DNA of 34,852 bases from positions 1-34,852 of the forward strand of contig CALVTQ010000004.1 of NCBI GenBank assembly GCA_944362695.1, in the 5' to 3' direction. Shown in pieces: positions 1 to 34,852 of this stretch. The position numbers and the translations under genes were made by a program. The notes below the pieces were generated by a model that saw only the letters and a list, made by a program, of their open reading frames with translations, did not search any database and had not been told where the DNA came from. Each line of letters starts with the position of its first letter. Position 1 is the stretch's first letter. Source of the stretch: an uncultured Clostridia bacterium. Lineage in GTDB: Bacteria; Bacillota; Clostridia; Christensenellales; Aristaeellaceae.

Positions 1-656
<656 letters not shown>

Positions 657-674
657 CTAAACAATTCTCAGAAA

Positions 675-705
675 GGGCAGGGCAGTGTTTCCTGCACGCT
701 CGCCC
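675..705 (-). other. Intercistronic stem-loop between groES and groEL
   Basis: An interrupted inverted repeat: outer arms GGGC (675-678) and GCCC (702-705), inner arms GCAG (682-685) and CTGC (692-695), with a 6-nt loop. No T-run follows on either strand, so it is not a standard terminator. It could shape the relative stability of groES and groEL mRNA, but that is inference and short GC-rich repeats also occur by chance. Confidence 0.35.
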
Positions 706-714
706 GAAAGAAGA

Positions 715-999
715 TTACTCGATCACGGCCAGAATGTCGTTCTGGCGGACGATCTTGTACTCTTCGCCGTCGATCTTGATCTCGGTGCCGGCGTACTTGG
801 AGTAGACGACCTTCTGGCCTTCCTTCACCTGCATGGTGACTTCCTTGCCGTCCACGACGCCGCCCGGGCCGACGGCGATGACGTAAGCGTACTGCGGCTT
901 CTCCTTCGCGCTGGACGTGAGAATCAGGCCGCCCTTGGTGGTTTCCTCCATCTCCGCGTCCTTGATGACAACGCGGTCAAACAGGGGCTTCAGACTCAT
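715..999 (-). CDS. groES: Co-chaperonin GroES (10 kDa)
   Basis: GroES is the heptameric lid of the GroEL chamber in the cytoplasm. The 94-residue product has normal family length. It begins MSLKPLFDRVVIK, has the mobile loop with the GroEL-contacting hydrophobic stretch GGLIL at residues 23-27, and carries the roof-loop and beta-barrel segments VGPGG and KVVYSKYAGTEIK. The ATG at 999 follows AAGGAGGT (1008-1015) with 8-nt spacing. It is the first gene of a groES-groEL operon transcribed leftward. The leader contains a perfect CIRCE element, so repression by HrcA and induction by heat or misfolded protein are expected. Identification is secure. Confidence 0.99.
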   Translation of the reverse strand: MSLKPLFDRVVIKDAEMEETTKGGLILTSSAKEKPQYAYVIAVGPGGVVDGKEVTMQVKEGQKVVYSKYAGTEIKIDGEEYKIVRQNDILAVIE

Positions 1000-1035
1000 T
1001 TTAACAGACCTCCTTCAAGGTTGTAAGCTGGATTA

Positions 1036-1062
1036 TTAGCACTCCTTAGCGGTGAGTGCTAA
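1036..1062 (-). promoter_or_regulatory. CIRCE operator (HrcA binding site)
   Basis: The sequence TTAGCACTC (1036-1044), a 9-nt spacer and GAGTGCTAA (1054-1062) match the CIRCE consensus at every position of both arms. It starts only about four bases after the predicted transcription start of groES, the usual position. An HrcA dimer bound here is known to repress groESL in Gram-positive bacteria. hrcA itself is not in the window. Confidence 0.97.
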
Positions 1063-1072
1063 AGCAAGATAT

Positions 1073-1101
1073 AATATACGCGAGAAGGGAAAAACAGGCA
1101 A
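1073..1101 (-). promoter_or_regulatory. Sigma-A-type promoter of groES-groEL
   Basis: Read on the minus strand: -35 TTGCCT (1096-1101), a 17-bp spacer, -10 TATATT (1073-1078). The expected start near 1066 places CIRCE directly downstream. Spacing and context make this the clear choice in this AT-rich gap. Confidence 0.8.
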
Positions 1102-1222
1102 GGCGGAAAAAGCGTCAAATCCTTTCTCGAATTTCAGAATATCCGTTTTATTTGAAAATATTCCCATAATGCTATTTCAAACGCTTATTTTTACGCTATA
1201 TCTCGTGATTTCAATATTTTTG

Positions 1223-1251
1223 TGGAATATTGCGCCTTTTCATGGTACAAT
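1223..1251 (+). promoter_or_regulatory. Possible promoter of mutY
   Basis: A TACAAT -10 box (1246-1251) lies 19 bases before the mutY start codon. The 17-bp-spaced -35 position reads TGGAAT, a poor match. The surrounding 200 bases are markedly AT-rich compared with the genes, as expected for promoter DNA. The predicted leader would be very short, just long enough for the ribosome site. Confidence 0.35.
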
Positions 1252-1270
1252 GACGGCTCAGGAGGGCATT

Positions 1271-2314
1271 ATGGACGAGCAAAACTTCACGCGGTCAGTC
1301 CTTGACTGGTACGATCAGGGCCACAGAGACCTGCCCTGGCGCAGGACGCGGGACCCCTACCGCATATGGATATCGGAAATCATGCTCCAGCAGACGCGCG
1401 CCGAGACCGTCGTTTCCTATTATGAACGATTCCTCGCGCGCTATCCCACCGTGCGCGATCTGGCACAGAGCGACGAAGATTCGCTGATGAAGGCATGGGA
1501 GGGGCTGGGGTATTACAGCCGGGCGCGGTCGCTGCAAAAGGCGGCGAAGATGATCGTGGATCAATACGGTGGCGAGCTGCCCGCAGACGTGGAGAAACTG
1601 CGTGCGCTGCCGGGCATCGGCGACTACACGAGCGGGGCAATTGCCTCCATCGCGTTCGGCATTCCCAAGGCCGCCGTCGACGGCAATGTGGAGCGCGTCA
1701 TCTGCCGCTATGACGCCATCACCGACAGCGTCGGCACGCCCGCCATGCGCAAGCGCATCACGCAGCGCGTGCAGGAGCTTGTGCCGGACGACAGACCCGG
1801 CGCGTTCGCCAACGCCATGATGGAAATGGGCGCGGTGATGTGCACGCCGAAAAATCCGAAGTGCCTCATCTGTCCCGTGCGTGAAAGCTGCAAGGGCTTC
1901 GCGGCAGGCATCGCGGCAGAGCTTCCCCATAAGCCCAAGAAAAAAGCACAGCGGGTGGAAAACCGCGCTGTGCTGGTCGTGCGCCATGAAAATCGCGTGC
2001 TGATTGTGCGCCGCGAGGAAAAGCTGCTCGGCGGGCTGTACGTGTTCCCGGATATATTGGAAGAAACCGACCCGGCAAAGCTCTGCGCGCATATGGAGAC
2101 GATGGGCGTCCCGTGCGCATACGACGAGCCGCTGGGCCATGCGCGCCATGTGTTCACGCACCTCATCTGGGAGATGGACATTCACGCGCTGACGGCGTTT
2201 TCCGCGCCTGAGCTGCTCGGCATGCAGTGGGTGACGCGCGAGGAACTCGCCGCGCTGCCGCTGCCCACGGCAGTCAAGGCCGCGCGAAAGGCCGCGATGG
2301 AGCGGATGCGTTAA
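1271..2314 (+). CDS. mutY: A/G-specific adenine glycosylase MutY
   Basis: MutY removes adenine mispaired with 8-oxoguanine in base excision repair. The start chosen is ATG 1271, preceded by AGGAGG (1260-1265); the open frame extends upstream to a GTG inside CIRCE, but that part is AT-rich leader. The product is 347 residues. Seen: catalytic Glu36 in SEIMLQQT, helix-hairpin-helix LPGIG (113-117), catalytic Asp137 in VDGN, and the iron-sulfur cysteines C191, C198, C201, C207 with the diagnostic CX6CX2CX5C spacing. The C-terminal NUDIX-like half (from about 230) contains FTH (295-297), matching the 8-oxoG-sensing FSH loop. It overlaps the stop of the zinc-ribbon gene tail to tail and is far from mutSL at 13-18 kb. 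Identification is secure. Confidence 0.97.
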   Translation: MDEQNFTRSVLDWYDQGHRDLPWRRTRDPYRIWISEIMLQQTRAETVVSYYERFLARYPTVRDLAQSDEDSLMKAWEGLGYYSRARSLQKAAKMIVDQYGGELPADVEKLRALPGIGDYTSGAIASIAFGIPKAAVDGNVERVICRYDAITDSVGTPAMRKRITQRVQELVPDDRPGAFANAMMEMGAVMCTPKNPKCLICPVRESCKGFAAGIAAELPHKPKKKAQRVENRAVLVVRHENRVLIVRREEKLLGGLYVFPDILEETDPAKLCAHMETMGVPCAYDEPLGHARHVFTHLIWEMDIHALTAFSAPELLGMQWVTREELAALPLPTAVKAARKAAMERMR

Positions 2315-2589
2315 GCCTTTTTCCAGCGCTCGAGCGTCGGCAGATAGGCGGCAAGCGCCGCACGGGCCGCTGCCTCGTCGGGATGGAGGCCGAGCTTGAC
2401 CTCCAGCGGCGCGCAGAAGTCGATCATTTCCTCAAGCGTGCCGGACATGTTCTCCGCACCTTTAGGACAGCAATAGATGCAGTATTTGGTGTTGGCCGTG
2501 CCGTCGGCGTTCTTTCCATATTCATTGGGGTCGCTCATTGGCATGCCGCAGCTTTGGCAGACGGGCGTGTTCGGGTTCATTTCCTTCAC
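2311..2589 (-). CDS. Small zinc-ribbon protein (PF12674-like), function unknown
   Basis: A 92-residue protein with two cysteine pairs, CQSC (11-14) and CIYC (37-40, followed by C41), around the phrase YGKNADGTANTKYC. This pattern is typical of the 'putative zinc ribbon' family PF12674, whose role is unknown; some members are parts of regulators or methyltransferase-like proteins. The second half is plain alpha-helical. The start is taken as GTG 2589 because AAGGAGG (2598-2604) sits 8 nt before it; an ATG at 2607 lies upstream of that site with no ribosome site of its own. The stop codon overlaps the mutY stop by two bases. The gene diverges from priA. Family call is good; function is not known. 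Confidence 0.85.
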   Translation of the reverse strand: MKEMNPNTPVCQSCGMPMSDPNEYGKNADGTANTKYCIYCCPKGAENMSGTLEEMIDFCAPLEVKLGLHPDEAAARAALAAYLPTLERWKKA

Positions 2590-2597
2590 ATTGATAT

Positions 2598-2604
2598 CCT
2601 CCTT
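2598..2604 (-). promoter_or_regulatory. Ribosome binding site that sets a GTG start
   Basis: AAGGAGG on the minus strand lies 8 nt before GTG 2589 and overlaps the region just after the in-frame ATG 2607. It therefore favours the GTG as the start of the zinc-ribbon gene. Confidence 0.7.
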
Positions 2605-2679
2605 CATTATATTCGCCGTGACGTCACCGGCGAGAAAAGGATATCACGACAAACCCGACATCAGCTTGTCATGTTTGTC

Positions 2680-2709
2680 AGCGCTGCGCTAATTTTTGAT
2701 AGCGCTGCG
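2680..2709. repeat. Direct repeat of AGCGCTGCG in the zinc-ribbon/priA gap
   Basis: AGCGCTGCG occurs at 2680-2688 and 2701-2709, 21 bases apart start to start, or two DNA turns. It lies in the 256-base gap between the divergent zinc-ribbon gene and priA. The 21-bp phasing would suit a dimeric regulator on one DNA face, but no family match is recognised. Confidence 0.5.
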
Positions 2710-2784
2710 AATATGCTCGCGTAGCTCGGGCGCGCCTTCATTTGTATAGACCATTGCAGCATATACCGCGCGGCTTTGCAGCAC

Positions 2785-2813
2785 TTGAAACGATCCGGCT
2801 TTCCGGGTATAAT
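2785..2813 (+). promoter_or_regulatory. Sigma-A-type promoter of priA
   Basis: -35 TTGAAA (2785-2790), 17-bp spacer, -10 TATAAT (2808-2813). The start would fall near 2820, giving a leader of about 25 bases with AAGGAGGA (2831-2838) before the priA ATG. Confidence 0.85.
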
Positions 2814-2845
2814 AGAAAAACATTGAACGAAAGGAGGAACGGCGC

Positions 2846-5086
2846 ATGTTTTGTCAGGTGATTGTGGATATCGCGCACGAGGATGTCGATCACGTGTTCA
2901 CATATCGCGTGCCGCAGGGCATGAAATTGACGCCCGGCATGCGCGTGCATGTGCCGTTCGGTCGGATCAAGAGCGTCGAGGGCGTCGTCGTCGAGCTGAT
3001 GGAAAGCTGCGATTTGCCGCCCCAGCGCGTGCGCGATGTCACCGACACGCTCGAGGACTATCCCGCAGTGCTGCCCAACCTCCTCACGCTCGCGCATCAG
3101 ATCAAGGACAATTCGTTCTGCACGCTGGCCTCGGCTCTGCGGCTGATGTATCCGGCGCAGATGCGCGGCGAGCGCGTGAGCAATCGTTATAAAGAATACG
3201 CCGTGCTGACGGTCGATCCCGCCGTGCGCGGACAGGTGCTCGCATCGCAGAAGCGCGCGCCCAAGCGGGCCAAGGTGTTTTCTGCGCTGATGGAAGCCGA
3301 GGGCGGGGAACTGCCCTGCGAGACGCTGCGTGAACAGCTCGGCGATTACCGCGCGCCGCTGCAAACGCTATGCAAGATGGGCTTTGCGCGCATCGAAAAG
3401 CGCGAATATCTGCGCAGCCCCTACGGTGCGATGGAGCGTCTGGCGCAGGAGGACCCGGAGCTGACCCATCAGCAGAGGGACGTGCTGTCCACGCTGATTC
3501 CGGCGATTGAGGCGGGGCGCGGCGCGTTCCTGCTCTACGGCGTAACCGGAAGCGGCAAGACAGAGGTCTTCATCCGCGCGGTCAGGCGATGCGCACAGCT
3601 TGGCAAGACCGCCATCGTGCTCGTGCCGGAGATCGCGCTGACGCCGCAGATGGTCATGTGGTTCCGTTCGAGATTCGGCGAGGACGCCGCCGTGCTGCAC
3701 TCGCGGCTGTCGCCGGGTGAGCGATACGACGAGTGGCGGCGCATCCGGCGCGGCGAGGTGCGCGTGGTCATCGGTGCGCGCTCTGCGATCTTTGCGCCGC
3801 TTGAGAACATCGGTCTCATCATCATAGACGAGGAGCACGAGCAGAGCTACATCGCCGACAGCATGCCGCGCTATGACGCCCGCGAGCTCGCGCAGCTTCG
3901 GTGCGAGGCGGAGGGTGCCGCGCTGCTGCTGGCCAGCGCCACGCCGAGCATGCTGTCCTTTGCAAGGGCCGGGCGCGGCGACCTGACGCTGCTTGAAATG
4001 CCCAATCGCGTCAAAAACAGGCCCATGCCCGACGTGCACGTGATCGACATGCGCGAGGAGCTCAAGGGCGGCAACCGCTCGATCTTCTCCGGCGCAATGC
4101 TCGAGGGCCTGCGGCGCTGCCTTGGCGAGGGCAAGCAGGCGATTCTCTTTATCAACAGGCGCGGGTATTCGACGTTCGTCTCGTGCAGGAGCTGCGGATA
4201 CGTCGTCACATGCGAAAACTGCGACATCTCCATGACGTATCACAGCAGTGAAAACGCGCTGCGATGCCATTACTGCGGCAGCGAAATGCCCATGCCCAAG
4301 GTCTGCCCGGAGTGCGGCAGCCCGTACATCAAGCAATTCGGCGTCGGCACGCAACGGGTCGAGGAGGAGGTCAAAAAGCTCTTTCCCGACGTGCCGGTTC
4401 TGCGCATGGACAACGACACCACGCGCACAAAGGACGCGCATGCCGAGCTGATCGCGCGATTCAGAAAAGGCGAAGCGCGCATCCTCGTGGGCACGCAGAT
4501 GATCGCCAAGGGCCTCGACTTTCCGAATGTCACGATGGTGGGCATCGTCGCCGCCGACGCCATGCTGCGCCTGCCCGACTACCGCTCCGCCGAGCGCACG
4601 TTTCAGCTTCTGACGCAGGTTGCGGGCCGTGCCGGGCGCGCAGACAGCCCCGGCGAGGTGTATTTGCAGACGTATGACCCGGAGCATTACGCCATCGAGG
4701 CCGCGAGCAGGCAGGATTACCGCTCGTTTTTCACGTTGGAAATGATCCGCCGCAAGCAGGCGCTCTTTCCGCCGTATACGCTGATCGCGAGGCTGCTTTT
4801 CGAGGCTGACCATGAGGAGCAGGCGCAGGCAGCCGCGCAGGAGGCGCACAGGCGGCTGGAGGCGTTCCTTGAGCGGCGCGCGTATCTCAAGAAATTCGTC
4901 ATATCGCTGCGCGTGATGGCCTGCCCGGTCAAGCGCATCAAGGGCAAGAGCCGCTGGCAGGTGACGCTGCGCATTGTGGACAAGCCCGTCTGCCAGGAGG
5001 CTGTCGGCGAGATGAGCGCCATCGCCAAGACCGCCGCGGACGGTTGCACATGCGTTTGTCAGGTCAATCCGCCGAGCATGATGTGA
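2846..5086 (+). CDS. priA: Primosomal protein N' / replication restart helicase PriA
   Basis: PriA recognises stalled forks and D-loops and reloads the replisome; it is a superfamily 2, 3'-to-5' helicase. The 746-residue protein is of normal length. Order seen: N-terminal 3'-DNA-binding domain (1 to about 105), winged-helix region (about 110-200), helicase lobe 1 with Walker A GVTGSGKT (232-239) and DEEH (328-331). Next comes a zinc-binding insert with eight cysteines at 447, 450, 456, 459, 474, 477, 487 and 490, and lobe 2 with QVAGRAGR (591-598). ATG 2846 follows AAGGAGGA with 7-nt spacing, behind its own promoter. The next gene has a separate promoter, so priA is probably monocistronic. 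A long open frame on the opposite strand is a shadow. Identification is secure. Confidence 0.98.
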   Translation: MFCQVIVDIAHEDVDHVFTYRVPQGMKLTPGMRVHVPFGRIKSVEGVVVELMESCDLPPQRVRDVTDTLEDYPAVLPNLLTLAHQIKDNSFCTLASALRLMYPAQMRGERVSNRYKEYAVLTVDPAVRGQVLASQKRAPKRAKVFSALMEAEGGELPCETLREQLGDYRAPLQTLCKMGFARIEKREYLRSPYGAMERLAQEDPELTHQQRDVLSTLIPAIEAGRGAFLLYGVTGSGKTEVFIRAVRRCAQLGKTAIVLVPEIALTPQMVMWFRSRFGEDAAVLHSRLSPGERYDEWRRIRRGEVRVVIGARSAIFAPLENIGLIIIDEEHEQSYIADSMPRYDARELAQLRCEAEGAALLLASATPSMLSFARAGRGDLTLLEMPNRVKNRPMPDVHVIDMREELKGGNRSIFSGAMLEGLRRCLGEGKQAILFINRRGYSTFVSCRSCGYVVTCENCDISMTYHSSENALRCHYCGSEMPMPKVCPECGSPYIKQFGVGTQRVEEEVKKLFPDVPVLRMDNDTTRTKDAHAELIARFRKGEARILVGTQMIAKGLDFPNVTMVGIVAADAMLRLPDYRSAERTFQLLTQVAGRAGRADSPGEVYLQTYDPEHYAIEAASRQDYRSFFTLEMIRRKQALFPPYTLIARLLFEADHEEQAQAAAQEAHRRLEAFLERRAYLKKFVISLRVMACPVKRIKGKSRWQVTLRIVDKPVCQEAVGEMSAIAKTAADGCTCVCQVNPPSMM

Positions 5087-5089
5087 GGC

Positions 5090-5118
5090 TGTACACAGGC
5101 GCAAATCTGTGCTATAAT
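5090..5118 (+). promoter_or_regulatory. Promoter of the glycosyltransferase gene
   Basis: -10 TATAAT (5113-5118) with an upstream TG (extended -10), and a 17-bp-spaced -35 TGTACA (5090-5095; four of six consensus bases). It starts four bases after the priA stop codon. A short TCCAC/GTGGA inverted repeat (5131-5146) lies in the leader. Confidence 0.75.
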
Positions 5119-5167
5119 GTAAAAAATGCGTCCACTGATTCGTGGATGATGCGGAGGAGAACCGAGG

Positions 5168-6106
5168 ATGAAGGATCATATCGCCGTACTGATTCCGTGC
5201 TACAATGAAAGCAAGACCGTTGAGAAGGTCGTGACCGATTTCAGGCGTGTACTGCCGGATGCGACCATCTACGTATACGACAACAATTCCACAGACGGCA
5301 CGGGCGAAATCGCCGCGAAGGCCGGGGCTGTCGTGCGCCGCGAACGCATGCAGGGCAAGGGCAACGTCATCCGCCGCATGTTCCGCGAGATCGACGCCGA
5401 CTGTTACATCATGGTCGACGGCGACGATACGTATCCCGCCGAGAACGCTCCGGAGCTGGCGCGCCTCGTGCTCGAGGAGCAGGCCGACATGGTCGTGGGC
5501 GACAGGCTGTCGAGCACCTACTTCACCGAAAACAAGCGCCCCTTCCACAACATGGGCAACGGCCTTGTGCGCGCGAGCATCAACCACCTGTTCGCAAGTG
5601 ACATCAAGGATATCATGACGGGCTACCGCGCGTTCGGCTACGCTTTCGTCAAGACGTATCCGGTGCTCTCCAAGGGCTTTGAGATCGAGACGGACATGAC
5701 GATTCACGCCATCAACCGCAACATGCGCGTGGCCAACGTGGTCATCGACTATCGCGACCGCCCGGACGGCAGCGTCTCCAAGCTCAACACATATTCCGAC
5801 GGCGCGAAGGTGCTGCTCACCATCGCCAAGCTGTATAAGAACTACAAGCCGTTTTCCTTCTTCGGCACGATTGCACTGGTGCTGTTCATCCTCTCGGCGC
5901 TGTTCATGATCCCGGTGCTGCTCGAGTTCTTCGCCACGGGCCTCGTGCCGAAGTTCCCGACGCTCATCGCGTGCAGCGTCACGATGCTGGCCGCGCTGCT
6001 TCTGTTCATCTCCGGCCTGATTCTTTCCACGCTTCAGGAGAAGGACAAGCGTGACTTCGAGTTCCAGCTCCAGCAGGTCGACCACCAGTACAAGACGCTT
6101 CAGTAA
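5168..6106 (+). CDS. Family 2 glycosyltransferase, polyprenol-phosphate type, membrane anchored
   Basis: A DPM1/GtrB-like enzyme expected to move a sugar from a nucleotide donor to a polyprenyl phosphate on the inner face of the membrane. The 312-residue product begins with the nucleotide-binding strand IAVLIPCYNE, has the metal-binding DGDD at 84-87, and continues with TGYRAFG and KGFEIETDM, typical of this subgroup. Two C-terminal membrane helices are clear (about 230-256 and 264-290), followed by a polar tail rich in Lys, Asp and Gln. ATG 5168 follows GGAGGAGA with 7-nt spacing. It appears to be a single-gene unit with its own promoter and a hairpin behind it. The sugar and final glycan cannot be told from sequence; an O-antigen-ligase-like gene at 32.4 kb could share the pathway, but that is speculation. 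Confidence 0.9.
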   Translation: MKDHIAVLIPCYNESKTVEKVVTDFRRVLPDATIYVYDNNSTDGTGEIAAKAGAVVRRERMQGKGNVIRRMFREIDADCYIMVDGDDTYPAENAPELARLVLEEQADMVVGDRLSSTYFTENKRPFHNMGNGLVRASINHLFASDIKDIMTGYRAFGYAFVKTYPVLSKGFEIETDMTIHAINRNMRVANVVIDYRDRPDGSVSKLNTYSDGAKVLLTIAKLYKNYKPFSFFGTIALVLFILSALFMIPVLLEFFATGLVPKFPTLIACSVTMLAALLLFISGLILSTLQEKDKRDFEFQLQQVDHQYKTLQ

Positions 6107-6123
6107 ATCCGACAAGCACATAC

Positions 6124-6161
6124 GACGGGGACAGGGAAGCGCTCTCTGTCCCCGCGCCGTC
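6124..6161 (+). terminator. Hairpin after the glycosyltransferase gene, weak terminator or attenuator
   Basis: GGGGACAG (6127-6134) pairs with CTGTCCCC (6146-6153) over an 11-nt loop; outer GACG/CGTC (6124-6127, 6158-6161) can add pairs across a bulge. Only CTTATAAAA follows, so the T-run is poor. It lies just upstream of the QueG-like start and may act as partial terminator. Confidence 0.5.
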
Positions 6162-6182
6162 TTATAAAAGGCAGGGACCCAC

Positions 6183-7169
6183 ATGGATTTTGACACGCTG
6201 CGCGCGCTGGCGCTGGAGCTGGGCTTCGGCGAGGCAGGGCAGTGCGATGCGCAGGGCTACGCGGAGAAAGAAGCCGCCGTGAAGGCAGAGCCGCCGCTGG
6301 CCGAGCGCAGGCAGCTTCGGTTCTATCCCGAGGCCGACGACGCGCGCACAAGGAGCCTCGCCGTGCTGCTCTGGCCGTACGCGCCGTGCAGAATCGAGGG
6401 CGGGGAGAAGCTGTTCCTCGACAGCTATTACGAGGCGTCCAACGCAGCCTATCACGCGGCGCGGGAGCTCGAAATGCAGCTCACGGAGCGCGGCGTATTC
6501 GCCAGGGCCAACGTCAGCTATCCCGCCCGCGAGGCCGCCGTGCGCGCGGGGCTTGGCATCATCGGCGACAGCAGGCTGCTCATCACGCCCCAATACGGCA
6601 CGCGCGTGGTCATCATCCTCATGGCGACGGACATTCCTTGCGATGCGCCGAATCATCAGCAGACCGGCGAGTGCATGCATTGCGGGCGATGCGAGCACGC
6701 CTGTCCCTCCGGTGCGCTCGAAGGAGGCAGAATGACACATCCCGAGCGCTGCATGCGCAACTTCATGATGGAGGGCATCGTCGCGCCGGAAACTTACCGC
6801 GAGAAGATGGGGACGAAGCTGCTTGGCTGCGACATCTGCCAGCGCGTGTGTCCCATGCAGCCCAAGCTCGACGAAACGCCGTCCGCCGCGCCAGATATCG
6901 ACGCGCTTTTAACCGAAAACGACGTGGAATTTTCCGCCGCCGTCGCAGGGCTCGCCGCCGTCATCGGCAGAAACGCCGCAAGGCCGCAGCGCGTGCGGGC
7001 ACAGGCCGCCATCATCGCCGGAAATCTCAGGCGGGAAAAGGATTTGACCGTGCTGCGCAAGTGGGCGGATTCGCCTTTTGACGCCGTGCGCGAGCATGCG
7101 CGCTGGGCGATTGGCCGAATCAAGGACGCGCGGGCGTCGGGGCTTGACCAATCGCGCGAAAAACGTTAA
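6183..7169 (+). CDS. QueG-like epoxyqueuosine reductase family iron-sulfur protein
   Basis: QueG performs the last step of queuosine synthesis in tRNA, reducing epoxyqueuosine with cobalamin and two [4Fe-4S] clusters. This 328-residue protein is shorter than usual (about 370-390). Two cluster motifs are intact: C164, C167, C170, C174 and C190, C216, C219, C223. The stretches RAGLGIIG and LLITPQYGT match the cobalamin-side core, and the C-terminus resembles the HEAT-like helices. In family members a VDT sequence before this core supplies the proposed proton-donor Asp; here it reads ANVSYP (109-114) with about three residues fewer, so that Asp seems absent. It may be a paralogue with another substrate. 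The ribosome site (GGCAGGGA) is weak. No other queuosine gene is in the window. The downstream operon promoter lies in its last codons. Confidence 0.75.
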   Translation: MDFDTLRALALELGFGEAGQCDAQGYAEKEAAVKAEPPLAERRQLRFYPEADDARTRSLAVLLWPYAPCRIEGGEKLFLDSYYEASNAAYHAARELEMQLTERGVFARANVSYPAREAAVRAGLGIIGDSRLLITPQYGTRVVIILMATDIPCDAPNHQQTGECMHCGRCEHACPSGALEGGRMTHPERCMRNFMMEGIVAPETYREKMGTKLLGCDICQRVCPMQPKLDETPSAAPDIDALLTENDVEFSAAVAGLAAVIGRNAARPQRVRAQAAIIAGNLRREKDLTVLRKWADSPFDAVREHARWAIGRIKDARASGLDQSREKR

Positions 7170-7172
7170 AAT
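7144..7172 (+). promoter_or_regulatory. Sigma-A-type promoter of the radical SAM - rng - miaB - mutSL - miaA operon
   Basis: -35 TTGACC (7144-7149), 17-bp spacer, -10 TAAAAT (7167-7172). The -10 box includes the stop codon of the QueG-like gene. No terminator is seen until 18799, so it could drive the whole 11-kb gene group. Confidence 0.75.
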
Positions 7173-7203
7173 AGTACGGATTGTACAGTGGGGAGGAATT
7201 CCT

Positions 7204-9045
7204 TTGCTTTCTAAGAAGATTGACGCGCTCCTTGACCGCGTGCAAAAGCCCGCCAGATACATGGGCGGCGAGATGAACTGCGTGCTCAAGGACCCCGCGA
7301 GCGTCGCCATCCGCTATGCGTTTGCGTTTCCGGACGTCTACGAGGTCGGCATGTCCCACCTCGGTTCGCGCATTTTGTATGACATCATCAACAAGCGGGA
7401 CGATGCGCTGTGCGAGCGCGTGTTCATGCCGTGGGTCGATATGGCTGACCTGATGCGCGCGGAGGACGTGCCGCTGTTCTCGATTGAAACGCGTTCGCCG
7501 GTCGGCGGCTTTGACATGCTGGGCATCACGCTTCAGTATGAGATGAGCTACACCAACATTCTGGAGATTCTCGACCTCGCGCACATTCCGCTGCACAGCG
7601 AGGACAGGACGTGGGACGATCCCATCGTCATCGCGGGCGGCCCGTGCGCCTTTAACCCGGAGCCGCTTTACCACTTCATCGACGCCTTTTCCATCGGCGA
7701 CGGCGAGATCAGCACGCTCGAGACGATCGATGTCGTCAAGCAGTGTAAGCAGGAGGGTGTATCGCGCAAGGAGTGCCTCAGGCGCCTTGCCAAGCTGCGC
7801 GGCGTGTACGTGCCGAGCCTGTATGAGGCGAGCTACAACGAGGATGGCACGCTCAAGGCCTTCGAGCCGATCGAGGAGGGCGTGCCGCGCACGGTCGTCA
7901 AGAACATGGTTGCCGACCTCGACCACGCCGAATATCCCGAGAGCATCATCGTGCCGTTCATGGAGATCGTGCACGACCGCATCAACATCGAGGTGCTGCG
8001 CGGCTGCACGCGCGGCTGCCGCTTCTGTCAGGCGGGCATGATCTACCGCCCGGTGCGAGAGCGCAGCATGGAGCGCATACTCGATCTGGCGAAAAAGCTG
8101 GTGGACGAGACGGGCTATGAGGAGATCACGCTCTCGTCGCTGTCCACGGGCGACTATTCCTGCCTGCCGCAGCTTGCGCACGAGCTGATGGAGCGCTTTG
8201 CCGAAAAGCGCGTGGCGCTCTCGCTGCCGTCGCTGCGCCTTGACAGCGAGCTCAAAGAGACGCTTGAGGAGACGCAGAAGGTCAAAAAGACGAGCCTCAC
8301 ATACGCCATGGAAGCCGGCACGCAGCGCCTGCGCGACGTCATCAACAAGGGTATCACCGAGGAAGACCTGATGAGCTCTGTCTCCGATGCTTTCGCGGGC
8401 GGCTGGAGCAGCATCAAGCTCTACTTCATGTTTGGCCTGCCGACCGAGACGTATGAGGACCTTGACGGCATCGCGGATCTGGCGAGCAAGGTCGTGCGCA
8501 AATATTTTGAGACGCCCAAGAATATCCGCGCGCGCGGCCTGCGCGTCAACTGCTCCGCGTCGTGCTTTGTGCCCAAGCCGTTCACGCCGTTCCAGTGGGA
8601 GCCGCAGGACACCATCGAGGAATTCACGGAGAAGCAGAAGCACCTTTGCCGCGTCATGCGCATCAAGGGCGTCGAATTCAACTGGCACGAACCGCACGTC
8701 TCATTCCTGGAGGCCGTGTTCGCGCGCGGAGACCGCCGCGTGGCCGACGTGCTCGAGCAGGCGTGGAAGCTTGGCTGCCGCTTTGACGGCTGGACGGATC
8801 AGTTCTCGTTTGACAATTGGATGAAGGCGTTCGAGCTGTGCGGCGTCGATCCGGCGTTCTATGCCAACCGCCGCCGCGAGAAGGACGAGCTGCTGCCGTG
8901 GGCGTTCATCGACGCGGGCGTGACGCAGCAATACCTGTGGCGCGAGCGCGAGCGCGCCGTGGCCGCGCAGACGACACCGGACTGCCGCAAGGGCTGCCAG
9001 GGCTGCGGCCTCAAGCGATTTGAAGGAGCGTGTGAAGGACGATGA
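7204..9045 (+). CDS. B12-binding-type radical SAM protein (TIGR03960 family)
   Basis: A radical SAM enzyme of the uncharacterised family that is paired with, or fused to, the DUF2344 protein encoded next. The start is TTG 7204, set by GGAGG (7192-7196) 7 nt upstream; the frame is open further back into the QueG-like gene but without a ribosome site. The product is 613 residues. The N-terminal part (about 10-200) resembles the B12-binding-like domain of such proteins. The radical SAM cluster cysteines are C268, C272 and C275 (CTRGCRFC), and motifs such as GLPTETYEDL follow. The C-terminus has a cysteine group, CRKGCQGCG. The stop overlaps the next start as ATGA. The substrate is unknown; its constant company with RNase E/G suggests RNA or ribosome modification, which is inference. 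Confidence 0.9.
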   Translation: MLSKKIDALLDRVQKPARYMGGEMNCVLKDPASVAIRYAFAFPDVYEVGMSHLGSRILYDIINKRDDALCERVFMPWVDMADLMRAEDVPLFSIETRSPVGGFDMLGITLQYEMSYTNILEILDLAHIPLHSEDRTWDDPIVIAGGPCAFNPEPLYHFIDAFSIGDGEISTLETIDVVKQCKQEGVSRKECLRRLAKLRGVYVPSLYEASYNEDGTLKAFEPIEEGVPRTVVKNMVADLDHAEYPESIIVPFMEIVHDRINIEVLRGCTRGCRFCQAGMIYRPVRERSMERILDLAKKLVDETGYEEITLSSLSTGDYSCLPQLAHELMERFAEKRVALSLPSLRLDSELKETLEETQKVKKTSLTYAMEAGTQRLRDVINKGITEEDLMSSVSDAFAGGWSSIKLYFMFGLPTETYEDLDGIADLASKVVRKYFETPKNIRARGLRVNCSASCFVPKPFTPFQWEPQDTIEEFTEKQKHLCRVMRIKGVEFNWHEPHVSFLEAVFARGDRRVADVLEQAWKLGCRFDGWTDQFSFDNWMKAFELCGVDPAFYANRRREKDELLPWAFIDAGVTQQYLWRERERAVAAQTTPDCRKGCQGCGLKRFEGACEGR

Positions 9046-9725
9046 GAATGCTTCTCGAGTTCAGGAAGGACGACCTCGTCCGTCACCTCGGCCTGCTCGA
9101 TCTGCAGCGCACCATGCAGCGCGCCCTGCGCCGCAGCGGCCTGCCGATTGCGTATTCCAACGGCTTTAATCCGCACATCGTCATGAGCTTTGCATCCGCG
9201 CTGTCCTCGGGCATCCCCGGCGACGCGGAGCTGCTGGATGTGTCGTTAAAAGAAGAAGTTTCCGCCGAGACATGCCTGGAGGCCATGAACCGCGTGCTGC
9301 CGCCGTCGCTGCCTGTGACGCGCGTACGCGTGGTGGACGACCGCTTCCCCAAGGTCAGTGCGGCGCTGCGTCAGGCACAGTACGCCATCACGCTGACGGG
9401 CAGTGACGCGAAGAAGATCGCGGACGCCGTGCCCATATTCCTTGGTGAAACCGAGATCATGGCCCTGCGCAAAACGAAGCGGCAGGAGACGATGGTCAAC
9501 ATCCGGCCCATGCTGCACGAGCTGACAGCGGATTACGACGAGGCATCGGACGTCTGCCGCTTGACAGCGCGCGTGTCGTTCGTCGAGGCGGCGACGCTCA
9601 AACCCGATCTGCTGATGGAAGCGCTGGCAAACTATGCAGGCGCGGAGCTGCCGCGCTGCGAGATCCGGCGCACGAAGCTGCTGGGGCTGGTCGATGACAA
9701 GCCCGTGCCGCTGTTTGATCTGTAA
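9042..9725 (+). CDS. Radical SAM-linked protein, DUF2344 (TIGR03936 family)
   Basis: A 227-residue partner of the preceding radical SAM protein; in many bacteria the two are one polypeptide. The recognisable N-terminal block runs from LVRHLGLLDLQRTMQRALRR through GLPIAYSNGFNPH to MSFASALSSGI, typical of DUF2344. No catalytic motif is known for the family. The ATG at 9042 overlaps the previous stop (TGA 9043-9045), so translation is probably coupled; a second ATG at 9048 is also possible. RNase E/G starts three bases after the stop. Fusion, overlap and adjacency together argue for a complex with the radical SAM protein, but its task has not been established. Confidence 0.9.
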   Translation: MRMLLEFRKDDLVRHLGLLDLQRTMQRALRRSGLPIAYSNGFNPHIVMSFASALSSGIPGDAELLDVSLKEEVSAETCLEAMNRVLPPSLPVTRVRVVDDRFPKVSAALRQAQYAITLTGSDAKKIADAVPIFLGETEIMALRKTKRQETMVNIRPMLHELTADYDEASDVCRLTARVSFVEAATLKPDLLMEALANYAGAELPRCEIRRTKLLGLVDDKPVPLFDL

Positions 9726-9728
9726 GCC

Positions 9729-11165
9729 ATGCGTGAATTGATAATCAGCAGCGAACCGACCGCGGTCCGTGCGGCGGTCATGGAGGACGGCGTCCTCTGC
9801 GAGCTGCACATTGAAAAACAGACCGGCGTCAAACAGACCGAAAGTCTGTTTATGGGCAGGGTCGAGCAAATCCGACCGTCGGTCGGTTCCGCGTTTGTGA
9901 ACATTGGTCTAGGTGCGAATGCGTTCCTGCCGATGGAACCGGGCGAGAAGCTGCGCTGCGGCGATCTGATTCTCGTGCAGGGCGCGGCCAAGCAAGCGAC
10001 CGAGGGCAAGGGGCTGCGCATATCGCGCAAAGTCAATCTGCCGGGCAAGTGGCTTGTGCTGCTGCCGGGACAAAGCGGCGTACACATTTCCAAGAAGGTC
10101 AAAGATCCCGAACTGCGTCGGTCGCTGACAGAGACGTGCGAGGCCATATGCCCCGAGGACTGCGGCCTGATCGTGCGCACGGCGTCGGAGGACGTGACAA
10201 GCGAACTGCTCACCGAGGAAGCTGGCGCACTGTTTGCCGCGTGGCAGGAGATCGAGCGTAAAGCGAAAGGCATGACAAAGCCGGGGCTGATCTGGTCGCC
10301 GGAAGGGCTTGCGATGCGGCTTGTGCGCGACCTGCGCGGAATTGACCGCATCGTGACCAACGACAGCGAAACGCACGCGCGGCTGTGTACAGCAAAGGAA
10401 GAACGCATCGTCGGCGCGGAAACCTTTGTCGAGTTATATAAAGAGGAAAGTCAGCTGATCTTCGACGTTTTCGGCATTGAAGGGCAGATTGACAAGGCCC
10501 TGCGGCGGCGCGTGTGGCTGCCATGCGGCGGATACATCGTCATCGACCGATGCGAAGCGATGACCGTGATTGACGTCAACTCCGGCAAGATGGTGCTCGG
10601 ACGCGACATCGAGGACACGGCGCTTCGCGTCAATCTCGAGGCCGCACAGGAAATTGCGCGTCAGCTTCGCCTGCGCAACGCGGGCGGCATGATCGTCGTC
10701 GATTTCATCGATATGACAAAGCCGGAGCACCGCGAGCAGCTCGTGAGCGCGATGAAGCAGGCTGTCAGCACCGACCGCGCAGAGGTTCGCGTGCTGGGTA
10801 TGACAAAGCTGGGCCTGATGGAAATGACACGCAAGCGCAAAGGCGACGAGCTGGCCCGTGTGATGCAAACCGGCTGCACGATGTGCGGCGGCGACGGGCT
10901 TGTGCTATCCAATGAAGAAAACGCGAACCGGGCGCTCCGCCAGGTCATGAGAATGATTCTCGCCGGGCAGCGCGGACCGTTTGTCGTGCGATGCGCGCCG
11001 CCGGTTGCGCAGATTCTCGCGGGCATGCCCGAACCGAAGGGCGTATCGGTCTACGCCGTGGGCGAGAAGGGGCGTCACCCGCAGCACCCCGAGATCGCGC
11101 AGACAGGCGAAGGTGAAGCCTTACCCAAGGGCGCGGTCATACTCGCCGAAAATCCCGATCAATAA
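9729..11165 (+). CDS. rng: Ribonuclease E/G family endoribonuclease
   Basis: A 5'-end-sensitive, metal-dependent endoribonuclease for rRNA maturation and mRNA decay. The 478-residue product is of RNase G size, without the long C-terminal scaffold of RNase E. Seen: an S1-like domain near residues 38-100 (FMGRVEQIRPSVGSAFVNIG), the catalytic Asp282 in VIDVNSGK and Asp325 in VVDFIDM, and the zinc-link cysteines C383 and C386 in TGCTMCGGDG. The ATG lies only 3 nt after the DUF2344 stop without a good ribosome site, so translational coupling is likely. In related genomes this triplet usually precedes ribosomal protein genes rplU and rpmA; here miaB follows instead. Identification as RNase E/G is secure. 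Confidence 0.95.
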   Translation: MRELIISSEPTAVRAAVMEDGVLCELHIEKQTGVKQTESLFMGRVEQIRPSVGSAFVNIGLGANAFLPMEPGEKLRCGDLILVQGAAKQATEGKGLRISRKVNLPGKWLVLLPGQSGVHISKKVKDPELRRSLTETCEAICPEDCGLIVRTASEDVTSELLTEEAGALFAAWQEIERKAKGMTKPGLIWSPEGLAMRLVRDLRGIDRIVTNDSETHARLCTAKEERIVGAETFVELYKEESQLIFDVFGIEGQIDKALRRRVWLPCGGYIVIDRCEAMTVIDVNSGKMVLGRDIEDTALRVNLEAAQEIARQLRLRNAGGMIVVDFIDMTKPEHREQLVSAMKQAVSTDRAEVRVLGMTKLGLMEMTRKRKGDELARVMQTGCTMCGGDGLVLSNEENANRALRQVMRMILAGQRGPFVVRCAPPVAQILAGMPEPKGVSVYAVGEKGRHPQHPEIAQTGEGEALPKGAVILAENPDQ

Positions 11166-11195
11166 AGAAAAATCGACTTCATATCGCGAGGTAAT

Positions 11196-12605
11196 ATGAT
11201 GAAAAGAACCGAAGCAATCGAGCTTCCCGCCGAGGAGATCGAGCGCCAGAAAGCGCTGATGCACGAGTTCGCCGCGCTGGAAAATCGTCCGCACACGTAC
11301 TGCGTGGTGACCTACGGCTGCCAGATGAACGCGCACGACAGCGAGACGCTCGAGGGCATGCTGCTTGAAATGGGCATGACGCCAGCCGAGAGCCGCGAGA
11401 CCGCCGATTTCGTCATCTTCAACACGTGCTGCGTGCGCGACAACGCGCAGAGGCGCGCATTGGGCAACGTCGTCTGGCTCAAGGAGCTCAAGAAGACGCG
11501 GCCCGAGCTGATGGTCGCCGTCTGCGGCTGCATGATGCAGCAGCCGGGCATGGGCGAGCAGATTCTGCGTCAGTATCCGTTCGTTGATGTGGCGTTTGGC
11601 ACGCACAACCTGTTCCGCTTCGCCGAGCTGATGCTGAGCGCCGTCAAGTCCCGCCGCCGCGTCGTGGAGATCATGCAGGACGACGAGGGCAGCATCCCCG
11701 AGGATTTGCCCGTCAAGCGCGTGAGCCCATACCATGCCTACATCACGATCATGTACGGCTGCAACAACTTCTGCTCGTACTGCATCGTGCCGTATGTGCG
11801 CGGCCGCGAGCGCTCCCGTGCTTCGGCGCGCATCATCGAGGAGGCGAAGTCGCTCTACGCCGACGGCGTCAAGGAGATCATGCTGCTGGGCCAGAACGTG
11901 AACAGCTACGGTCTCGATGTCGAAGGCGAACTGAGCTTCGCGCAGCTGCTGGCCGAGCTTGACAAGATCGGAATCGAGCGCATCCGCTTCATGACCTCGC
12001 ATCCCAAGGACATCTCCGATGAGCTGATTGACGTCATGGCCAGCGCCAAGCACATCTGTCATGCGCTCCATCTGCCCGTGCAGCACGGCAACAACCGCGT
12101 CCTCGCCTCGATGAACAGGCGCTATACCCGCGAAAAATACCTCGAGCGCGTCGTCACGCTGCGCGCAAAGGTGCCGGACATCAGCCTGACGACCGACCTG
12201 ATCGTGGGCTATCCGGGCGAGACCGAGGAGGAGTTCGAGGACACGTGCAGCCTCGTCAAAGAGGTCGGCTATGACAGCGCGTTCACATTCATCTACTCGC
12301 CGCGCGTGGGCACGAAGGCCGCCGCCATGCCCGATCAGATTCTCGAGGACGTGTCCTCCCGCCGGATTCAAAAGCTGATCGCCATTCAGAAGGAGATTAC
12401 GCACAGCAATTACGCCAAGTACATCGGGCAGGTGCACAGCGTGCTGGTGGACGAGGCGTCAAAGCGCGACGCCACGCAGATGGCCGGCAAGAACGAATAC
12501 AACATCACCGTCAATTTCCCGGGCAGCGCCGAGCTGATCGGAAGAATCGTCCGCGTCAAAATCACCTCCGCAGGCGAAAGCACGCTGCGCGGAGAGCTGA
12601 TCTGA
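11196..12605 (+). CDS. miaB: tRNA-2-methylthio-N6-dimethylallyladenosine synthase MiaB
   Basis: MiaB is a radical SAM methylthiotransferase that turns i6A37 of tRNA into ms2i6A37. The product is 469 residues, family size. Seen: the N-terminal methylthiotransferase domain with cluster cysteines C42 (YGCQMN), C78 (NTCCVRDN) and C112 (CGCMMQQ); the radical SAM cysteines C189, C193 and C196 (CNNFCSYC); and a C-terminal TRAM domain from about residue 400. Two adjacent ATG codons (11196, 11199) are possible; GAGG (11188-11191) gives 4- or 7-nt spacing and slightly favours the second. It is 30 bases behind rng. Its partner miaA, which makes the i6A substrate, ends the same operon. Identification is secure. 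Confidence 0.97.
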   Translation: MMKRTEAIELPAEEIERQKALMHEFAALENRPHTYCVVTYGCQMNAHDSETLEGMLLEMGMTPAESRETADFVIFNTCCVRDNAQRRALGNVVWLKELKKTRPELMVAVCGCMMQQPGMGEQILRQYPFVDVAFGTHNLFRFAELMLSAVKSRRRVVEIMQDDEGSIPEDLPVKRVSPYHAYITIMYGCNNFCSYCIVPYVRGRERSRASARIIEEAKSLYADGVKEIMLLGQNVNSYGLDVEGELSFAQLLAELDKIGIERIRFMTSHPKDISDELIDVMASAKHICHALHLPVQHGNNRVLASMNRRYTREKYLERVVTLRAKVPDISLTTDLIVGYPGETEEEFEDTCSLVKEVGYDSAFTFIYSPRVGTKAAAMPDQILEDVSSRRIQKLIAIQKEITHSNYAKYIGQVHSVLVDEASKRDATQMAGKNEYNITVNFPGSAELIGRIVRVKITSAGESTLRGELI

Positions 12606-12653
12606 CATAAACGAAACATCATAACGACCCACATAAATAAGGAGGAAAATCCC

Positions 12654-13049
12654 ATGAGCAAGGTTACCGATTGCGCCCGCGCGCTGGGCGAGGCGATTGT
12701 CGAGTCCGAGGAGTTCAAGACGATGCAGATCACCGAGAAGGAAGCGATGAGCGACCCCGCCGTCGCGCAGGCGATGAGCGCCTATCTCGAGAAGAAGGAG
12801 CAGATCACCGAGCTGATGAGCAGCGAAACCCCCGATCCCGACCTGATTGCTCAGTACGGCAGTGAGATGGACGACCTGCAGCAGGCGCTCAATTCCATGC
12901 CGGTCGTGGACGCGATGACCACGTCCCGCCAGCGCTTTAGCGAGCTGATGAACCAGGTCAACAAGGTCCTCGAGTTCATCATCACCGGCGAGACCGCGCA
13001 GGAGGGCAGCTGCTCGGGCAACTGCTCCGGCTGCTCCGGCTGCCACTAA
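12654..13049 (+). CDS. YlbF/YmcA-family protein with cysteine-rich tail
   Basis: A 131-residue, mainly helical protein of the YlbF/YmcA (RicF/RicA) family. In Bacillus subtilis RicA, RicF and RicT form a complex that carries iron-sulfur clusters and steers RNase Y cleavage, biofilm formation and competence, and ymcA likewise neighbours ymcB (miaB). Seen here: helical segments around VTDCARALGEAIVESEEF and FSELMNQVNKVLEFI, then a C-terminal tail with C120, C124, C127 and C130 spaced CX3CX2CX2C in a Gly/Ser background. These cysteines could bind a metal or Fe-S cluster; that is inference. ATG 12654 follows AAGGAGGA. It sits between miaB and mutS. Which paralogue it represents (YlbF or YmcA) cannot be decided here. 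Confidence 0.88.
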   Translation: MSKVTDCARALGEAIVESEEFKTMQITEKEAMSDPAVAQAMSAYLEKKEQITELMSSETPDPDLIAQYGSEMDDLQQALNSMPVVDAMTTSRQRFSELMNQVNKVLEFIITGETAQEGSCSGNCSGCSGCH

Positions 13050-13091
13050 ACAAAGACAAGCAGGAAACGCAAGACGTACGGAGGCCTCACC

Positions 13092-15689
13092 ATGGCGAAA
13101 CTGACCCCGATGATGCAGCAATACCTGGAAACAAAGGAAAAGTATCCGGGCATGATTCTCTTTTTCCGCCTCGGCGACTTTTATGAGATGTTCTTTGAGG
13201 ACGCCAAACTGGTCGCGCGGGAGTTGGAACTGACGCTGACGGGGAAAAACTGCGGCATGGAGGAGCGTGCGCCCATGTGCGGCGTGCCGTTCCACAGCGC
13301 CGAGACATACATCAACCGCCTGATCGAGAAGGGCTACAAGGTCGCCATATGCGAACAGATGGAGGACCCGGCGCTGGCCAAGGGCCTCGTCAAGCGCGAT
13401 GTCATCCGCGTGGTGACGCCCGGCACGGTGATTGAGCAGAGCATGCTCGAGGAGCGCAAAAACAGCTATCTGCTCTCCGTATGCCTCGAGGGAAAGCGCG
13501 CGGGCATCGCGTTTGCCGACGTGTCCACGGGCGAGTTCTTCGTCTATGAGATCGAAAACGCGGCTGTGCGTCTGGCCGACGAGCTGGCGCGCATATCGCC
13601 CAAGGAGATCATCGCCAACGCGCAGCTCCCCGACGGCGCGACAACGCTGCCTGTGGGTATCGAGGACGCCGTGCATTTCCAATACGGCAAGGCGAAGACG
13701 GCGCTGCTGAGCCACTATCAGGTGCAGTCTCTCGAGGCGCTGGGCATCGACGGGCTGAAGCTAGGCGTACGCGCGGCGGGCGCGCTGATGAAGTACCTTC
13801 AGGAGACGCAGAAAAACGCGCTCGAGCATATGACCTCGATCAAGCGCTACTACGATCAGCAATACATGCTGCTTGACCACACAGCGCGCCGCAACCTTGA
13901 GCTCACCGAGACGATGCGCTCGAGGCAGAAGCATGGCTCGCTGCTGGGCATACTCGACTACACGTGCACGGCGATGGGTGGGCGCATGCTGCGCAGCTTC
14001 ATCGAGCAGCCGCTGGCCGTCAAATCGGAGATCGACAAGCGGCTTGACGCTGTGGCCGCGCTCAAAGATGCGGACATGGTCGTCGACATCCTGCGCGAGG
14101 AACTGACCAAGGTCTACGACGTCGAGCGCCTGCTCAGCCGCATATCCTACAAGAGCATCAACGCGAAGGACTGTCTCGCGCTGTGCGAATCGCTCTCGCA
14201 CGTGCCGGCCATCCGCAACGCCGTGGCGAGCTTATCGCCGCGGGGCATGCTTGCCGATTTGCTCGAGCAGCTCGCGCCGCTTGACGATGTGGTCGATCTG
14301 CTCACGCGCGCCATCAACCCCGATGCGCCCGCGCTGATGAGCGACGGCCATTTCATCCGCGACGGCTACAACGAGGAGCTGGACAAGCTGCGCTCGGCCT
14401 CGCGCGACGGACGCCAGTGGATCGCCGATCTGGAGGCGAAGGAGCGCGAGCTGACCGGCATCAAGAACCTCAAGATTCTCTACAACCGCGTGTTCGGCTA
14501 CTACATCGAGGTCACCAAGTCCAATTACGATCAGGTGCCGTACCGCTACACCCGCAAGCAGACGCTCGCCAACTGTGAGCGATACATGACACCGGAGCTG
14601 CACGAGATTCAGGAGACCGTGCTGGGCGCGAATGAAAAGAGCGTGCGCCTTGAGCAGGGCCTGTTCATCGAGATCCGCGACTATCTCTCGCAGCAGATTC
14701 CGCGCATACAGCAGACCGCCATCGGCCTCAAGACGCTCGACGCGCTGATGTCGCTGGCGATTGCCGCCGTGCAGCATCACTATGTGCGCCCGGAGATCAC
14801 CGAGGACGGTGTGCTGGACATCGAAAACGGCCGTCACCCAGTCGTGGAGGACGGCCTGCGCGGGGACGAGCAGTTTGTGCCCAACAGCACGCTCATGGAC
14901 GGCGACGAAAACCGCATGCTCATCATCACTGGCCCCAACATGGCCGGCAAGAGCACATACATGCGGCAGGTCGCGATCATCACGCTCATGGCGCACATGG
15001 GCAGCTTCGTCCCGGCGGACAGCGCAAAAATCGGCATCGTCGACCGCATCTTCACACGCGTGGGCGCATCCGACGATCTGGCGAGCGGCCAGTCGACGTT
15101 CATGGTCGAGATGAACGAGATGGCGCATATCCTGCGCAGCGCGACGCCCAAGTCGCTGATCGTGCTGGACGAAATCGGACGCGGCACGAGCACGTTCGAC
15201 GGCCTGTCCATCGCGTGGTCGGTCGTGGAATATCTGGTTGACAAGAGCAAATGCGGCGCGAAGACGCTCTTTGCTACGCATTATCACGAGCTTTCCGAGC
15301 TGGAAGGCCGATTGGAGGGCGTGGTCAACTACCGCATCAGCGTCAAGGAGCACGGCGAAGACGTCATCTTCCTGCGCAAGATTGAGCGCGGCGGGGCCGA
15401 CAAGAGCTTCGGCATCCACGTCGCGCATCTGGCGGGCATCCCACGTCCGGTCATCATGCGCGCGCACGAAATTCTGGCGCGGCTTGAAACCAACGACTTA
15501 AACAAAGAGAGCATTGGCGCGAACATCCTCGGTGAGGACGCGGACAAGGCGCCCAAGCAGGTCAACCTGTTTGAGACTCCGGCGATGGATCTCGTCGAGG
15601 AAATTCGTCAGCTCGACGTGCTGGCGATGACGCCCATCGACGCGCTGAACACGCTTTTTACGCTCAAGGAAAAGGCGAGGCGCGCCTAA
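13092..15689 (+). CDS. mutS: DNA mismatch repair protein MutS
   Basis: MutS finds mismatches and small loops and recruits MutL. The 865-residue product is full length. Seen: the mismatch-contacting F-x-E motif (Phe30, Glu32 in GDFYEMF), Walker A GPNMAGKST (614-622), Walker B DEIGRGTSTFDG (693-704), and a C-terminal QVNLF at 823-827 that matches the sliding-clamp-binding motif of MutS proteins. ATG 13092 follows GGAGG (13080-13084) with 7-nt spacing. It lies 42 bases after the ylbF-like gene and 29 before mutL, in the normal mutS-mutL-miaA order. No sign of MutS2 features (no Smr domain). Identification is secure. Confidence 0.99.
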   Translation: MAKLTPMMQQYLETKEKYPGMILFFRLGDFYEMFFEDAKLVARELELTLTGKNCGMEERAPMCGVPFHSAETYINRLIEKGYKVAICEQMEDPALAKGLVKRDVIRVVTPGTVIEQSMLEERKNSYLLSVCLEGKRAGIAFADVSTGEFFVYEIENAAVRLADELARISPKEIIANAQLPDGATTLPVGIEDAVHFQYGKAKTALLSHYQVQSLEALGIDGLKLGVRAAGALMKYLQETQKNALEHMTSIKRYYDQQYMLLDHTARRNLELTETMRSRQKHGSLLGILDYTCTAMGGRMLRSFIEQPLAVKSEIDKRLDAVAALKDADMVVDILREELTKVYDVERLLSRISYKSINAKDCLALCESLSHVPAIRNAVASLSPRGMLADLLEQLAPLDDVVDLLTRAINPDAPALMSDGHFIRDGYNEELDKLRSASRDGRQWIADLEAKERELTGIKNLKILYNRVFGYYIEVTKSNYDQVPYRYTRKQTLANCERYMTPELHEIQETVLGANEKSVRLEQGLFIEIRDYLSQQIPRIQQTAIGLKTLDALMSLAIAAVQHHYVRPEITEDGVLDIENGRHPVVEDGLRGDEQFVPNSTLMDGDENRMLIITGPNMAGKSTYMRQVAIITLMAHMGSFVPADSAKIGIVDRIFTRVGASDDLASGQSTFMVEMNEMAHILRSATPKSLIVLDEIGRGTSTFDGLSIAWSVVEYLVDKSKCGAKTLFATHYHELSELEGRLEGVVNYRISVKEHGEDVIFLRKIERGGADKSFGIHVAHLAGIPRPVIMRAHEILARLETNDLNKESIGANILGEDADKAPKQVNLFETPAMDLVEEIRQLDVLAMTPIDALNTLFTLKEKARRA

Positions 15690-15718
15690 AATATGGAAAA
15701 CAAAAGGAGGGAAGCGGC

Positions 15719-17827
15719 ATGGAGGACAGGCCCATACTCAAGCTGAGCAGCGAAATCATCGGCAAGATTGCGGCGGGCGAGGTCGTGGAAAATCCCGCTT
15801 CCGCTGTCAAGGAGCTCGTGGAAAACAGCCTCGACGCGGGTGCGACGTGCGTGACGGTGGAGATTCGCGACGGCGGCATCTCCTATCTGCGCGTGACCGA
15901 CAACGGCCGCGGCATCCCCGCGCGCGACGTGCGGCTCGCCTTTGAGCGCCACGCCACGAGCAAAATCCGCAAATCCGAGGATCTTTTCGATCTGCACACG
16001 CTGGGCTTCCGCGGCGAGGCATTGGCCTCCATCGCGGCGGTCTCCAAACTGACGCTGACCACGCGGCACGCTGACGCCGATGCCGGCACGCGCGCCATAT
16101 GCGAGGGCGGCATCATCAAGAGCATCGCCGAAGCCGCCAGCCCGCAGGGAACGACCATTGTCGCGCGCGAGCTGTTTTACAACACGCCCGTGCGCCTCAA
16201 GTTCCTTAAAAAGCCCGTGACCGAGGCGAGCAAGGTGGCCGACGTGATTTCCCGGATGATTCTGGCGCACCCGGACGTGTCCTTCCGCCTGATGAGCAAC
16301 GGCAAGCAGATTTATTCGAGCACCGGCAACGGCGATCTGCGCAGCGCAGTGTTCAGCCTGTACGGACGCGAGACGGCGAACGGCATGACGCCGGTCAAGT
16401 CCGAGGGCTCTGTGTCCGTGCGCGGCCTCGTGGGCGTCGGCGCATGTGCGAGGGCGAACCGTGGGAGGCAGACGTTTATCGTCAACGGGCGCACGATCCG
16501 CAGCAATGTGCTCACGCAGGCGCTGGAGGACGGATGCCGCGAGCGCGTGACAGTCGGGCATTATCCGATCTGCGTGCTGAATATCGATCTGCCGGTTGGC
16601 ATGGTCGACGTGAATGTGCATCCCAACAAGCTTGAGGTGCGCTTCAGCGACGAAAATCTCCTGTATCAGAGCGTCAAAGGGGCCGTGGCCGACAGCTTCG
16701 CGCCGTCGCCGCTGAGCGGTGCGCCGAGTGTGACGCTGGTCAGGGACGAGGGACGCGCAGTGCCTGCGGGCATTGTGCGCGTGATCGACACGGACACCGA
16801 GGAGGGACGCGAGCAGGCACGCAGGGAAAACGCGACGCCTGACGAGCAGCCGTCGCCCAAAGCTTCCGGGCCGCGCGTGCAGTTCGTGCAGGTCAAGACC
16901 GATGTAAAGCCCGCCGCCGAGCCGTCCAAGACCGAGAGCGCGCCCATCAGCCGCCCGACGCCGCAGCAGCACGCGCAGTTCACGTCGTTTGTCACGGAAT
17001 ACTTCGGCGGCGCGGTGCTCCGCGAATCCGCGATACCCGGCAAGGAGCGCACGCCCATCGAATTCGGCAAAATTGATCCCGGCAAGGAGGAAAAGCGCGA
17101 AGAGCCTGCCGTTCAAAAGACTGCGCCTGACACCTCGCCGGTTGAGACGCCTGTTCCCGAAAAGGCCGTCATAAAGGAAGAAAAGCCCGCCGAGCCTCAG
17201 CAGCAGACCATTCTGCCCGAGGAAAAAGGGTCGTCCATCGGCGGCGCGCTGAGCGGATACAGGATGGTCGGCGTGGCGTTTGACACATACATCATTCTTC
17301 AGAACGATAAGCAGCTCGTTTTCATCGACCAGCATGCCGCGCACGAGCGCATCCTCTACGAAAAGCTGATGCGCGAGATCGACGCGGGCGCAGGCTCGCA
17401 GATGCTCATGGTCGCGCAGGTCGTGCACGTCACACCGCAGGAGCGCGAGAAGATCGAGACGTACGCGGACGAAATCAGCGCCGCCGGCTTTGACATTGAG
17501 CCCTTCGGCGACGATGCATATCAGATTCGCGCCGTGCCGAATGTGCTGGGCGTGCCGCAGACGCGCGCCGCGTTCGAGGAGATGGTCGATCACCTCGGCG
17601 AGCTGCGCGTGCTCTCCACGCAGAAAAAGCGCAGGGACGCAATTTTGCAGATGGCGTGCAAGAAGGCCATCAAGGGCGGCGACAAGCTGACGATGGAGGA
17701 AATCGAGCCGCTGCTCATCTGCATGCTCGCCACCGGCGCGCCGCCGACGTGCCCGCACGGCAGGCCGCTCGTCGTCACGCTGACGCGAACCGAGCTGGAA
17801 AAGCGCTTCCGGCGCATCAACAACTGA
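15719..17827 (+). CDS. mutL: DNA mismatch repair protein MutL with endonuclease motif
   Basis: MutL links mismatch recognition to strand cutting and removal. The 702-residue protein starts with the GHKL ATPase: EIIGKIAAGEVVENP, VENSLDAGA, DNGRGI and TLGFRGEAL. Residues about 335-500 form a Pro/Glu/Lys-rich linker of low complexity. The C-terminal domain contains DQHAAHERILYE (537-548), matching the endonuclease motif DQHAX2EX4E, plus CPHGRP (678-683). So this MutL is predicted to nick DNA itself, as in bacteria without MutH. ATG 15719 follows GGAGG with 8-nt spacing. It is flanked by mutS and miaA in one operon. A 690-codon open frame on the other strand is a codon-bias shadow. Identification is secure. 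Confidence 0.98.
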   Translation: MEDRPILKLSSEIIGKIAAGEVVENPASAVKELVENSLDAGATCVTVEIRDGGISYLRVTDNGRGIPARDVRLAFERHATSKIRKSEDLFDLHTLGFRGEALASIAAVSKLTLTTRHADADAGTRAICEGGIIKSIAEAASPQGTTIVARELFYNTPVRLKFLKKPVTEASKVADVISRMILAHPDVSFRLMSNGKQIYSSTGNGDLRSAVFSLYGRETANGMTPVKSEGSVSVRGLVGVGACARANRGRQTFIVNGRTIRSNVLTQALEDGCRERVTVGHYPICVLNIDLPVGMVDVNVHPNKLEVRFSDENLLYQSVKGAVADSFAPSPLSGAPSVTLVRDEGRAVPAGIVRVIDTDTEEGREQARRENATPDEQPSPKASGPRVQFVQVKTDVKPAAEPSKTESAPISRPTPQQHAQFTSFVTEYFGGAVLRESAIPGKERTPIEFGKIDPGKEEKREEPAVQKTAPDTSPVETPVPEKAVIKEEKPAEPQQQTILPEEKGSSIGGALSGYRMVGVAFDTYIILQNDKQLVFIDQHAAHERILYEKLMREIDAGAGSQMLMVAQVVHVTPQEREKIETYADEISAAGFDIEPFGDDAYQIRAVPNVLGVPQTRAAFEEMVDHLGELRVLSTQKKRRDAILQMACKKAIKGGDKLTMEEIEPLLICMLATGAPPTCPHGRPLVVTLTRTELEKRFRRINN

Positions 17828-17845
17828 TCAAACGGAGGGCTGCGC

Positions 17846-18796
17846 ATGAAGCCTGTTGTGCTCGCGCTCGTCGGGCCGACGGGCGTGGGAAAGACCGAAA
17901 CCGCGATCCGCATATCGCAGGCGATGGACGCCGAAATCGTGTCGATGGACTCGATGCAGATCTATCGCGGCATGGACATCGGCACGGCCAAACCGACCGC
18001 AGACGAGCTGGCGAGCGTGCCGCACCACATGATCGACATCGCCGAGCCCGACGAGCTTTTCACCGTGTCGCGCTACCGCGAGATGGCCATCGCGTGCATA
18101 GAGGATATCCGCGCGCGAGGGAAGATGCCCATGCTCGTGGGCGGCACGGGACTGTATCTGCAGGCCGTGAGCACGGAGATGAAACTCGGAGAGAAGGGCG
18201 CTGACCCTGAACTGCGCGAGGAACTGCACCGCATCGCCGGTGAGCCGGGCGGGCCGCAGAGGCTGCATGACCGCCTCGCCGAGGTCGATCCGCAGACGGC
18301 GGCCAAGCTGCATCCCAACGACATCCGCCGCGTCATCCGCGCGCTTGAAATCTACGAGAGCAGCGGCAAGACCAAGAGCGAGCAGACGGTCGCCGATCCC
18401 TACGAATCCGGGCCGTATCGCGTGCTGGTCTATGGGCTGTCGCTGCCGCGCGAGCAGATGTATGCCAGAATTAACGCGCGCGTCGATGAGATGATGCGAA
18501 TGGGTCTTGTCGATGAGGTAAAGGGGCTTCTTGATCGCGGCATTGAGCCCAAGAAGGAGGGCGGCGCGATGCAGGCCATCGGCTACAAGGAGATCGTCAG
18601 CGCGCTTCGCGGCGAGATTACAATGGAGCGGGCGGTCGACCTGATCAAGCAGGGCTCGCGCCGCTACGCCAAGCGGCAATGGACGTGGTTCCGTCACGAC
18701 CCGCGCACAGTCTGGTTCGATTGGAGCGAATATGAGAGCAAGGACGCGCTCATCGACACGCTGATCGAGCGGATACAGACCGACATCCGGCAATAA
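17846..18796 (+). CDS. miaA: tRNA dimethylallyltransferase MiaA
   Basis: MiaA transfers the dimethylallyl group to A37 of tRNAs reading UNN codons, making the i6A that MiaB then thiomethylates. The 316-residue product shows the P-loop GPTGVGKT (10-17), DSMQIYRGMDIGTAKPT (substrate-binding region), GGTGLYLQA, and QAIGYKE, all family hallmarks. ATG 17846 follows GGAGGG with 6-nt spacing, 18 bases after mutL. It is the last gene of the operon, directly before a strong terminator. hfq, which often follows miaA, is not here. Identification is secure. Confidence 0.98.
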   Translation: MKPVVLALVGPTGVGKTETAIRISQAMDAEIVSMDSMQIYRGMDIGTAKPTADELASVPHHMIDIAEPDELFTVSRYREMAIACIEDIRARGKMPMLVGGTGLYLQAVSTEMKLGEKGADPELREELHRIAGEPGGPQRLHDRLAEVDPQTAAKLHPNDIRRVIRALEIYESSGKTKSEQTVADPYESGPYRVLVYGLSLPREQMYARINARVDEMMRMGLVDEVKGLLDRGIEPKKEGGAMQAIGYKEIVSALRGEITMERAVDLIKQGSRRYAKRQWTWFRHDPRTVWFDWSEYESKDALIDTLIERIQTDIRQ

Positions 18797-18798
18797 GC

Positions 18799-18851
18799 AA
18801 AACAGACCATCGGTCGGTTTTTACCAGGCAGACCGGTGGTCTGTTTTATTT
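18799..18851 (+). terminator. Strong Rho-independent terminator of the mutSL-miaA operon
   Basis: Arms 18799-18815 and 18831-18847 form a 17-bp stem with one G-U wobble, around a 15-nt loop that can itself pair GGT with ACC. TTTTATTT follows. The left arm begins with AAAA, so it could also stop transcription from the right. It starts three bases after the miaA stop. Confidence 0.93.
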
Positions 18852-18859
18852 GCGCCGAA

Positions 18860-18886
18860 ACGCAAACCTTTCCCGCGGCATACGAT
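18860..18886 (+). promoter_or_regulatory. Possible sigma-K-like (late sporulation) promoter
   Basis: AC (18860-18861), 17 bases, then CATACGAT (18879-18886). The known sigma-K pattern is AC, 16-17 bases, CATANNNTA; only the last base differs. No good sigma-A promoter is seen between the upstream terminator and the gene. The motif is short and a chance match is possible. Confidence 0.4.
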
Positions 18887-18918
18887 GGTATTAAAGCCAA
18901 AGGAAAGGAGGAATATTG

Positions 18919-19521
18919 ATGGATACCGCTTCCCGCTACGGCGACGCATGCCGCTGCCGTCCGCCTGCAAAGCGAAGGCCGCCCAAGCCCGACCCGTATC
19001 CCGACTGCGGATACATCGTGGAGAAGATCGTCGACAGCTTCCGCGAGGATGTCTGCTACGAGGGCGAACTGCGCGTGTGGGGGCTGCCGGATTGCCTGTG
19101 TCCGCCGCTGACGCTGCGCGCGCTGGATATCGTGTGCATCGAGCCGGTCTGCATGCCCGAGCCGCCGTGCTGCCCGCCCGTACAAAGCAGGCTTACGGTC
19201 ACATTCTGCGTGTGGGTCACGGACAGCCGCGGCTGCCGGGCGCAGGGACAGGCGCGCATCGAGATCAGCGTAAACAAGCCCGGCCCGATCGGGCTTTGCG
19301 GGCTGAACGTCCGGCGTGGCGGTCAGGTCTGCATCATCCGCGCGTGCGCATGTGGCGCCTGCACGTTCAGCGTGTGCCTGAATATCTGCGTGCAAACGAT
19401 CCTCAGCCGCCACGAAATGATGGGCCGCAGGCCGCCATGCCCGCCGCCGTGTCCCGATCTGCCGCTGTATCCGCCGCCCATATGCCCGCCGCGACGAGGC
19501 GACTGCTGTTGGCCGTACTGA
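18919..19521 (+). CDS. Cysteine- and proline-rich protein of unknown function, coat-like composition
   Basis: A 200-residue protein not recognised as any named family. It contains 24 cysteines and 31 prolines. Residues 11-30 and 171-191 are Pro/Cys-rich arms (for example RPPCPPPCPD). The middle (about 50-165) alternates hydrophobic and polar residues like beta strands and includes CACGAC (143-148). There is no signal peptide or membrane helix. ATG 18919 is 7 nt after AAAGGAGG (18904-18911); a rival frame from 18885 is arginine-rich and lacks such a site. The gene stands alone between two terminators, behind a possible sigma-K promoter. The composition suggests a disulfide-linked structural protein such as a spore coat or exosporium component, which is inference. 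It could instead bind metal. Confidence 0.75.
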   Translation: MDTASRYGDACRCRPPAKRRPPKPDPYPDCGYIVEKIVDSFREDVCYEGELRVWGLPDCLCPPLTLRALDIVCIEPVCMPEPPCCPPVQSRLTVTFCVWVTDSRGCRAQGQARIEISVNKPGPIGLCGLNVRRGGQVCIIRACACGACTFSVCLNICVQTILSRHEMMGRRPPCPPPCPDLPLYPPPICPPRRGDCCWPY

Positions 19522-19561
19522 TATAGCATAAAGGAAAATTAACGGAAATCCTGCACAAATG

Positions 19562-19603
19562 GGGGCTCCTTCTCGTCAAAAATGCAGAAGGAACCCCTTT
19601 TTT
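19562..19603 (+). terminator. Rho-independent terminator of the Cys-rich gene
   Basis: GGGG-C-TCCTTCT pairs with AGAAGGA-A-CCCC (7 bp, one mismatch, 4 bp) over a 12-nt loop, followed by six T (19598-19603). It begins 40 bases after the stop codon. Confidence 0.9.
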
Positions 19604-19647
19604 AATTGCATATAATCACACAAAACTTGGAGGGAAGGAAATTTAGG

Positions 19648-19676
19648 TTGACAGCGCCATAAGCAGAAGTTAAACT
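19648..19676 (+). promoter_or_regulatory. Sigma-A-type promoter of the cysteine desulfurase - hflX operon
   Basis: -35 TTGACA (19648-19653, perfect), 17-bp spacer, -10 TAAACT (19671-19676). The predicted start near 19683 leaves a leader of about 33 bases. Confidence 0.8.
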
Positions 19677-19715
19677 GATATATGGAGGGAATTTGTCAGA
19701 AGGGAGCGAATCTTT

Positions 19716-20849
19716 TTGATCGATCTGGATCACGCGGCGACGACGCGCCTGTATCCCGAAGCACTCGACGCCATGCTCCCCTTTTTGACAGGCAACCACG
19801 CCAACGCCAGCGGCGCATACGGCGCGGCAAGGCAGACAAGGCGCGCCATCGACGAAGCGCGCGTTGTTGTTGCCAGCTGCATCGGCGCGAAGCCGGGCGA
19901 GATTTTCTTCACTTCCGGCGGCACGGAGGCCGACAACTGGGCGCTGAGCGGCGCGGTTTCGGCGCACCCGGGCAGGCCGCACATCGTGACATCCGCCATC
20001 GAACACCATGCGATTCTCGAGATGTGTACAGCGCTCGAGGAACAGGGCATGCATGTCACGAAGCTGCCCGTCGATCACAATGCCGTGGTCGATTGCGATA
20101 TGCTCATGCAAATTGAAAAAGACGGGGCCAAGCCCGCGCTCGTGTCGGTCATGATGGCCAACAATGAGGTCGGCACGATTGAACCTATACAAAAAATCGC
20201 CGGGACAGCGCACGCGATGGGCGCGCTCATGCATACCGATGCCGTGCAGGCCGTGGGGCATATTCCCGTGAATGTGGACGCACTCGGCGTCGATCTGCTG
20301 TCCATGTCAGCGCACAAATTCGGCGGGCCGAAGGGCGTCGGCGCGCTGTACATCAGGCAAGGCACGCGCATTGGCCGTTTTATGCACGGCGGCGCGCAGG
20401 AGATGGGCATGCGCCCCGGCACGGAGAACACCGCCGGAATCGTAGGCATGGCCAAGGCGCTTGAAATCAGCGTTATTCATATGAAAGAAAATGCCTTGAA
20501 GACCGCCGCCCTGCGCGACAGCCTGCAAGGCGAAATTCTGCGCCGCATACCGGGCGCGCGCATAAACGCCGCGGACGCCGAACGTCTGCCCGGCCATCTT
20601 CATATAACCATAGACAGCATATCCTCCAGCATGCTGCTCATGCGGCTTGACATGATGGGTATCGCCGCGTCTGCCGGCAGCGCCTGTGCTTCCGGCGCTT
20701 TGGAACGCTCGCACGTGCTGCTGGCGATGGGCGCAAGCAGGGACGGTCAGGCCGATCTGCGCCTGACGCTGGGCGCGGACAACACGCCCGAGGAAATCGA
20801 GTCCGCCGTCGCCGCGCTCGAGCGCATCGTGATAAGGAGTCAACCATGA
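19716..20849 (+). CDS. Cysteine desulfurase, NifS/IscS family
   Basis: A PLP enzyme that takes sulfur from L-cysteine as a persulfide for Fe-S clusters or thio-modified tRNA. The 377-residue product begins IDLDHAATT, has the PLP-binding Lys201 in SAHKFGGPKG and the sulfur-carrying Cys324 in GSACASG. The start is TTG 19716, with AGGGAG (19701-19706) 9 nt upstream; no in-frame ATG fits the family N-terminus. No iscU, iscR, sufU or mnmA/thiI neighbour is present, so its acceptor is unknown. It could serve the many radical SAM and Fe-S proteins of this window, but that is only plausible. The stop overlaps the hflX start (ATGA), so the two are translationally coupled. The family call is secure; the exact subtype is not. 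Confidence 0.95.
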   Translation: MIDLDHAATTRLYPEALDAMLPFLTGNHANASGAYGAARQTRRAIDEARVVVASCIGAKPGEIFFTSGGTEADNWALSGAVSAHPGRPHIVTSAIEHHAILEMCTALEEQGMHVTKLPVDHNAVVDCDMLMQIEKDGAKPALVSVMMANNEVGTIEPIQKIAGTAHAMGALMHTDAVQAVGHIPVNVDALGVDLLSMSAHKFGGPKGVGALYIRQGTRIGRFMHGGAQEMGMRPGTENTAGIVGMAKALEISVIHMKENALKTAALRDSLQGEILRRIPGARINAADAERLPGHLHITIDSISSSMLLMRLDMMGIAASAGSACASGALERSHVLLAMGASRDGQADLRLTLGADNTPEEIESAVAALERIVIRSQP

Positions 20850-22618
20850 TATACGGAAACAAAGAGGGCATACGCGATTCGCTGCTGGCGCAGATGGAGA
20901 CGCTGTACGATCTGGATCTCTCGCCGGAGGTGTTCGCCCCGCCGGAGCTTCTTGACGTGCTGGCGGCGTTCACATGCGCCATCAACCGCGAGATCAGCGT
21001 CTACATATCCCGCAGCGGCGCGATACTGGATATCACCATCGGCGGGCAGCGCAGCGTCGAGCTCAAGGACATGCATCTGCGCCGCAACAACAAGCGCCTG
21101 AGCATGATACGCTGCATCCACACGCATCCCGGCGGCAACCCGCAGCTCTCGGACGTGGACCTCAGCTCGCTGCGCTCCATGCGCTTTGACGCCATGGCCG
21201 CCGTCGGCGCGGCGAACGGGCATGCAACCGGCATACAGGCCGCATTCCTCGGCGAATGCATAAACGGCATCAATAAAGTACTTTTGACCGACATCATTCC
21301 CGTCAAAATGCTGCCGCAGCGCGCATGGATGGACGCCATCGACCGTGCGGACGGCGAGGTGCTCATCGGCGTAAGCGAGAGCAACGACGATGTTCGCGAG
21401 CGCGCGTATCTCGTGGGACTGGACAGCCAGAAATCGCTCGACGAACTGGCACGTCTGGCCGAGACGGCGGGCGCGGACGTCGTGGGTTATATGCTGCAAA
21501 AGAAGACCCGCCCGGACACCGCGACCTACATCGGCAGCGGAAAGGCGGAGGAGCTTTCCCTCGACGTGCAGGCCAGGGACGCAGATATCGTAATCTTCGA
21601 CGACGAGCTTTCCGGCGTGCAGATCCGCAATCTGGAGGACGTGCTTCGTGGCGCAAAGGTGCTCGACAGAACGGGCCTGATCCTCGATATATTCGCGCAG
21701 CGTGCGCAGTCGCGCGAGGGCCGCTTGCAGGTCGAGCTCGCACAGATGAGCTACCAGCTGCCCAGGCTCATGGGCCACGGCGTTTCGATGTCCCGTCTGG
21801 GCGGCGGCATCGGCACAAGAGGCCCGGGCGAGACGCGGCTGGAGATGGACAGACGGCGCATCCGCAAGCGCATGGGCGATCTGCGCAAGGAGATCGACGA
21901 GCTGGGCAATCAGCGCAGCCTGCGCAGGGCACGGCGCGAAAAGAACAAGGTGCCGGTCGTAGCGCTCGTCGGATACACCAATGCCGGCAAATCGACGCTG
22001 CTCAACAAGCTGAGCGACGCGGGCGTGCTCGCGGAGGATAAGCTTTTTGCCACGCTCGATCCCGTCGTGCGCACGGTCAAATTCCCGGGCGGCGGCGAGT
22101 TCCTGCTGGTCGACACGGTCGGCTTCATCAGCAAGCTTCCGCACGCACTGGTCGACGCGTTCCGATCCACATTGGAGGAAACGCTGCTGGCTGACCTGCT
22201 TTTGATCGTCTCGGACGGCTCGTCGGACGAGATGCTGCATCAACACGACGTCGTGCTCGAGGTGCTCGCCTCGCTGGGCGCGGCGGACAAACCCGTCATC
22301 GACGTGATCAACAAGGTCGATCTGATGGACAGCCTGCCGCAGTGGCCGGGCGCGCTCCCCATCAGCGCGAAGACGGGCGATGGGCTGGACGAACTGCTCG
22401 ACGCCATCCGCGTCAAGCTTTCCGGCGTACAAAAGCCGCTCCGTGCCGAAATCCCGTATGCGCAGGGCGCGCTGATCGCCATGCTGCATAAGGACGCGAA
22501 GGTGACGGGCGAGGAATACACGGATACCGGCATCGTCGTCACGGCAATGGCGGACGATGAACTCTTTGGCCGTCTGAGCGCGAAGCTCGGACAGGGCGCA
22601 GTCTCGTGGTTACAGTAA
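20846..22618 (+). CDS. hflX: Ribosome-splitting GTPase HflX with N-terminal JAMM-like extension
   Basis: HflX binds 50S subunits and rescues stalled ribosomes under stress. Typical HflX has 370-430 residues; this one has 590. The standard part starts near residue 174 and shows the Gly-rich GGGIGTRGPGETRLE (319-333), G1 GYTNAGKST (376-384), G3 DTVG (423-426), G4 NKVD (489-492) and G5 SAK (507-509). The extra N-terminal part contains Glu49 in REISVYI, and HTHPGGNPQLSDVD (92-105), which fits the JAMM metalloprotease pattern E-Xn-H(S/T)HX7SX2D exactly. It may be a zinc-binding domain related to RadC/JAB; catalytic activity is not shown. I believe long HflX forms occur in other Clostridia, but cannot check here. 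ATG 20846 follows AAGGAG and overlaps the desulfurase stop. Confidence 0.95.
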   Translation: MIYGNKEGIRDSLLAQMETLYDLDLSPEVFAPPELLDVLAAFTCAINREISVYISRSGAILDITIGGQRSVELKDMHLRRNNKRLSMIRCIHTHPGGNPQLSDVDLSSLRSMRFDAMAAVGAANGHATGIQAAFLGECINGINKVLLTDIIPVKMLPQRAWMDAIDRADGEVLIGVSESNDDVRERAYLVGLDSQKSLDELARLAETAGADVVGYMLQKKTRPDTATYIGSGKAEELSLDVQARDADIVIFDDELSGVQIRNLEDVLRGAKVLDRTGLILDIFAQRAQSREGRLQVELAQMSYQLPRLMGHGVSMSRLGGGIGTRGPGETRLEMDRRRIRKRMGDLRKEIDELGNQRSLRRARREKNKVPVVALVGYTNAGKSTLLNKLSDAGVLAEDKLFATLDPVVRTVKFPGGGEFLLVDTVGFISKLPHALVDAFRSTLEETLLADLLLIVSDGSSDEMLHQHDVVLEVLASLGAADKPVIDVINKVDLMDSLPQWPGALPISAKTGDGLDELLDAIRVKLSGVQKPLRAEIPYAQGALIAMLHKDAKVTGEEYTDTGIVVTAMADDELFGRLSAKLGQGAVSWLQ

Positions 22619-22660
22619 CCTTGCCGGAAACCGGCAGACCGTACAGAAAGGATCGCTGAT

Positions 22661-23353
22661 ATGCTGTCAATTCGTGCACTGGCCGCGATGGCTCTGGGCG
22701 TGAGCATGATGTTCGAATCCTGGGCATTCATCGTGCCGCATCAAAACCCCGCAGACACCCTGATTCTCGTCAACAAATACAACCGCGCGCCGGCCATCCC
22801 CGTGGAACTCGTCAAGCCGAACGTCGCCCCAACGAGGGAGAGCGTGGCCGACAACATCTACATGCGGCCCGAGGCAGCCAAGGCGCTCGAGGAACTCTTT
22901 GCGGGCGCGGCCGAGGACGGCATGACCCTCTACGCGACGAGCGGTTTCCGCAGCTATGCCACGCAAAAGGCCATCTTCAACCGCAAGCTCGAATACATGA
23001 GCGAGGAAGCGGCCAACAAAATCAGCGCCAAGCCGGGCTATTCCGAGCATCAGACGGGCCTGGCGATGGACGTGGAGGGCGAGAGCACAAAGCACATCGG
23101 CCTCGAGGAAGAATTCGGCGACTCACCGGAGGGCATCTGGCTCGCCGCGCATTGCCATGAATACGGCTTCATCATCCGCTATCCCAAGGGCAAGACGGAC
23201 ATCACCGGCTACATCTACGAGCCGTGGCATATCCGCTATGTCGGAAAAGAAGCGGCGCAGGAGATCACCGATCTGGGCGTGACGTTCGAGGAATACATCA
23301 TCAAGATCAGGTCGGACAGGATCAAGTGGCTCGACGGCAGCGTCAGCCCCTGA
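22661..23353 (+). CDS. D-alanyl-D-alanine carboxypeptidase, VanY/M15B type
   Basis: A zinc peptidase predicted to trim the terminal D-Ala from peptidoglycan stem peptides. The 230-residue protein has the family motifs SGFRSY (94-99), SEHQTGLAMDV with zinc ligands His130 and Asp137, and EPWH with Glu187 and His190. The N-terminus (residues 4-24) is a hydrophobic stretch after a single Arg, compatible with a signal or anchor, so it should act outside the membrane. ATG 22661 follows AAAGGAT. It lies 42 bases after hflX; the gap has a small TGCCGG/CCGGCA hairpin without a T-run, and the hflX end carries GGTTAC-A-GTAACC. No van resistance genes are near, so a housekeeping cell-wall role is more likely than glycopeptide resistance. 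Confidence 0.92.
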   Translation: MLSIRALAAMALGVSMMFESWAFIVPHQNPADTLILVNKYNRAPAIPVELVKPNVAPTRESVADNIYMRPEAAKALEELFAGAAEDGMTLYATSGFRSYATQKAIFNRKLEYMSEEAANKISAKPGYSEHQTGLAMDVEGESTKHIGLEEEFGDSPEGIWLAAHCHEYGFIIRYPKGKTDITGYIYEPWHIRYVGKEAAQEITDLGVTFEEYIIKIRSDRIKWLDGSVSP

Positions 23354-23366
23354 TCGCATACACACC

Positions 23367-23389
23367 GCCGGGCGAGGAAGCGGCCCGGC
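23367..23389 (+). other. Stem-loop between the carboxypeptidase and cyclase genes
   Basis: GCCGGGC (23367-23373) and GCCCGGC (23383-23389) form a perfect 7-bp stem over a 9-nt loop. AAAA, not T, follows, so it is not a terminator for the plus strand. It may affect mRNA stability between two co-transcribed genes. Confidence 0.4.
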
Positions 23390-23410
23390 AAAAGGCACGG
23401 GAGGTACATT

Positions 23411-24037
23411 ATGAAGATCATCGACATTTCTCAGACGATCAGCGCCGACATGCGCGTGTATCCGGGCGACCCGCATTTTCACAGCAGGATCGCGCTGAGC
23501 TTTGAGCGCGGCGACATGTGCGAGGTCAGCGAGCTGACGATCGGCAGCCATTGCGGCACGCACGTGGACGCGCCCAAGCACATGATTTGGGGCGGCGCGC
23601 CACTTGAGAGCATCCCGCTGGACAGTTTCTACGGTCCCTGCCGCGTGGTGACGCTGCCCGTGCCGGTGATTACCGAGAAGATGCTCGCGGAGCTTAAAAT
23701 CGAGCCGGGCGAGCGCATCCTGCTGCGCACCGATCCCGACGGAGACTATCTCAAGCAGGGCCGCTTCAACCCGTCCGTGCTGAGCATCGGCGCAGCGCAG
23801 TATCTGGCCAAGACGGGCATCAGGCTCATCGGCATCGATACGGCGACGGTGGAAAACATGGAGGCTGGCGACGGCGACGTGCATCGCACGCTGATGAACG
23901 CGGGCATCGCCATTCTCGAGGGACTCGATCTTGAAAACGCAAAGGGCGAGCGCTACACGCTCAGTGCGCTTCCTCTGCGCATCGCGGGCGAAAACGGCGC
24001 ACCCTGCCGCGCAGTGCTCATCAGCGAAGATGAATAA
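23411..24037 (+). CDS. Cyclase-family metal hydrolase (kynurenine formamidase-like, PF04199)
   Basis: A member of the family that includes kynurenine formamidase and isatin hydrolase, which open amide or lactam-like bonds with bound metal ions. The 208-residue product begins with KIIDISQTIS and VYPGD, and has the metal-binding motif HCGTHVDAPKH (47-57, with His47, His51, Asp53 and His57). GIDTATVENM fits the second conserved region. Length is normal. ATG 23411 follows GGGAGG (23399-23404) with 6-nt spacing. It is the last gene of the desulfurase-hflX-carboxypeptidase run. No tryptophan-degradation gene is nearby, so the natural substrate is open. The family call is good; calling it a true kynurenine formamidase would go too far. 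Confidence 0.88.
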   Translation: MKIIDISQTISADMRVYPGDPHFHSRIALSFERGDMCEVSELTIGSHCGTHVDAPKHMIWGGAPLESIPLDSFYGPCRVVTLPVPVITEKMLAELKIEPGERILLRTDPDGDYLKQGRFNPSVLSIGAAQYLAKTGIRLIGIDTATVENMEAGDGDVHRTLMNAGIAILEGLDLENAKGERYTLSALPLRIAGENGAPCRAVLISEDE

Positions 24038-24080
24038 TCACACAAATTAGGTAAAAAACGATTAAGATTATGCGTTTTGA

Positions 24081-24109
24081 TTGCCAGCGGACATTAACTG
24101 TGATATACT
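24081..24109 (+). promoter_or_regulatory. Promoter of galE
   Basis: -35 TTGCCA (24081-24086), 17-bp spacer, extended -10 TGATATACT with hexamer TATACT (24104-24109). The leader to the galE start is about 50 bases. Confidence 0.82.
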
Positions 24110-24166
24110 GAACAAACGGGAATACTCAATAATATCCTCAAAATTCAGAAAGAGGTGTATGATCCC

Positions 24167-25180
24167 ATGAATATCCTTACGACCGGCGGCGCGGGCTTTA
24201 TCGGCTCGCATACCTGTGTGGAGCTGCTCAATGCGGGCCATCAGGTCGTCGTGGTGGACAACCTGTACAACAGCAGCGAAAAATCGCTCGACCGCGTTGC
24301 CGAGCTGACCGGCAAGTCCGTGAAGTTCTACAACGCCGACGCCTGTGACGGCGCCGCGCTAGACCGCATCTTCCAGGAGAATCAGATCGACGCCGTGATT
24401 CATTTTGCAGCGTACAAGGCCGTGGGCGAGTCCGTCGCCAAGCCGCTGGAGTACTACCGCAACAACCTCGACTGCACGCTGACCGTCTGCGAGGCGATGA
24501 AGCGTCACGGCGTAAAGCGCTTTATCTTCAGCTCCTCCGCCACGGTGTACGGCATCCCGGATCATATGCCTCTTGACGAAACCATGCCCACTAGCTGCAC
24601 CAACCCGTACGGCTGGACGAAGTACATGAACGAGCGCATCCTCACCGACATCGCCAAGGCCAACCCGGATTGGTCCGTCGTGCTGCTGCGCTACTTCAAC
24701 CCGATCGGCGCGCACGAGAGCGGCCGCATCGGCGAGATGCCCAACGGCATCCCGAACAACCTGATGCCGTATATCGCGCAGGTCGCGGCGGGCAAGCTGC
24801 CGTATCTGCACGTCTTCGGCGACGATTATCCCACGCCGGACGGCACGGGCGTGCGCGATTACATCCACGTCGTCGACCTCGCCAAGGGCCACGTCGCCGC
24901 GGCGGACTTCGCGATGAACCACACCGGCGTGGAGATCATCAACCTCGGCACGGGCCACGGCTACAGCGTGCTTGACATCGTCAAGGCGTTTGAGGCGGCC
25001 AACGGCGTGAAGGTTCCCTACAAGATCGAGGCGCGCCGCCCGGGCGACATCGCCGAGTGCTGGGCCGATCCCAAGAAGGCCAAGGAGCTGCTTGGCTGGA
25101 CGGCGACCAAGACGCTGGAGGATATGTGCCGCGACAGCTGGCGCTGGCAGACGCAGAATCCCAACGGCTACGACGACTAA
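24167..25180 (+). CDS. galE: UDP-glucose 4-epimerase GalE
   Basis: GalE interconverts UDP-glucose and UDP-galactose (often also the N-acetyl forms) with bound NAD, feeding sugar catabolism and surface glycans. From ATG 24167 the product has 337 residues, the family size. Seen: the NAD-binding GGAGFIG (7-13), the FSSSATVYG segment with the catalytic Ser/Thr (122-126), and the YxxxK pair Tyr148 and Lys152 in NPYGWTK. The frame also offers GTG 24155, but that codon lies within the likely ribosome site AGAGGTG, so ATG 24167 is preferred. It has its own promoter and a strong terminator and stands alone. Identification is secure; substrate breadth is not visible. Confidence 0.96.
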
Positions 25181-25195
25181 TCAAAAGAAACAGGC

Positions 25196-25237
25196 ACGGC
25201 GCTGCACGATCCGCAAAGGGCATGCAGCGCCGTTTTT
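25196..25237 (+). terminator. Rho-independent terminator of galE
   Basis: ACGGCGCTGCA (25196-25206) and TGCAGCGCCGT (25223-25233) form a perfect 11-bp stem with a 16-nt loop, followed by a run of five T (25233-25237). Confidence 0.95.
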
Positions 25238-25252
25238 CCAATGATTGCATAG

Positions 25253-25281
25253 AAAAAGCGCGCCGAAACCGACACGCTTTT
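25253..25281 (-). terminator. Probable terminator of the ABC-F - udk - transporter operon
   Basis: On the minus strand AAAAGCG (25275-25281) pairs with CGCTTTT (25254-25260) over 14 nt, ending in TTTTT. It lies 14 bases after the transporter stop codon. The stem is short, so termination may be partial. Confidence 0.6.
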
Positions 25282-25294
25282 GTGTTGTAAGGAA

Positions 25295-26557
25295 TCAGTC
25301 GTGCGAGGTGATCTGCTCTATATTCTTGGGCACGAACAGCAGCATGATGCCACCGCCGATGATGAACAGCGACATGACCGCCAGCACGCCGTAATTCGTC
25401 ACGCCGGTGATCTGCGCCACGATGCCGAACAGCGCCGGGCCAAGGATCGAGGAGAACTTGCCGAACACATCGAAGAAGCCGAAATACTCGGTCGCGTTCT
25501 CCGGCGGGATGATCTTGCCGTAGAACGAGCGGGAGAGCGCCTGGATGCCGCCCTGCGCTGTGCCGACCAATACGGCGAGGACGAGGAAGTCCGTCATCGT
25601 CTCAAGGCCGTAGCCCACGATGCACACGACGATGTATGTCGCGATGCAGAACAGGATCATGCGGCGCGCGCCGAAGCGGCCCGCCAGCCTGCCGTAGAGG
25701 ATGGTCATCGGGAAGGCCACGATCTGCAGAACCAGCAGCACGACCATCATCTCCATCGAGCCAAGGCCACAGGAAGAGCCGAAGATCGTCGCCATGTGAA
25801 TGATCGTGCCGACGCCGTCGATGAAGAAGAAATAGGCGATGAGGAACAGGAAGACGTTGCGGTTCCTGACGATCTTGCCGAACGTCACCGCAAGGTTATT
25901 CACGGCCTGACCGGCGATGTTCTTCTGCGCCTTGATGCCGTGCTTCTGATTGACATTGCGCAGCATCGGCACGGAGAAGACCAGCCACCACACCGCCGTG
26001 ATGACGAAGGAAATCTTCGTCGCCGGCACAGTCGGGATGCCGATCTTGTCGCCGAACTGAATCAGCAGCAGCGACACAATCAGCGGGATCGTCGAGCCGC
26101 CGATGTAGCCAAGGCCATAACCCATGGTGGAGACGCGGTCCATGCGCTCGGGCGTGGTCACGTCGGTCAAAAAGCTGTCGTAGTAGACGTTTGCGCCGTA
26201 GAAGCCCAGCGTGCTCAGGATGTAGAACAGCAGGATGAGCATCCAGTTTTCAGACAGCGCGAGGCAGAACGTGAAGAGTACGCCGGGGATGAGGAAGAGG
26301 GTAAAGGGCTTTTTCTTCATCCCGTGGAAGTCGCCCAGCGCGCCGAGGATGGGGGCGAGAATCGCGCAGATGAACATCGCGCCGGAAGTCGCGTAGCCCC
26401 AGTACGCCGTGGAATCGACGTCACTCACGCCGCCGAGCGCCGCCATCGAGCCGAAGTAGATCGGCAGGACGATCGCCGAGACGATGGCCGAATACGACGA
26501 GTTCGCCCAGTCATAGAGCATCCAAGATTTTTCTTCTCTGGTAAAGCCTTTTTTCAT
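25295..26557 (-). CDS. MFS transporter, UMF1/Atg22-like family
   Basis: A 420-residue membrane protein with about 12 hydrophobic helices. The N-terminal signature YDWANSSYSAIV, the loop GALGDFHGMKKKPF and the TTPERMDRVSTMGYGLGYIG segment are typical of the UMF1 family (Atg22-like; Bacillus YxiO). The substrates of bacterial members are largely unknown; the yeast relative exports amino acids from the vacuole. ATG 26557 overlaps the uridine kinase stop (ATGA), with GGAGG upstream, so the two are translationally coupled. It is the last gene of a three-gene minus-strand operon. Coupling with uridine kinase hints at nucleoside-related transport, but that is inference. The family call is secure. 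Confidence 0.9.
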   Translation of the reverse strand: MKKGFTREEKSWMLYDWANSSYSAIVSAIVLPIYFGSMAALGGVSDVDSTAYWGYATSGAMFICAILAPILGALGDFHGMKKKPFTLFLIPGVLFTFCLALSENWMLILLFYILSTLGFYGANVYYDSFLTDVTTPERMDRVSTMGYGLGYIGGSTIPLIVSLLLIQFGDKIGIPTVPATKISFVITAVWWLVFSVPMLRNVNQKHGIKAQKNIAGQAVNNLAVTFGKIVRNRNVFLFLIAYFFFIDGVGTIIHMATIFGSSCGLGSMEMMVVLLVLQIVAFPMTILYGRLAGRFGARRMILFCIATYIVVCIVGYGLETMTDFLVLAVLVGTAQGGIQALSRSFYGKIIPPENATEYFGFFDVFGKFSSILGPALFGIVAQITGVTNYGVLAVMSLFIIGGGIMLLFVPKNIEQITSHD

Positions 26558-27198
26558 ACGAACCTCCCTGTATTTTTCCCGCCGCGATACAGATGCAGGT
26601 CGTTGTTGATATACCCGGCCAGCACCTCGGTGATCTTGGCGTTTTTGCCGCCGCCGACCACGATCACGTCGGCGTACTTCTCATAATTGCGGATGTACTG
26701 CTCGAACATGGGTCTGACCGTCGTCATATATTGCATGGAGATGTTGTCAATCGCGCGGCCGCGCTCGTTGATGTCGCGCTGGATGCGCCGCAGCAGGCAG
26801 ATGTCCTGATCGACGTGCACAAAGAGCTTGAGATCCATCAGCTCGCGCAGGCGCTCGTCGTAGAACGCATGGATGCCCTCTACGATGATGACATCGTGCG
26901 GCTCAAGGTATTCGCCCGGCACGTCGGCGCGGCGATGGGCCGTGTAATCGTATTTCTTTCGCGGCACGCGCTGCCCGTCGAGGAGCTTGCTCACATCCTC
27001 CAGCAGCAGGTCGTGATCGAAGATCGACGGCTCGTCGTAGTTGAGCAGGCATCGATCCTCAAAGCTCATGTCGGGGTGGTCGTAATAGTACGCATCCTGA
27101 TTGATGATGAGGATGCTGCGGTTGACCATCGTGGCAAGCTCATTGGCCAGCGTCGATTTGCCGCTGCCGCTCGCGCCGCAGATGCCGATGAACAGCAT
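26554..27198 (-). CDS. udk: Uridine kinase
   Basis: Uridine kinase phosphorylates uridine and cytidine in pyrimidine salvage. The start is set at ATG 27198, preceded by AAGGAGA 4-5 nt away; the frame extends to a TTG at 27228 without a ribosome site. The 214-residue product is of normal size. Seen: the P-loop GASGSGKS (8-15), NQDAYYYD (33-40) with the likely catalytic Asp35, NYDEP (53-57), IVEGIHAFYD, and the lid sequence RDINERGR. It begins 37 bases after the ABC-F gene and overlaps the transporter start by ATGA. A relation to phosphoribulokinase-like kinases exists, but the motifs favour uridine kinase. Confidence 0.92.
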   Translation of the reverse strand: MLFIGICGASGSGKSTLANELATMVNRSILIINQDAYYYDHPDMSFEDRCLLNYDEPSIFDHDLLLEDVSKLLDGQRVPRKKYDYTAHRRADVPGEYLEPHDVIIVEGIHAFYDERLRELMDLKLFVHVDQDICLLRRIQRDINERGRAIDNISMQYMTTVRPMFEQYIRNYEKYADVIVVGGGKNAKITEVLAGYINNDLHLYRGGKNTGRFV

Positions 27199-27235
27199 GG
27201 TATCTCCTTCTTTCGTCGTGTATTTCAAAGGGATT

Positions 27236-29152
27236 TTAACCTTCGTCTTCGAGCGCAGCCTCCGCCGCCTCCCACTCCTCGTAGAGCTTGGCGAGGTCGT
27301 CCTGCGCCTGGCGGTAATCCTTCTGCATCTTGGCCGCCTTTTCCGTGTCGGCGTAGAGATCCGGGTCAGCCATCATCGCCTCGAGATTGGCGATTTCCTC
27401 CTCCTTGAGGCCGACGGCCTTTTCGGCTTCCTGCGCGCGCACTTTCATTTGGCGCAGGGCCTGCTTGTTCATCTTTTCGCGACGCTTTTCCTTGTCGAGC
27501 TCGGTCTTGGTTTTCCCGACGACGGCCTCCTGCTCGACGGGGCGGTTCTTCTTTTCCAGATAGTCGTCGTAATTGCCCATGTATTCCGTCACGCCGTCGG
27601 AGCGCATCTCGATGATGCGGTCGGCGACGCGGTTGATGAAGTAGCGGTCGTGCGAGACAGTGATGATCGTGCCGCCGAAATCGGACAGCGCGTCCTCGAG
27701 CACCTCGCGTGAATCCATGTCAAGGTGGTTGGTCGGCTCGTCCAGCAGCAGCAGATTGTCCTTGCGAAGCATCAGCGCCGTCAGCGCCACGCGGCCCTTC
27801 TCACCGCCGGAGAGCGTCTTGATCGGCTGGAACACGTCGTCGCCGGTGAACAGGAACATGCCCAGCGCGCCGCGCACGTCGGATTGTTCCATGCGGGGGA
27901 AGCGGTCCCAGACCTCGTCGAGCACCGTCTTCTCGGGATGCAGCGAGCTCTGATGCTGGTCGTAGTAGCCGATATCGATGTTGGAGCCGTAACGGATGGT
28001 GCCGGTGTCCGACTGCTCATCGCCCACAATCAGCTTGATGAGCGTCGATTTGCCCACACCATTGGGGCCGATGAGGGCGATGCGGTCGCCTGCGCGCACG
28101 TGCAGCGAGAAATCGCTGAACAGATGCTTGTCGCCGAACGACTTGCTCACGCCCATGACCTGAAGCACGTCTTCGCCGGTGCGCCGCCTCGCCTCAAAGC
28201 TGAAGCGGATGGCGCGCTCATCCACGGGCTTCTCGAGCTTTTCCATGCGCTCGAGCGCTTTCTCGCGGCTCTCCGCAGCGCGGATGGATTTCTCACGGTT
28301 GTACATGCGGTAGCGCGCGATGATGGCCTGCTGGCGCTCGATCTCCTTCTGCTGAAGCTCGTAGGCGCGGATGCGGGACTCGAAGCGCTCCTGCCGCTGG
28401 GCGATATAGCGCGTGTAGTTGCCGTTATACTGCTCGCTGTGGCCCATCAGGATCTCGACGATGCCGTTGCATACGTGGTCGAGAAAGTAACGGTCATGCG
28501 AGATGACCAGCACGCTGCCGCGATAGGCCGACAGGTAATTTTCCAGCCAGCCGAGCGTCTCCATATCCAGATGGTTGGTTGGCTCGTCCAGAAGCAGCAG
28601 GTCGGGCTTCTGCAAAAGCAGGCGGGCGAGGCAAAGGCGCGTCTTTTCGCCGCCGCTGAGGGAATCGACGTCCTGCTCGTACTGCTTGGGCGCAAACCCG
28701 AGGCCGTTTAACACGCCGGAGACCATGCTCTTCCAGCTGTATCCGTCGGATTCCTCGAAGCGTTGGGTCAGCCTGTCGTATTCAGCGGAAAGGCGCGCGA
28801 ACTCCTGCGGCTTCTCGTGCGCATTCTCCATCTCGCTTTCCAGCGCGCGCAGACGGCGTTCCATCTCGAAAACGGGCTCGTAGACCTTTTCAAGCTCCGC
28901 CCAGACGCTCGCGCCGCTGGTCACCATGTCCTGCTGGGCGAGATAGCCGATTCGCGTGCCGCGCACAATGGAAAGCTCGCCGCTGTCCTGCGTGTCGAGC
29001 CCCGCAATGATGCGCATCAGCGTAGATTTTCCGCAGCCGTTGACGCCGACAAGGCCGATGCGGTCGCCCTGCTGAATCGTGAATGACACATCTTTGAGCA
29101 CGGCGTTGACGCCAAAGGACTTGGCGATGTTCTGTGCGGACAAAGCGATCAT
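27236..29152 (-). CDS. ABC-F family ribosome-associated ATPase (YdiF-like)
   Basis: ABC-F proteins bind the ribosomal E site and help translation or protect against antibiotics; they have no membrane domain. The 638-residue protein has two ABC cassettes: Walker A GVNGCGKST (36-44) with signature LSGGEK (165-170) and LLLLDEPTNHLD, and Walker A GPNGVGKST (362-370) with a second LSGGEK and LLLLDEPTNHLD. Between them lies the charged tRNA-interaction linker (about 240-320). A C-terminal coiled coil (about 555-635) resembles YdiF-type members. ATG 29152 follows AGGTG-like sequence, behind a strong promoter, with a leader of about 55 bases. It heads the operon with udk and the transporter. Whether it confers resistance cannot be read from sequence; a housekeeping role is more likely. 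Confidence 0.93.
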   Translation of the reverse strand: MIALSAQNIAKSFGVNAVLKDVSFTIQQGDRIGLVGVNGCGKSTLMRIIAGLDTQDSGELSIVRGTRIGYLAQQDMVTSGASVWAELEKVYEPVFEMERRLRALESEMENAHEKPQEFARLSAEYDRLTQRFEESDGYSWKSMVSGVLNGLGFAPKQYEQDVDSLSGGEKTRLCLARLLLQKPDLLLLDEPTNHLDMETLGWLENYLSAYRGSVLVISHDRYFLDHVCNGIVEILMGHSEQYNGNYTRYIAQRQERFESRIRAYELQQKEIERQQAIIARYRMYNREKSIRAAESREKALERMEKLEKPVDERAIRFSFEARRRTGEDVLQVMGVSKSFGDKHLFSDFSLHVRAGDRIALIGPNGVGKSTLIKLIVGDEQSDTGTIRYGSNIDIGYYDQHQSSLHPEKTVLDEVWDRFPRMEQSDVRGALGMFLFTGDDVFQPIKTLSGGEKGRVALTALMLRKDNLLLLDEPTNHLDMDSREVLEDALSDFGGTIITVSHDRYFINRVADRIIEMRSDGVTEYMGNYDDYLEKKNRPVEQEAVVGKTKTELDKEKRREKMNKQALRQMKVRAQEAEKAVGLKEEEIANLEAMMADPDLYADTEKAAKMQKDYRQAQDDLAKLYEEWEAAEAALEDEG

Positions 29153-29211
29153 ATCGTAAACACCTCAATAGCTCATCGTTGGTCGGGCCATGCACATGCC
29201 CATACGATTTT

Positions 29212-29240
29212 ATTATACCGTGCAAATCGGGGGATGGCAA
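29212..29240 (-). promoter_or_regulatory. Sigma-A-type promoter of the ABC-F operon
   Basis: Minus strand: -35 TTGCCA (29235-29240), 17-bp spacer, -10 TATAAT (29212-29217). A near-palindrome GGGCCATG-CA-CATGCCC (29185-29201) follows in the leader and may be a hairpin. Confidence 0.85.
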
Positions 29241-29296
29241 GGCATTTTATATAAACCATACGCACAGCAAGGCAAAATTTTCAGCAGGCAAAGGGC

Positions 29297-29325
29297 TTGC
29301 AAATTTCGCGTAAGCCGCGTATAAT
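29297..29325 (+). promoter_or_regulatory. Sigma-A-type promoter of ctsR-clpC
   Basis: -35 TTGCAA (29297-29302), 17-bp spacer, -10 TATAAT (29320-29325). It diverges from the ABC-F promoter, with 56 bases between the two -35 boxes. The CtsR box begins at the expected transcription start. Confidence 0.88.
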
Positions 29326-29331
29326 AAAGAA

Positions 29332-29348
29332 GGTCAAAGAAAGTTAAA
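29332..29348 (+). promoter_or_regulatory. CtsR operator (heptad direct repeat)
   Basis: GGTCAAA (29332-29338), GAA, AGTTAAA (29342-29348). The CtsR consensus is (A/G)GTCAAA-NAN-(A/G)GTCAAA; only one base of the second heptad differs. Its place just after the -10 box fits autorepression of ctsR-clpC, relieved by heat. Confidence 0.88.
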
Positions 29349-29362
29349 CAACGACAAATGAG

Positions 29363-29370
29363 AGAGGTGA
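29363..29370 (+). promoter_or_regulatory. Ribosome binding site that sets the ctsR start
   Basis: AGAGGTGA lies 5 nt before ATG 29376. It is inside the reading frame that begins at ATG 29358, so it argues for the later start, which also matches the known CtsR N-terminus. Confidence 0.75.
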
Positions 29371-29375
29371 CGTTC

Positions 29376-29849
29376 ATGAGGCTGCTCAGCGACTCTATCG
29401 AGGATTTCATCAAAGCCCTCATGGAGGATGAGAATAGAGAGATCGAGCTGCGCCGAAACGAGCTGGCGGAGCACTTCCAATGCGCGCCGTCGCAGATCAA
29501 CTACGTGCTGGCGACGCGCTTCACGCCTGATCACGGCTATGTGATCGAATCGCGGCGCGGCGGCGGCGGATATATCCGCATCATGCGTCTGGCATCGACC
29601 AGCCGCGAGGAGCTGCTGCAATCGCTGTATCAGCGTATCGGCGTTTCCATCAGCGCGGCGGACGCGGCAAGGATCGTCGAGCACCTGAAGACCGAGAAGA
29701 TTGTCACGCCCGACGAGGCGAATCTGATGCTGGCGGCGCTCAGCCCGCAGGCCGTGCCGCTGCCGCTGAATATGAAAGACGCACTGTGCGCAGGCACATT
29801 GCGCAGCATGATTCTCGCCCTGGCCAAGCGCCGTCCTTCTTCGGTGTAA
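29376..29849 (+). CDS. ctsR: Class III heat-shock repressor CtsR
   Basis: CtsR is a dimeric winged-helix repressor of clp genes that senses heat through its glycine-rich wing. From ATG 29376 the product is 157 residues. Seen: LSDSIEDFIKALM, the DNA-binding helix region FQCAPSQINYVLATRFT, and the wing ESRRGGGGYIRI (58-69; Gly62-65). The earlier ATG 29358 would add six residues but has no ribosome site. A CtsR box overlaps its own transcription start, so it is autoregulated. In Bacillus, mcsA and mcsB lie between ctsR and clpC and control CtsR through arginine phosphorylation; here clpC starts 25 bases after the ctsR stop and both are missing from this locus. Identification is secure. Confidence 0.95.
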   Translation: MRLLSDSIEDFIKALMEDENREIELRRNELAEHFQCAPSQINYVLATRFTPDHGYVIESRRGGGGYIRIMRLASTSREELLQSLYQRIGVSISAADAARIVEHLKTEKIVTPDEANLMLAALSPQAVPLPLNMKDALCAGTLRSMILALAKRRPSSV

Positions 29850-29874
29850 GGCGGGGCACAAGGAGGGAAATGCT

Positions 29875-32274
29875 TTGGAATTTCCGAAAGGATTTACGCG
29901 CGGCGCATCCGGCGCGCTCGTTCAGGCGCAGCTGTGTGCGTCCGCGATGGGCGTCTCCTGCCTGGGCACGGGCCATCTGCTCGTGGGCCTGGCCAAGGGC
30001 AGAGACGAGATCACCCAGTGCATATTGGGCGACATCACGGCGGCAGACATCGAGGCCGCGCTCGCCGATCACTACAAGCGGGAGGAACCGGGCTTCGTTC
30101 GCATTTCGTCGCTGTCCCGCCATGTGCAGCGCGTGCTGCTTCGCGCGCTGACGTACGCCGATCCTGCAAAAAAGACGCTCGCGGGCAACGCGCATATCTG
30201 GCAGGAGCTCCTTTACGAGGCGGACTGCACCGCATGCCGCGTGCTGCTGGAGCTGGGCAAGACGATCGAGGGCATGCGCACGGCGCTTGTCAACGTCGCG
30301 GGTGAAATCGAGCGTCCCGATGCGGCGGGCAAGCTCGAGCGCGGGGAACCGATCCCGCCCGAAGCCATTGCCGGACTCGGCGCAAGGCCGCAGCCGCAGA
30401 AGCAGGAGCAGCAGAAAAAGGAGGAATCCCTGCTGGATACCTACGCCCGCTGCCTGTCCAAGGAAGCGGAGGAGGGCAAGGCCGAGCCGGTCATCGGCAG
30501 GGCGGCGGAGATCGACTCCATTCTGCGCGTACTGGGCAAAAAGACGAAGAACAATCCGCTGCTCATCGGCGAACCGGGCGTCGGCAAATCGGCGCTGGCC
30601 GAGGGCGTGGCCCTGCGCATCCACGACGGGGACGTGCCGCCCGCGCTCAAGAATATGCGGCTGTACGCCCTGGATATGGCGATGCTGGTCGCCGGCACGA
30701 AGTACAGGGGCGAATTTGAGGATCGCGTCAAGAAGCTGCTCGATGAAATCCGCGAGCGGGGGAATATCATCCTGTTCATCGACGAGCTGCATACCATCGT
30801 CGGTGCGGGCGGCAGCGAGGGTTCGCTGGACGCGGCCAACATCCTCAAGCCCGCTCTGGCGCGCGGAGAGCTGCGCGTCATCGGCGCGACGACGTACAAG
30901 GAATACAACAAATATATCGAGAAGGACGCCGCGCTCGCCCGGCGCTTCCAGCGCATCGACGTGCGCGAGCCGAGCCACGACGAGGCCCTCACCATCCTCA
31001 AGGGCCTGCGCCCGTATTACGAGGAATATCACCGCGTCAAGATCACCGACAATGCGCTGGAGACAGCCGTGGAGCTCTCCGCGCGCTACGTGACCGACCG
31101 CTTCATGCCCGACAAAGCCATCGACCTGATCGATGAAGCCGCCTCCTATGTGACCATGAATCATTGGCGCATGGCGGACGCCGTGCAGGACGACGGCCTG
31201 ACCAACGCCGACGCCGTGACGCAGGAGACGAGCGACTTCGTGCGCGCCGAGGACGTGGCGCGCGTCATCTCGCAATGGACCGGCATCCCGGTCGACCGCA
31301 TCGGCGCGGACGAAAACGCCGACATCCTGAATCTGGAAAAGAAGCTCGCCGAGCGCGTCATCGGACAGGACGACGCGATTGCGTCCATCGCGAAGGCGCT
31401 CCGCCGCTCGCGCGCAGGCCTGGGCGACCCGACGAGGCCGACGGGCGTGTTCCTGCTGATGGGCCCCTCCGGCGTGGGCAAGACCGAGCTGTGCAAGGCG
31501 CTGAGCGAGGCGCTCTTCGGCAGCGAAGAGGCGATGGTGCGCATCGATATGTCCGAATACGCCGAGGAAGCGACGGCATCGCGGCTGATCGGCTCGCCGC
31601 CGGGCTATGTGGGCCACGGTGAGGGCGGGCAGCTCACTGACGCGGTGCTCAAGCGCCCGTACAGCGTCGTGCTCTTTGACGAGATCGAAAAGGCGCATCC
31701 CAAGATTTTCAGCCTGCTTCTGCAGCTTCTTGACGACGGCCAGCTCACCGACAGCGTGGGGCGCAGGGTCAACTTCCGCAACACCATCGTCGTGATGACC
31801 TCCAACGTCGGCGTGTCCTTCGATATGGAGAAGCGGCTCGGCTTCTCGACGGGCGCCGCGGCGGCGGATCACAGCCGCGCGATCATGGCGCAGGCCAGGC
31901 AGACGTTCCGCCCCGAATTCCTCGGACGCATTGACGAGATGATCATCATGCACAGCCTGACCGCAGAGGACGGCGTGCGCATCGCAGAATTGATGCTGCG
32001 CCGCATCGCCGAACGCGCGCAGAAGCTCGGCGTGACCATCGAATACGGCGAGGACGTGCCGCAGCTGCTCGCCGAACGCGGCATCGACGCCATGAGCGGC
32101 GCGCGCAACCTTCGCCGCGTGATCGCCGAGCTCGTCGAGGACCCGGTCAGCGACCTGATTCTTGAGCGCGGGGCAGGGCAGCCGTTGGGCATCCGCCTGA
32201 GCGCGCAGGACGACGCCATCGCCGTGAATCCCCTTCACGAGGCGCTTCTGCCTGCGCAGCCACAGCCCGTGTAA
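29875..32274 (+). CDS. clpC: ClpC-like AAA+ ATPase without M-domain
   Basis: A Hsp100 unfoldase expected to feed substrates to ClpP. The start is TTG 29875, 7 nt after AGGAGGG; an ATG at 29870 is in another frame. The 799-residue product has an N-terminal Clp repeat domain (about 1-140, diverged), a Gln/Lys-rich linker, D1 with Walker A GEPGVGKS (232-239) and ILFIDE (299-304), and D2 with GPSGVGKT (530-537) and VVLFDE (598-603). The ClpP-docking loop reads LGF (655-657). Between EAAS (421) and SQWTGIPV (466) only about 40 residues occur, whereas ClpC normally has a coiled-coil M-domain (UVR region) there. So docking of MecA/McsB-type adaptors may be lost. It is co-transcribed with ctsR. By context it is ClpC; by structure it approaches ClpA. 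Confidence 0.92.
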
Positions 32275-32285
32275 TGCAATCTCCG

Positions 32286-32316
32286 ACGCACCGGACGCGC
32301 TTCCGGTGCGTTTTTT
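32286..32316 (+). terminator. Rho-independent terminator of ctsR-clpC
   Basis: ACGCACCGGA (32286-32295) and TCCGGTGCGT (32302-32311) form a perfect 10-bp stem with a 6-nt loop, followed by six T (32311-32316). It starts 11 bases after the clpC stop. Confidence 0.95.
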
Positions 32317-32349
32317 GTGTCTGTCCGCCTGAATGAGCGCAAATTTTCC

Positions 32350-32378
32350 TTGCGTGTTGCGCACGGATGCTTTACAAT
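32350..32378 (+). promoter_or_regulatory. Promoter of the O-antigen-ligase-like gene
   Basis: -35 TTGCGT (32350-32355), 17-bp spacer, -10 TACAAT (32373-32378). The leader is about 45 bases, and the helicase gene downstream probably shares this promoter. Confidence 0.72.
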
Positions 32379-32428
32379 AGAGTGATAGAAGTACCGACGC
32401 TTGACCCCTATGCAAACAGGTGATTTCG

Positions 32429-33997
32429 ATGCCGAACCATCATGTGGTTTCACAAATAAAGAATCGCTGCTTCGACCTGTCCAGAATCGTCTCGTTTCTG
32501 GCCGCCGCGTCGATGCTGTGCGTTCTGCCGCTTCTTTTTCATGACGCGTTTTTTGACATCAACCGCTGCAAGGTCTCCTTTGTCATTCACTGCATGCCCG
32601 CCTTGTTCACGCTCATGCTGATCGTCTCTCTTCCCGCGCTCGGACGCATGCGCAGGGGATGGAAGCGCATCGCGGCGCCCTGCGTTGCCATGGCACTGTT
32701 CCTTGTCTTCTGCACGATCTCCTGCGTGCGCCTCGGGTTTGACGAGCTGACGCTTACCGGCAGCAAGGGGCGCTACGGCGGGCTGTGGTTCCTGCTCTCA
32801 TGCGGCGCGGCGTTTGCGATGATCGCCGCCGGTGCGCTGCGCGGACACGTGGTGACTGTGCTCATCCTGCTGACATCCGCCGTCTGCGCCGCACTGGGCA
32901 TCGCCAATGCAATGGGGCTTGACCCGCTCGGCTTCTATGAGCGCATCAAGCAAGGGCAGGAGATCATGTACATGTCCACCATCGGGCATTTCGATTTCTT
33001 CGGCACATACATCGTCCTGATGCTCGGCATCTGCGGCGGACAGTTCGTCTTCGGCAAAGGCCTGCTCGCCCGCATATTCGGCGGCGTCTGTGCGCTGCTT
33101 TGCGCTGTGGCTGCCGTCTGCGCGCGCACGGACAGCGCTTTTTTGGGCACGCACCTCGTCTGCGCAGCGCTTATGGCCTGCTCCGGCGGCGATTACGGCA
33201 CGATCCGGCGCGCGCTCGTGCATTGGGCCGTGTGCTTTGCGGTGCTGCCGCTGACACTGCACATGCTCTCGTTCAGCCGGTTTGCGCTCGAATTTTCCGG
33301 CCCGATTCTTCTTTTAGGCAAGCCGCCTGTCGCCGCGATATTCTGCGTGCTCGCGTGCATCGTGCTCATCCTGAGCAGCATGCGCAAATCGCTCGGCAAG
33401 GCCCCGTGGAGCCGCCGTCGGATGATGCTTTCCGTCGGGCTGCTCCTGCTGCTTTGCTTCCTGATCCTGTTCGGCGCGATGTGCTATTTCACGTTCGTCG
33501 ACACGGAGGCGAACCTCGGCGGAGCAGCCAATGTGCTGCGCATGAACGAAAGCTGGGGCTCTCTGCGCGGCTACGTCTACAAATGGGCTGTGCAGGCCTA
33601 CGGCGATTATTCGCCCATCGAAAAGCTTCTGGGGCGCGGACTCGAGAAGACGCGGCTCATTCTGGACCCATACTTTGACGACCCGGCTGGACTCGCTGGC
33701 GGCTATTTCAACGACACGCACTGCCAGCCGCTGCAATATCTGATCACGGGCGGCCTGCTGACGGCGCTCGCGTTCGTCGCATTTTATGTGTGCATTACCG
33801 TCACCGCAGGCAGGCATGCCGCGCATGACCCACTGCTTTGTGGGCTATTCGCCGCGCTCGTTTGCTACGGCATGATCATGCTCATCAACGTCACACAGCC
33901 GATTCTGCTGGGCGTCTACTTCGCCATATCCGCACTCGCCGTATCGCGTATTCGATATTTGTCCGTCAAAGGGGAGGGAAGCAACCGTGAATCTTGA
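32429..33997 (+). CDS. Polytopic membrane protein, O-antigen ligase/polymerase-like (PF04932-like)
   Basis: A 522-residue protein with roughly 11-12 hydrophobic helices. In the middle MSTIGHFDFFGTYIVLMLG resembles the 'GNPN' region of WaaL-type ligases. A large polar loop near the C-terminal third carries GRGLEKTR, then NDTHCQPLQYLITGG, matching the family pattern where a His and a nearby Arg contact the lipid-linked glycan. Such enzymes polymerise or transfer undecaprenyl-linked glycans outside the membrane. In a Gram-positive cell the target could be a wall polymer or glycoprotein. ATG 32429 is preceded by CAGGTGAT; a GTG at 32420 lies within that site. No other glycan cluster gene adjoins it, and it overlaps the helicase start by 11 bases. 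The family call is moderate; function is inferred. Confidence 0.72.
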   Translation: MPNHHVVSQIKNRCFDLSRIVSFLAAASMLCVLPLLFHDAFFDINRCKVSFVIHCMPALFTLMLIVSLPALGRMRRGWKRIAAPCVAMALFLVFCTISCVRLGFDELTLTGSKGRYGGLWFLLSCGAAFAMIAAGALRGHVVTVLILLTSAVCAALGIANAMGLDPLGFYERIKQGQEIMYMSTIGHFDFFGTYIVLMLGICGGQFVFGKGLLARIFGGVCALLCAVAAVCARTDSAFLGTHLVCAALMACSGGDYGTIRRALVHWAVCFAVLPLTLHMLSFSRFALEFSGPILLLGKPPVAAIFCVLACIVLILSSMRKSLGKAPWSRRRMMLSVGLLLLLCFLILFGAMCYFTFVDTEANLGGAANVLRMNESWGSLRGYVYKWAVQAYGDYSPIEKLLGRGLEKTRLILDPYFDDPAGLAGGYFNDTHCQPLQYLITGGLLTALAFVAFYVCITVTAGRHAAHDPLLCGLFAALVCYGMIMLINVTQPILLGVYFAISALAVSRIRYLSVKGEGSNRES

Positions 33998-34852
33998 GCA
34001 GCTTCTGGGCTATCTCAAAGGCCAGCCCGATTTCATGCAGAATGTGACGCACTGGGAGGTCATTCCCGCCCACGACGCGCAGTACGAACCCTTCCCGGAC
34101 ACGCTCGACCCACGCATACCGGGCGTGCTTGCGGCGCGCGGCATCTACAAGCTGTACAGCCATCAGCGGCAGGCATTCGACCTCGCGGCGCAGAAGAAGG
34201 ACATCTGCGTCGTGACGCCGACGGCCTCCGGCAAGACGATGTGCTACAACCTGCCCGTGCTCAACACCATCATGCACGAGCCGGACGCCCGCGCGCTGTA
34301 TCTGTTCCCGACGAAGGCGCTCTCCGCCGATCAGGTCTCCGAACTTTACGAGCTCATCGAGGCGCTGGGCATCGATGTGAAGACATACACATACGACGGT
34401 GACACGCCCGCAGCCGCGCGCAGACAGGTGCGTCAGGCGGGCCACATCGTGGTGACCAACCCGGATATGCTTCATTCAGGCATCCTGCCGCACCACACCA
34501 AGTGGGTCAAGCTGTTCGAGAACCTTCGCTACATTGTCATCGATGAAATCCACGCCTATCGCGGCGTGTTCGGCTCGAACCTGTCTAACGTCATCCGCCG
34601 CCTGCTGAGGCTGTGCAGATTCTACGGCTCCGACCCGCAGTTCATATGCTGCTCGGCGACCATCGCCAACCCCGGCGAGCTGGCGCAGATCCTCATCGGC
34701 AGGCCGGTCGAGGTCATCGACAAGAGCGGCGCGGCGACGGGGGAAAAGCACATCGTCTTCTACAACCCGCCTGTCGTCAACCGCCAGCTCGGCGTGCGCA
34801 AATCCGTGCTGCACGAGACGCTGAAAATCTCGTCCATGATGGTGGACAACGA
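33987..34852 (+). CDS. DEAD/DEAH-box helicase, YprA/MrfA-like, 5' part only
   Basis: A superfamily 2 helicase resembling Bacillus MrfA (YprA), which acts with the exonuclease MrfB in mitomycin-damage repair. The window holds the first 288 codons; full-length relatives have about 750 residues with a C-terminal zinc-binding DUF1998 region not seen here. Present: SHQRQAF (Q motif-like, 58-64), Walker A TPTASGKT (77-84), LFPTKAL, the DEIH box (186-189) and motif III SAT (223-225). The start is GTG 33987, 8 nt after GGGGAGGG (33971-33978). It overlaps the preceding membrane protein gene by 11 bases, so the two are probably co-transcribed, although no functional link is evident. The helicase family is certain; the MrfA assignment is likely. 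Confidence 0.88.
   Translation, partial: MNLEQLLGYLKGQPDFMQNVTHWEVIPAHDAQYEPFPDTLDPRIPGVLAARGIYKLYSHQRQAFDLAAQKKDICVVTPTASGKTMCYNLPVLNTIMHEPDARALYLFPTKALSADQVSELYELIEALGIDVKTYTYDGDTPAAARRQVRQAGHIVVTNPDMLHSGILPHHTKWVKLFENLRYIVIDEIHAYRGVFGSNLSNVIRRLLRLCRFYGSDPQFICCSATIANPGELAQILIGRPVEVIDKSGAATGEKHIVFYNPPVVNRQLGVRKSVLHETLKISSMMVDN

Follow-up and report, generated by a model that had tools for sequence, protein, structure and literature searches.

The hflX gene in a 34,852-nucleotide stretch of DNA from an uncultured Clostridia bacterium (the window, meaning this whole stretch) encodes a complete HflX GTPase whose N-terminal part (residues 1-172) is a JAMM (MPN+) domain proper, of RadC/Prok-JAB type and with an intact-looking site. 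Most likely, at about even chances by our estimate, the domain is a one-zinc hydrolase that would cut a ribosome-associated protein during ribosome splitting.

The gene (20846-22618, forward strand, 590 aa) starts with ATG, is preceded by AAGGAG, and its start overlaps the stop codon of the upstream gene in the sequence ATGA. The protein passes the TIGR03156 equivalog cut-off for HflX (444 vs 216.75 bits), and its full-length model matches cryo-EM structures of HflX bound to the 50S subunit (best 8a57, E=8.9e-42); ribosome splitting, known for relatives, is its predicted function. The TIGR03156 match starts at residue 194 and that of PF13167 at residue 196. The extra, non-HflX region covers residues 1 to about 185, comprising a folded domain (1-172) and a low-confidence linker, in agreement with the earlier note, which had set an N-terminal extension of some 175 residues apart from ordinary HflX. 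The features are as follows.

19716..20849, + strand: aminotransferase class V gene upstream of hflX (Pfam Aminotran_5, 243 bits)
20846..21361, + strand: JAMM/JAB-like domain of HflX, residues 1-172 (AlphaFold2 model of residues 1-185, pLDDT 87.6, pTM 0.84; Foldseek; hhalign with RadC, 95.5%)
20990..20992, + strand: codon of E49, the predicted general acid-base (53/53 rows of alignment A1; 98/99 HflX; aligned with the RadC Glu)
21044..21109, + strand: basic loop, residues 67-88, ahead of the HTH strand, partly of low confidence (pLDDT <50 at 68-77)
21110..21112, + strand: codon of R89, outside the JAMM motif (conserved in 189/194 copies)
21119..21127, + strand: codons of H92-T93-H94, H92 and H94 being predicted metal ligands (motif, conservation)
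21149..21151, + strand: codon of S102, predicted stabiliser of the reaction intermediate (motif, conservation)
21158..21160, + strand: codon of D105, the third of the predicted metal ligands, in the first turn of helix 103-112 (motif, A1, AlphaFold2 model)
21362..21400, + strand: linker, residues 173-185 (N-terminal model, pLDDT <50 at 179-185; full model, at 177-181)
21401..22618, + strand: canonical HflX core with ND1, helical, GTPase and C-terminal domains (TIGR03156, PF13167, PF16360, PF01926 and PF19275 over cut-off)

The window protein contains the full motif E-Xn-H(S/T)H-X7-S-X2-D with exact JAMM spacing: E49, then H92, T93 and H94, seven residues, S102, two residues and D105, just as had been read earlier from the sequence. 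Shuffling residues 1-180 200,000 times yielded the pattern H[ST]Hx7SxxD 5 times; the same number of shuffles of the whole protein yielded it 20 times. Conservation is the stronger evidence that the motif is real. In a set of 99 HflX proteins (59 loci from two genome searches and 40 hand-chosen regions, with long forms making up nearly the whole set), the most frequent residue was found in 98 proteins at E49 and G66, and in 97 at each of H92, T93, H94, S102 and D105. Alignment A1, built from 53 rows of this set including the window, has as its sole invariant columns E49, G66, H92, T93, H94, S102 and D105. The hypergeometric probability that all five JAMM positions fall within 7 invariant columns of 182 is 1.3e-8, a figure favoured by the omission from A1 of the degenerate copy L070 (the unalignable L086 was also left out). 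The site is complete in 187 of 194 non-identical copies, so that the Glu, His and Asp positions do not vary freely; all seven others lack the H-x-H pair, and none lacks one residue only. Since three of these seven retain E49, two of them together with S102 and D105, an all-or-none loss of the site was rejected. Basic residues near the site are often kept as well (R79 in 150, R80 in 160 and R84 in 145 of the 194 copies).

Homology to known JAMM families is apparent at the level of profiles. With the window protein as a single query, the JAB models of Pfam remained below their gathering scores (PF14464, 16.7 vs 25 bits, N-terminal part), no PF04002 match was listed at E up to 10, and a PDB search returned one irrelevant match (E=0.54). 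The suggestion that the domain might be unassigned thus holds, as it lies below the cut-offs of both Pfam and NCBIfam, and membership in RadC or Prok-JAB proper was rejected on these curated cut-offs. A PADLOC JAB model matched at E=8.4e-4; this model and PF14464 provide the best single-family match, over residues 78-113 with the HTHP..S..D region. At E up to 1, PF14464 matched 35 of 53 members of the family and PF04002 matched 24 of 53 (best member, E=2e-4). Searched against PDB, profile A1 found an AMSH-like protease (E=0.0022) in a list that also held unrelated entries, e.g., ribosomal protein S19 at E=0.16. Comparison by hhalign with 18 RadC rows gave 95.5% (E=1.4e-8) and placed E49 on the RadC Glu and HTHP on HNHP, while the negative controls gave 0.7% (reversed RadC), 0.4% (HflX ND1) and 0.2% (HflX G domain). 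The strand REISVYI, which had been likened to the Glu-bearing strand of RadC/JAB domains, spans residues 48-54. The matches to the AMSH-like protease and RadC assign the domain to JAMM/MPN+ by profile homology.

In the AlphaFold2 model, helix 33-46 is followed by E49 just ahead of strand 50-55 and then by a weak loop; H92 and H94 lie on strand 88-95, and S102-D105 at the start of helix 103-112. The same order of elements is described for AfJAMM (excerpt of PMC300881). The top Foldseek matches were JAMM-containing entries, PfJAMM1 among them, with modest scores (best E=1.5e-3, no match with E ≤0.001; TM by query length at most 0.42 among the 50 matches listed). The model and these matches place the domain in the JAB/MPN fold with moderate strength, and the unrelated fold that would have spoken against the assignment was not obtained.

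JAMM-type zinc proteases remove ubiquitin in human cells. AMSH-like protease, Rpn11, CSN5, AfJAMM and PfJAMM1, mostly eukaryotic or archaeal and acting on ubiquitin-like substrates, share with the window domain the full EXnH(S/T)HX7SXXD motif and the same order of elements, and AfJAMM has a disordered loop at the place of residues 67-88 here. The RadC JAB domain (PF04002) likewise has a Glu followed by HxHP[SG]G...S..D; unlike it, the window domain has HTH rather than HNH, an Arg at position 89, and is joined to HflX in all 43 strong matches that were fetched. As for the GTPase, canonical HflX (TIGR03156; E. coli, Listeria HflXr, GTPBP6) has the same ND1, helical, G and C-terminal domains but no N-terminal JAMM domain, with lengths of 414-426 residues in E. 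coli and Listeria. Mycobacterial HflX also carries sequence ahead of ND1; its extension, however, has 39-58 residues touching uL16/H38 (excerpt of PMC12493154, which also mentions extended HflX in several species of Clostridium and Paenibacillus), compared with about 185 residues and a folded domain here.

Profile A1 gave 102 matches over 299 genomes. The 54 strong ones (E up to 6.5e-9) all lie within ORFs of at least 522 aa, with no stand-alone copy of the domain among them, and in all 43 that were fetched a single ORF holds both the domain and the HflX core. The 48 weak ones, all within ORFs of 196-276 aa and with HNHPSG in seven of seven fetched, were taken as RadC reached by the profile; a separate RadC gene was present in all 12 long-form genomes searched. 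The long-form fusion was found in 90 of 291 genomes sampled from the class of the window, bearing out the guess that long HflX forms are common in Clostridia; four of these 90 rows are in ORFs shorter than 450 aa (155, 336, 372 and 447), one at a contig end judging by coordinates. Among viral contigs, one of three pattern matches was a relative; it encodes full-length HflX and is therefore likely host DNA, and a phage origin was rejected. A search of PHROGs produced weak matches only. Of 12 long-form loci, 5 have an IMPACT/YigZ gene (PF01205) beside hflX, as have 2 of 8 short-form loci; none of 80 close relatives has it, and it was dismissed as not specific.

The upstream aminotransferase is presumably a NifS/IscS-like cysteine desulfurase. 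A member of the NifS-like cluster occurs in 53 of 81 stretches (the window and its close relatives), and in 47 cases among the 68 loci with hflX placed it lies upstream on the same strand. This frequency, together with the overlap of the two genes in the window and the presence of prokaryotic JAB proteins in operons of ubiquitin-like and sulfur-carrier proteins (excerpt of PMC1779556), would suit a domain that trims a ThiS/MoaD-like protein in connection with the NifS-like gene. Such a role is nevertheless very unlikely, as neither a NifS-like nor a sulfur-carrier gene was seen around JAMM-HflX at 12 distant loci (judged by eye from first residues, three neighbours per side) and the domain is distributed far more widely than this neighbourhood. 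One of eight short-form loci (L255) has a NifS-looking gene three genes away. The NifS-like gene is a neighbour of the lineage and not part of the system.

Other readings bear on the domain itself. A chance motif within an unrelated extension could appeal to the low scores that the single sequence gave against Pfam and PDB, but in view of the conservation, the profile comparisons and the predicted fold its probability is negligible. It is rather doubtful, though the most substantial of these objections to a hydrolase, that the metal is bound without any cutting, the domain being an additional ribosome-binding or sensing element similar to the mycobacterial N-terminal extension at uL16 and H38. 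N-terminal extensions do matter for HflX in mycobacteria (excerpt of PMC12493154), and the often conserved R79, R80, R84 and R89 near the site would suit contact with RNA or the ribosome. The seven copies with a domain-like N-terminus and no H-x-H pair point the same way: as some of them keep E49, S102 and D105, the domain has some use beyond metal chemistry, and these residues are not retained for metal chemistry alone. On the other hand, E49 and S102 are conserved to much the same degree as the ligands, and a purely structural zinc site would need neither; in AfJAMM their equivalents make no direct contact with zinc (excerpt of PMC300881).

Among proposals that include cutting, one is cleavage of a nascent chain or peptidyl-tRNA during ribosome rescue; the earlier note had suggested the nascent chain, next to a ribosomal protein, as the target. 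The helical domain of HflX reaches the peptidyl transferase centre, which could bring a tethered hydrolase close to the chain; the idea is weak, though, because HflX is stated not to associate with ribosomes that carry peptidyl-tRNA (both from an excerpt of the review PMC12493154). We regard the nascent-chain part of the note as improbable to a high degree, while its assignment of a JAMM/JAB domain to HflX is upheld by sequence, site and fold. Somewhat less improbable is the removal of hibernation factors, with the domain cutting or loosening HPF or a similar intersubunit protein as HflX splits 70S/100S ribosomes, so that the wake-up is irreversible. HflX of Staphylococcus aureus dissociates 100S ribosomes, and reactivation is said to require both splitting and removal of HPF (excerpt of PMC7196661). 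Entry 8uu7 is, by its title, a 70S ribosome with HflXr, HPF and E-site tRNA together. Against this, the HflX of S. aureus belongs to the short forms, and we know of no case of HPF cleavage.

In the preferred reading, that of a one-zinc hydrolase on HflX, the short flexible linker would join the JAMM domain to the complete GTPase. One zinc is predicted to be bound via H92, H94 and D105, with E49 as the acid-base and S102 as the stabiliser of the intermediate. HflX, docked for the splitting of ribosomes that are vacant, stalled or hibernating, would provide the address and the timing, and the JAMM domain the cut. The bond hydrolysed would probably be a peptide or isopeptide bond, and the protein cut would be one on, or bound to, the large ribosomal subunit.

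Literature searches found neither a report tying HflX to JAMM nor an assay of an HflX-linked JAMM hydrolase in print, and the HflX review PMC12493154 contains neither of the words JAMM and metalloprotease. The solved ribosome complexes of HflX that we met are of short forms or of forms with a short extension. The plain label 'GTPase HflX' is an annotation gap that can now be tested at the bench. For RadC, the nearest family, the function was stated in 2003 as not known (excerpt of PMC300881); if our reading is true, a RadC-type JAB domain gains a defined cellular address. If about a third of the sampled genomes of the class do have a conserved JAMM site on HflX (90 of 291), a hydrolase may be coupled there to the splitting of ribosomes. 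More tentatively, and with odds clearly below even, much of Clostridia and neighbouring classes may possess a splitting GTPase with a built-in protease of the deubiquitinase type; synchronously with splitting, it would cut a specific protein (hibernation factor, ribosomal protein or unknown tag) off the large subunit. This would be a bacterial counterpart of ribosome recycling coupled to isopeptidase editing.

The hflX gene of the window and its neighbours are arranged as follows:

19716-20849, NifS-like gene, sharing four bases with the start of hflX (a pair that recurs in the window's lineage)
20846-22618, forward strand, hflX ORF, 590 residues
22661-23353, VanY-type D-alanyl-D-alanine carboxypeptidase, after hflX
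23411-24037, putative cyclase (PF04199), after hflX

The hflX start is sound, as AAGGAG lies directly upstream of the ATG, which overlaps the stop codon of the NifS-like gene. In the protein, TIGR03156 (HflX) scores 444 bits over residues 194-523, and the match to the Pfam HflX domains starts at residue 196; residues 1 to about 185 are additional to HflX. The complete JAMM metalloprotease motif claimed for this region in the earlier note, E49, H92-T93-H94, S102 and D105, is found at exactly these positions in the translated ORF, and shuffling residues 1-180 produced the string H[ST]Hx7SxxD in 5 of 200,000 trials.

Comparison with the JAB families PF14464 (Prok-JAB) and PF04002 (RadC), proposed in the earlier note, gave matches at E up to 1 in 35 and 24 of 53 members of the domain family, respectively; for the window protein the sole Pfam match of the N-terminal part, PF14464, was below threshold (16.7 versus 25 bits). 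An NCBIfam search of this protein yielded no relevant model for the domain, and the best match to PADLOC JAB models was at 8.4e-4. The profile of A1, an alignment of 53 diverse HflX N-terminal domains, retrieved from PDB AMSH-like proteases (E=0.0022), followed by STAM-binding protein and further JAMM entries, along with unrelated ones, e.g., ribosomal protein S19 (E=0.16). In 299 genomes it produced 102 matches: 54 strong ones in ORFs of at least 522 aa, with the domain and the HflX core in one ORF in all 43 fetched, and 48 weak ones in ORFs of 196-276 aa, with the HNHPSG box of RadC in all seven fetched. Alignment of A1 by hhalign to 18 RadC domains gave 95.5% (E=1.4e-8) and paired E49 with the RadC glutamate, the similarity being somewhat favoured because 7 of the 18 rows were originally found by A1; the controls gave 0.7% (reversed RadC), 0.4% (HflX ND1) and 0.2% (HflX G domain). 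Nineteen RadC loci had been tried, and L104, the RadC of the window's genome, was dropped because it did not match the pattern applied.

The AlphaFold2 model of residues 1-185 (46 rows; pLDDT 87.6, pTM 0.84; internally, pLDDT under 50 at 68-77 only) places E49 after helix 33-46 and immediately ahead of strand 50-55, H92 and H94 on strand 88-95, and S102 and D105 at the beginning of helix 103-112. Foldseek against PDB gave no matches at E 0.001 or below (best E 1.5e-3). The top entry, 9is6, is titled Plant-Complex-C, which does not identify the matched chain; by title, rows 2-12 comprise the COP9 signalosome, the 26S proteasome, PfJAMM1 (TM 0.42/0.57), Cap3 with CD-NTase, and SRU_2040 (2kcq, named Mov34/MPN/PAD-1). 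The matched chain is plainly JAMM/MPN for 2kcq and PfJAMM1, and we assume it to be the JAMM/MPN subunit in the COP9 signalosome, 26S proteasome and Cap3 entries. Since nothing reached E 0.001, the match to the JAMM/JAB fold inferred in the earlier note is consistent rather than strong; the best titled matches do contain JAMM proteins. In addition, the modelled order of site elements is the same as in AfJAMM, for which PMC300881 gives E22 on beta 2, the histidine ligands on beta 4, the aspartate on alpha 2, and disorder at residues 41-60. The full-length model has pLDDT 79.8 and pTM 0.55, and its HflX part matches structures of HflX bound to 50S. Confidence in the linker is low, and therefore the model does not give the placement of the JAMM domain.

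The window's genome encodes one full copy of the long form. HflX was matched at E up to 1e-60 in 44 of 60 relatives, the alignment starting at residue 1 or 2 in 39 and at 178 or later in five. Of the 291 genomes in the class sample, 211 contain HflX (E up to 1e-50) and 90 the N-terminal domain (E up to 1e-8), in line with the earlier suggestion that long forms may be common in Clostridia; in the phylum sample, HflX was found in 228 of 299 genomes and a strong match to the domain in 54. Full-length JAMM-HflX is also encoded on L185, a contig of 15 kb that is classed as viral but is probably bacterial DNA.

The residues E/H/H/S/D were retained in 97 of the first 99 HflX proteins (59 returned by searches and 40 regions picked by hand, nearly all long). 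In L070 the domain is present with a site reading EYYLT, and the N-terminus of L086 is not comparable to the domain; without these two, the invariant columns of A1 are E49, G66, H92, T93, H94, S102 and D105, with R89 and P95 almost invariant. The widest set comprised 194 non-identical N-termini (near-duplicates retained) from the 230 of 260 HflX loci whose match to the A1 profile has E below 1e-8, plus the weaker-matching L276. The site was complete in 187 of the 194, an upper bound, as a profile of complete copies favours their recovery; the free variation of the Glu, His and Asp positions that would have refuted the earlier reading was not seen.

Seven copies (L070, L216, L217, L220, L221, L224 and L276) have a JAMM-like N-terminus but no H-x-H pair, i.e., they are pseudoenzyme forms; none shows a single-residue loss. 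In the HMMER alignment L070 retains E49, L216 and L217 retain E49, S102 and D105 with both histidines substituted, and L220 and L221 have lost E49 as well. The site is unsure in L224, whose alignment stops at residue 91, and in L276, which aligns weakly (E=0.0015). Such partial retention (L070, L216, L217) rules out all-or-none loss of the site.

A quick maximum-likelihood tree was built from 107 HflX cores without the N-domain, with no more than two rows for each family and state. Explaining the long form on it took 9 changes (29.5 in shuffles), and explaining the degenerate state took 3 (6.8 in shuffles); well-supported branches alone forced two and one, respectively. One old origin of the long form with subsequent losses is possible. 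Degenerate copies occur in three places of the tree: family f56, family f182, and a group of f139, f181 and f189.

Among the window and 80 close relatives, 53 of 81 stretches contain a NifS-like cluster member, which lies upstream on the same strand in 47 of the 68 with hflX placed. Two further families recur near hflX in 18 and 29 loci, presumably NifU-like proteins and an Rrf2 regulator, respectively, judging from their first residues. Inspection by eye of three neighbours per side in 12 distant long-form and 8 short-form loci revealed no common neighbourhood; therefore, the context does not name a substrate. An IMPACT/YigZ family gene lies no more than about 5 kb from hflX in L238, L239, L240, L242, L243, L248 and L253, which include genomes with the long form and genomes with the short form; the three genes that were scanned have PF01205 together with DUF1949. 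L253 also has two adjacent short HflX-looking genes (435 and 434 aa), and its genome gave two HflX matches in the class sample. Finally, HflX shares one open frame with tRNA-dihydrouridine synthase (740-830 aa, four genomes of one family), a further HflX fusion whose partner is a tRNA-modifying enzyme:

L274:1195-3414, forward strand, HflX-Dus (Pfam Dus, 327 bits)
L275:2-2317, reverse strand, HflX-Dus (Dus assigned by eye)

Among the papers listed in searches of the open-access literature (subscription papers and preprints being outside its reach), no report linking HflX to a JAMM/JAB/MPN or metalloprotease domain was seen. The word HflX is absent from a broad survey of prokaryotic ubiquitin-like and JAB proteins (PMC1779556), and the open-access paper PMC12493154, which reports HflX N-terminal extensions in several Clostridium and Paenibacillus species among others, lacks the words JAMM and metalloprotease. 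We rate JAMM-HflX as a new domain architecture built of known parts.

According to PMC300881, zinc in JAMM enzymes is held by two histidines and the aspartate, the glutamate holds the water and is the predicted acid-base, and the serine is predicted to stabilise the intermediate. Since E49 and S102 are conserved about as well as the ligands, catalysis is the likelier prediction for the HflX site than a structural zinc site, a reading tempered by L216 and L217, which keep both residues without the histidines. As to the substrate, PMC12493154 states that HflX binds the intersubunit face of 50S and does not bind ribosomes carrying peptidyl-tRNA, which argues against the nascent-chain cleavage suggested in the earlier note. 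In the same paper, the shorter N-terminal extension of mycobacterial HflX contacts uL16, H38 and the H69-71 junction, and by analogy the JAMM domain may lie near them. As HflX splits HPF-dimerised 100S ribosomes in Staphylococcus aureus (PMC7196661), HPF or another intersubunit protein would be a reasonable candidate substrate.
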